Shown: positions 1 through 64,000 of the stretch, in pieces
Numbering within the stretch: position 1 is the stretch's first letter
Layout of the letters: the number at the start of each line of letters is the position of its first letter
Assembly (NCBI RefSeq): GCF_000970045.1
Contig: NZ_CP009505.1
Location: forward strand, 3,310,808 to 3,374,807
DNA: 64,000 bases
Direction: 5' to 3'
Source: Methanosarcina sp. MTP4
GTDB lineage: Archaea > Halobacteriota > Methanosarcinia > Methanosarcinales > Methanosarcinaceae
Notes under the pieces: model-generated
Told to the model about the DNA's origin: nothing
The model's database searches: none
What the model saw: only the letters and a program-made list of their open reading frames with translations
Made by a program: the position numbers and the translations under genes

Positions 1-322
1 ATATCTTTACCGATTATAACGGACCAATTACACCGATCGGGAGATTTTTTTCCGTCACAGCAACTACTGCCGTATGACTTTTTACAGGATAAGTATTCCT
101 GAATAAAGCGGGAGTTTTTCGGTAAAAGCGACTCTAGTAAGCTCAGCATGTAATATATACTTTGTGTTGAAGGAAAAGGCAGAGGAAGCGGCGAAAGAAC
201 CTCTTTTCAGGGCTGAAAAATTTATTCTTGCAGCACTCTTCAAGATTACCGCCCTTAACAGGGGAAGGAGAGATACTGAAGTAAGAGAAATACTGAGGAA
301 GGAGAGAAGCCTTCCCCGGAAC
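1..322. other. No confident gene; AT-rich region downstream of the pilin-like operon
   Basis: I see no convincing gene here. A TTG-started frame (164-424, plus) could encode 86 residues, but it runs antiparallel into the end of the neighbouring minus-strand gene, lacks a clear ribosome binding site and resembles nothing I know. A TATA-like run lies near 151-159. It may only be the 3' flank of the minus-strand operon. Confidence 0.4.
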
Positions 323-1567
323 TCAGGAAGGTCCCCAGAGGCTCAGGACTATTCGAGCCCCTCCCGGATTTACCTGCCTGTAAACCGATTCCACCTGGGC
401 ATCCCTGAGGACCTGTGCCTCTGAGAAATCATCAGCCTCAACCATGCCCGAAACGGTCCGGTTGATTTCCCCCGAAAACTCAGCTTCAAGCCCTGTCCTT
501 ATTTCCTCCTCAAGAACGGCGAGCAGGAGGTCCTGAAGTACCGGGAGGTCGGAAGCTGAGACATTCTCGGGGCTGATTCCGGATTCAAATTTAAAATCGG
601 CTTCAAGCAGTTCCGCGAAAAAAACCAGGAACGCTTCTTCCGGACTTAAGGAGCTCTCGGACCCGGGACTTTCCGGAACCCCGTAGAGCAGCGTCTGCAT
701 GGACTCATCTGCGTCCTCTCCAAAAACCGAACCGAAATATTCCGATGGGAAAAGAAGTTCCGATACCGCCCTTGCCCCTTCAAGAGCAGCGGCATCAAGG
801 ACGGAATCAAAAGCTACAGAAAGGTTTTCCGCGGCTTCCCCCTCGGAAACATTGAGGGAGCTTACAAGGACGGTATCACTCACAGGACTCAAGATAGCTT
901 CTTTTGAAGGGGCATAGGTACCAGGAGGCATGGAAAGCTTTGCACTCTGCCGGATCGCATTGGCAGGCGCTTCATCCCCGATGATAAGTTCGCTCCCGAG
1001 AGAGAAGGCTTTCACAGGATACCAATATGCTTCAAAGCGATAGGAGAACCTCCCTGCAAGTTCCCGGTCCAGGTAAGCCGTAACAACATCCGAAACCCTT
1101 GCGTTATAATCGGCAACCAGGGGATTGAGAGGAACGGAAGAGCCATTATCCGAAAGCATAAGGGAAAGGGCAAGGTATTCTGCAGTCAGGTCGGCAAAAG
1201 TACGGTGCTTCTGCTCTTTCCCAAAAAGGGTGCGCACAGGACTTTCAACCACGGAATTTTCGGGCAGGTCAAGCCCTAAAACCGAAAAAGGGGAGATTTC
1301 ATAATCAAAATCTTCAAACTTGCAGGAGAGAAGCGTCTCCAGCAGGTGGGAATCCATTTCTGAGCCTGCTGTGTAATAAGCCGCTTCATACTGCCCCCCT
1401 GCCTGCAGGGAAGGCATAAGCAGAACTCCCGCAAGTGAGATCAGAACAAGCAAAAAGAGGGCATCAAAGACCGTGGAATAAGCGGACAAATCCAACGCCC
1501 GGTGTTTTCTGCCTTCCAAAATTTTCCCAATCTTCCGGCCCAGAACCGTCCATTTCCTGTCTGTCAA
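323..1567 (-). CDS. Membrane-anchored pilin-operon protein of unknown function
   Basis: Predicted 414 residues from TTG 1567, preceded by GGAGGG about nine bases upstream. Residues 1-25 are basic, then one hydrophobic segment at about 30-52 (DALFLLVLISLAGVLL) anchors a large, mostly acidic domain that should face outside. The layout (basic leader, single N-terminal helix, exported domain) matches the three smaller genes before it, but the Asp-Glu-Ser signature of the others is absent, so it may be a pilin-associated protein rather than a processed pilin. It is the last gene of a four-gene minus-strand set, separated from the third by 245 bases of 13-bp tandem repeats. Function is not known to me; a surface filament role is inferred from context only. 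Confidence 0.7.
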   Translation of the reverse strand: MTDRKWTVLGRKIGKILEGRKHRALDLSAYSTVFDALFLLVLISLAGVLLMPSLQAGGQYEAAYYTAGSEMDSHLLETLLSCKFEDFDYEISPFSVLGLDLPENSVVESPVRTLFGKEQKHRTFADLTAEYLALSLMLSDNGSSVPLNPLVADYNARVSDVVTAYLDRELAGRFSYRFEAYWYPVKAFSLGSELIIGDEAPANAIRQSAKLSMPPGTYAPSKEAILSPVSDTVLVSSLNVSEGEAAENLSVAFDSVLDAAALEGARAVSELLFPSEYFGSVFGEDADESMQTLLYGVPESPGSESSLSPEEAFLVFFAELLEADFKFESGISPENVSASDLPVLQDLLLAVLEEEIRTGLEAEFSGEINRTVSGMVEADDFSEAQVLRDAQVESVYRQVNPGGARIVLSLWGPS

Positions 1568-1637
1568 TTATTCCGACCCTCCAATAATTATATCCAATGC
1601 TCTTCGGCTTCTCGCAACTCATTTATTTTAATCATAT

Positions 1638-1785
1638 CCAGAAATTGAATCCGGAAATTAAATCCAGAAATTGAATCCGGAAATTAAATCCGGAAATTAA
1701 ATCCGGAAATTAAATCCGGAAATTAAATCCGGAAATTAAATCCGGAAATTAAATCCGGAAATTAAATCCGGGAATTGAATCCAGA
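1638..1785. repeat. 13-bp tandem repeat array (about 11 copies)
   Basis: The unit gaaattaaatccg, or gaaattgaatccg in a few copies, recurs every 13 bases from about 1641. It lies between two genes of the pilin-like operon. Copies are nearly identical, as expected from slippage; the copy number should vary between strains. A role is not evident. Confidence 0.9.
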
Positions 1786-1812
1786 GAGTTTCATTTACTC
1801 CCGATCCCCTTT

Positions 1813-2418
1813 TCAAACCCACCCCGGTTGATAGAGTACAACTGTTAGAGTCCCAGGGACCGATTCTGCGGGGTTCAATTCGATAACTACCGGTACGGAG
1901 GCAGCAATACGGTCCATTTCTTCAAGGAAAAAAACAGGGTCTATGTCATCTGGAATAATCTCCCACTTACATTTTCCATCCAGAGTCCTGACCTCAATAA
2001 GGAAAACATAATTTTCCGAAAAAGCCGCAAAAAGCCGTTCCCTTTCTACATTCCCCTCAGAGCCCAAAAGTCCGTCGAGAACCTCGGCAGAGAGGAGGCC
2101 AGGATTTCCAGCCCTCAGGACAGGAGACCCGGCAAGGGATTCTGCCAGGAGAGAAGCGCTTTCGTAGTGTTCAAGGGCAAAGGAACGATCCTCGTAGCCC
2201 AGATAACCCTGGGAGAGCAGGGCGGCAAAGACAACAAAACCGATTACAGCAAGAGCTGTAGAAAGGAGGTCAGCCTGAGGCTCGAGCACCCCACTTTCGT
2301 CCCGGAACAGCCCGGAAAAGGGTTTTCCGGAAAGCTTGCCCGGAATTATTCCTGAAATTTTTCCAGGAACCTTCCAGCTAACAAGAGAAAAATCATTGAT
2401 AGATGAGAATACACGCAA
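1813..2418 (-). CDS. Type IV pilin-like protein (third gene of minor-pilin-like operon)
   Basis: About 201 residues if translation starts at TTG 2418, which sits nine bases after a strong GGAGGTGG (2435-2428); an ATG at 2448 is in frame but lies ahead of that site. A long basic leader ends in FRDESGV, followed by a hydrophobic helix (LLSTALAVIGFVVFAALL) and a soluble domain. The Asp-Glu-Ser motif directly before a single hydrophobic helix is what archaeal class III signal peptides (PibD/FlaK substrates) look like, so I read it as a minor pilin or pseudopilin. It overlaps the end of the preceding gene by about 26 bases, indicating translational coupling. The exported domain is unfamiliar to me. 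Confidence 0.72.
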   Translation of the reverse strand: MRVFSSINDFSLVSWKVPGKISGIIPGKLSGKPFSGLFRDESGVLEPQADLLSTALAVIGFVVFAALLSQGYLGYEDRSFALEHYESASLLAESLAGSPVLRAGNPGLLSAEVLDGLLGSEGNVERERLFAAFSENYVFLIEVRTLDGKCKWEIIPDDIDPVFFLEEMDRIAASVPVVIELNPAESVPGTLTVVLYQPGWV

Positions 2419-3025
2419 AACCCGAAACCACCTCCCCTTCCTTAACATAAATAAATTCCTTCCTTATCGAGACATCTTTAACAATATCCAGCTCCTTTTC
2501 CGCGGTTCCGACAGCCAAAAGGTACTCCTTTATTTCCGAATAGCCCGCAGGCAGGGGGTCTTCTCTGCCCCCTTCTGCCCCGAACCTGTCCAGGAGCTTT
2601 TCCCGCAGAGTAGTTTCATTTAAAGGCAAAACCCTGAAAGTAAAAGGTTTTACTGCCCTGACCGTTTTTCCGTCAATTTCGGTTTCCAGCCGGAAGTATT
2701 CCCCGGAGACGTATGCATCGACTTCCCGCTCGAAAGGAGAAGCCCGAAACCGACCAATTCCTTCAAAATGATAGAGGACCTCAGAGGACTCCCCCTGGAA
2801 ACTTCCGGCTCCGACCTCATCAACAGCAGCTTTGAAGTCCATGGAAACGGCATCAAGCTCTTCTCCGGCTTCAAAGTCTCGGAAACCGGCCCCCAGCTGA
2901 AAAAGGGCTGCAAAAAGGACGACACTTGCAAGAATAAGGGCCGCTTTTGAGATAAGGAAATCAGCCCATGCGGATTCGTCCTCCAGAATTTTCCTCAGCG
3001 AATGTCCCCTGATCCTGAAAGTCAT
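2393..3025 (-). CDS. Type IV pilin-like protein (second gene of operon)
   Basis: 210 residues from ATG 3025, which overlaps the stop of the preceding gene as ATGA; GGTGG lies seven bases upstream. The N-terminus is basic, then LEDESAWADF leads into a hydrophobic helix (ALILASVVLFAALFQLG) at about residues 28-46 and an exported mixed alpha/beta domain. The DESA motif before the helix matches archaeal prepilin processing sites. With its neighbours it forms a compact, co-translated set of single-span proteins. Inference: minor pilins of one filament or secretion apparatus; no assembly ATPase or platform protein is in the window. Confidence 0.75.
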   Translation of the reverse strand: MTFRIRGHSLRKILEDESAWADFLISKAALILASVVLFAALFQLGAGFRDFEAGEELDAVSMDFKAAVDEVGAGSFQGESSEVLYHFEGIGRFRASPFEREVDAYVSGEYFRLETEIDGKTVRAVKPFTFRVLPLNETTLREKLLDRFGAEGGREDPLPAGYSEIKEYLLAVGTAEKELDIVKDVSIRKEFIYVKEGEVVSGFACILIYQ

Positions 3026-3594
3026 ACCCAACCCACCGCTTCTTCATCTACTTCTTCATCTACTTCTTCATCTACTTCTTCACCCACTTCTTCATCCACT
3101 TCTTCATCTGCTCCCTGCAAACCCTCACTTTCAGATCCGGAAACCAGCACGAATAACCTCCCAGTCTCAGGTTCAATAGCAGTTTCAAGAACCAGCCTGT
3201 GCCGTCCGGAACCCAAAATTGCAGGCCCTTTCATGGCCGGACCCGAAAAGCTTGCTGATGAGGCGTGAAAACTTTCCCTCCCTCCCATGCTTAAATAATA
3301 ATTGTGGGCATCTGCCGGCCATTCTCCTTCCCTTCCGGGAAGGGCTCCGAAACCGACTTTTACATCTTCTGGGATCCTGAGCTCCAGGGTAACCTCACTA
3401 CCCGCTCCACGAAGAGAGAGCTGTTCGGCCGCAACTGTAAGTTTCGAAACTTCAGCCGCAACTTCCCGTTCCTTTTCATCCTCAAGAAACCCGGAGAGGA
3501 AAATAGAGGAAAGCACCAGAAGAGCGGCAAAAAGCAAAGCTCCCACCGAAAGCCTGAAAGGCAGTCCGAAGACTGCAGACTCGTCACCCGAAAT
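3022..3594 (-). CDS. Type IV pilin-like protein with acidic repeat tail; non-canonical start proposed
   Basis: The first ATG/GTG/TTG of the frame is GTG 3546, but that start would cut off a clear archaeal pilin signature encoded upstream: GDESAVFGLPFRLSV followed by the hydrophobic helix GALLFAALLVLSSIFLSGF. The same pattern opens the pilins at 35953 and 36630. Upstream to the in-frame stop there is no ATG, GTG or TTG, so I place a tentative start at ATT 3594, five bases after AGGGG. A TATA box (3692-3701) would put the transcript start near 3668. The C-terminus is a run of Glu/Asp/Val units encoded by a 12-bp repeat (about 3040-3110). First gene of the operon. The alternatives are a frameshift or an error upstream. 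Confidence 0.6.
   Translation of the reverse strand: MSGDESAVFGLPFRLSVGALLFAALLVLSSIFLSGFLEDEKEREVAAEVSKLTVAAEQLSLRGAGSEVTLELRIPEDVKVGFGALPGREGEWPADAHNYYLSMGGRESFHASSASFSGPAMKGPAILGSGRHRLVLETAIEPETGRLFVLVSGSESEGLQGADEEVDEEVGEEVDEEVDEEVDEEAVGWV
3040..3112. repeat. 12-bp tandem repeat inside the pilin-like gene
   Basis: The unit acttcttcatct recurs about six times and encodes the acidic EEVD tail of the minus-strand pilin-like protein. Because the unit is a multiple of three, copy-number change alters tail length without breaking the frame. Confidence 0.85.
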
Positions 3595-3691
3595 GGATAC
3601 CCCTAAAACCGAAACCTGACCAGCCGTAACTCTAACCCCACTCTTTGAATCCCTGAAATTACGGAATAAGAATATACAAAGTTTGCAATAA

Positions 3692-3701
3692 GTATATAAA
3701 A
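3692..3701 (-). promoter_or_regulatory. TATA box of the pilin-like operon
   Basis: On the minus strand the run TTTATATACT lies about 100 bases ahead of the first pilin-like gene and would start transcription near 3668, leaving a leader of about 70 bases. Confidence 0.45.
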
Positions 3702-3722
3702 ATTTTTACATCCAAAAAAGAT

Positions 3723-3900
3723 TCAGTAATTAAAAGAGAGTTTGAAGGAAAAAAGAAGGGGACGAAAATTAAAAGAAAAGAGAAAGCAGAGAAAGCGGAA
3801 AAAACGAAGAAGACAAAAAACAAAGAAAATCGAAAGAAAACAAAAGAAATTGAAGGAATAAAGAAAATCGAAAAAGATATTAAAGAGAAAAAGTCCTGCG
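3723..3900. other. Purine-rich low-complexity spacer between hisS and the pilin-like operon
   Basis: The plus strand is almost entirely A and G in short repeats (aaaagaaag, aaagaaaat). Read on the minus strand it gives T-tracts that could end hisS transcription. A 67-residue Phe-rich frame across it is an artefact of composition. Confidence 0.6.
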
Positions 3901-3903
3901 GCT

Positions 3904-5139
3904 TTACTGCCGTGAGACCTTTCCAATAACTTCTTCCAACGTAAGAGAGTCCTGTTCTCCGGATTCCATGTTTTTCAGGGTCAGTTTTCCGGCTTCGAGT
4001 TCCTTTTCTCCCACGATTACCACATAGTCGGCATTAATGTTGTTTGCAAAGGAGAGCTGGGCCTTGAAGTTGCGCTCCATCAGGTCTACATACACGGGCA
4101 CGTATTCCCTGAGCTTGTTTGCGAGTTTGACAGCTTCCAGGTGGGTTGCCGGTTTTGAGACCAGTACCAGTTTCTTCGGTTCTTCGGGCTCAAGTTCGCA
4201 GATTTCCATGATCCTGTCAAAGCCGATCCCGAAACCTGTCGAAGGCACGTCACCGCCGCCAAAAAGCTGGATCAACTGGTAGGAGCCCCCGCCGCAGACC
4301 TGCTTCTGGGCGCCCAGGCCTTCACCGTAGACTTCAAAGACCATTCCGGTGTAATAATCAAGCCCTCGAGCAATCCCAAAGTCCAGGGAATACTCAACAC
4401 CGTATGCGTCAAGGAGTTCCAGGGTCTTTTCGAAACTTTCGAGTTCCGGGATGGTTCCTACGATTTCCTTTACCTGTGGGAGAATTCCCTTGCCTTCCAG
4501 TTTGATCAGCCTGAACAGGTTTGATTTCAGGGTTTCACCGGTATCGATCTCTTCGAGCAGGGCTTCGAGCCCCTCATACTCTTTCTTGTCCACAAGCCGC
4601 ATTATCTTGCTCACGGTCTCAGGGTCAAGTTCCTGCAAAATAGTGCGGATCACGGCCAGGTTCCCGATTTTCAGGTCACCTTTGATCCCTGCAGCCTTTA
4701 ACATTGCATTTGCCAGGGCAATGACCTCGGCATCTGAGTCGGGCTTGTTGGTCCCGATAAGCTCTACTCCGAACTGCCAGAATTCTCTGAAACGGCCCTT
4801 TTGAGGGCGCTCATAGCGGAAGCAGTTTTCAAAATAGAACAGCTTCAGGGGTTTAGGGAGGGCCTGCAGTTCATTTACATACATGCGCATGACAGGAGCC
4901 GTGAGTTCGGGCCTGAGGGTCATGGCCCTACCACCCTTGTCCATGAAGTTGTAGAGTTCTCCTACGATCCCTTCCCCTGACTTCAGGGTGAAGAGGTCCA
5001 GATGTTCGAACGTGGGAGTAATAACCTCGCTGTAGCCCCAGTTGCGGGCAACATCCCTCATTATGCTTTCCACGTACCTTCTCCGGGAAGTATTGGCAGG
5101 TAAAAAGTCCCGGGTCCCTCTTGGCCTATTGACTGTCAT
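3904..5139 (-). CDS. hisS: Histidine--tRNA ligase
   Basis: Class II aminoacyl-tRNA synthetase that charges tRNA-His in the cytoplasm. 411 residues, normal for the family. The start is ATG 5139, eight bases after AGGTG; the upstream in-frame GTG 5151 lies inside that site. Visible are the N-terminal [10 protein letters not shown], motif 2 ([16 protein letters not shown], about 107-122), the HisRS-specific ARGLDYYTG (about 257-265), and a C-terminal anticodon-binding domain from about 320. It is a single gene, with long AT-rich and repeat-containing DNA upstream and the pilin-like operon downstream on the same strand. Confidence 0.97.
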
Positions 5140-5237
5140 TTTTAAAAGCACCTGAATTCGATCGAATTAAACGAAATTATCGGTAAATGAAACAACCGGT
5201 AAATAGAATTTATCTTTGATAAATAATCGGTAAATGA

Positions 5238-5320
5238 AATATTATGTGAACCAAATATTATGTGAACCAAATATTATGTGAACCAAATATTATGTGAACC
5301 AAATATTATGTGAACCAAAT
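5238..5320. repeat. 16-bp tandem repeat, five copies
   Basis: The unit tgtgaaccaaatatta starts at 5245, 5261, 5277, 5293 and 5309. It lies about 100-180 bases upstream of hisS in its direction of transcription. The copies are identical, so the array is young or maintained. An operator role is possible but unproven. Confidence 0.9.
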
Positions 5321-5560
5321 AATATATAAATGGAATAACGTGCAAATGGATTTCGAATGGTAGTAGTTAAAAACAAGCTATTTTACCTTTTCGATGTTTG
5401 CCCCAAACCCGCAAACAGGGGGTACGAACACTCATGAAAACAAGATATAAACACAGAAATAGTATATTAATTTTGTAAAATAAAGTAGAATGGATTCCAA
5501 CAGGCATATTTTTCGAGATCAAACAACCTCAAAGCAAATAAAGGCAAGTTTAAACCTACT

Positions 5561-5570
5561 AATATAATAA
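5561..5570 (+). promoter_or_regulatory. TATA box ahead of cobD
   Basis: The run aatataataa lies about 45 bases before the GTG start of cobD, which would give a leader of roughly 20-25 bases. No strong ribosome binding site precedes the GTG. Confidence 0.4.
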
Positions 5571-5613
5571 ACAACTTAATATACCTGATTCACTGTAAAT
5601 ATTTGCGATTAAC

Positions 5614-7104
5614 GTGTCAGAGCAAAGAAGTGTACCTGTAAGGGAGCATCTGCTGAATCTGGAACCCTGCCGACATGGAGGGCTTATCCAGGAAACTTCG
5701 GAGAAATACGGGATTCCCGAAAGTGAAATTCTTGATTTTAGTGCAAACTTCAACCCGTTGGGAAGCCCCTTTGAATATCCTGGAAGTGGACTGGACTTTG
5801 ATGAGATTATAAAAAATAGTCTCGGAAAAATTCTGGAATACCCTGACAACAGATATCTGGAGTTCCGGGAAGCCGCAGCCAAATTCGTGGGGCTTGGAGT
5901 ATCCCCCGAGAATATCATCCCGGGAAACGGCTCGACAGAAATAATCCGGCTCCTCGTTGAATGTGTGATTGAGAAGGGAGACAAAGTCCTCATCCCCTGG
6001 CCCACTTTCGGAGAATACGAAATGCAATGCCGGATAATGGGGGCTGAGATCGAATACCCTTCCCAGGAAGAAATTGAAACCCTTCCGGACGAAGTCCTGG
6101 AAAAGGCAAAAATTCTGTTTATATGCAACCCGAACAATCCCACCGGAAAACTGCGCACAAGAAACCAGCTGAAAGCCCTTGCAGAACGTTGCAGGGCCCA
6201 CAAAACCTTACTTTATGTTGATGAGGCCTTTATCGACCTATCTGACCCCGCCCAGAGTGTGGCAGACCTCACGACCTCCAACGACTATGTCTTTGTAATG
6301 CGTTCGCTTACCAAAGCCTTTGCAATTCCTGGTGTCAGGATGGGCTTTGGGATTGCTTCTCCCGGAATGGCTGGAATCCTGAACACTGCCCGACTTTCCT
6401 GGAACCTGGGGACAATCGCAAATGCGATCGGAACCGCCCTCCTGAACATGGAAGGCGGGGCCTGCAGCCAGTACCTTGAAGAATCAAGAGTCGCAATCAG
6501 GGAAGAAGGAAGGCTCCTGAAAGCAAAGCTTGACAGGATCAGGGGTTTTGAGGTCGGCGAAGTAAACGTCAATTATATCTTTGTCGACATCAGCGGGTTC
6601 ATGCTTGACTCAGGGGAACTGAGCAAGCGCCTGGCAGCCCGAGGAGTCCTTGTTAGGGACTGTGCCAACTTCCAGTGCCTGGGAAAGGATTTCATAAGAG
6701 TTGCAGTCAGGCCCGCAGAAGAAAATGACAAACTAATATCCGCAATCGGAGAAGTGATTACCGAATGGGGCAGGGAACAGGCGAAGCAGGAACTCCAGCA
6801 TGTGATTGAGAAGGCGGCTGAAGAAGGAATAGGCGGCCGAAAGACCTGCGAATACTACCCCTGTCACTTTGAAGGCCAGAACTGTACTTTCTGCTTCTGT
6901 CCATTCTATCCCTGTGAAGACGAAAGGACAGGCGGAAAATGGATTAAGAGTTCCAGGGGTGGGAAGGTATGGAGTTGCGTAGACTGCCACCTTGTCCACA
7001 AAACGGAAATCGCCCAGCAGATCCTGGACTGCCTCATGCATGAAGGCGATACCGAAGAGCTCGTGAAAGTTGCCTGGAAAAAGGTGATGGAGCCCATTTT
7101 ATGA
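5614..7104 (+). CDS. cobD: L-threonine-O-3-phosphate decarboxylase with Cys-rich C-terminal domain
   Basis: Makes (R)-1-aminopropan-2-ol phosphate, the linker of the cobamide nucleotide loop. Residues 1-390 are a PLP-dependent fold I aminotransferase-like domain, with NPNNPTG at 172-178 and the probable Schiff-base Lys234 in SLTKAFAIPG. Residues 407-496 form an extra domain with nine Cys (412-473), including CTFCFC, as in the Methanosarcina mazei CobD, which is known to contain metallocentres in this region and also to act as an L-threonine kinase. That bifunctionality is inferred here by similarity. Length 496, against about 360 for bacterial CobD. GTG start. The stop overlaps the cbiB start as ATGA. 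First gene of the cobamide operon. Confidence 0.93.
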   Translation: MSEQRSVPVREHLLNLEPCRHGGLIQETSEKYGIPESEILDFSANFNPLGSPFEYPGSGLDFDEIIKNSLGKILEYPDNRYLEFREAAAKFVGLGVSPENIIPGNGSTEIIRLLVECVIEKGDKVLIPWPTFGEYEMQCRIMGAEIEYPSQEEIETLPDEVLEKAKILFICNPNNPTGKLRTRNQLKALAERCRAHKTLLYVDEAFIDLSDPAQSVADLTTSNDYVFVMRSLTKAFAIPGVRMGFGIASPGMAGILNTARLSWNLGTIANAIGTALLNMEGGACSQYLEESRVAIREEGRLLKAKLDRIRGFEVGEVNVNYIFVDISGFMLDSGELSKRLAARGVLVRDCANFQCLGKDFIRVAVRPAEENDKLISAIGEVITEWGREQAKQELQHVIEKAAEEGIGGRKTCEYYPCHFEGQNCTFCFCPFYPCEDERTGGKWIKSSRGGKVWSCVDCHLVHKTEIAQQILDCLMHEGDTEELVKVAWKKVMEPIL

Positions 7105-8099
7105 TCATTCCGGACAGCGGACATCTTGCGCTGGTACTCCTGCTAGCCGCGGCCCTCGATGTTGTGTTTGGAGAGCCCCCGGCAGCCGTACATCCCGTGG
7201 TCTGGATAGGGAAACTTATAGGTATCCTGAAAAAAGCGGCCCCAAAAACCCATAGGAAACTATATGGGGTTGCAATGGCGCTTTTCTGCGTGCTTTTTGC
7301 AGCCCTGATAGGTTATTCGGCGATCTACATTGCCGCCCTTCCCTGGATGCCAGGAATTTTCGGGTTTCTGATCGAAGCTTACTTCCTGAAAGCAACCTTT
7401 GCTATCCGCTGTCTTCTCACCCCGGCCCGGGACATATACAAAAACCTGGAGAAAGGAAAACTTGAAGCGGTCAGAGAACTGCTCCCTATCTACGTGAGCC
7501 GGGACCCTGAAAAGCTGAACAGGACCCAGATGTCATCGGCAGTTGTAGAGTCCGTTTCCGAGAATTTCGTAGATGGCATACTGAGCCCGATATTCTATTA
7601 CGCCCTTTTCGGGGAGCTCGGGTTAGTAGCCGCATACGCATACAAAGCCATAAATACCCTTGACTCTATGGTAGGCTACAAAACCGAACCATACAGGGAA
7701 CTCGGATACTTTTCGGCAAAGTCCGACGATGTGCTCAACTGGATCCCTGCTCGTATTTCCGTGTTTTTTATCCTTATTGCAGCCTTTTTTATTGCTCTGA
7801 TCCCGAGAAACGAAGGAAAAGTAAACCCTCTGGAAAGCATAAAAAGCGCTATAAAAGACGGGGCAAAAACCCCTTCTCCGAATTCAGGATATCCAATGGC
7901 AGCCACTGCAGGGGCCCTCGGGGTGAAGCTCGAAAAACCCGACAATTATGTGCTTGGGGCAGCGTATTCTCCCACGGAAATAAAGGATATAAAAAGGGTA
8001 TCCCAATTGATAGCAATCGCATCAGGGTTCTCACTTGCCGTCTTTGCGGCAGTGATCCAGATCCTTTACGTCCAAATAACAGCGATTCTGTATCTGTGA
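7101..8099 (+). CDS. cbiB: Adenosylcobinamide-phosphate synthase
   Basis: Integral membrane enzyme that attaches aminopropanol phosphate to adenosylcobyric acid, giving adenosylcobinamide phosphate. 332 residues with several hydrophobic segments; family hallmarks are visible near the N-terminus (DVVFGEPPAAVHPVVWIG) and in the middle (ESVSENFVDGILSP, then NTLDSMVGYK). It starts four bases inside the end of cobD, so the pathway enzyme that makes its co-substrate is translationally coupled to it. The name cobD is used for this protein in some archaeal annotations; here cobD is kept for the decarboxylase. Confidence 0.95.
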   Translation: MIIPDSGHLALVLLLAAALDVVFGEPPAAVHPVVWIGKLIGILKKAAPKTHRKLYGVAMALFCVLFAALIGYSAIYIAALPWMPGIFGFLIEAYFLKATFAIRCLLTPARDIYKNLEKGKLEAVRELLPIYVSRDPEKLNRTQMSSAVVESVSENFVDGILSPIFYYALFGELGLVAAYAYKAINTLDSMVGYKTEPYRELGYFSAKSDDVLNWIPARISVFFILIAAFFIALIPRNEGKVNPLESIKSAIKDGAKTPSPNSGYPMAATAGALGVKLEKPDNYVLGAAYSPTEIKDIKRVSQLIAIASGFSLAVFAAVIQILYVQITAILYL

Positions 8100-8140
8100 C
8101 CCTGGCAGAACCCGGATAGAATTTATCAGGATAATAGTAT

Positions 8141-8219
8141 CTGAAGATTGTTTATCGGAATATTATTTACCTGAAGATTGTTTATCGGAATATTATTTAC
8201 CTGAAGATTGTTTACCCGG
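8141..8219. repeat. 30-bp tandem repeat, two full copies and a partial
   Basis: Copies starting with ctgaagattgtttatcggaa lie at 8141, 8171 and 8201, the last diverging after 18 bases. They lie just downstream of cbiB. Confidence 0.9.
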
Positions 8220-8420
8220 ATATAGTAACACTGTGAATAATCGGGATTAGCCCAATCAGAATTTTTGCGGAAGAAATGGGATTTCAACTGATTCAGTAAA
8301 TTCATATTGTGTGCACTCAACAGAAATTCCTGACAATTATTGACATTGTAGAATCCGTTTATTTAGACCTGAGATGTCAACTGGCAAATCAGCCAAAATA
8401 AACATTTAAACGGATACAAC

Positions 8421-8600
8421 CGTTTAGATATACAACCCGTAATAAACATTAAAATTTATATCAACCGTTCAGATACACAACCCGTAATAAACATTAAAAT
8501 TTATATCAACCGTTCAGATACACAACCTGCAATAAACATTAAAATTTATATCAACCGTTTAGATATACAACCCGTAATAAACATTAAAATTTATATCAAC
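8421..8600. repeat. 45-bp tandem repeat, four copies, each with a TATA-like box
   Basis: The segment (g/c)taataaacattaaaattta begins at 8439, 8484, 8529 and 8574, an exact 45-base spacing. Each unit holds aaaatttatat, which has the look of an archaeal TATA box with a purine-rich upstream element, followed by tcaaccgtt and (except in the last copy) agataYacaacc. The last copy lies 30-40 bases before the cobZ ATG, a correct distance for a nearly leaderless transcript. The 20 bases before the first full unit are a partial copy. Confidence 0.9.
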
Positions 8601-8628
8601 CGTTTTGAGAACTCTCGAAGTGATCATT

Positions 8629-9171
8629 ATGAAGTTATCCGATATTGAGGAGAGGGACCTGAAAAAAGGGCAGCCTGAACAGATAGAGGAAAAAGCTACT
8701 ATTGACATCCTCGACGTTCTGGCAGAAGAAGGCATCAGCGTACAGGACCTTGCAGATACGGCTCTCGAAATGTACGTCCCGCACCCGGGGCTCGAGACCA
8801 GGGAAAAAGCCGAGGCGTTGTTTAAAAGGGAACTCAAATTCGCCCTTTCGGACCCGAACCTCTGCCTCCTGATCTACTCGGGGATTTTGCTGGAAAGAGA
8901 AGGCAGAGCAGGGACCCTTCCGAACCTTAGCAAAAAGTCCTATGAAAAAGACCTGTCTTTTATCATCGCAGACGAGGTGCTGGGCAACAGCATCGCGAAC
9001 TACATTAGCGGGTCCAAAGGGACTTTTGAATTCGTGAGGTTCGATAAGCAAAAACCGGGAATCCTTGCAAAGCTCGGGCCTTTCATGGATGACGTGATAG
9101 GAGGGGTGATAGGAGGGGTATCTTCCAACATGTATTCGCGAGGTATGGCAGACTGTAAGAGCAGTGACTGA
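8629..9171 (+). CDS. cobZ: Alpha-ribazole-5'-phosphate phosphatase (archaeal CobZ type)
   Basis: Removes phosphate from alpha-ribazole phosphate (or the cobalamin phosphate), the job of CobC in enteric bacteria. 180 residues from ATG 8629; an upstream in-frame TTG 8605 is less likely. The N-terminus is charged ([11 protein letters not shown]), followed by a helical domain of the phosphatidylglycerophosphatase A/CobZ family; [22 protein letters not shown] and a C-terminal Gly/Val-rich [19 protein letters not shown] are recognisable. The order cobD-cbiB-cobZ-cobS-cobY is typical of Methanosarcina. It follows the 45-bp promoter-like repeats, and cobS starts about 20 bases after its stop. Confidence 0.9.
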
Positions 9172-9191
9172 AAAAACGGACGGTGAAGCAG

Positions 9192-10034
9192 ATGAATTCT
9201 TATCTACTTGCTTTTAAGTCGGGCTTTGGTTTCCTTTCCACGATTCCAGTGGGCATCAGCATGGAAGGAATCGACGCTCTTATGAAAAAGATCTATTTTT
9301 ACCCCGTTGTGGGAGCCGTGCTCGGATTGCTTATCGGGGCAGCCGCATATATCGGGCAGGCAGTTTTACCTAATACGATTATCGCCGCCCTGATTATGGC
9401 ATTAACATACTATCTTACAGGCTTCAACCACCTTGACGGGGTCACGGATATCGGGGACGGTTTCATGGCCCATGGCTCCCCTGAAAAGAAAATAAAGGCT
9501 TTGAAAGATACAAACCTCGGGACCGGAGGAGTATCTTCCTGTATTCTTTTGTTGTTAGTGTTCTACGCTTCAATAAGGGCTGTTCAGGTCGAAGGCATAG
9601 TTACTTTCGGACCCGGTCTGCCCTTGCTAATGTTTTTAGCTCTGTTTATAGCAGAGGTCAGCGCCAAACAGTCCATGCTCACCATTGCAGCATTCGGAAA
9701 GCCCATACCCCCTCAGGGAGACCAGGCATATCCAGGCCTTGGAAGCATGACCATAGACGGCGCAACTAAAAAGAATTTTATTATAGGCTTTGTCTTCGGA
9801 GCGGTTGTATGTTTCCTGGCCATGGGGTTCATCGGACTGCTTCCGTACCTTGCAGCCTGCGGCTCAGCTCTTGTGCTCCTGAACCGCAGCTATGCCCATT
9901 TCGGGGGCCTCAACGGTGACGGGATCGGCATGGCAAACGAAGTTGGCAGGGTAGTTGCCCTGATTACTATCGCAGTTATCCTGAAACTATCTATAAACGG
10001 AAACCTGGGAGGATTTGAATGGACGCTATTGTAA
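9192..10034 (+). CDS. cobS: Adenosylcobinamide-GDP ribazoletransferase
   Basis: Membrane enzyme that joins adenosylcobinamide-GDP and alpha-ribazole (phosphate) to complete the cobamide. 280 residues from ATG 9192, five bases after GGTGA; GTG 9183 is the alternative start and overlaps that site. Family features are [10 protein letters not shown] near the N-terminus, the acidic [17 protein letters not shown] at about 82-98 thought to bind Mg, and [13 protein letters not shown] near the end, separated by hydrophobic helices. It ends 16 bases inside cobY, so the guanylyltransferase making its substrate is coupled to it. Confidence 0.95.
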
Positions 10035-10630
10035 TGGCAGGGGGACTGGGCCAGAGGCTCGGGATGGGGGAAAAACCCTGTATAGAACTACTTGGAAAAC
10101 CACTTATCTCTTACGTGATCGATACCCTCAGGGCCGCAAAGAATATAGACAAGATCTTCGTAGCAGTCTCGCCGGTCACTCCCAGGACCGAGATCATGCT
10201 TCAGGAACGCTACAAAAGTGAAGTCGGAGTAATCCGGACCTTTGGCGGAAATTATGTGGGAGACATGATCCACGCCGTGGAGACTTCCGGAACAAAGGGA
10301 CCGGTGATGATTATCATGTCAGACCTCCCCCTCCTTGACTCTGCTATGATCGACTCGGTCATAGAAAAGTATGAAGAAGAAGGGACTCCGGCCCTATCGG
10401 TTTATGTGCCTATCAATACCTGTAAGGAAGCAGGGATCCGACCGGACACCGTCTTTAACAAGGAAGGAAAACTAATCGTCCCGACGGGAGTAAACATTCT
10501 GGACAGTTCGAATATCAGACAAGAACAGGAAGACTTTAATCTGATATTGGATAATCCCAGACTAGCAATGAATGTGAATACGGTTAAGGACCTGCAGCGC
10601 TGCAAGGAACTGCTGCAATGTGCAAATTAA
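10019..10630 (+). CDS. cobY: Adenosylcobinamide-phosphate guanylyltransferase (archaeal CobY)
   Basis: Transfers GMP from GTP to adenosylcobinamide phosphate; a nucleotidyltransferase-fold replacement for bacterial CobU that lacks kinase activity. 203 residues. The N-terminal [15 protein letters not shown] is the glycine-rich nucleotide-binding motif of this fold, and [13 protein letters not shown] at about 99-111 carries the metal-binding Asp. It overlaps the cobS end by 16 bases, and its own end overlaps the region where sufC may start. It completes the nucleotide-loop set except for phosphoribosyltransferase CobT, which is not in the window. Confidence 0.95.
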
Positions 10631-10653
10631 AAAAATTGCTAGAGGTGTCATAT

Positions 10654-11385
10654 ATTCTAACCTTAAAAAACCTGGAATTATGCCGTGATGGAAAAAAAAT
10701 CCTGCGTGGGGTCAACCTGGAAGTTGGAAACCAGGAGATCCACAGCATCATTGGTGCAAACGGTGCGGGAAAAAGTACGCTTGCCTATACCCTGATGGGA
10801 CTTCAGGGCTATGAACAAAATGAAGGCAGCGTTATTTTTGACGGGGAAAACATCGCGGAACTTTCAATCACGGACCGTGCAAAAAAAGGCATAACCCTTG
10901 CCTGGCAGGAACCAGCCCGCTTCGAAGGGCTCAAAGTCAGGGACTACCTTGCAATCGGAGCAAGAGACAACGGCGGCATCACGGAAGAAGAGATAAAAGA
11001 TGCCCTCTGCAAAGTCGACCTGAACCCCGAAAAGTATCTGGACAGGGAAGTAGGGGAAGCCCTCAGCGGAGGCGAAAGGAAGAGGATCGAACTTGCCTCC
11101 ATCATCACCATGAAGCCGAGACTTGCCATCCTCGACGAACCTGACTCGGGAATCGACGTGGTCTCCCTGAAGGAAATTGTAAACCTGATCAGGGCACTCA
11201 AGGAAAACGGCTCTTCGGTGCTTGTAATCACACACAGGGAAGAAATCGCCGCTGCCTCGGACAAAGCATCCCTCATGTGTGAAGGGGTGATCCTGAGAAG
11301 CGGAGACCCCCTGGAGATCAGTGAATTTTTCAAAAACAGGTGCATCCCCTGTGACAACAGGGTATATCCCCTGAAGGAGAATTGA
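10654..11385 (+). CDS. sufC: SufC-type Fe-S assembly ATPase (minimal SufCB/SmsCB system)
   Basis: ABC-type ATPase that partners SufB in Fe-S cluster assembly. Numbered from ATT 10654: Walker A GANGAGKS at 34-41, signature LSGGERKR at 137-144, Walker B ILDEPDSGID at 159-168, and a switch His in ITHREE. Start choice is uncertain: in-frame ATG 10618, TTG 10636 and GTG 10645 exist, but the only good ribosome binding site, AGAGGTG (10641-10647), lies six bases before ATT 10654, which gives the usual SufC N-terminus MLTLKNLEL. The stop overlaps the sufB start. Methanogens commonly have only this SufC plus one short SufB, without SufD, SufS or SufE. Confidence 0.9.
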   Translation: MLTLKNLELCRDGKKILRGVNLEVGNQEIHSIIGANGAGKSTLAYTLMGLQGYEQNEGSVIFDGENIAELSITDRAKKGITLAWQEPARFEGLKVRDYLAIGARDNGGITEEEIKDALCKVDLNPEKYLDREVGEALSGGERKRIELASIITMKPRLAILDEPDSGIDVVSLKEIVNLIRALKENGSSVLVITHREEIAAASDKASLMCEGVILRSGDPLEISEFFKNRCIPCDNRVYPLKEN

Positions 11386-12350
11386 TGATGACCCTTACAA
11401 AACTGGACATGCTTTCCAAAGATACGGAAGATATGACCGCAGCTTATACCGTAGCCGGGGGAGATGTGGAAGTCCTGCATAACCATGAAATTTCCAGCCT
11501 TGTTGTAAGCGGGAACAAGGTGCTCAGCGCAAACAAAACCGAAGGGATTGTGCTGGAAAAGCAGGAGACAGAACACGGTGTAGACATAAAAATGACCATC
11601 AGGAAAGGGTACAAAATCCCCCACCCTGTCCACCTCTGTTTCGGGCTGATCCCGGAAGACGGAATACAGGAAATCAAGATGGATTTCGTTGCAGAAGAGG
11701 ATTCCGAGGTCGAACTGATCGCCCACTGCACTTTCCCAAACGCAGTAAAGGTCGTCCACAAAATGGAAGCGGAAATGATCGTCGGAAAGAACGCTTCCGT
11801 AACCTACACCGAAATCCACTTCCACGGCCCTTACGGTGGGATACAGGTGCTCCCGAAAGCTCACATACAGATTGAGGAAGGAGGCAGATACTTAACGAAC
11901 TTTTCCCTGATCACCGGCAGGGTAGGCCTTCTCCAGTTCGACTACGACGTAGATGCCGAAAAGGACTCCCTCTGCGAAATGATCACGAAGGTCTACGGGA
12001 AAGAGGACGATGTAATAAAAGTCCTTGAAAGAATCTCCCTGAACGGGGAAAACGCCCGGAGCGTCATCAAGAGCAGGATCGCCATCACCGACAACGCGAT
12101 ATCCGAATTCAAGGGAATCACCGAAGGCCATGCCCCCAGAGCCCGCGGGCACGTGGACTGTATGGAAGTTATCCAGGGCAACGCGAAAGCCGAAGCCGTA
12201 CCCATCGTTCGTGTCGACAACCCCCTTGCTAAGGTCACTCACGAAGCCGCCATCGGCTGCGTGGACAAAAAGGAAGTCGAGACCCTCATGGCCCGTGGCC
12301 TCGAAGAAGATGATGCAATAGATATAATCGTGAAGGGAATGCTTGCCTGA
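11385..12350 (+). CDS. sufB: SufB/SufD-family Fe-S scaffold (short archaeal form)
   Basis: 321 residues from ATG 11385, five bases after GGAG and overlapping the sufC stop by one base (TGATG). The beta-helix core and the C-terminal helical part of the SufBD family are recognisable, with RSVIKSRIAITDNAISEFKG and the conserved HEAAIGCVDKKEVETLMARGL near the end. It is much shorter than bacterial SufB (about 490 residues) and lacks its N-terminal region, as in the minimal methanogen SufCB pair (SmsCB). Likely the scaffold in complex with the preceding ATPase. A link to cobamide genes is unusual but useful, since CobD appears to carry metallocentres. Confidence 0.9.
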   Translation: MMTLTKLDMLSKDTEDMTAAYTVAGGDVEVLHNHEISSLVVSGNKVLSANKTEGIVLEKQETEHGVDIKMTIRKGYKIPHPVHLCFGLIPEDGIQEIKMDFVAEEDSEVELIAHCTFPNAVKVVHKMEAEMIVGKNASVTYTEIHFHGPYGGIQVLPKAHIQIEEGGRYLTNFSLITGRVGLLQFDYDVDAEKDSLCEMITKVYGKEDDVIKVLERISLNGENARSVIKSRIAITDNAISEFKGITEGHAPRARGHVDCMEVIQGNAKAEAVPIVRVDNPLAKVTHEAAIGCVDKKEVETLMARGLEEDDAIDIIVKGMLA

Positions 12351-12424
12351 GGGCAGTATTCTCCTTATTCACCCCCTCAAGAATTCGAATACCATACCGC
12401 CGGCCGGAAAAGATTCGATTAAAA

Positions 12425-12820
12425 TTGAAGGGATTCAAAACAGGAGTTGAGAACATAAACAGCTATGTTATTATCCTTGGAAAAAAGTATTCCGAGAAAA
12501 ACCTCCGGCTAATCACAGGCAAAAAGGACGTTAGTTGCCACACGGAAAACATCCCTGAAGAAATGCTCCTTTTATGCGAAACTATCGAAGACCCCCTGAG
12601 GCTTCCTTACATGCTGGAAACCTTTTACACAATGCAGATTAAGAACGAAAAGGCCTTTCATTTTTCCCTGCTCCGGGTTCAGGTTGATTCGGACCTCAGG
12701 ATGCATGAGGACATCCAGAAATGCCAGCAAAGGAAATATGTTGCAGAAACCCTTGAGAAATTGCTCTACGGGGAACTGATGCTCGGAGGAGAAGTCCCGG
12801 AAATCGATGATGCTTATTAA
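12425..12820 (+). CDS. Small protein of unknown function downstream of sufB
   Basis: About 131 residues from TTG 12425. No family is evident to me. It is soluble-looking and mixed in charge, with three Cys in the first half and one near residue 97 and a C-terminal helical stretch (KYVAETLEKLLYGELML). The start is unclear: AGGAG sits inside the frame around codons 7-9, so translation could begin a little later at a weak codon. The codon usage looks coding and there is no shorter competing frame. It lies 74 bases after sufB on the same strand and ends at the T-tract array, so it is probably the last gene of the cob-suf transcript. Homologues of sufCB neighbours would be the place to look for a role. 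Confidence 0.65.
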   Translation: MKGFKTGVENINSYVIILGKKYSEKNLRLITGKKDVSCHTENIPEEMLLLCETIEDPLRLPYMLETFYTMQIKNEKAFHFSLLRVQVDSDLRMHEDIQKCQQRKYVAETLEKLLYGELMLGGEVPEIDDAY

Positions 12821-12826
12821 ACTACC

Positions 12827-13137
12827 TTTTTTAACTACCTTTTTTACTACTTTTTTACTACTTTTTTACTACTTTTTTACTACTTTTTTACTACTTTTTT
12901 ACTACTTTTTTACTACTTTTTTACTACTTTTTTACTACTTATTAACTAACCTTTTTAACTACCTTTTTTACTACTTTTTAACTACCTTTTTAACTACCTT
13001 TTTAACTACCTTTTTAACTACCTTTTTAACTACCTTTTTAACTACTTTTTAACTATACTTTTTAACTACTTTTTAACTATACTTTTTTACTACTTTTTAA
13101 CTACCTTTTTTACTACCTTTTTAACTACCTTTTTAAA
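12827..13137 (+). terminator. Array of about 26 T-tracts (terminator-like tandem repeat)
   Basis: The plus strand repeats ctacttttttacta and ctacctttttaa every 11-12 bases, giving about 26 runs of five to seven T. Archaeal RNA polymerase terminates at oligo-T runs on the non-template strand, so this would be a very strong terminator for the upstream cob-suf genes. The first part has an 11-base unit with T6, the second a 12-base unit with T5. A Phe/Thr/Leu-rich frame across it is an artefact. Confidence 0.75.
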
Positions 13138-14078
13138 AATGCCCCACTTAAATTCAAGAATTTCCATAATCCGGAATTCAGTTCAACTATCCATTAAGGC
13201 ACGTTTTCATCCCCTTTTACAGGCCCATATTACAAAAATCTCTCTTGTTTCGACCCCTTTTCAAAAGCTCCTCTTTCTTCTGCCCATATTTCAAAACCCC
13301 CAATTATCGGCCTGGAGACCGGAAACCCCCCTTATTATCAGCTTAGCTTTGGGAAAAATTGTCCTGTTTTCAGGCATATATCCAGGCAAATTCTTTTTTT
13401 TCAGCCTATATCCAGAAAAACTTCCCATTTGCTGTCCGAAATCCGGAAAATTTCCGGCAATTCATTTTACATTTGCCGCCTATATTTGCATATTTTTACA
13501 TTCACTTTCAATTCAACCCATATTTCAGGGATCTTATTTTCAGGAGCTGCTTAATCCATAAAAGAAGCAGTTAGATCTCGTTTTTACAGATTAAATAAAA
13601 TCATATTGTTAAAAAATAAATTTAGGAAGAATATAAATAAATACATTGATCCTAAAGATATTAAGCAGGGAGAATAAAAGCCCGGAAAAACGGAACTTTC
13701 CGGCACAATCTTTTGACAGAAGGCCATCAAGGGACATAAGGAAAACGAATCGGAAGAACCACAATATATTAAGAAAACAGGCAGAAAACCCCGGTTCGTA
13801 AAAAGAATTCGCCGGCAATCAGATATCACAGATGGAGAGGGGGATGATACCGGACCAGAAATTAGCCAGCGCACATCTTAGTGGAGACTATAGAGACGGA
13901 CTGGAAAGCCGGGTCCTGGCAAAAACACTGAACAACAGGAAGGCAGGAAGATCCTCACGACTTAAGAGGGCAATCATACTAGCTAGTCCCAATGAGCCAG
14001 TAAGACATCTAAGTGAGGCATACTGAACCATTGAGGCATTCCCGCCCGAATGATATCAGCCTGAAAGGGGGGTTTAAA
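13138..14078 (+). promoter_or_regulatory. Long upstream region and probable leader of the mtbC operon
   Basis: No supported gene. A TATA-like run (gaatataaataaat, about 13628-13641) would start transcription near 13660, giving a leader of about 400 bases before mtbC. Long untranslated leaders are known for Methanosarcina methyltransferase operons. Open frames at 13139-13561 (plus), 13584-13874 (minus) and 13832-14026 (plus) do not resemble proteins I know and lack convincing ribosome binding sites. The segment 13138-13560 is pyrimidine-rich and featureless. Confidence 0.5.
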
Positions 14079-14729
14079 ATGGCAAGCAAAGAAGAACTAA
14101 TTCAAGAACTTTCAGATGCAATCATATCCTGCAAGAAAGACAGGGTACTTGAGGCCGTAGAGAAGGCAAAAGGGGTGATGGAACCGTCCGAGATTATCGA
14201 AAAAGGGCTTGCAGCCGGAATGAACGAGGTAGGTACCCTTTTTGAGAGGGGAAAACTCTTTCTGCCACACGTTATGATGGCCGCAGACGCCATGACGGCA
14301 GGGGTCCAGGTCCTTGAGGCCGACATGCCTGCAGGGGAACAGAAAAAGAAAATGGGCGTCATCGTGAACGGGACTGTGGAAGGAGATGTGCACGACATAG
14401 GGAAGTCGATTGTTTCAACGATGCTCCAATCCGCAGGCTTCGAAGTGCACGACATCGGCCGGGATGTCCCAATCCGGGATTTCGTGAACAAAGCAAAAGA
14501 AGTGAATGCTGACATGATAGGGCTCTCTGCCCTTATGACCACCACCCTGCCGGGGCAGAAAGAAGTGATCGAGCTCCTCAAGGAAGAAGGAATGAGAGAC
14601 AGGGTAAAAGTCATGGTAGGGGGAGCCCCTGCAACCCAGGCCTGGGCTGACAAGATAAGCGCAGACTGTTATGCCGAAAACGCAAGCGAAGCCGTTGCAA
14701 AAGCAAAGGAGCTCATAGTAGGGAAGTAA
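14079..14729 (+). CDS. mtbC: Dimethylamine corrinoid protein
   Basis: Carries the cobamide that accepts a methyl group from dimethylamine through MtbB and passes it to the coenzyme M methylase. 216 residues: N-terminal four-helix B12-binding cap with FLPHVMMAADAM (about 61-72), then a Rossmann-like domain with DVHDIG at 103-108, whose His105 is the lower axial cobalt ligand, and the GLSALMTTT loop. The start is ATG 14079 after GGGGGG. mtbB follows after 33 bases. MttC in the same operon is a close paralogue. MtbC and MtmC forms are similar; I call MtbC from its position beside mtbB. Confidence 0.95.
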   Translation: MASKEELIQELSDAIISCKKDRVLEAVEKAKGVMEPSEIIEKGLAAGMNEVGTLFERGKLFLPHVMMAADAMTAGVQVLEADMPAGEQKKKMGVIVNGTVEGDVHDIGKSIVSTMLQSAGFEVHDIGRDVPIRDFVNKAKEVNADMIGLSALMTTTLPGQKEVIELLKEEGMRDRVKVMVGGAPATQAWADKISADCYAENASEAVAKAKELIVGK

Positions 14730-14762
14730 TGAACCTTATTTTCAAAAAGGAGGTGAAAGAAA

Positions 14763-16166
14763 ATGGCAACGGAATATGCGTTGAGAATGGGAGACGGAAA
14801 GAGGATCTTCCTGAGCAAAGAAAAGATTCTGGAGGAGCTTGAAGCGGGGTCTGCTGATGCTGCAGACCTGGGAGAAATCCCTGCTCTCAGCGGGAATGAA
14901 ATCGACAAGGTCGCAGAAATCCTGATGATGCCGGGTAAAACCGTAAGTGTGGAACAGGGCATGGAAGTGCCTGTTACCCACGACATCGGGACCCTCAGGA
15001 TTGACGGGGACCAGGGGAACAGCGGCGTAGGTATTCCCTCCAGCCGCCTGGTCGGCTGCATGATGCACGAGAGGGCTTTTGGTGCCGACACCATGGAACT
15101 GGGTCACATTGACTACAGTTACAAGCCTGTTAAGCCTGTCATCTCAAACGAGTGCCAGGCAATGGAAGTCTGCCAGCAAAACATGATCGTTCCACTCTTC
15201 TACGGGGCAATGCCGAACATGGGCCTGTACTACACTCCAGACGGTCCCTTCGAAAATCCCGGAGACCTCATGAAAGCTTTCAAAATTCAGGAAGCCTGGG
15301 ATTCCATGGAACATGCCGCAGAACACCTCACCAGGGACACCATCTGGATCATGCAGAGGCTCATGGCAAGCGGGTCCGACGGTGTGAACTTCGATACCAT
15401 CGGGGCAGCAGGAGACGGAGACTTCTTCGGATCCCTCCACGCAATCGAAGCTCTTCGGAAGGAATTCCCGAACATCTACATCGAAGCCGGCATGGCAGGT
15501 GAATGCGTTCTCGGGATGCATGGGGAACTCAAGTACGACGGCACAACCCTTGCAGGTCTCTGGCCGCACCAGCAGGCACCCCTTGCCGCAAAGGCGGGAG
15601 CAAGCGTCTTCGGGCCTGTATGCAACACCAATACCAGCAAGACCTCTCCCTGGAACCTGGGCCGTGCGGTCACCTTCATGAAGGCAGCCGTGGAAGCATC
15701 CACAATCCCCTGTCATGTGGACATGGGTATGGGTGTAGGTGGAATCCCGATGCTTGAGACCCCGCCCATCGATGCGGTGACCAGGGCGAGCAAGGCAATG
15801 GTCGAGATTGCCGGCGTAGACGGCATATAGATCGGAGTCGGCGACCCGATGGGTATGCCGATTTCCCACATCATGGCTTCCGGGATGACCGGGATCAGAG
15901 CAGCAGGAGACCTTGTAGCAAGGATGGAGTTTTCAAAGAAAATGAGAATCGGTGAAGCCAAGGAATACGTCGCAAAGAAGCTCGGCGTTAGCACCCTGGA
16001 CCTCTCGGACGAGCACGTCATGCGCGAACTCCGTGAAGAACTCGACATCGGTGTAATCACCTCCGTGGCAGGCGCAGCAAAGGGCATTGCCGCAAAGATG
16101 AACATCGAGAAGCTGCTCGATACAAAGATAAACTCCTGTGACCTCTTCAGGAAACAGATCGCATAA
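14763..16166 (+). CDS. mtbB: Dimethylamine methyltransferase with in-frame amber (pyrrolysine)
   Basis: Transfers a methyl group from dimethylamine to MtbC. The frame runs from ATG 14763, with a perfect GGAGGTGA upstream, to TAA 16166 through a single TAG at 15828-15830, decoded as pyrrolysine at residue 356. Total 467 residues, the usual MtbB length; both halves are in the same frame and remain MtbB-like across the TAG, so this is not a pseudogene. The sequence around the amber (VEIAGVDGI before, [13 protein letters not shown] after) lies in the TIM-barrel active site. Reading it as two genes would be wrong. No UAG-stop alternative is useful, since the truncated 355-residue product would lack the catalytic residue. 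Confidence 0.97.
15828..15830 (+). other. Pyrrolysine codon UAG in mtbB
   Basis: In-frame TAG in the mtbB frame, at residue 356. Pyrrolysine is inserted by PylS and tRNA-Pyl, which are not encoded in this window. Confidence 0.95.
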
Positions 16167-16516
16167 ATCGAAAACCAGAAAATTGTTTCCGGAAATAAAT
16201 TCAAGAAAAAAATATAAGGAAAACATATATACACGAATAGATAAAATAAAAATAGATTAAATATTATAATATTTCCCGATGAAATTCGGGAGAAAGGGGC
16301 AAATCCGTAAAGGGAAGTGGGATTCCGTTGAAAAGCTCCACAGGTTCTCCTGTACAATCACGTAAGTGGGGACCGGAGGAACTTTTTGAAAAATATAATT
16401 GATGCCGGTAGCCTAGGCTATACAATCCAGAGACTATACAATCCAGAGACTTGCCCTGCCGCAGATAAGAACCAAATGGAAATAAGAAGAAAATCCGATG
16501 AAAAAGGAGAGAGAAA
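16167..16516 (+). promoter_or_regulatory. mtbB-mttB intergenic leader with hairpin and 16-bp direct repeat
   Basis: 350 bases without a gene. An AT-rich stretch with TATA-like runs (attaaatattataata, about 16256-16271) is followed by a hairpin tcccga/tcggga at 16274-16291 and two adjacent copies of tatacaatccagagac (16419-16434, 16435-16450). mttB follows after the site GGAGAG. This suggests an internal promoter or an RNA-level control point that could set the ratio of dimethylamine to trimethylamine enzymes. Confidence 0.5.
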
Positions 16517-18004
16517 ATGGCACAATGTAACGCATTTGCAGGATTCGATTATCTTGAGGGCGTGGAACTGAACCTCTTTACCGCAGACGAGCTCAAGGCG
16601 ATCCACTACGCCACAATGGAAGTCTTAATGAACCCGGGTATCCAGGTCTCGGACCCGGAAGCAAGGCAGCTATTCAAGGAAAACGGCTGTGAGGTCAATG
16701 AGAAGACCCAGGTCGTTAAAATTCCGGAATACCTGGTAAGAAGAGCTCTTCAGCTCGCACCGTCCAGGTTCGTGCTCTGGGGGCGCAACAAGAAGTACAA
16801 CACTGTCCAGGAAGCCGGAGGAAAGGTACACTGGACCTGCTTCGGCACAGGGGTCAAGATGTGCCGGTTCCAGGACGGCAAGTACGTAACCGTGGACTCC
16901 GTGGAGCAGGACATTGCGGATATCGCAAAACTCTGTGACTGGGCCGAAAACATCGACTACTACTCCCTGCCAGTCTCGGCGAGGGACTGGGCAGGCAAAG
17001 GAGCCCAGGACGTCCACGAGACATTCACTCCGTTAACCAACACTCAGAAACACTTCCACCACATCGATCCCGTGGGCGAGAACGTGGAGTACTACTGGGA
17101 CATCGCAAAAGCATTCTACGGAGGGGACGAAGAAGAAACCCGCCGAAAACCGATCTTCTCCATGCTGCTCTGCCCGACTAGCCCACTGGAACTCAGCGTC
17201 AACGCCTGCCAGGTCATCATCAAGGGTGCCCGCCTGGGAATCCCGGTAAACGTCCTGAGTATGGCAATGTCCGGAGGGTCATCTCCCGTCTATCTTGCAG
17301 GGACGCTTGTGACCCACAATGCCGAAGTCCTTTCCGGAATCGTGCTTGCCCAGCTCACAGTGCCCGGATCAGCAGTCTGGTACGGAAGTTCCACCACGAC
17401 CTTCGATCTGAAGAAGGGTACTGCTCCTGTCGGATCTCCTGAACTTGGCCTGATCAGTGGAGCTGTCGCAAAACTCGCACAGTTCTACGGTCTTCCTGCA
17501 TTCGTGGCAGGCACTTAGTCTGACGCCAAAGTTCCGGACGACCAGGCAGGGCACGAAAAGACCATGACCTGTCTCCTTCCAGCCCTCTCTGGTGCAAACA
17601 CCCTCTACGGTGCAGGGATGCTTGAGCTTGGTATGACCTTCTCCATGGAACAGCTGGTAATCGACAACGACATCATCAAGATGACCAAAAAGGCAATGAA
17701 GGGAATCCCTGTCAACACCGAGACCCTTGCAGTTGAGTCCATCCAGAAAGTAGGCATAGGAAACAATTTCCTGGCTCTCAAACAAACAAGAATGCTTGTG
17801 GACTACCCTTCCGATCCTATGATCATTGACAGGCAAATGTTTGGAGACTGGGAGCACGCAGGCTCCAAGGACCTGGCAGCCGTGGCAAACGAGAAGGTCC
17901 TGGATGTCATGAAACACCATGAGGTCCCGCCAATCGACGCCGACATCCTCAAGGACATGCAGGCAGTCGTGGACAGAGCTGACAAGGCCTTCAGGGAGGG
18001 ATAA
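16517..18004 (+). CDS. mttB: Trimethylamine methyltransferase with in-frame amber (pyrrolysine)
   Basis: Transfers a methyl group from trimethylamine to MttC. The frame runs from ATG 16517 to TAA 18004 through one TAG at 17516-17518 (pyrrolysine 334), total 495 residues, the normal MttB length. The codons on both sides (LPAFVAGT, then [14 protein letters not shown]) continue one TIM-barrel protein. It belongs to the COG5598 MttB superfamily, most non-methanogen members of which lack the amber codon. mttC starts two bases after the stop. The 350-base gap upstream may hold its own promoter. Confidence 0.97.
17516..17518 (+). other. Pyrrolysine codon UAG in mttB
   Basis: In-frame TAG at residue 334 of mttB, inside the codon run GGC ACT TAG TCT GAC. 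Confidence 0.95.
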
Positions 18005-18006
18005 AA

Positions 18007-18660
18007 ATGGCAAGCAAAGAAGAAATCATCGCCAAAGCAAAAGAAGCAATTACCGAATATGATGAGGAAATGGCAGAAGAAGCAGCAAACGAGGCCCTCA
18101 AAGAAGGGATAGACCCTGTGGAAATCATCGAGCACGGCTTTACGGAGGGCATGCAGGAAGTAGGAGAACAGTTCGAACAGGGGACAGTATTCCTTCCCCA
18201 CGTGCTAGCTGCAGCCGAGGCAATGAAAGCAGGAATCGAAGTTATGAAACCGGAGATGGAGAGAAGGAAATCCAAAACAGAAAAGAAAGGAACAATCGTT
18301 ATCGGGACCATCGAAGGAGATATCCACTCCATAGGAAAGGACATCGTTGCTTCCATGCTCAACATTGCAGGCTTTGAAGTGATTGATCTCGGAAGAGACG
18401 TGCCCATCAAGACCTTCATTGAAAAGGCAAAGGAACTCAAGCCTGAATTCGTTGCGAGCTCCGCCCTCATGACTACCACCATGGTTAACCAGATCCAGAT
18501 CGAGGAACAGCTTAAAGAAGCAGGCATCCGCGACCAGGTAAGGACAATGGTCGGGGGCGCTCCGGTTACCCAGGACTGGGCTGACAAGATAGGGGCCAAC
18601 ATCTACGGGGAAAATGCCACTGACGCGGTGAACAAGATAAAAGCGGCATTGGGATTCTAA
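18007..18660 (+). CDS. mttC: Trimethylamine corrinoid protein
   Basis: Cobamide carrier methylated by MttB. 217 residues from ATG 18007, two bases after the mttB stop, with GGGAGGG (17995-18001) overlapping the end of mttB. The N-terminal cap with FLPHVLAAAEAM and the DIHSIG motif at 105-110 (cobalt ligand His107) match the corrinoid methyltransferase family. It has the same length and organisation as MtbC in this operon and the same first seven residues, consistent with duplication. It supplies methyl groups to the MtbA-type coenzyme M methylase, which is not in the window. Confidence 0.95.
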   Translation: MASKEEIIAKAKEAITEYDEEMAEEAANEALKEGIDPVEIIEHGFTEGMQEVGEQFEQGTVFLPHVLAAAEAMKAGIEVMKPEMERRKSKTEKKGTIVIGTIEGDIHSIGKDIVASMLNIAGFEVIDLGRDVPIKTFIEKAKELKPEFVASSALMTTTMVNQIQIEEQLKEAGIRDQVRTMVGGAPVTQDWADKIGANIYGENATDAVNKIKAALGF

Positions 18661-18825
18661 AAAGATTAAAGAGCGGAAAGTTCCGGGAAAATTCAGGGCA
18701 ATTTAAGGCTCGCTCCGGGTGAGCATCCGGGAATTGCTCCCCGGGCATCCTGCCCTGAAAGAATCAGGGCATGAAAACGGATCGGGGCATGAAAATAAAT
18801 AAGGTCATAAAAGGGAGGAGTTGGA

Positions 18826-19872
18826 GTGGATCTGAAAGCTTTGAAAAAGCAGGAAAGCAAACGAAAAATCAGTAAAGGGTACATGTGGGCCCTTTTCTGT
18901 GCCGTATTCTGGGGAATCTGGTATCTGCCGGGCACTGTTGTCTGGGTGCTGAACCCCTTTGACGAAATGTTCGGAGTCATTGCCGGGACAAACGGAGACG
19001 CAGTATCCCTGGTTGTAACAGCAGTCCTGATCACCGCATTCAATGCACTTACGGTTATGCTTGCCCTTATGGTCTGGAATGGGGTGCTGCAAAAATTCGG
19101 GGAACTGGGCCGTACACTAAAGGAGTTCAATCCCTGTTCCAAGTGGTTCTTCCTTGCCTCAATCTTCGGGGGACCGGTTGCGATTCTCGGGTCCTTTATG
19201 GCAATGGGATTTATCGGCGGCGCATTTGCCGCGGTTGCTGCCCTTCTCTATCCTGTGGTCGGGTCCGTGCTTGCATATTACTGGTACGGGGAAAAAATTA
19301 CAAAGAGAGCTGCAATCGGAATTTTAGTTATTATTCTTGGAGGAATTACGATCTTTGGCGGCGGGCTCATTACCGAGCTTGGTGCAGGAGAAGTGCCCTG
19401 GATCGGATACCTCGGCGGACTGATGGCAGCTGCCGGCTGGGGAATTGAAGGTGCAATCGCAGGTAAGGGACTTGACATTGCCGAGCCTGATGTGGGGCTG
19501 ACCCTCAGGTTCCTGGGAGAAAACATCATCTGGTGGATCCTTATCGTGCCTATTCTGGCAATAGTTGGCTTCCCGATGTATTCCTTTGCATTCCAGGCCT
19601 TTGAGCCTCTGACCCTGCTGGTCCTTATCTTTGCAGGGATTACCTTTGGTTTCTGTTATGTATGCTGGTACAAATCTTTCCCCCTGATAGGAGTCGGGAG
19701 AGGGCAGGGCATAGGAAACCTCTACGGACTGTGTGCCATTATCTTCATCTTCCTCTTCTTCGGGGATGTGCCCCAGTGGACAATCCTGCTTGGAGGTGCG
19801 CTCTGTGTTGCCGGGAGTTTCATCATGTTCACGGAAGAAGCCGGAGAACTCGAAACCTTGAGAGGTGAGTGA
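18826..19872 (+). CDS. mttP: Probable methylamine permease
   Basis: 348-residue membrane protein with about ten hydrophobic segments arranged in two halves, as in the drug/metabolite transporter (EamA-like) superfamily; the stretch after GGAFAAVAALLYPVVGS, then YYWYGEKITKR, is typical. Position after mttC is where Methanosarcina carries mttP, thought to import trimethylamine. Transport has been inferred from context rather than shown, as far as I know. The start is GTG 18826, five bases after GGGAGGAG. The gap from mttC is 165 bases and includes short inverted repeats. The stop lies one base before the next gene. Confidence 0.9.
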   Translation: MDLKALKKQESKRKISKGYMWALFCAVFWGIWYLPGTVVWVLNPFDEMFGVIAGTNGDAVSLVVTAVLITAFNALTVMLALMVWNGVLQKFGELGRTLKEFNPCSKWFFLASIFGGPVAILGSFMAMGFIGGAFAAVAALLYPVVGSVLAYYWYGEKITKRAAIGILVIILGGITIFGGGLITELGAGEVPWIGYLGGLMAAAGWGIEGAIAGKGLDIAEPDVGLTLRFLGENIIWWILIVPILAIVGFPMYSFAFQAFEPLTLLVLIFAGITFGFCYVCWYKSFPLIGVGRGQGIGNLYGLCAIIFIFLFFGDVPQWTILLGGALCVAGSFIMFTEEAGELETLRGE

Positions 19873-19873
19873 A

Positions 19874-20167
19874 ATGGGAAACCGACCGTTAAAATTCAGG
19901 ATTCTGGAACTTTTCCTCGACGAAAAAGAACACTGGAACTATGAAATAGTTTCAAAGATAATGGAAGAGTACGGGATGAAGGGAGATTACCACAGGGACA
20001 GCATCAACTTCGATATCATCGAACTGGCATCCGGAGGAATGCTGAAAGATATAGAACAAAAAGTGGATGAAGAGGGGATCTACAAAAAAGGTTTCCTTCT
20101 GCACAGGTACATGATTACGGACTTCGGAAAAGTCCGGGGTTCGGACGCATGTCTGAGATACGTGTAA
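19874..20167 (+). CDS. Small winged-helix-like protein in the trimethylamine operon
   Basis: 97 residues from ATG 19874, five bases after GAGGTGA; GTG 19865 is an alternative that overlaps mttP. The pattern (RILELFLDEKEHWNYEIVSKIMEEY, a basic helix, then a beta-hairpin-like FLLHRYMITDFGKVR) resembles a winged helix-turn-helix, so it could be a regulator or an RNA/DNA-binding adaptor; I do not recognise the family. It is not membrane-bound. It starts one base after mttP ends and is followed after 21 bases by a tiny membrane protein, so all three are very likely co-transcribed. Confidence 0.75.
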   Translation: MGNRPLKFRILELFLDEKEHWNYEIVSKIMEEYGMKGDYHRDSINFDIIELASGGMLKDIEQKVDEEGIYKKGFLLHRYMITDFGKVRGSDACLRYV

Positions 20168-20188
20168 AAGTGAAACGGAGGGGTTAAT

Positions 20189-20338
20189 ATGGTACAAACA
20201 GAAGCCGCAATGGAAGCCTACAATGCCTACTGGGCAAATTCCTTCATACCTGCCGGAGACATTATGTGGATGATTTTAATCCTGATCCTGGCAGTGATTG
20301 CGCTCTGGCAGGCCAGGACCTTTGTGTCCCAATTCTGA
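20189..20338 (+). CDS. 49-residue single-span membrane protein, last gene of the trimethylamine operon
   Basis: ATG 20189 follows GGAGGGG by five to six bases, an excellent ribosome binding site. The product is 49 residues: a short soluble N-terminus with aromatic residues (YNAYWANSFIPAGD), one transmembrane helix (MWMILILILAVIALW) and a short basic tail (QARTFVSQF). Its place directly after mttP and the HTH-like gene suggests an accessory subunit of the permease. It is below the length cut-off of many gene finders and could easily be missed. No paralogue is visible in the window. Confidence 0.72.
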   Translation: MVQTEAAMEAYNAYWANSFIPAGDIMWMILILILAVIALWQARTFVSQF

Positions 20339-20613
20339 GCATTCGACAAAGTTCAGGGCTTCCGGTAAAGTTCTAAGCCTTAGGAGAAGTTCTGAGCTTT
20401 CGGAAAATGTATAAGTTTCAGGGAAAAACAAAAAAAGTATTGAAGGCACTTCCGACCACTCCTTAAGTAAAATACCGCCGGGAAGAATATCCTCAAGAGT
20501 GAAGGGCCTGTTGTCCCTCCACCCCTGGAAGAGCGGAGCTTATGCCCTCAAGGAAATGCAGACAGCAAAAGACACGGGCTACACCCGAAAAATGCATACA
20601 ATTTGCAGAGAGT
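20339..20613. other. Convergent intergenic region after the trimethylamine operon
   Basis: 275 bases between convergent genes. 20340-20425 contains three degenerate 20-23-base repeats around aaagttct(g/a)agc. No strong hairpin terminator is seen. A plus-strand frame starting near 20499 runs into the opposite gene and is not supported. Confidence 0.5.
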
Positions 20614-21297
20614 TTACAGGAGGTACCAGTCCGTATCGTCAACCGAGAGGTCTTCCCGGAGACCGACCTTCCTCCCGGGAAGCTTTAAAGCTTCTGCAAT
20701 TGCATCGGAAAAGTCCTGCAGGTACTCTTTGCAGGAGAGACTGTTGTAGATGAAGGATTTTTCGGGCTGGAGCATACTCCGGATTGTGGATTCCCTGGGG
20801 ACCAGGGAAACTTCCACATCCACCATTTCCAGAGCCTTTTCCATGGCAGTCCGGAAATCCCCGATACAGTAAGCAATCCTGTGCCCGTAATTATCCCGGG
20901 TCTTTTCGAGATAACAGGCAAGCCGTTCACTTTCGATTTTTATAAAATCCCTTTTGATCTGCGTCACATTGCATTTTCCCATCATGAATTTGTAGTGCAT
21001 GAAAGGGTACTGCGTGTCAAGTTCCCTGGGGGCAACCCCGCAGGTCCCGAAAGTCACAACGTGCACATCCTCGGGTTTTGCAAGTCCGAAGATGATCCGG
21101 TCGAATTTTTTATGGGATGGGCTTTCATGGTAGGGTTTCCTCTTTGCACAGGGAACAAAAATACAGATTTCCCTAAAAGGGGCTTCGTATTCGTTCAAAA
21201 TCCACTCGTTGGCCCTTACCATATCCGGATGGTAAATAATCCTCTCGTTATCAAGAGGCTCGGAAGAGCGTTCATCTTCAGGAATAATCGGCTTCAT
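20614..21297 (-). CDS. DUF5591-family protein (ArcS-related)
   Basis: 227 residues. The motif VPCAKRKPYHESPSHKKF (about 49-66) and FGTCGVAPRELDTQYPF (about 83-99) match the DUF5591 domain that forms part of archaeosine synthase ArcS, the enzyme family acting on preQ0-modified tRNA. Here the domain stands alone, without the PUA or TGT-like parts, so its substrate is unknown; a role in tRNA archaeosine formation or a related base modification is inferred. The start is ATG 21297 with GGAAG upstream. It is convergent with the trimethylamine operon and not obviously in an operon. Confidence 0.75.
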   Translation of the reverse strand: MKPIIPEDERSSEPLDNERIIYHPDMVRANEWILNEYEAPFREICIFVPCAKRKPYHESPSHKKFDRIIFGLAKPEDVHVVTFGTCGVAPRELDTQYPFMHYKFMMGKCNVTQIKRDFIKIESERLACYLEKTRDNYGHRIAYCIGDFRTAMEKALEMVDVEVSLVPRESTIRSMLQPEKSFIYNSLSCKEYLQDFSDAIAEALKLPGRKVGLREDLSVDDTDWYLL

Positions 21298-21524
21298 AAC
21301 TTCCAGGGCTATTGATCAGAGAAATTATATATATAATTTTGTGATTGAGCATGGCAATTGAGAATGTGAGCTTTTGTGCAAACAGCGCAAAACAATAATA
21401 TAATAAAAGAGCCTAAAAGTGTTAACATAAATAAGTCAATAAATATATTCATCACCAATGGTAACCGGGCAACAAAATTGGTGCTCAAAAAGATTCTGGA
21501 GTGCAATTTTAAGCCAGTACAAAG

Positions 21525-21974
21525 GTGAAAACACAGAAAAACCTGAAAAAAGGTAAACTGCTAAGTGGTCTTATGGCAAATTCAATTCATGAGATGATAA
21601 GAGCAAGCTTCAGGTGCGAGGACATGGTAAAATGTGTGCTTGGTTTGAAGTCCCTTGACATCGATGCATACAAAGCCCTGCTCACTTCCGGCCCCCTTAC
21701 AGCCGAAAACCTGGGTGAAATCCTTAACAGAGAAAGGAGCACTGCATACCGTTCCCTTCAAAACCTGATAGCCTGCGGTGTTGTTTACCGGGAAACCCGG
21801 TCCATTGAAAGCGGAGGATACTACTACGAATACGTGGCAATCGAACCCCAGGAAATGAAAACGATGGTCAAGAAAAACGTGGATGAATGGTACGACCAGA
21901 TGAACGATTTGATTGAAAAAATGGATGATAAAATGAATATCCTTATCATAAGAATGGACGATGAGGAAGACTGA
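21525..21974 (+). CDS. HTH transcriptional regulator (TrmB/MarR-like)
   Basis: About 149 residues from GTG 21525; ATG 21573 (133 residues) is also possible and neither has a clear ribosome binding site. Residues 45-115 form a winged helix: LTSGPLTAENLGEILNRER, recognition helix RSTAYRSLQNLIACG, and a wing VYRETRSIESGGYYYEYVA. The C-terminal 35 residues are a Met/Asp-rich amphipathic helix, probably for dimerisation. It lies about 1.2 kb from the methylamine operon with an unrelated gene between, so its target is unknown. Confidence 0.8.
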   Translation: MKTQKNLKKGKLLSGLMANSIHEMIRASFRCEDMVKCVLGLKSLDIDAYKALLTSGPLTAENLGEILNRERSTAYRSLQNLIACGVVYRETRSIESGGYYYEYVAIEPQEMKTMVKKNVDEWYDQMNDLIEKMDDKMNILIIRMDDEED

Positions 21975-22253
21975 CCCCAAAAACTCCAACGAAACATTTC
22001 CGGATACGCAGTCCTTAACAGTTCAGATATATAGCTCATGAAAAATCTGGATATACACACCATGTTGCTAAAGAATTTTTAAATACATTACAGGAATTTT
22101 CAATAAAATTATATATAATCCAATTATAAAAGTGAAATGGACCCCGAGAGAATTCCTGAAAGAAAAAAGGAATTTAAGAAAGAAAATAAGAAAGGAAAGC
22201 AGCCGAAGAATAATTTCGGCAAGCCTGAAAAAGAATTCAGCTTCCTTTCACTG
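21975..22253. other. AT-rich intergenic region, nothing recognised
   Basis: 279 bases between convergent genes. TATA-like runs at about 22107-22119 are not followed by a credible gene; a 63-residue frame from 22132 runs into the antisense of the aminotransferase. Confidence 0.5.
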
Positions 22254-23429
22254 TTATAATCCGTCTACAAATTCACCCATTCGATCGATAGCTTTTTTAA
22301 GGTCATCCATGGACGCTGCATAAGCGCAGCGGAGGAAACCTTCCCCTGCTTCCCCGAAGACGTCCCCCGGAATTACAACAACTCTCTTTTCGTTCAGAAG
22401 CCGTTCTGAAAATTCACAGGAGGAAAGGCCCGTGGCCCCTACATATGGGAAGGCGTAGAAAGCTCCTTTGGGAGTAAAGCAGTCGAGACCTATCCTGTCA
22501 AAGCCCCTGACGATGAAATGCCTGCGCCGGTCGTATTCCCGGACCATCCTTTCCATTTCGTCGTTCCCGTTCCGGAGAGCTTCAATGGCTCCTACCTGAG
22601 CGGTTATGGGGGCACAAAGCATGGAGTACTGGTGGATCATCATCATGGAACGGATGATCTCGGGAGCGGCCATTGCAAAACCGAGTCTCAGGCCTGTCAT
22701 TGCATATGCCTTGGAAAAGCCGTTCAGCATGACAGTCCGCTCTTTCATACCCTCAAGGGAAGAGAAGGGGATGTGTTTGCCTTCATAGGTAAGGCATTCG
22801 TAGACCTCATCCGAGATCACGAAGAGGTCATGCTCCGCCACAAGGTCAGCAATGTCCTCGAGGTCCTCCCGGGTCATGACAGCCCCTGTGGGGTTGTTCG
22901 GGAAATTGAGCACAATTGCCCTGGTCTTGCTGGTGATAGCAGGTTTAAGGACTTCTGCTGTGAGACGGAATTCATCTCCCCGGTGGGTGGAAACGACCAC
23001 AGGCTTGCCACCTGCCAGGACCACCGCAGGGACGTATGCCACGTAAGCAGGCTGGACCACGATGACCTCGTCTCCGGGGTTTACCACTGCCCTGAGTGCA
23101 ATGTCAATAGCTTCGCTAACCCCGGTGGTAACCAAGATCTCGGATGCCGGATCATAGTCCAGGCCATATCGCCTGTAATAAGTCCTTGAAAGTTCATCCC
23201 TGAGTTCCGGAAGCCCGTAATTGGAAGTGTAGGAAGTCTGCCCTTTTTCAAGGGAGTGGATACACATTTCCCTGATGTGCCAGGGAGTAATGAAATCCGG
23301 CTCCCCCACGCCAAGGGAGATGACATCCTCAAGCCCGGAAACCAGATCAAAAAAACGGCGTATCCCCGAGGGGGGGACATTTTTAACTATTTCCGCAACA
23401 AATTTTGAAGGATCACATGGAGGTCTCAA
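22254..23429 (-). CDS. Class I/II aminotransferase (aspartate-type)
   Basis: 391 residues, PLP-dependent fold I. Visible are GVGEPDF near residue 40, YTSNYGLPELR (substrate and cofactor region, about 68-78), NFPNNPTGAVM (about 175-185), SDEVYE (about 206-211) and the Schiff-base Lys in LNGFSKAYAMTGLRLG (about 239). The start is TTG 23429 after GGGGTG. It follows the Lrp-family gene by 82 bases on the same strand, so the regulator may respond to an amino acid made by this enzyme. Substrate specificity cannot be read from sequence; aspartate or aromatic amino acids are likely. Confidence 0.9.
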   Translation of the reverse strand: MRPPCDPSKFVAEIVKNVPPSGIRRFFDLVSGLEDVISLGVGEPDFITPWHIREMCIHSLEKGQTSYTSNYGLPELRDELSRTYYRRYGLDYDPASEILVTTGVSEAIDIALRAVVNPGDEVIVVQPAYVAYVPAVVLAGGKPVVVSTHRGDEFRLTAEVLKPAITSKTRAIVLNFPNNPTGAVMTREDLEDIADLVAEHDLFVISDEVYECLTYEGKHIPFSSLEGMKERTVMLNGFSKAYAMTGLRLGFAMAAPEIIRSMMMIHQYSMLCAPITAQVGAIEALRNGNDEMERMVREYDRRRHFIVRGFDRIGLDCFTPKGAFYAFPYVGATGLSSCEFSERLLNEKRVVVIPGDVFGEAGEGFLRCAYAASMDDLKKAIDRMGEFVDGL

Positions 23430-23511
23430 GAAAACACCCCGATCAAAAATTATATGAGTAAAACAAATTGTGAAAAGGAATAGAAGGATCAGGCCTATTA
23501 GAACCCTCTAA

Positions 23512-24003
23512 TCAAAGCGAGACCGGGAGCCGCTTAATTGCTTCCGGTTCGTGGAGAATTACCCCATCTTCCTTATAGGTCTTTAACACGAAATGAGTTG
23601 CCGTGTTCTGGACCTGGTCAAGGGTCGCAATTTTTTCTGCCACAAAAAAGGCCACATCCTTCATAGACCTACCCCTAACGGTAAGGGATATGTCGTAGTC
23701 CCCGGACAAAAGCCGAACAGATCGGACCTCTGGGAATTTATAGATCCTTTCTGCAATTACCTGGTAGCCCTGGTTGCGCTCCAGCGTGACCTTCAGTTCG
23801 ATCACGGCGTAAACGTAGTTTTCTCCAACCAGATCCCAGTCAATAATGGTTTTGTAGTGCCGGATAACTCCTGTCTCCTCGAGTTTTGCAATTGCCTGAG
23901 AAACTTCCTGTGCAGTCATATCCGTAAGTGCTGCAATTTCATCAGAGCTTGCTCTCGCATCGTTTTCAAGAATTTCCAGAATGTGTCTTATCTTTTCATC
24001 CAT
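23512..24003 (-). CDS. Lrp/AsnC-family transcriptional regulator
   Basis: 163 residues: N-terminal HTH (ILENDARASSDEIAALTDMTAQEVSQAIAKLEETGVI, about 10-46) and a C-terminal RAM/ligand-binding alpha-beta domain (VIELKVTLERNQGYQVIAERI, then VRSVRLLSGDYDISLTVRG). The start is ATG 24003 with GGTGA six bases upstream. It precedes an aminotransferase gene in the same direction, a common pairing in archaea for amino-acid-responsive control. Confidence 0.93.
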   Translation of the reverse strand: MDEKIRHILEILENDARASSDEIAALTDMTAQEVSQAIAKLEETGVIRHYKTIIDWDLVGENYVYAVIELKVTLERNQGYQVIAERIYKFPEVRSVRLLSGDYDISLTVRGRSMKDVAFFVAEKIATLDQVQNTATHFVLKTYKEDGVILHEPEAIKRLPVSL

Positions 24004-24077
24004 TGATAGTCACCGGCACGAAGTTTTTTCAAAAATTTAGGTTTGATCCCTGGAGAGGGACCAGGTCCTGAAAAGAA

Positions 24078-24455
24078 TTACTCTATCAGGACAGCGTTTA
24101 CGACTCCTTCCTGTCCCGGCCTGCTCGTTACCCTTGCAGTACCGAGAGGGGTCTTAATGACAGAGCCCTTGGTCAGGATGTTACGCCTGATGTAGTGTTT
24201 GTTTGCAGTGTTGTCGACAACGGTTTCGATAGTTGTGACCGCTGTTTTACCGTCGTTTGGGTTCGTTACGTTTGCCACATTGGACTGAAGGAGTCTTACC
24301 TTTCTGTTGCCACCCATAGTGGGGACATTCTTCCGCTTAACGTCGCTGATACGGGTATCCGCAGATTCACGGCCCATCTCAAACTTACGCTTCCCGCGGG
24401 CAGCTGTGACCTTCCCACCAGTCGCCTTCCTTCTGGAACTGCCTTGCCATCTCAT
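24078..24455 (-). CDS. rps8e: 30S ribosomal protein S8e
   Basis: 125 residues, the standard archaeal S8e length. The N-terminus [14 protein letters not shown] and the C-terminal [26 protein letters not shown] are conserved in the family. Small-subunit protein shared by archaea and eukaryotes. A single gene, upstream of the Lrp-aminotransferase pair on the same strand. Confidence 0.97.
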
Positions 24456-25313
24456 ATTATCGCCTCATGAATGTATTAAAATTCTATATATGTTTTATTT
24501 AATGCTTTTAATGCCTTAACTCTACAAATATGCATTATGTAATTAGTTTAGGTTATCCCGATAGTAAATATCCTGTAATCTGGAGATCCCGATCAGGGCA
24601 AAAGTATGCCGTTAAGTAGCTTAATTGCCCTGATAATATATTAATTGTATGAACAGGAGTATTTAATAAGAGTATTTGCTACGGACATATCATTACAAAT
24701 AGAATCGTATAAGAACTTTGCGATCAGGCATCCGAATAATTCCCGGATTTGCCCCCGGCCCCCAGGCACGACCTGTCTTCGAAGGGCAATGTGCCTGAAG
24801 AGTAACAAAGTACAAGTATAAAAATCAACGCAAAATAAAATGTTAACGCTGAAAATCCGGATATACCCGAAATATTATAAGAGATGAAATATAAATATAT
24901 AAAGTACTGGAGAGCCCAGGTATAATAGATAAAACCGAATCGTTGAACCAGGTATCACCGAAGAATAAACACCAGCGTAATTAAACATTAGCGTAATTAA
25001 ACCCGAAAATTTTGAAAAATTGGCAAACCTGGCCCCGGCAATTTTAAACATCGGCAACTTAAACCGGGCGAATTCAAAAAACAAACTATAGTCAAGGACC
25101 CAAATTCCTTCACCAATCTCAAGCGAAAGTTTAACCACAGAAAGCACGGAAAACCCGGAATAAAGGAAATAGGGCACAATCCTTCCGTGCTTTCCGTGTC
25201 TTCAGTGGTTATAACGTAAGTGTAAGTATTTACGTTCGGGACTATAAAATCAAAAAACAAACTAAATCAAAAAACAAACTAAATCAAAAACAGCGGATTA
25301 AGGAGAGAATATA
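24456..25313. other. 858-bp AT-rich intergenic region with two hairpin-forming segments
   Basis: No supported gene. At 24592-24640 tcagggcaa pairs with ttgccctga across about 30 bases. At 24740-24800 there is a GC-rich island (gcccccggcccccaggcac, later aagggcaatgtgcctga) that could be part of a non-coding RNA. At 25131-25213 there is a long inverted repeat, listed separately. Minus-strand frames at 24875-25260 look like composition artefacts. Confidence 0.5.
25131..25213. repeat. Inverted repeat of the aaccacagaaagcacgga type (MITE-like)
   Basis: The left arm taaccacagaaagcacgga (25132-25150) faces the right arm tccgtgctttccgtgtcttc, then agtggttata (25192-25213). The right arm carries an extra nine bases that repeat part of the arm. 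I recall elements with similar arms scattered in Methanosarcina genomes, but that needs a search. It lies about 100 bases before the next gene. Confidence 0.7.
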
Positions 25314-25640
25314 ATGGTCACGGAAATTTCTATAGATAGTATATGCGGACACACGACAAAGATTATTGCCACAAAGGAAGGCAAAAAAACCCACGTTCAT
25401 ATCAAAACGACCTGTGAAAAGCTCAGGAACTGGGGAACTAAATTTGACTTTGAGATGAATGATCTCATGGGGGGGCAGGATACTATCCTTTCCAAAAAGT
25501 CTGCTGAGAACCCGATTACTCCCACCTGCCTTGTCCCTGCAGCCGTTATGAATGCCTGCTGGCTGGAAAACGGCATGATCTCGAAGAATCTTGCCAGGGA
25601 AAAGGGAAAGATGCAGATTATTTTTGACAAGCTGGAATAA
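25314..25640 (+). CDS. Conserved small protein with four Cys, function unknown
   Basis: 108 residues with an AAGGAGAG site upstream of ATG 25314. It carries four Cys (SICGHT, TTCEKL, PTCLVP, NACWLE) that could bind metal, plus an early His pair (THVHIK). This size and Cys pattern remind me of small proteins common in methanogens and acetogens, sometimes named DUF6951, but I cannot confirm that. It is soluble and without a signal peptide. It sits alone between an inverted repeat and a DUF169-type gene. Confidence 0.75.
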   Translation: MVTEISIDSICGHTTKIIATKEGKKTHVHIKTTCEKLRNWGTKFDFEMNDLMGGQDTILSKKSAENPITPTCLVPAAVMNACWLENGMISKNLAREKGKMQIIFDKLE

Positions 25641-25901
25641 ATTATTAGCAAATAGGGTGAAGTATTCACCCGGATTACTTTCGTCACAATTCCGGAAACC
25701 CTACACAGAAGAATAAATTTTCATCGAAACCCAATACCCTTCAGGATTACCTCGCGAAATTTTTTTTAGAATCATAAAAATCGAAATATTTATATGGAAA
25801 TGGTTGTGTTCAGTTTATACAAAACAGAACAAATGTATATTTCAATAAGAGATTCAAATAGTCACAACACAGTATCAAATATTGAAACCCGAGAGAGAAA
25901 C

Positions 25902-26591
25902 ATGGATATCAAGGAAATCAACAATTACGGCCAGGAACTGATCACTCGTCTGAACCTCAAGACCTCCCCGGTGGCAGTAAGATTGATACCTGCAGGCGGA
26001 GAAATCCCCACAGAAGTCAAAAAGGTAGAAGAAACCATGCGCCACTGCCAGATGATCGACAGGGTTAGGAAAACAGGGGAAGAGTTTTACTCCCTGGTCG
26101 AAGACCATATGTGCAAGGGAGGAGCCGCTTCCATGGGGCTCGGCAAGATGCCAAAAAAAGTAGGAAGCGGAGAGTTCTACTACAAAGGCCTGAGCCACTT
26201 CAGCAACATCAATGCCGCCCGCCGCACTGTTGAAAACGCTCCCATGCTCCCCCCCAACAGCACCGAAGCGATCCTGTACGGAGCCCTTGATAAAGCTAGC
26301 TTTGAACCTGACGTCGCAGTGGTCATCTGCAACCCCAGGCAGATCATGCTGCTCACCCAGGCAATCATGTACAAACGTGGAGGCCGCCTGGAAGTCGGTT
26401 TTGCCGGAAAGCAGAGTGTCTGTTCCGACGGAGTAGTGCAGGCCTACAGAGACGGTCAGGTAGGAATCACAGTAGGCTGCAGCGGAAGCCGGGCCTATAC
26501 GGAAATTGCCGATGAGGAAATGACAATCGGCATCCCCGTGGAACTCCTCCCAGATATCACTAAAGCCCTGGCAAGAATCTGTCCGAATTAA
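25902..26591 (+). CDS. DUF169-family protein
   Basis: 229 residues from ATG 25902, just after GAGAGAG; an upstream ATG at 25794 is in frame but has no site. The pattern LNLKTSPVAVRLIP near the start, then MRHCQMIDRVRKTGEEFY, EDHMCKGG and a C-terminal VGFAGKQSVCSDGVVQAYRDGQVGITVGCSGSRAYTEIADEEMTIGIP match DUF169, a family common in methanogens and Clostridia. Three or four conserved Cys suggest a metal or cofactor site. Function unknown. A hairpin terminator follows directly. Confidence 0.88.
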   Translation: MDIKEINNYGQELITRLNLKTSPVAVRLIPAGGEIPTEVKKVEETMRHCQMIDRVRKTGEEFYSLVEDHMCKGGAASMGLGKMPKKVGSGEFYYKGLSHFSNINAARRTVENAPMLPPNSTEAILYGALDKASFEPDVAVVICNPRQIMLLTQAIMYKRGGRLEVGFAGKQSVCSDGVVQAYRDGQVGITVGCSGSRAYTEIADEEMTIGIPVELLPDITKALARICPN

Positions 26592-26594
26592 ATG

Positions 26595-26613
26595 TAAGGG
26601 GGCTACCCCCTTA
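26595..26613 (+). terminator. Hairpin after the DUF169 gene
   Basis: The inverted repeat taaggggg-cta-cccccttaa begins four bases after the stop codon. No long T-run follows, so it may also serve as a transcript 3' end stabiliser. Confidence 0.6.
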
Positions 26614-26885
26614 ATCCCTTCATTGCGACTTATCATTTTAAAACCCAGCTTCGGACTATTTTATCTGGGCCATATTTCCGATAAACCTGTTTTTTAACTA
26701 TTTCTCCCCACCCCAACTTCCAAAAGACCTATCCACGACTACTTTTTACGTACCTTCTTCCCAGAAACCCACACATTATACACCCCAAGACAGGAAATGC
26801 TTGAAGAACCTAATATTCAGGGCAGGAAGCAAATGAATTGAGGAAGCCAATGAATTATTATACTAAAAGAGAAAATTTGAGGCAA

Positions 26886-27368
26886 ATGACCTATTACATA
26901 GCAGACTCGGCAGTTTTCATAATGGGCAACTGCGACGTCGACAGTTCCCTCCTTATCACCGTCCCGTCGGTTGAAGACGAGTTGAAGAGCAGGGATGCCG
27001 TCCTACGCTTTGACCTGGCAAAGGAAGGAGGGCTTAGAGTTGAATGGCCCGAACCCGAAATGGTAAAAGCGGTCAGGGAAAAGGCAGAGCATACCAGGGA
27101 TTCGGAAGAACTTTCAAAAACCGATCTGGAAGTCCTTGCAAAAGCCCTGGAACACAAAGAAAAAGCGGTCCTTTTGACGGATGACTACGCCGTTCAAAAC
27201 GTTGCCGTGCAACTCGGAATTGAGGTAAAACCAATAGCTCAGAAAAAAATAAGGGACCTCATAATCTGGCAAAAGCAGTGTATAGGCTGCAAACAGACTT
27301 TTGAGAAAGGAGATGTCTGCCCGGTTTGCGGATCACCCCTCAAGAAGAAAAGAAAGACAAAGCTCTGA
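26886..27368 (+). CDS. nob1: Endoribonuclease Nob1 (PIN domain and zinc ribbon)
   Basis: Cuts the 3' end of pre-16S rRNA in the last step of small-subunit maturation. 160 residues from ATG 26886, four bases after GAGG. PIN domain: acidic Asp7 in YIADSAVF, Glu in VEDELKSRD, the pair SKTDLEVLA, and LTDDYAV. The C-terminal zinc ribbon has CIGC and CPVCGS with a Lys-rich end. Its partners Rio1 and the Dim2-like KH protein are in the same window next to the rRNA operon. Confidence 0.93.
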   Translation: MTYYIADSAVFIMGNCDVDSSLLITVPSVEDELKSRDAVLRFDLAKEGGLRVEWPEPEMVKAVREKAEHTRDSEELSKTDLEVLAKALEHKEKAVLLTDDYAVQNVAVQLGIEVKPIAQKKIRDLIIWQKQCIGCKQTFEKGDVCPVCGSPLKKKRKTKL

Positions 27369-27552
27369 TGAAAAGGGGAAGAAAAAGATATAACGCTTGG
27401 TAGTGTAATAATGCTTGTAGCTGAGTATTAAAATACCAGGATTACATTTTTCAGGCAGTATTTGCAAGACAAGCCGGAAATAAGCCGGAAGAAAGAGCTG
27501 AAAAATACTGCATACCAAAGCAAAAAAACAATATTCAGGTGGGAATGGAGGA

Positions 27553-28167
27553 ATGAAGAACATAGAAGATTTGATCCAGAAAGCTGTTGAACTTCAAAAC
27601 AACGGGCTTGTAAGCGGCCAGATTGCCGACGAACTCAATGTTTCCAGGGAAACAGTGACCTGGCTTTTGACCCGCTCGAAAAAAGAAGTTACAGCTCCCG
27701 CACCGAAGGACATTTCCGTAAACTGGAGCAGCATCGGGAAAAGTGCTACAAGGCTCCACTACATATCCCTTGCCCTCTGCGACATGGTGCTTGAGACCCT
27801 GGAAAAAACAAACACAGAAGTGGATGTGGTCGTAGGAGTTGCTGCAAGCGGTGTCCCCCTTGCAAGCATGATGGCAAACGAACTGGGAGCAGACTTTGCC
27901 CTCTACCATTCCCGTAAAGCACAGGACGTTGTCCAACCCGGTCATAAAGGGACCATCAGCCGCAACTTCGGAAGCGTTGCGGGCAAGAACTGCGTGATCG
28001 TTGATGATGTGATCACGACTGGCTCCACCACCATGGAAGTGGTAGAACACCTGCGGGAAATGGACGCAAAACCGAGAGTCGTAGTGGTCCTCGTAGATAA
28101 AAAAGGTTCGGATACCATAGCTAACGTACCCATACAGTCCCTGGTGAGGATTGTGAGGGTGGACTGA
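27553..28167 (+). CDS. HTH-phosphoribosyltransferase (PyrE-like, GfcR family)
   Basis: 204 residues. Residues 1-45 form a helix-turn-helix ([21 protein letters not shown]); the rest is a type I phosphoribosyltransferase with the PRPP-binding loop [14 protein letters not shown] (about 141-154) and [10 protein letters not shown]. This HTH-PRTase fusion is widespread in Euryarchaeota, where members called GfcR regulate central carbon metabolism in haloarchaea; some are annotated as orotate phosphoribosyltransferase-like. A regulator role is more likely than PyrE catalysis. A T-rich terminator follows. Confidence 0.9.
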
Positions 28168-28183
28168 AAGAAAAAACTAACTT

Positions 28184-28255
28184 TTACTTCTTTTTTTATT
28201 TTTTGCTTCTTTTTGGTTTCAATTCTTTTTGGTTTCAATTCTTTTTAGTCAAGGG
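28184..28255 (+). terminator. T-tract terminator after the PRTase gene
   Basis: Plus-strand runs cttttacttctttttttattttttgc, split over 28184-28212 and followed by two copies of ctttttggtttcaatt, come 17 bases after the stop codon. Confidence 0.6.
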
Positions 28256-28408
28256 CTTTGCCTGGATTTTTTACTTTACCACTCCAGCAGCTATTTTTAC
28301 CGTAGTAGGACATCCTCTGTGAAAAAGAAAACGAAAGGGGAAAAACAAAAAGGGGGAAAAAAGGAAAGCGGAAAAAGAAAAAAAGAAAAAGAAAAAAGAA
28401 GCCGTTTA

Positions 28409-30541
28409 TTAGTATTCGACTTCCGTGGATCCAATTTTTTCCGCAAGCCTTGAGAGGACCTCGGTTCTCATTCCTTCCACGAACTTGATGCTCCCCACGA
28501 CCAGGTGGCCGCCTCCGTTCACGCCGGCACCCTTGATTTCCTCACGAAGTTCCCGGACGATCTGCGGGATGTTCATGAGCACGCCCTTTGAACGGATAAC
28601 CGCAAAGTCCGGGCCAAAGCCCAGGGTTACCATGGGTTTTTCAGGGTTCTTTTTGCAGAGCACGTCATGCACTTCTCCCGAAGTCTTTCCCGGGGGGGGG
28701 AAGGTGAATTTATGGGCATAGTTTTCAACGTCAAGCACGTTCATGATGGCCCCATTTGCAAGCTTCTGGGACTTTATGTTGAAAAGGCAGGCGTCAAGCT
28801 GTTCCTGAATCATGTCATTTGCCTGCTCGCAGAGGAGAGAGACCAGCTGCCTGTGGGTCTTGTGGTCGCCCAGGTCAAGGATGTCGTCAATCACACCTTT
28901 ACCACTGCTGAATTTGAGCCAGAACTGCTCGTAATCCAGGGCAAGGGCCATGTCCTTCAGTTCCTTAAGGGTGTAGCGGTCCGAGGCAAGGGAAATATAC
29001 CTCCCGGCTTCCGGAGCCTCCGAACGGTCCCCAACCGCTGAAACTCCAGGCAGGTGTCGGATAGTCTCACTGATATCGGGGTTGATCATACGGGCTACTT
29101 CGGCACAGAGCATGCCTGCCGTAACCCCAAAATCGCCGCCCACGTGGGCAGGGTTTACGTGCCCTATAAGGTACTGGTCGACAATTTCGTCCGGATGGTG
29201 GTGGTCGATCACCAGGATGTCCATATCATAGACCCTAGCCTGCCTCATGGCAGGCACGTCCTCTTCAGTGGAGCCATTGTCCACAAGGATTACCAGCGGC
29301 ATTTTCTGCCCGTGCCTGGAGGCATCCTCGAGCGCATAAGAGATGTCCCGGGTAATATCGGGCAGCTCATAAAAAGGAGCCTTGGAAGGAGCCCGCTTGT
29401 AGGAATAATATTCGGCATCCGAACCCCCGATATCCGTAATAAGGGGCAGGATTGCCCTCTCAATGGCAATAGCCGAGGTAATCCCGTCAGCGTCGGCATG
29501 GTGCCTGAGGATGATGGGTTTTGAGTGGAGAATCGCTTTTTTGATTTCCCTGGCCACATGAAGCATCTTGGGCCTAAGCCTTTCCATTATTTCACTTTCG
29601 ATCAGGAAGGGGATATCAGCAGGAGCTGCCTTTTCCTCGATTACCCTTTCGACCCTGTCCCTGACGGCATTTTCCTTTTCCCCTGTCAGCCGCTTCATGC
29701 TCATAACTTCGATCTGGACCTGGTCATCCCGCAGGGTCACTTCCCCGGTGATGGACACAACCATTTCCATATCGATTTGCGGGTAAGCCCGTTTTCCGGC
29801 ACTCTCGAAAGCCGCGCAGGGAACGAAGCCCCCTTCATCACTGATCGTGAAGATAGTGGGTCCACTGGTCTGCTTTACCTGGATGATCTCTCCCTCAATC
29901 CGGACCAGCCTGCCCTTCATGCTGGGATCGATATTATCGGAGCTTTTGACAGGAAGCTCCTTTTCAAGCTCGATAGTTTCATACTTCTGGAGGGTTTTGG
30001 GGATCAGGTCCAGTTTTCCTCCGGCCTTGATGCTTTTTACGAGCACGATTACGGTTGCCCCGACTTTCGGAGGGACCTCTACATTGCTTGAGTGCATGAG
30101 CCCCCTTACGTGGGAGTTCAGATCCACGAAAACCCCGAAGGAAGCCGCACTGCTCACCTTTCCGTGGTAAAGATTCCCGGCTTCCACGTCCTTGAGGTCG
30201 CATGAGTCGTCCAGGGCATAGACGTGCTGGGATTTGGAGCAAGAAATACAGGTCTCGTCTTCAACTTCATCAGGCTTATAAATCGATGTCCCGCAGACCC
30301 TGCAGGCGTAGATCTTTCCCAGCCCCCGGCATGTTTCGCAGGGTTCCGTGTTCTCAATATTTCCTGTCCCCTTACATTTTTCACATTCTGCACCGTTTTT
30401 AAGTAAACTGTCAATATCGTTTTGCGAAATTTTCATTAAATCAACGGATTTAGCCTTGCCTTTCCCCTTACACTGGGGACAGACCTCGGTTGAAATTACT
30501 CTATAACCACGCCCGTGGCAATCTGGACATTCCTTACTCAT
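28409..30541 (-). CDS. DnaJ-zinc-finger, S1/OB and DHH phosphoesterase (RecJ-like) protein
   Basis: 710 residues from ATG 30541, nine bases after GGTG. Order of parts: two CxxCxGxG repeats as in the DnaJ zinc finger (CPDCHGRG, CPQCKGKG, CEKCKGTG, CETCRGLG, about 5-80), a CRVC/CISC pair, an S1 domain (AGNLYHGKVSSAASFGVFVDLN, about 120-190), an OB-fold (about 210-310), then DHH (HHADADG about 355, DHHHPDE about 450) and DHHA1 with GGGHLVVGS near the end. This is a euryarchaeal RecJ-like nuclease/phosphoesterase family; a single-strand nucleic acid substrate is inferred. Confidence 0.9.
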   Translation of the reverse strand: MSKECPDCHGRGYRVISTEVCPQCKGKGKAKSVDLMKISQNDIDSLLKNGAECEKCKGTGNIENTEPCETCRGLGKIYACRVCGTSIYKPDEVEDETCISCSKSQHVYALDDSCDLKDVEAGNLYHGKVSSAASFGVFVDLNSHVRGLMHSSNVEVPPKVGATVIVLVKSIKAGGKLDLIPKTLQKYETIELEKELPVKSSDNIDPSMKGRLVRIEGEIIQVKQTSGPTIFTISDEGGFVPCAAFESAGKRAYPQIDMEMVVSITGEVTLRDDQVQIEVMSMKRLTGEKENAVRDRVERVIEEKAAPADIPFLIESEIMERLRPKMLHVAREIKKAILHSKPIILRHHADADGITSAIAIERAILPLITDIGGSDAEYYSYKRAPSKAPFYELPDITRDISYALEDASRHGQKMPLVILVDNGSTEEDVPAMRQARVYDMDILVIDHHHPDEIVDQYLIGHVNPAHVGGDFGVTAGMLCAEVARMINPDISETIRHLPGVSAVGDRSEAPEAGRYISLASDRYTLKELKDMALALDYEQFWLKFSSGKGVIDDILDLGDHKTHRQLVSLLCEQANDMIQEQLDACLFNIKSQKLANGAIMNVLDVENYAHKFTFPPPGKTSGEVHDVLCKKNPEKPMVTLGFGPDFAVIRSKGVLMNIPQIVRELREEIKGAGVNGGGHLVVGSIKFVEGMRTEVLSRLAEKIGSTEVEY

Positions 30542-30964
30542 GAATATCAACACCGGGGTATATTTTGAACCTGCGTTTTCACGCACTCATTTTGCTCTTC
30601 AAAATCGTAATTCAAGTTCTAATCGCTTCCTAAAATCGCTTCCTGAGCGTGTACTCTCGCATCGCTGTCTGCGCTTAGATCACTTTATGCATTTATTAAT
30701 TTATTGTTTGTGGGGTAGATCTCAATCAAATAGGGTCTTTCAACTCCCCTCATGGTCCCAATAAAAAATTTCCAAAGAAACAAGGAGCCAGGAAGAGTCC
30801 TTATATGGATTTGCCTGTTTTAAGAGGATTAATCCATGATAAAAAACCTGTAAACCCGGAAATGCTCTTAGAGCAGGAATTTTCAGGCATAATTCCCCGG
30901 ATAGAGAATAATTATTTAATGATAAGCCCAATTTAAATATAATGAATAAGAGGGGCATATTATT
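30542..30964. other. Divergent promoter region: DHH gene and slipin operon
   Basis: 423 bases, no gene. A TATA-like run (tttaaatataatg, about 30932-30944) and the site GAGGGG serve the slipin gene. A partial direct repeat tcgcttcct lies near 30624 and 30639. Nothing else recognised. Confidence 0.5.
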
Positions 30965-31747
30965 ATGAACGGTTTTACCAGTCCATTATTAGTTCCTGTA
31001 TTAATAGTTGTATTATTAATACTCTCACAGGCAATAAAAATGGTAAATGAGTACGAGCGCGTCGTTATTTTCAGGTTAGGACGCCTCAGTGGCGTGAAGG
31101 GGCCGGGGATTTTCCTGATCATTCCCTTTATCGATAGGGCCGTAAAAATCGACCTGAGAGTTGTCACAATCGACGTTCCGAAACAGGCCGTGATTACAAA
31201 GGACAACGTGACAGTTGAAGTTGACGCAGTTGTCTATTACAAAGTCATGGAACCCGGAGCTGCCATCACCCAGGTCGAGAACTACATGTTCGCAACTTCC
31301 ACCCTCTCCCAGACCACCCTAAGGGACGTGCTGGGGCAGATGGAACTTGACCAGGTGCTCTCAGAGCGGGAAAACATCAATATGGAAATCCAGGAACTGC
31401 TCGACGCCTCCACTGACCCCTGGGGCATCAAGGTTACAGGAGTCACTATCAGAGACGTCGCCCTGCCCGAGAACATGAAAAGAGCAATCGCAAAGCAGGC
31501 GGAAGCCGAGAGAGAAAAGCGGGCCAGGATCATCCTTGCAGAAGGGGAATTCCAGGCAGCCCAGAAGATGAAAGATGCCGCTACCCTCTACCAGGGAGTA
31601 CCCGCGGCCATCAAGCTAAGGGAACTCCAGACTCTTGCCGAGATTGCCAAGGAAAAGAACCTCATAGTGGTAACGCAGTCCGGAACCGTGGAAACCGGAA
31701 ACATAGCCGCCCTTTCCCAGGCAATTTCCGGAAAGAAAATAGAATGA
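30965..31747 (+). CDS. Slipin (SPFH/stomatin family membrane protein)
   Basis: 260 residues: an N-terminal membrane segment (about 5-22), the SPFH domain opening with EYERVVIFRLGRLSGVKGPG, and a C-terminal coiled-coil with AEAEREKRARIILAEGEFQAAQKM. Slipins form membrane-bound oligomeric rings. It is followed after 43 bases by an NfeD-type serine protease gene, the standard archaeal pair in which the protease cleaves near the slipin C-terminus. Ribosome binding site GAGGGG upstream of ATG 30965. Confidence 0.95.
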   Translation: MNGFTSPLLVPVLIVVLLILSQAIKMVNEYERVVIFRLGRLSGVKGPGIFLIIPFIDRAVKIDLRVVTIDVPKQAVITKDNVTVEVDAVVYYKVMEPGAAITQVENYMFATSTLSQTTLRDVLGQMELDQVLSERENINMEIQELLDASTDPWGIKVTGVTIRDVALPENMKRAIAKQAEAEREKRARIILAEGEFQAAQKMKDAATLYQGVPAAIKLRELQTLAEIAKEKNLIVVTQSGTVETGNIAALSQAISGKKIE

Positions 31748-31790
31748 AGGGCAGAAGGACCGTGGTATAAACAAGAAAGGAACGATAAAC

Positions 31791-33095
31791 ATGAGTGTGG
31801 AAAGGGTTTCCCGTTTCCTCCCTGTTTTATTCCTGTGCTGCATCCTTGCGACAGCATTCGGCACCCCTGCAGGGGCTGGACCAGAGGAAAAGGTACTCGT
31901 ACTCGAAATTGCCGGAGCCATCACTCCGGCATCCGATAACGTCATAGTTGATGCAATCGAAAAGGCTGAAAACGAGGACTTTGAAGCCCTGGTGATCAGC
32001 CTGGACACGCCGGGTGGCGGCCTTGAAGAGACCCAGGTGTTTATAAAAGAGATGGAGAACACGAGCGTGCCGGTTATCGGCTACGTCCCCGAAAGTGGGA
32101 AAGCCTGGTCTGCAGGGACCCTGATCCTGATGGGAACCGATATCGCAGCCATGGCCCCGTTCACCGTCATTGGCTCCGCCCAGCCCGTGCAGATGTCTGC
32201 CGAAGGCACCGAGCCTGTGGAAGATGAGAAGATCATCAACGCCCTGGTTAAGTTCTCGGTTTCCACCGCAAAAAAGCACGGGAGAAACGAGACCTTTGCA
32301 GAAGAAGTCATTACCAAAAACAAAAACCTTGATGCTGAAGAAGCTCTGGCTTCGGGAGTGATCGAATACGTCTCTCCTTCAATACCCGACCTCCTTGACC
32401 AGGTAGATGGAGAGGAAGTAAAGGGAAAGACCCTGGAAACTGGAAATGCAAGGACCGAAACCTACGAACCTCCTTTACCCCTGGCATTTCTCAGGCTGAT
32501 CTCAAACCCGGTTATCTCATCCCTCCTCCTGACCATAGGGCTCTACGGGATAATTTTCGGGATATCGAATCCCGGTGCAGGAGCTGAAATTTTCGGGGTC
32601 ATCGCAATCGTGCTCGGACTGATAGGAACGGGCTTTGACGTCAACATCGGCGCCATTTTCCTCATTATCGTGGGAGTAGGACTCATGCTTCTGGAGATCC
32701 AGTCCCCGGGTTTCGGGGTCTTCGGGATTGCAGGCCTGGTAAGCCTTGTGATAGGGAGTATTTTCCTCGTACCCATGGGGGCTGAAAACATCTATACCCC
32801 TGAATTCCGGAGGACGCTAACCCTTACCATAGTCACCCCGACAATCGTTTTCGGGCTTTTCCTGGTCTTTGCGGTCTACAAAGTAGCCGAGTCCCGGAAG
32901 AAAAAACCAGTTATAGGAGCCATAATCGGAGACAGCGCAAGGACAATAGAAGCAATAAGCCCGGATAAGCCGGGTTTTATCCGCTACAGCGGGGAGTACT
33001 GGCAGGCCCGGTCCGAAGAAGAAATAGGGAAAGGAGAAAAGGTGGAAATTATCGGAAAAGAGCAGGAAATGCTTGTGGTGAAGCGTAAATCCTGA
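31791..33095 (+). CDS. NfeD-family membrane-bound serine protease (ClpP class)
   Basis: 434 residues. Signal peptide (about 1-28), then a ClpP/crotonase-like protease domain: SLDTPGGGLEETQ, catalytic Ser in SAGTLILMG (about residue 104) and Lys in STAKKHGR (about 163). Four to five transmembrane segments follow (about 230-370), and a soluble C-terminal NfeD OB-fold (SARTIEAISPDKPGFIRYSGEYWQARS, split across about 378-404). It is the long NfeD type that partners slipin. The PH1510-PH1511 pair of Pyrococcus is the best-known example. Confidence 0.93.
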   Translation: MSVERVSRFLPVLFLCCILATAFGTPAGAGPEEKVLVLEIAGAITPASDNVIVDAIEKAENEDFEALVISLDTPGGGLEETQVFIKEMENTSVPVIGYVPESGKAWSAGTLILMGTDIAAMAPFTVIGSAQPVQMSAEGTEPVEDEKIINALVKFSVSTAKKHGRNETFAEEVITKNKNLDAEEALASGVIEYVSPSIPDLLDQVDGEEVKGKTLETGNARTETYEPPLPLAFLRLISNPVISSLLLTIGLYGIIFGISNPGAGAEIFGVIAIVLGLIGTGFDVNIGAIFLIIVGVGLMLLEIQSPGFGVFGIAGLVSLVIGSIFLVPMGAENIYTPEFRRTLTLTIVTPTIVFGLFLVFAVYKVAESRKKKPVIGAIIGDSARTIEAISPDKPGFIRYSGEYWQARSEEEIGKGEKVEIIGKEQEMLVVKRKS

Positions 33096-33159
33096 TTTTA
33101 TTATAAGTATTATTATCAGGATTTACTCTTTTTACACATTATTTCTTTTTCAAGACTTT

Positions 33160-33208
33160 ATCCTTATAATTTATCCTTATAATTTATCCTTATAATTTAT
33201 CCTTATAA
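33160..33208. repeat. 15-bp tandem repeat
   Basis: The unit ttatccttataattt occurs three times with a partial fourth between convergent genes. The AT-rich unit could act in transcript ends from both sides. Confidence 0.8.
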
Positions 33209-33222
33209 AAAACATTCTCGTC

Positions 33223-34557
33223 TTAGTTTTTCTTTTCTTTCCTTATTTTCTCCAGAACCTTCTGCTTTTTCTCAATGGCTTCGGCTGCGGACCTGTCGAT
33301 TGCCGCCCTCATCTCCTCAAAGCCCCTGGGATTTTCTTCCCCGTGGACTTTTTTAACCGGGGTGTAGGCGGATTCCCTGAAGCGCGGGGCAAAGTCCCTG
33401 CGTTCCCCATCAATAATTACTTCGGCTCCGGTACCTTCTTCCACATGGCCTATGATGTCGATCGCAACGCCTGCGGCCCGGACAGTCTCGAGGATTTGGT
33501 CTGCGTATTCCGGGGGAGCGATGACCAGCAGGGCATCCAGGGACACACCGAGGTAGTCGATTTTCAGGGTTTCGAGCATGGAGAGGACCTTAGGGTTCAC
33601 AAGGGCCCGCATTTTTGATTCTTCGAAAACCAGTTTTACTCCTGCGGTTTTTGAGATTTCCCGGGCATCCCCACGGATCCCACCATTGGTTACGTCGGTC
33701 ATGGAATGGACATTTACATGGAGCCCGGACTCAAGAACGGCTTCGCAGGCTTCCAGGAAACGGATGTTGATGGTTTCGTCCACAACATCGTGCATGCCGT
33801 AGTAAAGCGCAGTTGTGGAAATCGTTCCGCCACCTGCCCCTTCGGTCATTAGGACCAGGTCACCCACTTCGGTCTGGTTCCGCGATGTCAGGGAAGAAGT
33901 CACACCAACTGCCCCAACGCCTCCGGTCATGCGGTCCCCTATGACCATGTCCCCGCCAATCCTGAGAGTGCTTCCCGTGATCAGGGGAATTCCGGTAAGT
34001 TCCGAAACCGTAGTAATCCCTGCGATATGGTCGAAGATCTTTGCAACGTCCCCGTCGTCTGCGACATGGATATCGGAGAGCATCGCAAGGGGGCGAGACC
34101 CCATGGAATAAATGTCCCGGAGGGCAGCCCTGGCTACGTGGAAACCGGAAAGGAAGGGAAAGTCGCTTAAGCGGGAATGGATACCGTCGATGGTCAACAC
34201 CAAATATTCATTGCCTATCCGTACAACCCCGGAATCATCAAGCTGGGAACTGTCCACCACAGCCCCTGTTTGGCCTATGACCTCCCCGAGCTTGGAGTGC
34301 ACGTAGAAGTCTCCGGTCCCCCTGGAACCTACCCCGAATTCACCCATGGAAACCCCCGAGACAGTGGAGCTCAAGACCTCACCCTTCACGTTTAGAGTCG
34401 CCCTAGCTTCGGAAATCACCGCCGACGCAATCTCCCGGGCGCCTTCCGGGCTTAGCTTCTTTATCTCGAGAATTCTTTCAGCAAGCTGTGCCTTAAGCCC
34501 GTTTTCATTTTCAGGATCCTGCCTGAGTGACCGTTTTGCGTAGCCTTCTATGTCCAT
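33223..34557 (-). CDS. AIR synthase-related protein (PurM/HypE/SelD-like)
   Basis: 444 residues. The ATP-grasping AIRS N-terminal domain (TIDGIHSRLSDFPFLSGFHVA, about 122-142, then GSRPLAMLSDIHVADDGD) and the C-terminal AIRS_C domain (MTDVTNGGIRGDAREIS, about 288-304) are clear. Not PurM itself, since the N-terminal 100 residues and the charged C-terminal tail differ. Such proteins occur in methanogens with unknown substrates; the fold implies ATP-dependent activation of a carbonyl or selenium-like group. ATG 34557 start. Single gene, convergent with nfeD. Confidence 0.88.
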   Translation of the reverse strand: MDIEGYAKRSLRQDPENENGLKAQLAERILEIKKLSPEGAREIASAVISEARATLNVKGEVLSSTVSGVSMGEFGVGSRGTGDFYVHSKLGEVIGQTGAVVDSSQLDDSGVVRIGNEYLVLTIDGIHSRLSDFPFLSGFHVARAALRDIYSMGSRPLAMLSDIHVADDGDVAKIFDHIAGITTVSELTGIPLITGSTLRIGGDMVIGDRMTGGVGAVGVTSSLTSRNQTEVGDLVLMTEGAGGGTISTTALYYGMHDVVDETINIRFLEACEAVLESGLHVNVHSMTDVTNGGIRGDAREISKTAGVKLVFEESKMRALVNPKVLSMLETLKIDYLGVSLDALLVIAPPEYADQILETVRAAGVAIDIIGHVEEGTGAEVIIDGERRDFAPRFRESAYTPVKKVHGEENPRGFEEMRAAIDRSAAEAIEKKQKVLEKIRKEKKN

Positions 34558-34667
34558 AATATCATCTTCTTGTGAAATTAACTATAAATATTCAAGATTC
34601 CTTACCATTCAAGCACTGGAAAAAATAAAAGTAGAAGTAAAAAGTAAATCAGGGACTGAAACAGCCT

Positions 34668-35276
34668 TCAACACATACTGACAAAGTTTTTCAGTATATG
34701 CAGTCCAACATCTCCACTTTTTTCAGGATGGAACTGCGTCCCCATGACGTTGCCCTCCGAGTTTACGACCGAAGCTGCAAATTCCAGCCCGTACTCACAT
34801 GCCGCAAGGGTATGCTCCGGGTCAGTGTCCACGTAATAGGAGTGGACGAAATACACGAAAGCCCTGTCGGAGATTCCCTTGAAAAGGGGGTGGTCCTGTG
34901 TGATCTTTATATTGTTCCAGCCAATATGGGGCACTTTAAGCTCGGATTTCGGAAAGCGAATGACCTTCCCGGGGACCAGGGCGAGCCCATCGGTCAGCTG
35001 CCCTTCCTCGGATGTGCTCATAAGAAGCTGCTGTCCGAGGCAGATCCCTAGCATCGGTTTCCCGGATTTTGCATACTCGTAAACGATCTCTTTGAGGGGA
35101 AGCAGGCACCTCATGGCGTCCACAAAAGCGCCAACACCCGGAAGAATCACTCCGTCAGCGGCAAGAATCTCTTCAGGTTCCCCCGAGATTACGGGATTCG
35201 CTCCTGCGTGTTCGAGCCCCTTTTGAACACTCCGGAGATTTCCGATCCCATAATCGAGAATCACGATTCTCTTCAT
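34668..35276 (-). CDS. hisH: Imidazole glycerol phosphate synthase, glutaminase subunit
   Basis: Supplies ammonia to HisF for histidine and AICAR synthesis. 202 residues, class I amidotransferase: oxyanion motif PGVGAF (about 48-53), nucleophile Cys in GICLGQQLL (about 79) and the His/Glu pair in GTQFHPEKS (about 180-185). The start is ATG 35276. hisI and hisS are elsewhere in the window, showing that his genes are scattered as in other Methanosarcina. Confidence 0.97.
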   Translation of the reverse strand: MKRIVILDYGIGNLRSVQKGLEHAGANPVISGEPEEILAADGVILPGVGAFVDAMRCLLPLKEIVYEYAKSGKPMLGICLGQQLLMSTSEEGQLTDGLALVPGKVIRFPKSELKVPHIGWNNIKITQDHPLFKGISDRAFVYFVHSYYVDTDPEHTLAACEYGLEFAASVVNSEGNVMGTQFHPEKSGDVGLHILKNFVSMC

Positions 35277-35425
35277 AGCTCTAACAAATAAAGTTAAAAT
35301 AGATTAAGTTTACGAGCAAATATATAAAGATTGAAAAAAATTTAAGAAAAAAGGCAGTTGGAAAAAAGCAACCAGCTTAAAAGGGATCTTTTTCGGTTGT
35401 GGAGAATTTTATTTTGCTGCAAGTT

Positions 35426-35716
35426 TCAGTAAGATTCGTTCTTTACTGCTCTATTCCTTACTGCTCTGTTCCTTACTGCTCTGCTTTTTACTGCCCTACT
35501 CGTTACTGCCCTGCTCTTTAACGTTTTGTTTTCTGCGGTCTTTTCAAAAGTCACCCTGGACTTACCGCAGCGTACACATTCATAGCGTTTCTCAACCACT
35601 TTTGGCAAATAGGAAAGTGCACCGCTTTTTCGTTTCCATTTATGCAATCCCAAAAAACACAAAAAACTATGCGGACCCGTTTTTTCTGATGAGACTTCAG
35701 AGCCACTATCGTTCAA
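35426..35716 (-). CDS. Small zinc-ribbon-like protein with basic repeat tail
   Basis: About 96 residues from TTG 35716. The N-terminal half has HSFLCFLGLHKW and, after about 28 residues, YECVRCGKSR, which looks like half of a zinc ribbon; similar small proteins beginning with CxxGxHxW and ending CxxCG occur in many prokaryotes. The C-terminal 30 residues are five-residue repeats (SRAVK/RNRAV) encoded by a 15-bp tandem repeat (about 35436-35510) and strongly basic. The start and the reality of the tail are less certain. Function unknown; nucleic-acid contact would suit the charge. Confidence 0.6.
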   Translation of the reverse strand: MNDSGSEVSSEKTGPHSFLCFLGLHKWKRKSGALSYLPKVVEKRYECVRCGKSRVTFEKTAENKTLKSRAVTSRAVKSRAVRNRAVRNRAVKNESY

Positions 35717-35952
35717 AAAGCCGTTTCTCCTCGTGCATATTTGATATGATTAATCATGAAGTATTCAATTTCAGTATGGTCAGGAAGATATATAAGTGTA
35801 TAGTTATGATCTGAAATATTCAGAAACATTGATTATTAAAAAATAAGCCGGTCTAAAAATCAAATAATTTTATATACAGTGATCGAGTACTGATAAAATG
35901 TAAAATAATTTACATTCGATAATCTGGAAAATATCAAAGAGTGGGGGAACTC

Positions 35953-36444
35953 ATGAGACGAATCCGGTTTTTAAGAAATGACGAAAGAGCTATGGAACTC
36001 CCGATCAATATTGTGGTGATGCTGGTCGTGGGGATGGTTGCCCTTGCCACACTTATTTCAATAATACCGACTCCGACAAAAGAGATGTCGGTTTTTATTG
36101 AAGGAGCAGCCCTGGGAGAAGAAGACCTTCAGGCAGGAAATTCGATAATAGTAAGCGCAGACGTTGCAGAAACTCCTTTCGGCGTAACGGTAAAGATCAA
36201 GGCGACAGACCAGGACGGTAACCCAGTGAGAGACGCAAATGTGGTGCTGACAGGCCTCGGAGGTGCGGCATCGAATAACACGGACATCAACGGAGTCACG
36301 GTCCTGACAACGCCGGAGGGGGCAATGCCCAGGCTTGACCCGAACCAGAATGAGGGGACTATGGACCTGAAGATCCTGGCAGACGGCTTTTACGACTACG
36401 AGAAACAGGACGCCATTATGATCATAAAGACCCGGGTGACCTGA
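35953..36444 (+). CDS. Type IV pilin-like protein with Ig-like domain
   Basis: 163 residues from ATG 35953, after GGGGGA. The N-terminus MRRIRFLRNDERAMELPINIVVMLVVG is a class III prepilin signal: basic leader, then NDERAME and a hydrophobic helix (about 20-40). The rest is an exported beta-rich domain with IKATDQDGNPVRDANVVLTG and TDINGVTVLTTPEG, the pattern of an Ig-like or carboxypeptidase-regulatory-like fold. A second gene of the same design follows 185 bases later. Likely subunits of an adhesive pilus or pseudopilus. A TATA-like run (tttatatac) lies about 80 bases before the start. Confidence 0.83.
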   Translation: MRRIRFLRNDERAMELPINIVVMLVVGMVALATLISIIPTPTKEMSVFIEGAALGEEDLQAGNSIIVSADVAETPFGVTVKIKATDQDGNPVRDANVVLTGLGGAASNNTDINGVTVLTTPEGAMPRLDPNQNEGTMDLKILADGFYDYEKQDAIMIIKTRVT

Positions 36445-36629
36445 AAAGAAGAAAGCTGAGAAAGTATGAAAAATTACTGAAAGAGAAAAAAATCTCTTCG
36501 AAAAATCTCTTCGAAAAAAAATCATTTAAAAACAGAAGAAATTACTGAAAAAGGAATTACTGAAAAAAAGTAAATGAGCGGAAAGGGAAAAGGAGTGAAA
36601 ACTACCGATATTCGGTTAGGAGGTCGCAT

Positions 36630-37088
36630 ATGCAACCCCGGAAATTAACTGAGAATGAAGAAGGGACCGTTGGGCTCCCGATAAGAATTGTGGTCCTTTC
36701 GATCGTGGGCTTCATAGGGTTTTATGCGATCCTCTCAGCCATCTCAAGCGCTCCCTCGCCGCCCGAACCCCTGTATGCGCAAGCAAACGTGAGCGCTGTT
36801 TTCCTCCCTTCCGGAGAAGAAAACAACACGGAAACAAATCTGACCCTCCTTGTCACGGCACTTGACGGGGAGAGCCAGAGGGTAGGGGGAGCTAATGTGA
36901 TTCTCCGGAGCCCCGATCGCAACCGGGCATACTCCGGCGTCACGGACGCGGAAGGAAAAGTTATAATAGAGCTAAAAAATCCGGAGCTTCCCCCGGGAAA
37001 ATCCGAAGGGTACATTTCCCTGAAAGCCATGAAAACAGGGTATCAGGATTACGTAAACGACTATTTTGTAAAAGTGACCCGGAGTTGA
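36630..37088 (+). CDS. Type IV pilin-like protein with Ig-like domain (paralogue)
   Basis: 152 residues with a perfect AGGAGGT site before ATG 36630. The N-terminus MQPRKLTENEEGTVGLPIRIVVLSIVG matches the preceding gene and the pilin-like operon at 2.4-3.6 kb in the acidic motif before the helix and the LPxR/N pattern. The exported part has LLVTALDGESQRVGGANVILRSPDRNR and a TDAEGKVIIEL strand, the same Ig-like design with low identity to the first copy. The pair is separated by a purine-rich spacer with short repeats. Confidence 0.83.
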   Translation: MQPRKLTENEEGTVGLPIRIVVLSIVGFIGFYAILSAISSAPSPPEPLYAQANVSAVFLPSGEENNTETNLTLLVTALDGESQRVGGANVILRSPDRNRAYSGVTDAEGKVIIELKNPELPPGKSEGYISLKAMKTGYQDYVNDYFVKVTRS

Positions 37089-37196
37089 GCTATTTCAAAA
37101 GCCAGACCAGGCCCGGAAAAAGAGCTAATTCCGGATTCTATTTTATTTTTAGATTTTTAACTGTTAACATGGGATCAGGCAACAGTACTCACCGAT

Positions 37197-37856
37197 TCAG
37201 ACCATGGCAGAAATGTTTTTGTAATTGAGCAGGAAGAACAGGCCAAAAAGCGCCATAAACCCTCCGCAGAGGTATAGTACCCTTTCATGTGTACGCTGTG
37301 AGATCAGCTCCTTTCCCCTGGAAAAAGATGATGCTACAGCTACAAGAAAGCCGAGGTCTGCCAACCAGTGCCCGGCGACGAACGCTATTACGGCAAAGAT
37401 GCCTGCAAGGTACTGCTGAAGGACAATTGCGCTGCCTGCTGTCAGCCACCATCCCAGAAACATAGGGTTCAATGCAGAGGTTACAATCCCTGCAGGCAAA
37501 GGCCCAACCGACAGGTCCAATTTACTGGCCGAGGCAGAAATATCTTTTTTAGAGGTTTCTTTTGCACTTTTAATCATAAAAAGCCCGAAAATTACCATTA
37601 CCAAACCGCCAATTACAGCCATATATGAGATTAGATTTACCCCGATGAAAGATGATGCCCCGGCCACTATGAGCATGAATAATGTCGATTCTGTCATCGC
37701 ATGCCCGATAAATACCGAAGGCCCTGCCTTCCAGCCTACTTTAAAAGACGTCACGATCGTTGCGAACATCATGGGGCCAGGGACAAGGGCAGCAGATATA
37801 CCTACTGTGAACCCCAGAATAAGAGCTTTTATCAATTCTATAATGAATATCACCAC
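37197..37856 (-). CDS. LysE/RhtB-family amino acid exporter
   Basis: 219 residues with six hydrophobic segments. The N-terminal LGFTVGISAALVPGPMMFATI and the central SALNPMFLGWWLTAGSAI match the LysE superfamily, exporters of amino acids or other small solutes. The start is uncertain: GTG 37856 or a weak codon slightly downstream. Single gene, convergent with the pilin-like pair. Substrate unknown. Confidence 0.88.
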   Translation of the reverse strand: MVIFIIELIKALILGFTVGISAALVPGPMMFATIVTSFKVGWKAGPSVFIGHAMTESTLFMLIVAGASSFIGVNLISYMAVIGGLVMVIFGLFMIKSAKETSKKDISASASKLDLSVGPLPAGIVTSALNPMFLGWWLTAGSAIVLQQYLAGIFAVIAFVAGHWLADLGFLVAVASSFSRGKELISQRTHERVLYLCGGFMALFGLFFLLNYKNISAMV

Positions 37857-38123
37857 AGGAGAAAGTGGATATTCAAAATAGATGGAAGTTATGATATATA
37901 TTAATGATGTGCTAAGCTCCCGTATCTCTTAAAGCTCCTGAATAAGGAAAGCTTTATTCACGGACATTACAGGATTTTGATTCGCAGTAGCATAGGGCGA
38001 TTTTCAAGGCTGCGGCATGTCCGAAAAAGACAGATCGGCGATCACATTCCAGAGATGCGAAACGTATACCCTCGAGGAAATTATTGTAAAGGCCCGGGAC
38101 CCGGGACTTTTTTCTCTTTGTTT
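37857..38123. other. Intergenic region with cccgggacccggg palindrome
   Basis: 267 bases with no supported gene. At 38093-38108 gcccgggacccgggac is followed on the plus strand by tttttt, which looks like a terminator for plus-strand transcription, though no plus-strand gene is visible upstream. An unannotated small RNA ending here is possible. Confidence 0.4.
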
Positions 38124-38987
38124 TTATTCCTGACCTGTCATCGATTTCTGTTCCCGGTTCATCATATAAAACTTCAAAAGCACGGCTGCGGCCATCAACG
38201 CTGCAAGCCCCAGGGAGAAAAACGGAGACCTTATTATATCCCAGCGCCCTGACCAGACCAGAAAACCGGTAAGGAAAAGGACCGAGGAACCTGTAATTCC
38301 GGAGATCTCCACCGGCACCTTGATTGAGCCCAGGGTGAAACGGTTCTGGTTCTCAACAGCCTCAAGGCGCCGTTCAATTCTTTCTGCAGACTCCCTTGCC
38401 GCAACTTCCCTTTCACATGCCTCCTTTATTTCCCTGTCCGCAGCCTCGAGTTCGGCACTCAGTTCCCCATGCACAAAATCCGAAAGCCCTATTATTGCCT
38501 CCTGAAGAGAGCGCAAGCTTTCGGAAAACCCGGCAAAAAGGGCATTTATCTCCTTAACTTTATCGGCACCCGAGGAGACTTCGGAAGAGGTATTCACGAA
38601 AATAAAAGGACCTTCCGAGACATCGGCGGAGGAAAGCACGGCGCTGAAGGAAAGGTTCGAAACACCTGTTTCCGAAAGCGAAGAGACCTCATCGGAAGGT
38701 AAAGAACCCTCAGGCAGCGTTAAAGAATTTTCAGGAGAAACGGAAGGGCACTCAGGAGAAACCGAAGAGCTGGCGATGGAATCCCCAGGATTTCCTTTCA
38801 GAAACGGATCAGTAAAAGAATTAGAGAAGGAACCACCGGGCTGCAACTTCCCGGGCGTTTCCACGGACAAGCGGCGCTCTACTGCCCTAAGCCGCTTTTC
38901 AAAACTCCGGATGCTCTGGTCAAAAACCTCAATCCTCCCGTGCAGGTCTTCCCTGATTTCGGGACCTACTTCACGTACCTTACCCAA
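38124..38987 (-). CDS. Coiled-coil membrane protein of unknown function
   Basis: 287 residues from TTG 38987. Helical N-terminus (about 10-40, HGRIEVFDQSIRSFEKRLRAVERRL), a long Ser/Pro/Glu-rich linker (about 45-130), a second coiled coil (about 140-205), then two closely spaced membrane segments near the C-terminus (SSVLFLTGFLVWSG and LGLAALMAAAVLLKF). The N-terminus probably stays in the cytoplasm. I do not recognise a family. It lies between LysE and the PINA-type gene on the same strand but 230 bases from the latter. It could be a scaffold or septum-like protein; this is a guess. Confidence 0.7.
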   Translation of the reverse strand: MGKVREVGPEIREDLHGRIEVFDQSIRSFEKRLRAVERRLSVETPGKLQPGGSFSNSFTDPFLKGNPGDSIASSSVSPECPSVSPENSLTLPEGSLPSDEVSSLSETGVSNLSFSAVLSSADVSEGPFIFVNTSSEVSSGADKVKEINALFAGFSESLRSLQEAIIGLSDFVHGELSAELEAADREIKEACEREVAARESAERIERRLEAVENQNRFTLGSIKVPVEISGITGSSVLFLTGFLVWSGRWDIIRSPFFSLGLAALMAAAVLLKFYMMNREQKSMTGQE

Positions 38988-39220
38988 TTAAACCATACCC
39001 CCACTTAAATTTCTAATATGAATTGAAGCAAGGACATAATATAAATTTTTGGATGAATGAGTTATATATTAAAAATGAGAAGAAAAATCAAAAGATGAAA
39101 AAGGAAAACAGGACATAAAAAGAACAGGGAAAAAGAAAAGGGAAAAAAAAGGGAAAAAGAAAAGGGAAAAAAGGGAAAAAGAAAAGGGAAAAAAGGGAAA
39201 AAGAAAATATCCTAATCAGA
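38988..39220. other. Purine-rich low-complexity spacer
   Basis: The plus strand repeats gaaaaagaaaaggg from about 39120 to 39210. On the minus strand these are T-tracts directly after the PINA-type gene and could end its transcription. Confidence 0.6.
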
Positions 39221-41143
39221 TTAAATCTTCCGGATTTCGATTAGTTCCCCACTGTCCATAGCTTCTATGATTTCCTGGGCAAGGTCCGAATTAATCCTGA
39301 TTTTCACGTCTCCGTGCCTGCCTACGGTTGCGCTGAAGAGGTATTCGTCTTCGATATAGACTTCAACGTCCCCACCTGCCAGTTCCGGGACACTAAGGAT
39401 CAGGTGTTTTTTTGTTTTTTCCAGGAGAGGATGGGCTGAAACGGGAAGGTCGGCTTCCGGAAAACCGGTCATTCCGGCAGTTTTCATGTAGGCTTCGGAT
39501 TTCCCGGCGTACTTCATTTCTTTTGCGGGCCTGGAGGGTTCGGACTCGAATTCCCGGACGTCAATATGGATTCCCAGCATCTTTTCGATCCGGTCGATTA
39601 CGCTCCCGCCTTTCCCGATAACTTTTCGCATTTCCGTGTCCCGGACTTTCACTATAGCACTGTTGTCCGAAGTCACCTCAACTTCAACGGGGCCATTGGC
39701 ATACTTCCTGATAACGTTCCGGATTTCTTCTTCCGCAAGTTTCCAGGCAGGTTTTCGTTCCTCTTTCCTGGTCCCGATAGGCATGACCACGACCTGCTCG
39801 CCGTAGGTGTAGATCTCGTACTCAACTTTTCCGGTCTCGAAGTCCTCAATTGTGATGACAGGCCTGGCAAGGTCCTGTTCAACCATCCCGTGGGGCACCT
39901 TGACCGTGAAAGCCAGCACAAGGACCTTTGCGACCTCTCCTTTGTCAATAAAAATTACCGTGTCTACTACCTGAGGGATAACCCCCAGTTCTACCCTTCC
40001 GATCAGGCGCTGGATTGCGTCCACGGCCCGGGTTGCGTGCACGACTCCGATCATCCCGACCCCGGCAAGGCGCATGTCCGCAAAGATCAGGAAATCATTG
40101 GTCTTCCGGACCTCATCGTAAACCGTATAGTCCGGCCTTACCAGGAGAAGGAGGTCTGCAGTATCTTCCATCCGCCCATTCAGGGGGGAATACTGGGTAA
40201 TCTCAGGCGGCACCTGCAGGTCCCTTGGGGATTCCATGGTCTTGACAACCTGTTCGTGGTCGTTCAGGTAGCGTGCAACTCCGGCTGCAAAAGTAGACTT
40301 CCCGGCTCCCGGAGGCCCGGCAATGAGGATACCTCGCTGGCTTTCGATTCGTTCTTTCAATTTATCACTCAGACGGTACTGTTCAAGATCCACTATAACC
40401 GTGGGACGGACAACGGTAATCTCCATGTCATCGGAAAAAGGCGGATGGGCGATTGCAATCCGCATGTTCCGGATCTGCAGGACCGTTGCCCCGGCAGAAG
40501 ACATCTCAATAAAGGATTCGGGGTCGACCCTTGCCCTTTCGATAAGCTCTTTGGAAATGCTTTGAAGTTCTGCCATTGAAACAGGCTCGTCCCGGATCCT
40601 GAGATAGCGCACTCTCCCCACAGGCCCCTTCTTTGCCATGGGAGAAACCCTATTTTTGAGGTGGACGGACATGGTGTCGTCAGTGAAAAAATGCTCTACC
40701 CTGAGAGGCCCCAGTTCCGAAGGATCCACGACCTTCGGGGGCACGTAATCCACATCAATCCCCCTGGCTTCCGCAATAAGGGACTGGACCCGGTCCTCAC
40801 TCACAAAAAGCCCGCCTACCTCAAGGGCCGTGCTGCGGATCAAGGCATCCACTCTACCTTCTTTCGAAAGCTTGATTTCCTCCAAGGTGGGCCGGACCCC
40901 GCTGAACTTCAGGGTGATATCTCCTCTCTCAGCAAGCCTGTGCAGTTCCGAAAGTTCATCTAGCCCTTTGTAACCGATTTCCCTACCCTTGTTTGCCTGG
41001 GCTTCCAGTTCCGACACCACGGCTTCCGGGACGATGATCTCAGCTCCCCGGTACTCACCGCTCCTGACCCTCGCCGAGATTCTCCCGTCAATAATCACAC
41101 TGGTATCCGGAACAATCCTGCATATCCGCGTCTCTTCAGCCAT
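39221..41143 (-). CDS. PIN-domain ATPase with KH domain (PINA type)
   Basis: 640 residues. Domains: PIN nuclease-like (1-130, Asp13 in VPDTSVIIDG), a linker, a VirB11/PilT-like secretion ATPase core with Walker A AGPPGAGKS (about 275-283), and a C-terminal KH/PIN-associated region with VIGKGGSVIDRIEKMLG (about 509-525). This architecture is the archaeal PINA family; the Sulfolobus member is a hexameric ATPase that promotes Holliday-junction branch migration with Hjc. A repair role is inferred here by homology. ATG 41143 start. Not part of a pilus machine despite the PilT-like core. Confidence 0.92.
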   Translation of the reverse strand: MAEETRICRIVPDTSVIIDGRISARVRSGEYRGAEIIVPEAVVSELEAQANKGREIGYKGLDELSELHRLAERGDITLKFSGVRPTLEEIKLSKEGRVDALIRSTALEVGGLFVSEDRVQSLIAEARGIDVDYVPPKVVDPSELGPLRVEHFFTDDTMSVHLKNRVSPMAKKGPVGRVRYLRIRDEPVSMAELQSISKELIERARVDPESFIEMSSAGATVLQIRNMRIAIAHPPFSDDMEITVVRPTVIVDLEQYRLSDKLKERIESQRGILIAGPPGAGKSTFAAGVARYLNDHEQVVKTMESPRDLQVPPEITQYSPLNGRMEDTADLLLLVRPDYTVYDEVRKTNDFLIFADMRLAGVGMIGVVHATRAVDAIQRLIGRVELGVIPQVVDTVIFIDKGEVAKVLVLAFTVKVPHGMVEQDLARPVITIEDFETGKVEYEIYTYGEQVVVMPIGTRKEERKPAWKLAEEEIRNVIRKYANGPVEVEVTSDNSAIVKVRDTEMRKVIGKGGSVIDRIEKMLGIHIDVREFESEPSRPAKEMKYAGKSEAYMKTAGMTGFPEADLPVSAHPLLEKTKKHLILSVPELAGGDVEVYIEDEYLFSATVGRHGDVKIRINSDLAQEIIEAMDSGELIEIRKI

Positions 41144-41326
41144 ATAAGGGGATAGACCCGAGAAGTATATAATAAAACTTCTGGGGCTTTCTTTGCGATG
41201 AAAAAAAGTTGAAACATAAATTTGAAGGAAATCAAGGTTCTCAGAGACCTGAAAAATGTTGAAAAACCCTTAAAGCTTCGCCTCGGAAAAACTTCAGCAT
41301 ACCTCTAAAATTCAGTACATCTCATA

Positions 41327-41387
41327 CCCGGCAAATCTCATACCCGGCAAATCTCATACCCAACAAATCTCATACCCGGTAAATCAT
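41327..41387. repeat. 16-bp tandem repeat downstream of hisI
   Basis: The unit ctcatacccggcaaat occurs about four times with small changes, just after the hisI stop codon. Confidence 0.8.
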
Positions 41388-41750
41388 TCAGTACACGTCA
41401 TTCGGCTCGAAAACCTTCTCTCCGACAACCTCTCCCTCGAGGTTCCGGTAGAAGCATGAACGATATCCCATGTGGCATGCCCCGCCCACCTGTTCCACGA
41501 ACAGGAGTACGGAATCCAGATCGCAGTCTATTCTTATCTCTTTTACCTTCTGTAAGTGCCCCGACGTCTCCCCTTTCTTCCACAAACTCTTCCGGCTCCG
41601 GCTCCAGAAATGAGCAATCCCGGTCTCTACGGTTTTTTCAAGGGCTTCCCGGTTCATGTAGGCGCACATCAGCACTTCCCTGGTCGTAAGGTCCTGGACA
41701 ATCGCCTGGATCAGGCCGTTTTCGTATTTCAGGGTGTCGAAGTCGATCAT
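41388..41750 (-). CDS. hisI: Phosphoribosyl-AMP cyclohydrolase
   Basis: Opens the adenine ring of phosphoribosyl-AMP in histidine synthesis. 120 residues, the usual stand-alone length. It has [30 protein letters not shown] and the metal-binding [21 protein letters not shown] followed by SCFYR. The fused pyrophosphohydrolase of bacterial HisIE is absent. ATG 41750 start. Single gene on the minus strand, followed by short repeats. Confidence 0.97.
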
Positions 41751-42038
41751 GCGCGTATTGATAGTTTACATGGTATAAAAATTAACTCGATCGGAAAAAT
41801 TTCCACCCGGGAAACCTGAGGCGAAGGAACTGCAAACAGGCCATTGAGTAAACCAATGGATGAATGATAGACGAATAAACTACACACTATACGAACAAAA
41901 CCATAAAAGTTAGAAAGTTTATACCGAATACTGTAGCAAAAATAATACTGAGTGGGGACAGTATTTCAATTGCTTCAATTCTCAAAAAAAATTGCGAACC
42001 ACATAAATCAATTGCAAAAATCGCATGAGGAGATGAAT

Positions 42039-44015
42039 ATGAAGCTGATATTAAAAACCAAAATTTTGCCTGTGTTAGTTTTGTGCACAGTAATTCTGGG
42101 AGCGGTTCTTCCTGCATCTGCGTTTGTGCAGGCAGAACCCTATGACAGCTATGAAAAGAGTATATTAGACGATTCGTATAACCAGATTCAAGATGGTTCA
42201 CAGACCCGGATGCTGGACGATACGCAGAACCAGAAATATGTTCCTAGGGAGATCATAGTCAAGTTCGAGCCCGGAGTTTCCAAAGAAAAAATCGCAAACA
42301 TCAACTCCATACACGGGACAGAAGAAATATACACCAGTCCCTATGCAGGATTCAAACTGCTGAAAATCCCTAAAAGCAAAACCGTCGAAGAAATGGTAGA
42401 GGTCTACAGCAAGAACCCGAACATCGAATATGCGTTGCCCAATGCTATTGCACAGGCCTCCATGGTACCCAATGACCCGTTATACAGATACCAGTGGAAT
42501 TTCAAGGGCGGAATCGGCGGGATTAATATCGAACCCGCATGGGACATTTCCACAGGGCAGGGAGTCGTAGTTGCAGTGCTTGATACCGGAGTAGCATACG
42601 AAAATTACGGCCCGTATATTGTAGCCCCGGACCTTTCAAACACCAATTTTGTCCCGGGGTATGACTTTGTAAACAACGATGCCCACCCAAATGACGACCA
42701 CTATCACGGAACCCATGTGGCCGGAACCGTAGCCCAGAACACAAACGACGGGTACGGGGTAGCCGGAGTTGCATATGACTGTTCCATAATGCCCGTGAAA
42801 GTCATGGCCGGAAGCGGAAACGGGACCCTCCAGCAGCTTATAGACGGCATTTATTTTGCCACCGACAACGGAGCAGACATCATAAGCATGAGCCTCACTT
42901 TTGACCCCGGATACTATCCAGGCCAGGCCCTCGACGATGCACTCGAATATGCATACAATAACGGCGTCACCATCGTTGCCGCCGCCGGGAATGAGCAGAC
43001 AGGTTCGGTGAGTTATCCCGCAGCTTATTACAGGTGCATTGCAGTCGGGGCGACCAATTATAACGGTGTGAAGGCAGACTACTCGAACTACGGGACAGAA
43101 CTTGATGTGGTAGCTCCCGGAGGAGACTCCCAGGACCTGAACGGTGACGGATACATGGACGGTGTCCTCCAGAATACCTTTAACATCCAGACAAAAGATC
43201 CCACAGACTTCAACTGGTGGTTCCTCACAGGGACATCCATGGCAACCCCGCATGTCTCAGGGATCGCAGCCCTGATGCTTGAAGCAAACAGTGAAGCCAC
43301 CCCCTATGAAATCAGGGCAGCAATAGAAAATACGGCAAGGGATATGGGAGACCAGGGCTGGGACCAGTATTATGGACACGGACTGGTAAATGCAACCGCC
43401 GCCCTTGAATACATAACCCAGCCTCAAGCCCCGAATAACTCCCCGGTAGCCGATGCAGGAGGCCCTTATAGTAGTGAAATAGGACAGACAGTGACCTTTG
43501 ACGGATCAGGTTCATACGACAGTGACGGATATATTACCTCCTATGAGTGGGACTTTGGAGACGGAAGTACAGGATCAGGAATTGCTCCGAACCACGCCTA
43601 TTCAACCACAGGAACCTATAATGTAACCCTCACAGTATGGGACAACAAAGACGCCACGGGTACTGACACAGCCACTCTGGTTGCGGAAAACGTCATACAC
43701 ATTGACGGGGTAAGTGTGACAACAACAAGTACCAAAATTACCGGAACAACTTACGTTACCGCAACTGCTGTTGTGACCATCCTTGACAAAAACAATAATC
43801 CGGTCGAAGGTGCTGCAGTTTCCGGCTACTGGAGCGGTGCAGCCAGCGATACGGATTCTGCTGTGACTGGTGCAACAGGGACAATGACGGTTAGCTCGGA
43901 TGAGGTCATCTACCCCAAAAAGAGCACATTAACGTTCACCTTTACCGTGAACAATGTGAGCCATACGATAGCGTGGGACGGAAATACCGCATCAGGATCG
44001 GCATTATATCCCTAA
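42039..44015 (+). CDS. Secreted subtilisin-like protease with PKD domain (first of two)
   Basis: 658 residues from ATG 42039, six bases after GAGGAG. Signal peptide (about 1-25), an I9-like propeptide with VPREIIVKFEPGVSKEKIA (about 66-130), an S8 catalytic domain with Asp in AVLDTGVAYEN, His in YHGTHVAGT and Ser in GTSMATPHVSG, then a PKD domain (FDGSGSYDSDGYITSYEWDFGDGS, split over about 480-505) and a C-terminal beta domain. A surface or extracellular protease. A close paralogue with two PKD domains lies 800 bases downstream. A hairpin terminator follows. Confidence 0.94.
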   Translation: MKLILKTKILPVLVLCTVILGAVLPASAFVQAEPYDSYEKSILDDSYNQIQDGSQTRMLDDTQNQKYVPREIIVKFEPGVSKEKIANINSIHGTEEIYTSPYAGFKLLKIPKSKTVEEMVEVYSKNPNIEYALPNAIAQASMVPNDPLYRYQWNFKGGIGGINIEPAWDISTGQGVVVAVLDTGVAYENYGPYIVAPDLSNTNFVPGYDFVNNDAHPNDDHYHGTHVAGTVAQNTNDGYGVAGVAYDCSIMPVKVMAGSGNGTLQQLIDGIYFATDNGADIISMSLTFDPGYYPGQALDDALEYAYNNGVTIVAAAGNEQTGSVSYPAAYYRCIAVGATNYNGVKADYSNYGTELDVVAPGGDSQDLNGDGYMDGVLQNTFNIQTKDPTDFNWWFLTGTSMATPHVSGIAALMLEANSEATPYEIRAAIENTARDMGDQGWDQYYGHGLVNATAALEYITQPQAPNNSPVADAGGPYSSEIGQTVTFDGSGSYDSDGYITSYEWDFGDGSTGSGIAPNHAYSTTGTYNVTLTVWDNKDATGTDTATLVAENVIHIDGVSVTTTSTKITGTTYVTATAVVTILDKNNNPVEGAAVSGYWSGAASDTDSAVTGATGTMTVSSDEVIYPKKSTLTFTFTVNNVSHTIAWDGNTASGSALYP

Positions 44016-44817
44016 GCCAGAAAATAAGGGATAAAATAATTTAAGGTCCCACAGAAGGGGCCTTTCATTTTCTTTTTTGGAAAAAACAGGTAAGGTTCAC
44101 AGATCAAAAAGCTGAGAACCTGAGTTATGGGCCTAAGCCGTGAGCATGAGCCATTAACTTAAGCAGGTAATTTAACCGGGAAACTTAACCGGGCAGCTTA
44201 ATCCAAGAGCCTGAGCCATGGGTCTGAGGATATCTTGAGATAGTACTGAAATTTCCTTAATAAAATGAATAAGTGAACACGGAAAATCCCCATAAATTAA
44301 AAAATTTTTAAATTTAATGTTCCGACTGACACAAGACTATACAGGGGACTAATTCGGAAAAAAACCTGGAAGTTACCCTTTACCAGGTTCGACACCTAAA
44401 CGGAATAGTGTTACAATTTTTTCAAGCATACTTAACTATAATTTAGTACAATTTATCCACCTTACATGAATAAAAATTTTGAAGATATTTAGATTAATAC
44501 ATTCAGATTAACCGATTAAGAAAAACCATATCATCCAGTTCTTTCCTGCCTTATATAGCTGCTTTTTTAAAAAACTTTCATCACTAGATTTTCGAGATAA
44601 AATAAAAAAACACCATCATGAGTTGGAATCCAAAATACATTAAAAAACAAATAGGAAGAAATAAAAACCACATAAATAAAGTACTAAAAATTAGTAAGAT
44701 ATATATTAAATTCTATAGAAAGAATACCTGTAAGAGAATAAAAAATTTGGTATTAATTTCAGGAAGAAAACAGAGGATAATAGCCAATATTTTTTAAAAA
44801 TTATGAGGATGAAGAGG
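44016..44817. other. Region between the two subtilisin genes
   Basis: 802 bases. A hairpin with T-run lies at 44044-44078. 44130-44225 has loose repeats of ctgagccat/cctaagcc. The rest to 44800 is very AT-rich, with a palindrome near 44296-44322 (aaattaaaaaatttttaaattt) and no gene that I can support. A tRNA-like ggttcgacacc at 44385 was checked and rejected. Confidence 0.5.
44044..44078 (+). terminator. Hairpin and T-run terminator after the first subtilisin gene
   Basis: The stem aggtccc/ggggcct (44044-44063) is followed by ttcattttctttttt. It begins 29 bases after the stop. Confidence 0.7.
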
Positions 44818-47061
44818 ATGGAGTTCAGATTAAAAAACAAAATAATCCCCCTGTTAATACTGTGTATATTACTTACAGGGATAGTCCTGCCGGCTTCTGC
44901 ACTGGCAGCGGGGAACAACAGGCCCTACGACATCTTTGAGAAACTGACGATCAAAATGCCCGGGGAACAGGAGTATGTCCCAGGGGAAATCCTCGTGAAG
45001 TTCAAGCCAGGAGTATCCGAAGAAAAGATCGCAAGGATCAATGCCGGACACGGGACTCAAGCTGTATACGCGAGCCCCTATGCAGGGTTCAAAAAGCTGA
45101 AGATCCCAAAAACAAAAAACGTCGAAGAGATGGTAGAAACCTACAGCAGGAACCCGAATGTCGAATATGCAGTGCCCAACGCTATTGCGCATGCAACCGG
45201 GGCACCGGATGACCCTTACTACTACCTACAATGGAATTTCAAGGACGGAATAGGCGGGATTAATGTCGAGCCCGCATGGGACATCTCCACAGGGCAGGGA
45301 GTAATAGTTGCAGTACTTGATTCCGGAGTTGCATACGAGAATTACGGCCAGTATATTGTAGCCCCGGACCTTACAAGCACCAGTTTTGCCCCGGGTTATG
45401 ACTTTGTAAACAACGACGCTCATCCCAATGATGATCACCAGCACGGGACCCATGTAGCCGGAACCATAGCCCAGAGTACCAATAACGGATACGGAGTGGC
45501 TGGGGTGGCATATGACTGTACGATAATGCCCGTGAAAGTCCTTGACGCGGAAGGAAGCGGGACCCTCCAGCAACTCATCGACGGCATTTATTTCGCAGCC
45601 GATAACGGCGCACAGGTCATCAGCATGAGCCTGGGATTCTCTCCCGGATACTACCCCGGCCCTGCCCTTGACAATGCACTCGAATATGCATACGATAACG
45701 GGGTCACCATTGTTGCTGCCGCAGGAAATGACGGGACAGGCACTGTCGGCTATCCTGCGGCCTATGATAAATGCATTGCAGTAGGTGCTACAAAGTACGA
45801 CGGGACACTTGCCTACTACTCTAACTACGGGAGCGCCCTTGACGTAACCGCCCCCGGAGGAGACTCAACCGTCGATCAGAACGGGGATGGATACGGGGAC
45901 GGAATCCTGCAGAATACTTTTGACGGGGACCTGACAAAATTCAACTTCTGGTTCTTCCAGGGCACATCCATGGCAACCCCGCACGTCTCAGGTGTTGCAG
46001 CCCTCCTGATAGCAAACGGCTCATCCACTCCTGAAGAAGTCAGAACTGCAATCGAACAAAGCGCAAAGGATAAAGGGGAACAGGGATGGGACCAGTACTA
46101 CGGATACGGCATTGTGGATGCAAAAGCCGCCCTGGATTATATGGGAAAGGCACAGCAGCCTCCAGCCCCGAATACCCCACCTGTAGCCGATGCCGGAGGT
46201 CCGTACAGCGCTGAAGAAGGACAGACAGTGACCTTTAACGGATCAAACTCATATGACCCGGACCAGGACGGAAGCATTGTTTCTTATGAATGGGACTTTG
46301 GAGATGGAAGTACAGGGAACGGGGAAACTGCCACCCATAATTACAATGAAGCCGGAGTTTACACGGTCAGCCTTACAGTCAGGGATAACGAAAATGCCGC
46401 AAGTACAGGCAGCACCACAGTAGAGATAAGTGAAGTCCCTACCACAACACCTGTGAACAATCCCCCGGTAGCCGACGCCGGAGGCCCGTACAGTGCTGAG
46501 GAAGGACAGCCCGTAGCATTTGATGGATCAAACTCATATGACCCTGATCCTGATGGAGGCATTGCTTCCTACGAGTGGGACTTTGGGGACGGCAGTTCAG
46601 GTACGGGAGTTACACCCAAGCACAGCTATACCGGCGCAGGGACCTATAATGTCATCCTGACAGCAACTGACAACAAAGGTGCAACAGATACGGACACAAC
46701 CACCGCGGAGGTTGCAGCGGTAAACAGTGGAGCCAGCCTCTACATTGACAGCGTGGAAGTAACTCCGAACCTCAGGAATGCCGGAAGAAATACGTTCGTT
46801 TTCGGGAAGGCAGTTGTCACTGTCCGGGACAGTAATGGAAATCCGGTTGAAGATGCTAAGGTTTCCGGAGATTGGAGCGGCTCGGTGAGTGAGCCGAATT
46901 CTGCCGTGACAAACGCAAACGGGGCTGTGACGGTTTATTCAGATGAGGTCAAGTACAAAAAAGGCACATTGACTTTCACCTTTACCGTGAACAGTGTGAG
47001 CCATACGATTCCCTGGAATGGAGACGTCAAGTCAGGGACGACAAGCTACACCGAATCCTGA
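44818..47061 (+). CDS. Secreted subtilisin-like protease with two PKD domains (second of two)
   Basis: 747 residues if ATG 44818 is used, nine bases after GAGG; ATG 44803 and 44809 are in frame. Signal peptide (IIPLLILCILLTGIVLPASALA), I9-like propeptide (VPGEILVKFKPGVSEEKIA), S8 catalytic triad in AVLDSGVAYEN, QHGTHVAGT and GTSMATPHVSG, then two PKD domains (YDPDQDGSIVSYEWDFGDGS and its repeat), and a C-terminal beta domain also present in the first copy. High similarity along the catalytic part shows tandem duplication, with gain or loss of a PKD unit. Confidence 0.94.
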   Translation: MEFRLKNKIIPLLILCILLTGIVLPASALAAGNNRPYDIFEKLTIKMPGEQEYVPGEILVKFKPGVSEEKIARINAGHGTQAVYASPYAGFKKLKIPKTKNVEEMVETYSRNPNVEYAVPNAIAHATGAPDDPYYYLQWNFKDGIGGINVEPAWDISTGQGVIVAVLDSGVAYENYGQYIVAPDLTSTSFAPGYDFVNNDAHPNDDHQHGTHVAGTIAQSTNNGYGVAGVAYDCTIMPVKVLDAEGSGTLQQLIDGIYFAADNGAQVISMSLGFSPGYYPGPALDNALEYAYDNGVTIVAAAGNDGTGTVGYPAAYDKCIAVGATKYDGTLAYYSNYGSALDVTAPGGDSTVDQNGDGYGDGILQNTFDGDLTKFNFWFFQGTSMATPHVSGVAALLIANGSSTPEEVRTAIEQSAKDKGEQGWDQYYGYGIVDAKAALDYMGKAQQPPAPNTPPVADAGGPYSAEEGQTVTFNGSNSYDPDQDGSIVSYEWDFGDGSTGNGETATHNYNEAGVYTVSLTVRDNENAASTGSTTVEISEVPTTTPVNNPPVADAGGPYSAEEGQPVAFDGSNSYDPDPDGGIASYEWDFGDGSSGTGVTPKHSYTGAGTYNVILTATDNKGATDTDTTTAEVAAVNSGASLYIDSVEVTPNLRNAGRNTFVFGKAVVTVRDSNGNPVEDAKVSGDWSGSVSEPNSAVTNANGAVTVYSDEVKYKKGTLTFTFTVNSVSHTIPWNGDVKSGTTSYTES

Positions 47062-47158
47062 CCCTGCTTGAAACGTGAAAAATCATTAATTGAGATCCGG
47101 GTCCCTGAAAAGGGGTCTGATCCTTTACTTTTTTTGAAAAACCCTTTAAATCCGTGTC

Positions 47159-49147
47159 TTAAGGCTTTGTCCCGAGCACATCCTCTACATAAGCCCGCAA
47201 AATCTCCGCAACACTCCAGGCCTGGGCAGGACAACCTCCAGGAGAGTAGGGGTAGTCGCCGTCGAGGACTTCGGAGATACTGCCTATGCCTGCTTCTTCG
47301 AGCTGTTTGTCAAAGCCCAGGAGGAGGGAGCGCATGTCTTCCAGGCTTTCTTTTGAATTATTGTGGACTTTCCGGTAGGCTTTGACGTAGGCGCCAAGGA
47401 TCCAGGGCCAGACTGTGCCATTGTGGTAGGCGCGGTCCCGAGTTTTGGGGTCCCCCCGGTAGTGGCCGGTATAGTGGGGGTGGTCCCTTGAAAGGGTGCG
47501 GAGGCCGAAAGGTGTGAGCAGGTCCTGCTCGACCCGGTCCACAATGGCTTTTTCTTTGTAAGGAGTAAGCATGGTGTGGGGGAGGGCGACTGCAAGGATC
47601 TGGTTGGGGCGGATGGCGGGGTCTTTTAGAGGGTTTCCGGCTTCGTCGGTGGTATCCGTGGAGACGGTATCGAAGAGGCAATTATATTCGGAGTTCCAGA
47701 AAAGGGCTTCAAAGTTCGAAGCTGCTCCTTCTGCAAGAGACTCATAGTTTGCGGTGTCCATGTCCAGCAATTCCCCGAGTTCGGAGGTGATTTTCAGGGC
47801 ATTGTACCAGAGGGCATTGATCTCACATGCTTTGCCTGCTCTCGAAGTCACTGCACGGGAATCTACTTTCGCATCCATCCAGGTTAGCTGTGGGCCCTGC
47901 CTTATGAGAAAATCAGAGTCCATCCCGATCCCGAAGTCCGTGCCCTGGCTGTAGTGCCTGATAATATCTTCCATGGTGTTCCAGACATCCGAGAGAAAAA
48001 CGAGGTCCTTGGTATATGCAAAGTAACGGCCCAGAGCCTGAATGAACCAAAGGGAGGCATCAACGGTATTGTAAACAGGAGCTCCGCCGAGAGCCGGGAA
48101 ACTATTAGGTATCAGTCCCCTGCGGCAGTTCCGGGAAAAGTTTGCAAGAATGGAACGCGCATCTTCAAAGCGGCGGGGCACCAGAGTCAGACCCGGAAGA
48201 GCGATCATGGCATCCCTACCCCAGTCTGAAAACCAGGGATAACCGGCAATAACGGATTTTTCGCCAGTGGTAGGGTGCTTTACGATAAAAGGGTCCGTGG
48301 CCCTTAGAAGCTTGAGGGCAAAAGGTTCCGAAAGCATCGAATTGTAGGCAAGGAGATTTTGCCGGTAGACTGCGCGGGTGTAGAGTTCGTCGGCATCTTC
48401 AAGAGAAAGGGACGAAATATCTTCCATAGAAGAGGCAACAAAAAAGCGGGAAGTCCCCTTCTTGACTCCGATTTCAAAAAAACCGGGGTTGAAATTATCT
48501 TCCTGAAAAGCCAGTCCTCTTTTCAATTCCGCCCCGTATTCGAAATTATAGTACCACCGGGGGTCAGGGTGGTATTCCAGGTTGGATTTTATCCGGAATA
48601 CAAAACCGTTTGAGCTTTCAAGTCGCAACCCGTTTGTCTCAATTTCTTGAAAAAAGTCGAGGTCACCGGAACGAGTTGTAGCGTGGAAGCTCCTGGCATT
48701 TACAAGAGGATAGATCCTCAGCCGGGCCTCTTCCCTTCCGCACTTTATTTCGTAAAGCACTACAGTTGTGTTTTTGCCGTAGACCATGAACACCTTTTTT
48801 TTAACCGTAAAGTCCCCGACCCGGTATACCCAGACAGGAAAAGGGGTGAGGGAAAATTTATCAAGGTAGGAAAAGCCCTCGGGATGGACGGTACCCGGAT
48901 ACTTATGGACTGCCAGGCTAAAGACCTCTTCCCCGCAAGAAAGTTCCTCGTCAAGGGAGGAAAGCAGGAGGAACCTGCCTGAAGCCCCCTTGGGAGCTGC
49001 AACCAGTAGCCCGTGGTAGGTCCTTGAAGCGGCACCTATGACAGTGGACGAGGCATATCCACCAAGCCCGTTCCCTACGAGCCATTCCTTTTCGATGCCC
49101 GCTTCATAAGATGAAAACGAATCTGCCCCAAGCCAGATCCCACTCAT
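47159..49147 (-). CDS. Glycogen debranching-type enzyme (amylo-alpha-1,6-glucosidase family)
   Basis: 662 residues from ATG 49147, after AGGTAAG. The N-terminal domain opens with EKEWLVGNGLGGYASSTVIG, typical of archaeal/bacterial debranching proteins (GDE_N, GH133); the C-terminal (alpha/alpha)6 barrel has YPWFSDWGRDAMIALPGLTL (about 305-324) and NGTVWPWILGAYVKAY (about 598-613). Acts on branched alpha-glucan, probably removing alpha-1,6 glucose at branch points during glycogen use. The role in this organism, which stores glycogen, is inferred. Single gene, convergent with the second subtilisin. Confidence 0.93.
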   Translation of the reverse strand: MSGIWLGADSFSSYEAGIEKEWLVGNGLGGYASSTVIGAASRTYHGLLVAAPKGASGRFLLLSSLDEELSCGEEVFSLAVHKYPGTVHPEGFSYLDKFSLTPFPVWVYRVGDFTVKKKVFMVYGKNTTVVLYEIKCGREEARLRIYPLVNARSFHATTRSGDLDFFQEIETNGLRLESSNGFVFRIKSNLEYHPDPRWYYNFEYGAELKRGLAFQEDNFNPGFFEIGVKKGTSRFFVASSMEDISSLSLEDADELYTRAVYRQNLLAYNSMLSEPFALKLLRATDPFIVKHPTTGEKSVIAGYPWFSDWGRDAMIALPGLTLVPRRFEDARSILANFSRNCRRGLIPNSFPALGGAPVYNTVDASLWFIQALGRYFAYTKDLVFLSDVWNTMEDIIRHYSQGTDFGIGMDSDFLIRQGPQLTWMDAKVDSRAVTSRAGKACEINALWYNALKITSELGELLDMDTANYESLAEGAASNFEALFWNSEYNCLFDTVSTDTTDEAGNPLKDPAIRPNQILAVALPHTMLTPYKEKAIVDRVEQDLLTPFGLRTLSRDHPHYTGHYRGDPKTRDRAYHNGTVWPWILGAYVKAYRKVHNNSKESLEDMRSLLLGFDKQLEEAGIGSISEVLDGDYPYSPGGCPAQAWSVAEILRAYVEDVLGTKP

Positions 49148-49309
49148 ACTTACCTGATTAGACACTGATTTAATATATAGCTGCACCATAACTAGTTAAT
49201 TAAAATGTGAAAGTTGGCAGAGAAGGACAGCCGGAATCTGGATTAGACCCAAAATTATTATATTTCAATAGTAAACATAAACTATTTTAGCTGTATAAGA
49301 TATAAGCGA

Positions 49310-50482
49310 ATGAGAATCATGAAGCAAGACCTGTTAGAAATCCTTGTGGATATTTTCAAATCATCCGGATACAGTGTTACAATATCCAACCCTTGTGATA
49401 TCCTGGTGGAGAAAAACGGGCACAAGGCATTTGTCCGGTGTACACTGCAGCCTGACTACAGGGAAATAAAGGCTTTTTCCGATGAAATCGACAACAGCAC
49501 AGGGATCTATGTTATAACCCAGAAAACCACGGGAGAACTTAACGACTACGCGGCCGAACTCGGGGTCTATGTCTGGGACAGGGACGAACTTGCCCTCCAG
49601 ATAGGGAGAGCTGTCCTGGCAAACATGGAGAGGAAGGAAACCATCCCTCTGCAGGACTCCGAAACCCCGGAAAAAGTAGAGGAAAAGGTCCCGGCGCACT
49701 TCAACGAGGTCCCTGGAGATCTAACTATGGATAGCGGAGAAGCGGAGAATGAAAGTCCGATACTGAGAACTGACTTTAGCAACGGACTTATCCCGCTCCA
49801 GGAGATGCAGGCTGAAGGGGAAAAAACTTATTTTGTACCGGGGTCAGCCCCAAAAACTCCGGAGGAAAGGAACCCTTCAAAAAAGCATGAGCACATTGAA
49901 GTCCCTAAAGTCGATTCCTACGATATCCTGAATATAAAATCGGTCGAACCCGGGATTTCCAAAGAACAGGCCATCATAATCGCAAAACCATATTTAAGCA
50001 ACCCGAAAGATGCCATCCTGAAGTTTGTGCCTTTCTGGAAATACTCTTATAACGTAGAATCGGAGAAACGCTTCAGATCCAAGGTCCTGAGTATCACCGG
50101 AGAAGGAAAAGGTTTCCTCAACGCCCTGAACAAGACAAAAGAAGACATAGAGCTTGAAGGCCTCGAATCCCCGACCCGGATCCCGGCAGTGGTCTACGAA
50201 GTAAAAAGGACAAACGTCAATAAACAACAGGCAGAAAAACTGCTTCTGGACGAAATCATCGAAGAAAACACCCGGGAAATGCGCTTCAACAACACCGAAG
50301 GGCAGGCAATCGTCTATGAGCAGAGAAGCGTCAAACCAAAACATGAAGACATCGAACTTGAATTAGAGCTCGTGTATATTCCGGTCTGGGAAGTAAAAGG
50401 GAAACGAAATTCCCTGGAAATCAACGCTTACAACGCCGAGGTGCTGGAAGCACCCGTGGATGAAGATGCGGAATTTGTGTAA
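49310..50482 (+). CDS. Unknown 390-residue protein with restriction-endonuclease-like N-terminus
   Basis: 390 residues; ATG 49310 or 49319. Residues 1-105 look like a Mrr/PD-(D/E)xK-type fold (LLEILVDIFKSSGYSV, ILVEKNGHKAFVRCTL, IYVITQKTTGELNDYAAELGVYVWDRDEL). Middle: acidic low-complexity linker (about 110-205). C-terminal 180 residues, from DSYDILNIKSVEPGISKEQA, hold two related alpha-beta repeats (YLSNPKDAILKFVPFWKYSY and VYIPVWEVKGKR) with no nuclease features. I do not know the family. It appears soluble. A single gene, so the neighbours do not help. Confidence 0.72.
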   Translation: MRIMKQDLLEILVDIFKSSGYSVTISNPCDILVEKNGHKAFVRCTLQPDYREIKAFSDEIDNSTGIYVITQKTTGELNDYAAELGVYVWDRDELALQIGRAVLANMERKETIPLQDSETPEKVEEKVPAHFNEVPGDLTMDSGEAENESPILRTDFSNGLIPLQEMQAEGEKTYFVPGSAPKTPEERNPSKKHEHIEVPKVDSYDILNIKSVEPGISKEQAIIIAKPYLSNPKDAILKFVPFWKYSYNVESEKRFRSKVLSITGEGKGFLNALNKTKEDIELEGLESPTRIPAVVYEVKRTNVNKQQAEKLLLDEIIEENTREMRFNNTEGQAIVYEQRSVKPKHEDIELELELVYIPVWEVKGKRNSLEINAYNAEVLEAPVDEDAEFV

Positions 50483-50819
50483 AGGAAGCGCCCGTGAAGC
50501 AAACAGTATTATGAGTAGAAAATTATATAAAATAGTAAATATAATTATACGTACATGGGACCCCCGGATTCTTGAAGCAAAAATCCGGACCATGCCCTGT
50601 ACGGACTTTCTTCGAAAGCCAGACTCTTTTGAATAAAAAAGAGATATAACCTCGCACAAGCGTTATAATGTATTAAATGCAAGGTTATATAACGTTTCGA
50701 AGTTAGGGTATATAACGCTTAGAAGTTACCTATAACCTGTAACAGATGGCATCTTATATTGGAAAAATCAAACTTAGAATAAATTGATATTTTTGAAAAA
50801 TACAGAAGAGGTATATAGA
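50483..50819. other. Intergenic region with 23-base direct repeat ahead of the A-type carrier gene
   Basis: 337 bases without a gene. Two copies of the motif (g)ttatataacgYttMgaagtta lie at 50684-50705 and 50707-50728, about 100 bases before the next start, with a related gcgttataatg at 50660-50670. The spacing of 23 bases, two turns of the helix, suggests a repressor or activator site. Confidence 0.55.
50684..50728. repeat. Two copies of a 22-bp palindromic-looking direct repeat
   Basis: gttatataacgtttcgaagtta, 22 bases, is followed after one base by ggtatataacgcttagaagtta. The core ttatataa is self-complementary, so each copy may bind a dimer. Confidence 0.75.
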
Positions 50820-51137
50820 ATGATCGAAGTAACAGACCGAGCAGCCGCCGAACTTAAAGAACTGCTTGACCAGGAAAACAAGCCAGACATTGCTCTCAGG
50901 ATTTTCGTTGCCGGAATAGCCTGCAGCGGCCCACAGTACGGACTCGCCCTTGACGAAGAAATAAAGGAAGACGACGTAACAATGGAAAGCAATGGTATCA
51001 AGCTTGTTATGGCAAAGGACATCCAGAAAAACTTCCCCGATGGCAGCATCGATTTTGTCGAGGATGAAAACGGCAAGGGATTCCTGATCCGGAACCCGAA
51101 CGCCGGTGGATGCGGAACCTGCGGCGGATGCCACTAA
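50820..51137 (+). CDS. A-type Fe-S carrier (HesB/IscA family)
   Basis: 105 residues from ATG 50820. It contains the family pattern VTDRAAAELKELLDQE, a Gly-Ile-Ala-Cys-Ser motif (AGIACSGPQYGLALDE) and ends CGTCGGCH, providing three conserved Cys for cluster binding. Length is normal for HesB/IscA. It delivers Fe-S clusters to apoproteins, receiving them from SufCB (10.7-12.4 kb) or another source; this link is inferred. The 23-base repeats upstream may control it by iron or redox state. It is followed after 79 bases by aNAC. Confidence 0.92.
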   Translation: MIEVTDRAAAELKELLDQENKPDIALRIFVAGIACSGPQYGLALDEEIKEDDVTMESNGIKLVMAKDIQKNFPDGSIDFVEDENGKGFLIRNPNAGGCGTCGGCH

Positions 51138-51216
51138 ATAGCAACATCAAACTGCAGATAAAAGCATCTTATTGAAGAAGAACGCGGAAACTTAAAAAAA
51201 AGGAGAAGGGGATCTT

Positions 51217-51570
51217 ATGTTTCCAGGCATGGGAGGCCGGGGTATGAACCCGGCTAAAATGAAACAGATGATGAAACAGATGGGGATAAACACAAGGGAA
51301 CTCAACGACGTTGAAGAAATAATTATAAAAACCGCAGACTCCAATATAATTATTGAAAACGCAAACGTCACCATCATGACGGTTCAGGGTTCGGACACCT
51401 ATCAAATCGTCGGTGACGCAAGGGAAGTTCCCAAAGAACTGGATATCCCCGAAGACGACATCAAACTTGTAATGGAGCAGACAGGCGTCTCCGAAGAAGA
51501 AGCCCGTGAAGCCCTCAAAAACTCAACCGGAGATCTGGCAGAAGCCATCGTGGCACTCTCTTCTGCCTGA
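51217..51570 (+). CDS. nac: Nascent polypeptide-associated complex protein (aNAC)
   Basis: 117 residues: a short N-terminus with repeated Met (MFPGMGGRGMNPAKMKQMMKQMG), the NAC beta-barrel domain (about 25-70, EIIIKTADSNIIIENANVTIM) and a C-terminal UBA domain (MEQTGVSEEEAREALKNSTGDLAEAIVALSS). The archaeal homodimer binds ribosomes and nascent chains. An A/G-rich site (AAGGAGAAGGGG) precedes ATG 51217. Confidence 0.97.
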   Translation: MFPGMGGRGMNPAKMKQMMKQMGINTRELNDVEEIIIKTADSNIIIENANVTIMTVQGSDTYQIVGDAREVPKELDIPEDDIKLVMEQTGVSEEEAREALKNSTGDLAEAIVALSSA

Positions 51571-52243
51571 TTTCCTTTAATTTTAGAGATTACTGGATTT
51601 AATAGTAGAGGCGGCTGAATTTAATTTTGTAGAGTATTAAACAACCCTTTTCTGGATTTTGGAATATTTCCCTTTTTTGGAATTATTAATTATCCAGCTC
51701 ATTCTGGAACTTTTCTGAAACTCAATCCGACAGCCAGTGCCAACTGTACAAAATATACAATTTTGAAATTATTAATTATCCAGCCCATTCCGGAACTGTT
51801 CTGAAACCCAATCCGACAGCCAGCACCAAATGTACAAGATTTACAAATTAGGGTCGAATCAGACTATAAGGCAGAATTCAACTATTCTGAAATAAAACTC
51901 CATATGAATGATATCCCGAATAAACACTTTGATGATTTTTATACAAAAATGCTCTTCTCAACACATCAACCCCCAATCTCAGTTAATATAAAAAAGATAT
52001 GTTTTTAAAAGAATAAGTTATTAATTCTACATTAATGGGCACGGTGTGACATGATTTTACATAGTATGGCATCGTAGAACATAACATAACACCCATTATT
52101 ATAAAAAAGATAATATTTGAACCGTTGGACACGATCCGGAGAAAAATCATTTGACACTACAGATCACTAATGTTATGCTAACATCCCTAACTAAAAAAAG
52201 GAACTGAATGGATGAAAGAATGCAGCATTCAGGAGAAAAAAAG
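51571..52243. other. AT-rich intergenic region with an 86-bp direct duplication
   Basis: 673 bases, no gene supported. Two imperfect 86-base direct copies lie at 51681-51766 and 51767-51850, then AT-rich sequence to the SNF transporter gene. A TATA-like run near 52100 may be its promoter. Confidence 0.6.
51681..51850. repeat. 86-bp tandem duplication
   Basis: Both copies begin aattattaattatccagcYc and carry attccggaac-like and ccaatccgacagccag blocks; I count about a dozen differences. The unit has a stem-forming ggaac/gttc pair. No coding potential. Confidence 0.85.
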
Positions 52244-53629
52244 ATGTCAGAAATAAAAACTGATGAGCGAGAGCAGCTTGCGAGCCGGATCGGCTTTTTA
52301 TTAATCTCGGCCGGATGCGCAATAGGGCTCGGGAACGTCTGGCGCTTCCCCTTCATTACCGGAAAATACGGGGGAGCTGCTTTCGTTCTGGTATACCTTG
52401 TATTCCTGTTATTGCTCGGGCTGCCTATCATGATAATGGAGTTTTCCATCGGAAGGGCAGGCCGTAAAAACATTGCAGGTGCAATCAGAGCCCTGGAACC
52501 CTCGAAAAGCAAATGGCATATAGTGGGCTATCTAGGAATCCTTGGAAACATTATCCTCATGATGTTCTATACCACAGTAGCAGGCTGGGGTTTTGCCTAT
52601 TTATATAGGGAAGCTACGGGAGCTTTCAACGGACTGGAACCGGCAGAAATAGGATCCATGTTCGGGGCATTCCTTGGCAGCACTGGAGAACTTATATTCT
52701 GGATGGCAATTGTGGTCGTCATGGGCTTTTTCATATGCTCCCTGGGACTTCAGAAAGGAGTAGAAAAAGCAGGAAAAGTAATGATGTCCGGCATGTTCAT
52801 CATGCTTCTCATTCTGGTAGCCAAATCCGTTACCCTTCCTGGAGCCTCGGCAGGCCTTGCCTTCTACCTGAAGCCGGACTTTTCAAGCCTTAGCGGGGAA
52901 GCTATTTACGCCGCCATGGGACAGGCCTTCTTCACCCTGAGTCTGGGGATAGGAAGCATGGCTATTTTCGGGAGCTACATAGGTAAAGAACGTTCCCTGA
53001 CAGGAGAGTCCCTGCACGTAATGGCGCTTGACACGATAGTTGCCCTGCTTGCAGGCATGGTAATTTTTCCCGCGGCCTTCGCTTTCGGAGTGGACGTAGG
53101 AACAGGACCCGGGTTGGTCTTCGTTACCCTTCCAAACATCTTTAACCAGATGCTCGGAGGCCAGATATGGGGAACTCTCTTCTTCCTGTTCCTGACCTTT
53201 GCAGCCATGACAACCGTGATTGCCGTCTTTGAAAACATCATGGCCTTCACAATTGACGAATGGGGATGGACCCGAAAGAAAGCCGCCCTCATAAACGGGA
53301 TTGGAATCTTCATTCTCTCTTTGCCCTGTGCTCTCGGTTTTGGGCCCTGGAGCAGCTTTGCCCCTCTGGGAGAAGGTACGGTTGTGCTGGATCTCGAAGA
53401 TTTTATCCTGAGTAACAACCTCTTGCCCCTGGGAGCCCTGGTCTTTGTGCTCTTCTGTACCAACGGCTTTGGCTGGGGCTGGAGCAACTTCATAAAGGAA
53501 GCTGACACCGGGGAAGGGATCAAGTTCCCTAAATGGATCAAACCATATGTGACATATGTCCTCCCCCTGATCATCCTGATAGTCTTTGTCATGGGCTGGA
53601 AAGACGTCATTTTGAAGCTTCTCGCATGA
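52244..53629 (+). CDS. SNF-family sodium-dependent transporter
   Basis: 461 residues from ATG 52244, about eight bases after AGGAGA; an upstream ATG 52208 is in frame without a site. About eleven transmembrane segments. The first opens IGFLLISAGCAIGLGNVWRFPF, the hallmark of neurotransmitter:sodium symporters (NSS), here a LeuT-like amino acid transporter; GKYGGAAFVLVYLVFLLLLGLP follows. Probably imports an amino acid or related osmolyte with Na. A hairpin terminator follows the stop. Substrate unknown. Confidence 0.94.
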   Translation: MSEIKTDEREQLASRIGFLLISAGCAIGLGNVWRFPFITGKYGGAAFVLVYLVFLLLLGLPIMIMEFSIGRAGRKNIAGAIRALEPSKSKWHIVGYLGILGNIILMMFYTTVAGWGFAYLYREATGAFNGLEPAEIGSMFGAFLGSTGELIFWMAIVVVMGFFICSLGLQKGVEKAGKVMMSGMFIMLLILVAKSVTLPGASAGLAFYLKPDFSSLSGEAIYAAMGQAFFTLSLGIGSMAIFGSYIGKERSLTGESLHVMALDTIVALLAGMVIFPAAFAFGVDVGTGPGLVFVTLPNIFNQMLGGQIWGTLFFLFLTFAAMTTVIAVFENIMAFTIDEWGWTRKKAALINGIGIFILSLPCALGFGPWSSFAPLGEGTVVLDLEDFILSNNLLPLGALVFVLFCTNGFGWGWSNFIKEADTGEGIKFPKWIKPYVTYVLPLIILIVFVMGWKDVILKLLA

Positions 53630-53649
53630 AAAACTGAAAAAAAGAAGGA

Positions 53650-53690
53650 GGCTTCGGGTAATCAGACCTGAAGCCAGCACTTTTCTATTT
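53650..53690 (+). terminator. Hairpin terminator after the SNF transporter gene
   Basis: Ten-base stem ggcttcgggt/acctgaagcc (53650-53675, one G-T pair) with a six-base loop, then cagcacttttctattttt. Confidence 0.75.
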
Positions 53691-53958
53691 TTGGCGATCC
53701 TGGTTTTTTGTGGAGTTACCAGTTTGTTCTTTTCCCGGAGCATATCGAGTCCAATCCCCCCAATAATCATCACCCTGAACAGCTCCCCCCGGAGTAAAAA
53801 AGGTTTTCAGATAGTTCACTTCAGCGTCTTTAGCTGAACCAACTTTCCCGGTTAATTAAATAAATCTATTTAAATAAATATATAACATATTAGGAAAGGG
53901 ATATTAGGAAAGGGGGGGTGGTCCTATAGGATATATTGGAACATGGAAAGAGGTCGTT

Positions 53959-54459
53959 TTGAATTCTCCGGGTTTTTATCAGAATATGCCAAGAGAAGGA
54001 GGCTATAGCGACCCGATAAAATTCGCAGGAATTAGCTTTGCAATCTACGGTTTATTTACAATGGTCTTTAATCGGAGTATGTTTCCCTTTCAAGGGGAAC
54101 TGCCTTCTTTTATGGTGCCTGCGTCTATAATAATTACCCCGATTGCAGGTACAATATCTCTATTTATTGAAGCGGCTATTCTCTATTTTTTGTTCAGAAC
54201 CCTGGGAGGATCAGGGACTTACGAAGGAACGGTTAGAATTACAGCCTATGCGACTGCCGTACTGTCGTTAGCCTGGATTCCGTATATAGGAATAATCTTC
54301 GGACTATATAGTGTATACCTTTATGGCATAGGGAGCACTTTCGTCCATAACATAATCCTTGGGAAGTCCTCCTTATTAGTGCTTCTGCCAGCTATAATGA
54401 TCTTTGTAATCACCATGCCACTGGTGGCCCTGTATGCTGGCATGGAGGTCCTGACTTAA
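53959..54459 (+). CDS. Yip1-domain membrane protein
   Basis: 166 residues from TTG 53959, after GAGGT. Four to five transmembrane segments (about 25-50, 65-85, 95-120, 130-155). The pattern of short hydrophilic head, then segments ending FLFRTLGGSGTYEGTVRITAYATAVLSLAWIPYIG, matches the Yip1 family as found in archaea. Function unknown in archaea; membrane organisation is implied by the eukaryotic members. Single gene. Confidence 0.75.
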   Translation: MNSPGFYQNMPREGGYSDPIKFAGISFAIYGLFTMVFNRSMFPFQGELPSFMVPASIIITPIAGTISLFIEAAILYFLFRTLGGSGTYEGTVRITAYATAVLSLAWIPYIGIIFGLYSVYLYGIGSTFVHNIILGKSSLLVLLPAIMIFVITMPLVALYAGMEVLT

Positions 54460-54664
54460 GGAGGAAGACCTAAAGAACTATTTAGAGATAAAGTTGAAAG
54501 CTCCGAGTTGCGACACGGAAGTACGCTGTCCGTTTCACTCGCTGCGCTTGCTCAAGCGGACAAAAAATTGAGAATAGGATAAATGATAAAGTAAAGAAAA
54601 GTCAAAAAACATAGTAAAAACTCTTAAAAACAAAATTTGTTAGAAAAAGGGAGTAGATTAAGGT

Positions 54665-54739
54665 GAATATGGCAGCGTGCCAGAGTTCCCGAAGGCTCGC
54701 GCACTTCAGTACAGTGTGGAACGCAGGCAGGCTTATCTT
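54665..54739 (-). pseudogene. Partial 5S rRNA (3' part) in the duplicated copy
   Basis: The sequence is nearly identical to the 3' 75 bases of the real 5S gene. It begins at the junction of the tandem duplication and lacks the 5' part, so it cannot fold as 5S. It would be transcribed only by read-through past the T-tracts at 54845-54890. Confidence 0.9.
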
Positions 54740-54844
54740 CTCCGAGTTGCGACACGGAAGTACGCTGTCCGTTTCACTCGCTGCGCTTGATCAAGCGGAC
54801 AAAAAATTGAGAATCGGATAAATGATAAAGTAAAGAAAAGTCAA

Positions 54845-54890
54845 AAAACATAGTAAAAACTCTTAAAAACAAAATTTGTTAGAAAAAGGG
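54845..54890 (-). terminator. T-tract terminators of the rRNA operon
   Basis: On the minus strand, just after the 5S gene, the DNA reads ccctttttctaac, then gtttttaagagtttttac and atgttttttgac. Four runs of five or six T in 45 bases should stop transcription of the rRNA operon. The same set is repeated 239 bases further on in the duplicate. Confidence 0.7.
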
Positions 54891-54903
54891 AGTAGATTAA
54901 GGT

Positions 54904-55028
54904 GAATATGGCAGCGTGCCAGAGTTCCCGAAGGCTCGCGCACTTCAGTACAGTGTGGAACGCAGGCAGGCTTATCTTCTGTGTTCGGAAAGGGTACAGG
55001 AGTTGCCCTGCCGCTATGGCCGCCATAC
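54904..55028 (-). rRNA. rrf: 5S ribosomal RNA
   Basis: About 125 bases. The 5' strand tatggcggcca pairs with the 3' end tgccata to make helix I; the internal ggcaactcctgtacccttt and gttccacactgtactgaag are typical of archaeal 5S. Ends are estimated to within a few bases. Last gene of the rRNA operon. Confidence 0.92.
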
Positions 55029-55086
55029 TCAACCTGTAAAATGGATTGGAAAATGTGAATGAATAGTCATGTATAACAGTGCTGCA

Positions 55087-55109
55087 TACTGGATTTCGCC
55101 TGGATCTGG
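55087..55109 (-). other. 3' half of the 23S pre-rRNA bulge-helix-bulge processing stem
   Basis: On the minus strand CCAGATCCA-GGCG-AAA-TCCAGTA pairs with the 5' half at 58032-58054. It gives an inner stem of nine pairs, a four-pair central helix, and a three-base bulge on each side, the exact substrate of the archaeal splicing endonuclease. Confidence 0.85.
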
Positions 55110-55114
55110 AAAAT

Positions 55115-58028
<2,914 letters not shown>

Positions 58029-58031
58029 TAA

Positions 58032-58054
58032 CCAGATCCAGTAAGCGTCCAGTA
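58032..58054 (-). other. 5' half of the 23S pre-rRNA bulge-helix-bulge processing stem
   Basis: Minus strand TACTGGA-CGCT-TAC-TGGATCTGG. The outer stem TACTGGA pairs with TCCAGTA, the central CGCU pairs with GGCG (one G-U), and the bulges are UAC here and AAA opposite. Cleavage would release pre-23S. Confidence 0.85.
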
Positions 58055-58167
58055 TACAGCACCTATACATGACTTCACACGCCGGCTTCCAGCTACGGAA
58101 GCAGACAATCCATCCTTCCCCGGCGATATCATTCGACGGGTGCATTGAGTATAATATGAATAGGGTT

Positions 58168-58202
58168 GAGGATCTGTCGGTTTTTCGGCCTCTGGCCGGT
58201 GG
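58168..58202 (-). other. 3' half of the 16S pre-rRNA bulge-helix-bulge processing stem
   Basis: Minus strand CCACCGGCCAGAG-GCCG-AAA-AACCGACAGATCCTC, 14 bases past the 16S 3' end. It pairs with 59787-59821. Confidence 0.88.
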
Positions 58203-58215
58203 CAGTTTCTTTAGC

Positions 58216-59692
<1,477 letters not shown>

Positions 59693-59786
59693 TAATGTAT
59701 CGCACACTTGTTCTAAAGAAATTGGTCGTTGAAACTGCACAAAAAGCCAATTCAGCTATTTCCAGAGTCTCGATAGTTTGTAAAAA

Positions 59787-59821
59787 CCACCGACCAGAAT
59801 TAACCGAACCGACAAATCCTC
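59787..59821 (-). other. 5' half of the 16S pre-rRNA bulge-helix-bulge processing stem
   Basis: Minus strand GAGGATTTGTCGGTT-CGGT-TAA-TTCTGGTCGGTGG. Outer stem of 15 pairs, central helix CGGU/GCCG, three-base bulges UAA and AAA, inner stem of 13 pairs. This is the canonical motif. Confidence 0.88.
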
Positions 59822-59913
59822 GTCAGACTGAAAAAAGCTTCAGTCTCCATTAAATGATAACTTGTAAGCACTGCACAAATTATAGTGCAGGAATATATAT
59901 GTATGTGTCCATG

Positions 59914-59922
59914 ATATATAAA
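59914..59922 (-). promoter_or_regulatory. rRNA operon TATA box, proximal
   Basis: Minus strand CTTTATATATC. Start would be near 59890, about 200 bases before 16S. Confidence 0.6.
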
Positions 59923-60035
59923 GGTTGTCATTTGCCCTTTGAACATAAAGGACACTTCGACCCAGATACCACGACAAAAAACCTGCCAGCACATTTCGAC
60001 TCATGCTGACTGGGATTCATAGTACATCCGTTTAG

Positions 60036-60044
60036 TATATAAAG
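60036..60044 (-). promoter_or_regulatory. rRNA operon TATA box, middle
   Basis: Minus strand CTTTATATACT. Start would be near 60010. Confidence 0.6.
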
Positions 60045-60190
60045 CTTTTCGTTCGGGAAATTTTTTCGAAAACAAGCCCCTGACATTTAAAGGATTTGTT
60101 TTTGGCAAATTCCGAACACCACCCGAGAAATTAGACCTCCAGAGCGGCTCGCGTTTGTGTTACGCGCAGGACATCACAATGGCACACCCC

Positions 60191-60200
60191 ATATAAATAA
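60191..60200 (-). promoter_or_regulatory. rRNA operon TATA box, distal
   Basis: Minus strand TTATTTATATGG. Weaker than the other two. Start would be near 60167. Confidence 0.45.
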
Positions 60201-60411
60201 CTTACGATTGGGAGAAATTTAAGGGAAAAGAGGCAAACAAAAAAAATAAAAGAGAAAGCAGAAAAGCGCAGGATTAAAATAACAACATAAAGTTCAGAGT
60301 CAGCAGAACGAATAAACTTAAAGTCCAAAGACGACATATAATGCTAGTTAAGTATACAGAAAATAAAAGGATATTAAAAAAATCCAAAATATAAATAAAA
60401 GAGGTATCGAA

Positions 60412-60738
60412 CTGGCTCAATTAAGAAAACCTCCAGGCAAGGCTGGCGCCACCGAAGAACCCGTGGCAAGAGTACGCACCCCGCGCAGGGAAAACAACGA
60501 AATCCTGGCAACGGTTGAAAGCCTTCTCGGTGCAAACCGCCTGAAACTCCGCTGTATGGATGGAGTCGTACGGATGGGCAGAATTCCGGGTTCCATGAAA
60601 AAAAGGACCTGGATCCGGGAAGGAGACCTGGTCATCGTTACACCCTGGGAATTCCAGAACGAGAAAGCTGATGTAATCTGGAAGTACACAAGGCCCCAGG
60701 TAGACTGGCTTGAAAGGAAAGGATACCTGAAAGGATAA
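60412..60738 (+). CDS. eif1A: Translation initiation factor 1A; CTG start proposed
   Basis: S1-like OB-fold factor that promotes initiator tRNA and mRNA binding to the small subunit. From GTG 60463 the product is 91 residues, which would lose the basic N-terminal tail typical of the family. The frame is open further up, and GAGGT (60401-60405) lies six bases before an in-frame CTG at 60412, giving a 108-residue protein starting [13 protein letters not shown]. Core motifs: [36 protein letters not shown] and [14 protein letters not shown]. First gene of a three-gene operon with rio1 (next base but one) and a KH-domain gene. Confidence 0.9.
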
Positions 60739-60739
60739 C

Positions 60740-61528
60740 ATGAAAAAAGAGCTAGAAAAAAAAGTCAGGCGCATTGACACAGCCACTGACAACCTGCGCG
60801 TCAGGGAAAAAGACTCCGATTCCCTGAAGGTGGAAGAAAATGTCTTTGACATTCCCACCCTGAAAAACCTCTACAACCTGGCGAAAAAGGGGATAATAGA
60901 AGCAATGGGAGGGTCCATCAGTACAGGGAAAGAAGCAAATGTATTCCACGCCGAGGGTCCGGAACGCGAACTTGCGGTAAAGATATACAGAATAAGCTCA
61001 AGCACCTTCAAGGCCATGGACGCCTACATCATGAAGGACCCTCGCTTCGTAAATATCCGGCATAAAAAGCGAGATATCGTCTTTGCCTGGACCCGCAAGG
61101 AATCCCAGAACCTCATACGCGCAAAAAATGCAGGAGTACGTGTCCCAGAACCTATAATAGCTGAAAAGAACATCCTTATAATGGAATTTATGGGAGAAAA
61201 CGAAGTCCCCTTCCCCCTACTGAAGAACGTAGCTCTGGGAAAAGAAGAAGCCCGGCAGATTTACGATATAATCGTAGAGTATATGCGGCTTCTCTACACG
61301 GAAGCGAACCTGGTGCATGCCGACCTGAGCGAATACAACATCCTCATAGACCCTAAGGACCTGAGCCCTGTTTTTATTGACATGGGACAGTCCGTAACCC
61401 TGGAACACCCCAACGCACGGGAGTTCCTGCACAGGGACGTGCTGAATATCCTGAGATACTTCAGCCGCTTCGGGATAAAAGAAAGCCCGGAAGAACTTAC
61501 CTCAAAAATAAAGGCGAAAATAACATGA
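60740..61528 (+). CDS. rio1: Rio1-type serine/threonine protein kinase
   Basis: 262 residues, atypical kinase/ATPase required for late small-subunit maturation. Motifs: P-loop STGKEANVFHAEG (about 60-72), metal/ATP Lys in LAVKIYR, catalytic loop LVHADLSEYNIL (about 194-205), metal-binding Asp in PVFIDMGQSV (about 213-222). Rio1 subtype is chosen because STGKEA is in the P-loop. The start is two bases after the aIF1A stop; the end overlaps the KH gene as ATGA. Nob1 (26.9 kb) and the KH protein act in the same step in other archaea. Confidence 0.96.
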   Translation: MKKELEKKVRRIDTATDNLRVREKDSDSLKVEENVFDIPTLKNLYNLAKKGIIEAMGGSISTGKEANVFHAEGPERELAVKIYRISSSTFKAMDAYIMKDPRFVNIRHKKRDIVFAWTRKESQNLIRAKNAGVRVPEPIIAEKNILIMEFMGENEVPFPLLKNVALGKEEARQIYDIIVEYMRLLYTEANLVHADLSEYNILIDPKDLSPVFIDMGQSVTLEHPNAREFLHRDVLNILRYFSRFGIKESPEELTSKIKAKIT

Positions 61529-62073
61529 CCCAGTATGTCAAAATCCCAAAAGAACGGATCGGAGTAATCATAGGTCCGAAAGGGGAAATGAAAAATCTGA
61601 TCGAAGAAAAAACCACCTGTCAAATCGACATTGACAGTGAAAGCGGGAAAATCGACATCACCTGTGAGGAAGACCCTTTAAAGGAATTCAGGACTCTTGA
61701 AACCCTGAAAGCTATAGGCAGGGGATTCAGCCCCGAAAAAGCCCTCAGGATCCTGGACGACGATATGCTCATGCTTGAGATTATCGACCTATCCGATATT
61801 GCCCACACCCAAAAGGAACTCCAGAGACTAAAAGGAAGAATCATCGGGAGAAACGGGAGGACAAGAGAACTCGCAGAATCCCTGATAGGCGTCAAGATCT
61901 CAGTATACGGAAAAACCGTTGCCATACTGGGATACGCAGAGCAAAACACCATAATCCGGACTGCCATCCAGATGCTCATCGATGGCGCCCCCCACGGCAC
62001 AGTATACAAGTTCCTCGAGAAAAAACACCAGGAACTTTTGCAGTCCCAGCTCGACTCAATAGACCTCTACTGA
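61525..62073 (+). CDS. KH-domain protein (archaeal Dim2/Pno1-like)
   Basis: 182 residues with two KH domains: IPKERIGVIIGPKGEMKNLIEEKTTCQI (residues 7-34) and RLKGRIIGRNGRTRELAESLIGVKI (about 95-119), joined by a helical region. In archaea Dim2-like proteins bind the 3' end of 16S rRNA and stimulate Nob1. It overlaps rio1 by four bases. A hairpin follows (62096-62114). Confidence 0.93.
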   Translation: MTQYVKIPKERIGVIIGPKGEMKNLIEEKTTCQIDIDSESGKIDITCEEDPLKEFRTLETLKAIGRGFSPEKALRILDDDMLMLEIIDLSDIAHTQKELQRLKGRIIGRNGRTRELAESLIGVKISVYGKTVAILGYAEQNTIIRTAIQMLIDGAPHGTVYKFLEKKHQELLQSQLDSIDLY

Positions 62074-62095
62074 AAATAAAGACTGGAAAGAAGGG

Positions 62096-62135
62096 GGTCC
62101 CAGCTTTCGGGACCTCACATTTCCTTTAGTAAACT
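62096..62135 (+). terminator. Hairpin after the aIF1A-rio1-KH operon
   Basis: Stem ggtccc/gggacc (62096-62114) with a seven-base loop, then a moderate T-run. The convergent pyrC ends 54 bases further on. Confidence 0.6.
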
Positions 62136-62189
62136 ACCTGCTTCTCCGACCTAGCTTTTTTCAATTTATTCAGTCAATCAGTCAGTCAG

Positions 62190-63593
62190 TCACTCATCTG
62201 CTTCCAACTCATCCTCTAAATAGTCATCATCTCCAGCCATTTTCCCACGGCCTTCCAGGAAATTGCCCCTTCCGGGTTTTGCAGTAATTGACTCTTCCAT
62301 CCAGAGGGCTTCCCCCCTTGAGAGCGTGTAACGCGGGAACACGCCGTCCATACCTTCAAAAGGTGTCCATCCGGCTTTGCTGTGCAGCATATCACCCCTG
62401 ACGGGCTGGAGTTCCCTGGGATTTACGATCATAAGGTCAGCATCGAAACCTACGGCAAGCCTGCCCTTGAAATGCTTATCCAGCCCGAAAATTCTTGCAG
62501 GGTTCCAGCTCGTAAGCCTGATCATCTGCCCGAGGGGCAGGATATTCTTCCTGACTGCCGCAAGCATGAGAGGCATCAGCGTCTCGACTCCAGGGACTCC
62601 CGCAGGAGCTGCACGGATATCCGTATCTTTTTCGAACTCCAGGTGCGGAGCATGGTCGGAAGCCACGAGATCGATGGTCCCGTCATTCAGCCCGTTTGCG
62701 AGAGCCTTGATGCTCTGCATGTTCCGGAGAGGAGGATTCATCTTTCCGAAAGACCTGAGCCTTTCCCAGTCATGTGTTGAGAGAAAAAGGTGGTGTGGGG
62801 TGACTTCGCAGGAGAAAAGGGGCTGTTTTTGATCCCTTCTTGCCAGGTACTTTTCTTTCCTGATGATCCCTATAGCCTCCAGGGTGCTTATATGGCAGAA
62901 ATGAGCCCTGACCTCGAGAGCATTTATGAGCCCCATGGCTTTCTGGACTGCCCCCGCCTCGCAGAAGTTGGGGCGTACCCTTGAGTGGTATTCATAGGAA
63001 CTGTCCGATTTCAGCATATCCTCCAGTTCAAGGCGCACCTTTTCGTCCTCGGCATGGATGGAGGCAAGGGCATCCAGGCGCTTAATCTCAGCCAGGGCCT
63101 CTTCAAAATCTTCCTCATTGATATTGAGCCCACCTGTGGACTCAGCCATGAAGATCTCCCCGAAAGCCGTAACCCCGAGCTTCCAGAGCTCTTTGAGTTT
63201 ATCGATGTTCCCGGTAACCCCCCCGTTAATCCCGAAGTCAACGATCGATTTTTTCCGGGCAACCTTGAGTTTCTGCTCGAAAGAACGGCGGTCAGTGGTA
63301 GGAGGAACGGTGTTTGGCTGGTCTATGACAGTGGTAATTCCCCCCGCAGCCGCCGCACAGGACCCTGTGTGCCAGTTTTCCTTGGACGTCATCCCGGGGT
63401 CCCTGAAGTGGACATGCACATCAATTCCCGCAGGCAGGGTAAGAGCCCCCTCAGCATCTATGATCATATCCGAACTTGAGACCCGGAGGTCTTTTCCGAT
63501 TTTCGCGATCTTGCCGTCCTCAATTATGATTTCGGCTGGCTGGAGAACATTATCGTAATAAATCCTTGTGTTTTTAATCAGGACATCAGGCAT
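62190..63593 (-). CDS. pyrC: Dihydroorotase
   Basis: Cyclises carbamoyl aspartate to dihydroorotate in pyrimidine synthesis. 467 residues, amidohydrolase fold, class I/allantoinase-like form: metal-binding HVHFRDPGMTSKENWHTG (about 58-75), DQPNTVPPTTD, HAEDEKVR (about 180), CHISTLEAI (about 238-246), and Asp in ASDHAPH (about 313-319). The position of the carboxylated Lys in related hydantoinases holds Glu or Ala here (GEIFMAES), as in several archaeal DHOases. An acidic 20-residue tail is extra. ATG 63593 start. Confidence 0.93.
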   Translation of the reverse strand: MPDVLIKNTRIYYDNVLQPAEIIIEDGKIAKIGKDLRVSSSDMIIDAEGALTLPAGIDVHVHFRDPGMTSKENWHTGSCAAAAGGITTVIDQPNTVPPTTDRRSFEQKLKVARKKSIVDFGINGGVTGNIDKLKELWKLGVTAFGEIFMAESTGGLNINEEDFEEALAEIKRLDALASIHAEDEKVRLELEDMLKSDSSYEYHSRVRPNFCEAGAVQKAMGLINALEVRAHFCHISTLEAIGIIRKEKYLARRDQKQPLFSCEVTPHHLFLSTHDWERLRSFGKMNPPLRNMQSIKALANGLNDGTIDLVASDHAPHLEFEKDTDIRAAPAGVPGVETLMPLMLAAVRKNILPLGQMIRLTSWNPARIFGLDKHFKGRLAVGFDADLMIVNPRELQPVRGDMLHSKAGWTPFEGMDGVFPRYTLSRGEALWMEESITAKPGRGNFLEGRGKMAGDDDYLEDELEADE

Positions 63594-63895
63594 GGGCGTC
63601 TATATGCTCAAAACCGTACTTAAATTATGTACATCATCGGAGATTTTAAAAAAAGGGAACAAAAAGCAGGCAAAAAAACAACCTGAAGAGGGGAAGAAAA
63701 CTCCAAAGATGAGTGAAAAAGAACCAGAAGGAAGATGAAAACCAAAAAGTAGAAAATGAAAAAATGAAGAAGAAAAGCGGGAAAAGCCCTCTCAGATAAG
63801 CCAACTAATTCAACCAATCGATTCAAACAATCAACTAAACCAATAAACTAAACCAATCAATTAAAACAATCAACTAAACCAATAAACTAAACCAA
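63594..63895. other. Intergenic region with degenerate repeats
   Basis: 302 bases. 63830-63895 contains loose repeats of aatcaactaaaccaataaactaaacc (13-base half-units). A short minus-strand frame at 63620-63826 is not supported. Confidence 0.5.
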
Positions 63896-64000
63896 TCAGT
63901 TCAGCTTAATTCTCTCAGCGGTGCTAAGGTAGACCACACTCTCACACACATTGCAGCAGTGGTCTGCAATTCTTTCCAGGTAGCGGATCAGGAAGAGCAG
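63896..64000 (-). CDS. phoU: PhoU-like protein, C-terminal end (cut by the window)
   Basis: The last 34 residues of a minus-strand frame that continues past the window: LLFLIRYLERIADHCCNVCESVVYLSTAERIKLN, split by the window edge. RYLERIADHCxN is the C-terminal metal-binding motif of PhoU, the phosphate-uptake regulator. Many archaeal PhoU proteins have this ending. The usual neighbours pstB/pstA would lie beyond the window. Confidence 0.85.
   Translation of the reverse strand: MLFLIRYLERIADHCCNVCESVVYLSTAERIKLN

Follow-up and report, generated by a model that had tools for sequence, protein, structure and literature searches.

The mttP gene of the trimethylamine operon and the two small genes behind it, encoding proteins of 97 and 49 residues (P97 and P49), probably form one uptake system, composed of a DMT permease, a winged-helix subunit, and a single-helix membrane subunit. 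Most likely, the uptake machine depends on P97 and P49 as obligatory components, and they do not act as gene regulators. We also lean slightly toward a wider claim, that the three genes represent an unrecognised class of three-subunit DMT importers, in which a methylated-amine permease works only with a winged-helix subunit and a membrane subunit of 36-56 residues; this class would span three archaeal classes and the proteobacteria, and would be exchanged as a unit between pathways.

Gene organization of the locus

The window, i.e. the whole 64,000-nucleotide stretch that was analysed, belongs to a 4.21 Mb Methanosarcinaceae chromosome (Methanosarcina sp. MTP4). The operon reads mtbC, mtbB, mttB, mttC, mttP, P97, and P49 on the + strand. 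Two neighbours have in-frame amber codons, and Rfam pyrrolysine elements confirm what they are: the dimethylamine methyltransferase gene mtbB (14763..16166), with Rfam PYLIS_2 at 15828-15927, and the trimethylamine methyltransferase gene mttB (16517..18004), with Rfam PYLIS_3 at 17516-17615. They are followed by mttC (18007..18660), which encodes a corrinoid protein, and mttP (18826..19872), which encodes a permease of 348 residues and ends with a TGA stop at 19870-19872.

Both small open frames lie where that reading had placed them, and the good ribosome binding sites ascribed to them can be read as purine-rich motifs. The ATG of P97 (19874..20167, +) is at 19874, a single base beyond the mttP stop, and its 97 codons lead to a stop at 20165-20167; its Shine-Dalgarno-like GAGGTGA (19863..19869, +) is within the mttP 3' end. 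P49 (20189..20338, +) has its ATG at 20189, with 21 bases between it and the P97 stop, and runs for 49 codons to a stop at 20336-20338; its own Shine-Dalgarno-like motif is GGAGGGG at 20178..20184 (+). The source genome contains a second complete mttP-P97-P49 set (C1:3788303-3789804). In comparisons of the source genome with three congeners, or with its own second copy, dN/dS was 0.04-0.10 for P97, 0.02-0.08 for P49, and 0.04-0.07 for MttP. Because of these low ratios, the two frames are more than chance frames; they are real genes under strong purifying selection, like mttP.

Three other features of the window were recorded. A TrmB/Lrs14-like winged-helix protein (21525-21974, +; Pfam TrmB, 65 bits) is encoded 1.2 kb beyond the operon end, and is a more ordinary candidate than P97 for a DNA-binding regulator here. 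A DUF5591/archaeosine-synthase-like domain protein (20614-21297, -) stands by itself and is convergent with the operon. An open frame of near-perfect TTFLLLFYYF repeats (12807-13052, +) is probably a tandem DNA repeat and not a gene.

Linkage of the triplet across archaea

Among 120 related genomes, mttP was found in 58 and P97 in 57; all 57 have both, and the gene order is kept. In the order of Methanomassiliicoccus UBA6 (Methanomassiliicoccales), 53 of 147 genomes have mttP-like genes and 52 have P97, again all in common. Every genome with an untruncated mttP has P97 somewhere, in both sets. The sequence-only reading had asked whether the pair is always linked to mttP or mttP mostly stands without it. 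When this was tested, P97 was located directly 3' of 150 of the 162 mttP-family genes of the Methanosarcinales and Methanomassiliicoccales, on the same strand and with a gap of -10 to 156 bp (median 10 bp in the 120-genome set and 26 bp in the 147-genome set). Five of the 12 remaining genes are at contig ends. The other seven, most of which are second or damaged copies, comprise an orphan on a Methanohalobium plasmid, one broken gene, and three second tandem permeases that share a P97-P49 pair; the last two, from Methanomassiliicoccales, are second copies. A P49-like protein of 36-56 residues with a conserved basic tail follows P97 in 44/44 additional cassettes, often with an overlap of 4-8 bases. 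The pair is therefore linked to mttP in nearly all cases, and the refuting outcome did not arise. Only one P97-like gene was found with neither a permease nor a P49 neighbour (L236:5232-5615, G533). In a Thermoplasmatota sample, no homologue was found beyond the genomes already covered by the Methanomassiliicoccales search.

Diverged copies of the triplet probably take up other methylated amines. In three diverged arrays (L034, L036, and L037), two mttP-like permeases flank one P97-P49 pair between two different methyltransferase sets, and their substrate may differ from trimethylamine.

Several single loci were also observed. A second cassette (L083:2925-3387, G033) has a frameshifted P97 with intact mttP and P49, and the genome carries another intact set. 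In three Methanomassiliicoccales loci (L201, L205, and L229), the gene 3' of the P49-like gene was recognised by eye as a four-helix SMR/SugE-like transporter. In a third archaeal class, one genome (G137) has the triplet beside pylC and pylD; in its P97 (L156:5602-5940, -), an in-frame TAG immediately precedes the recognition helix. Because pylC and pylD are adjacent, this TAG could be read as pyrrolysine; it could also mark a damaged gene.

Fold of P97 and its fusion to the permease

P97 had been described as winged-helix-like, and structure prediction agrees. The AlphaFold2 (AF2) model (pLDDT 92.2, pTM 0.84) is a winged helix in the order H1-H2-H3-strand-wing-strand-H4. The best solved Foldseek matches of this model were PadR, RosR, and related regulators (TM-score 0.57-0.68 by query); for the PadR-type winged-helix fold, the predicted model gave an E value of 6e-4 and a TM-score of 0.68 by query. 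Scans of P97 and P49 against Pfam, NCBIfam, and PADLOC gave only chance-level matches, and neither protein fits a curated family. A PDB sequence search with the P97 profile likewise returned chance-level matches only, e.g. ATP synthase subunit b. The P97 family has no family-wide conserved cysteines.

These matches raise an alternative in which P97 binds DNA as PadR proteins do and regulates the methylamine operon; MttP or P49 would be its co-sensor, and P49 a separate permease subunit. The fold matches are in its favour, as are a weak PadR profile similarity (E 3e-4, probability 38.5%) and the general habit of PadR regulators, which are often encoded beside the small-molecule transporters that they control. 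Against it, 0/52 P97 members match Pfam PadR (PF03551) at E<=0.1. The would-be recognition helix has a mean net charge of -2.0, which is weak evidence, since P97 and true PadR proteins cannot be told apart cleanly by net charge. P97 is always behind the permease, with about one copy per paralogous permease copy, and accompanies it into another pathway in bacteria. In two species it is fused to the permease. Because of the fusions, the one copy per permease copy, and the unrelated trimethylamine-oxidising pathway in bacteria, a free DNA-binding P97 is disfavoured, and we regard this alternative as unlikely. The "regulator" of the sequence-only reading may thus stand as a permease-bound subunit, but not as a free DNA-binding protein that regulates the methyltransferase operon; for the proposed sensor pair, no result of this analysis points to sensing.

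The fusions were found in two Methanomassiliicoccales species, where a single open frame of 519 codons (G493) or 517 codons (G494), counted from the preceding stop, covers both mttP and P97 (L228:2955-4472 and L207:286-1797). The linker is hydrophilic, with 27 or 29 residues; an in-frame gap of 6 bases accounts for the difference between the two. For the P97 part, dN is 0.044 versus a dS of 0.214. P49 next to the fusions is a separate overlapping gene. Of the arguments for placing P97 on the permease, the fusion is the strongest, and it rests on two close relatives. Long P97 frames at several GC-rich loci were considered as further fusions and rejected as upstream out-of-frame read-through; the real fusion is in two genomes only.

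The permease and the small membrane protein

MttP belongs to the EamA/DMT superfamily (Pfam EamA, 59.7 bits against a cut-off of 28.2) and is a putative trimethylamine importer. Its model has about 10 long helices, and the DMT structures LicB and 5i20 match it, which suggests a 10-helix DMT fold. The closest solved fold is the LicB choline importer (7paf), which was matched by the permease part of a read-through AF2 model (L015), a close MttP homologue, with an E value of 5.4e-8 and a TM-score of 0.83 by target. The gene context and the LicB-like fold suggest that trimethylamine is the substrate of MttP; transport by MttP itself is unproven to date (PMC11708041).

The one transmembrane helix claimed for P49 fits its sequence, and membrane association has been measured for the Methanosarcina mazei homologue sORF_05 (MM_RS18880), which is translated and found mainly in the membrane fraction (PMC11456600). 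The homology is based on synteny: P49 fits the description of the sORF_05 family in its operon place behind mttP and a hypothetical gene, and in its duplication with the operon. Because the M. mazei protein was studied in 2024, calling both genes uncharacterised is partly out of date. The helix flanks of P49 have a charge of -2.0 on the N side and +1.9 on the C side, and the C side is above the N side in 30/30 sequences. Because the N side is acidic and the C side basic, an N-out/C-in topology is predicted. The C-terminal tail of P49, ALWQARTFVSQF, is conserved and basic (A-L-W-Q-A-R-x-F-V). No relevant match to the curated small transporter-subunit models of NCBIfam was found among 30 P49 members, and a PDB sequence search with P49 gave no match.

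The idea that the 49-residue protein is a small subunit of the permease is supported by its linkage and by the membrane association of its homologue. Alternatively, P49 might inhibit the permease or tag it for turnover, in the manner of MgtR or of sP36 acting on AmtB1, and not be a constitutive subunit. In M. mazei, overexpression of sORF_05 under nitrogen sufficiency slows growth (PMC11456600), and sP36 inhibits AmtB1 (PMC10714827); both speak for such a role. However, P49 is kept with the permease in every lineage and in the same order, and a pure inhibitor would presumably be lost more often. An inhibitor role is thus improbable, and P49 is better regarded as a permease subunit.

Bacterial copies and trimethylamine dehydrogenase

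Bacterial copies were sought by tblastn in 72,556 plasmid records. With P97 as query, only two Paracoccus aminovorans plasmid records were found (35%); the Azoarcus copy also retrieved its own source, Azoarcus sp. KH32C, and Cupriavidus oxalaticus. The bacterial plasmid records with an mttP-family gene (4/4) are exactly those with P97. All three bacterial loci that were read encode a protein of 36-37 residues ending in LYHARTFVTKI, which is absent from the gene table. In the permease tree, the three bacterial sequences group together with a support of 0.95, next to the diverged archaeal copies.

The flavoenzyme of the Azoarcus locus is a trimethylamine dehydrogenase, which aligns to PDB 1djn over 729/729 residues with 1453 bits (histamine dehydrogenase, 532 bits); its gene is about 11 kb away from the permease. 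In P. aminovorans, an enzyme with 73% identity to it is encoded together with an Fe-S protein, ETF, an aminomethyltransferase, and the triplet of permease, P97, and P49, all in one direction and with short gaps. Three Paraburkholderia plasmids have trimethylamine dehydrogenase without the permease set. Since the triplet adjoins trimethylamine dehydrogenase, which is unrelated to the methanogen methyltransferase, the module follows trimethylamine uptake, and not methanogenesis or one catabolic enzyme. A pair specific to methanogenesis was also considered, and is ruled out by the bacterial copies. No paper on the bacterial triplet was found in the open-access literature.

The bacterial loci also bear on a further role for P97, as a docking platform that holds MttB and MttC at the permease for direct substrate handover. 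The archaeal cassettes usually adjoin mttB/mttC or mtbB/mtbC, as docking would suggest, but the bacterial triplets have trimethylamine dehydrogenase and ETF in place of MttB/MttC. A common docking surface on P97 is therefore unlikely, and this role is considered very improbable next to that of a permease subunit.

Proposed three-part permease

In the proposed uptake system, P49 would lie against MttP, its N-terminus facing outward and its basic tail reaching into the cytoplasm. P97 would be on the cytoplasmic face, next to the MttP C-terminus, which is the fusion point in some species. It might keep the permease stable or open, as FeoC does for FeoB, and could couple the permease to the cell state. 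The physical complex, its topology, and the stabilising or gating role are proposed from the linkage, the fusion, and the models. A read-through MttP-P97-P49 with all parts in frame (L015) was modelled by AF2 with a pLDDT of 86.3 and a pTM of 0.75, a single-chain prediction with no inter-chain error map.

A marine and gut source of methane begins with the uptake of trimethylamine. If the permease needs both small proteins, assays of MttP by itself may fail, and the triplet provides a concrete minimal set. The triplet is also a gene signature of trimethylamine users that is independent of the catabolic enzyme. If the proposed role is true, P97 would be another "transcription-factor fold" used as a transporter subunit.

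Comparison with known systems

The closest known system is that of M. mazei, where sORF_05, the permease MM_1691, and MM_1692 occupy the same operon place and are, by synteny, the same three genes (PMC11456600). The study speculated that sORF_05 is an integral permease subunit, and reported its homologues in Methanosarcinaceae only; MM_1692 was left hypothetical, and no fusion, no other classes, and no bacteria were reported (PMC11456600). No other relevant paper in the open-access literature searched mentions MM_1692. Translation, membrane association, and a possible permease-subunit role of the P49 homologue had thus already been put forward (PMC11456600); the P97 fold, the near-obligatory triad, the MttP-P97 fusion, and the bacterial occurrence are new here.

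The PadR family (PF03551) resembles P97 in the predicted fold, down to the helix that follows the wing, and differs in that P97 accompanies, and is twice fused to, a permease. In CadC/ToxR, a winged helix and a single membrane helix are in one polypeptide, whereas P97 and P49 are separate and the fusion partner is a 10-helix permease. LicB shares the fold of MttP and imports a trimethylammonium compound, but the two are only 19% identical (PDB 7paf, 7b0k). AcrZ, MgtS, MgtU, and similar single-helix modulators have roughly 30-55 residues and bind a transporter (PMC10710835), as may P49; P49 differs in going with a DMT carrier, in its conserved cytoplasmic tail, and in its three-gene set.

We know of no accessory subunits of LicB. 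The FeoC protein of the ferrous iron transporter FeoABC is itself a winged helix. It is small, encoded with its permease, and acts on it, being required for uptake in V. cholerae and shielding FeoB from FtsH in Salmonella (PMC10710835, PMC8749426). FeoC has no sequence relation to P97 (no Pfam FeoC match among the 52 P97 members scanned) and can carry an Fe-S cluster; FeoB is an NTPase, whereas MttP is a DMT carrier. By analogy, the fusion and the linkage suggest that P97 might bind and stabilise its permease as FeoC does.
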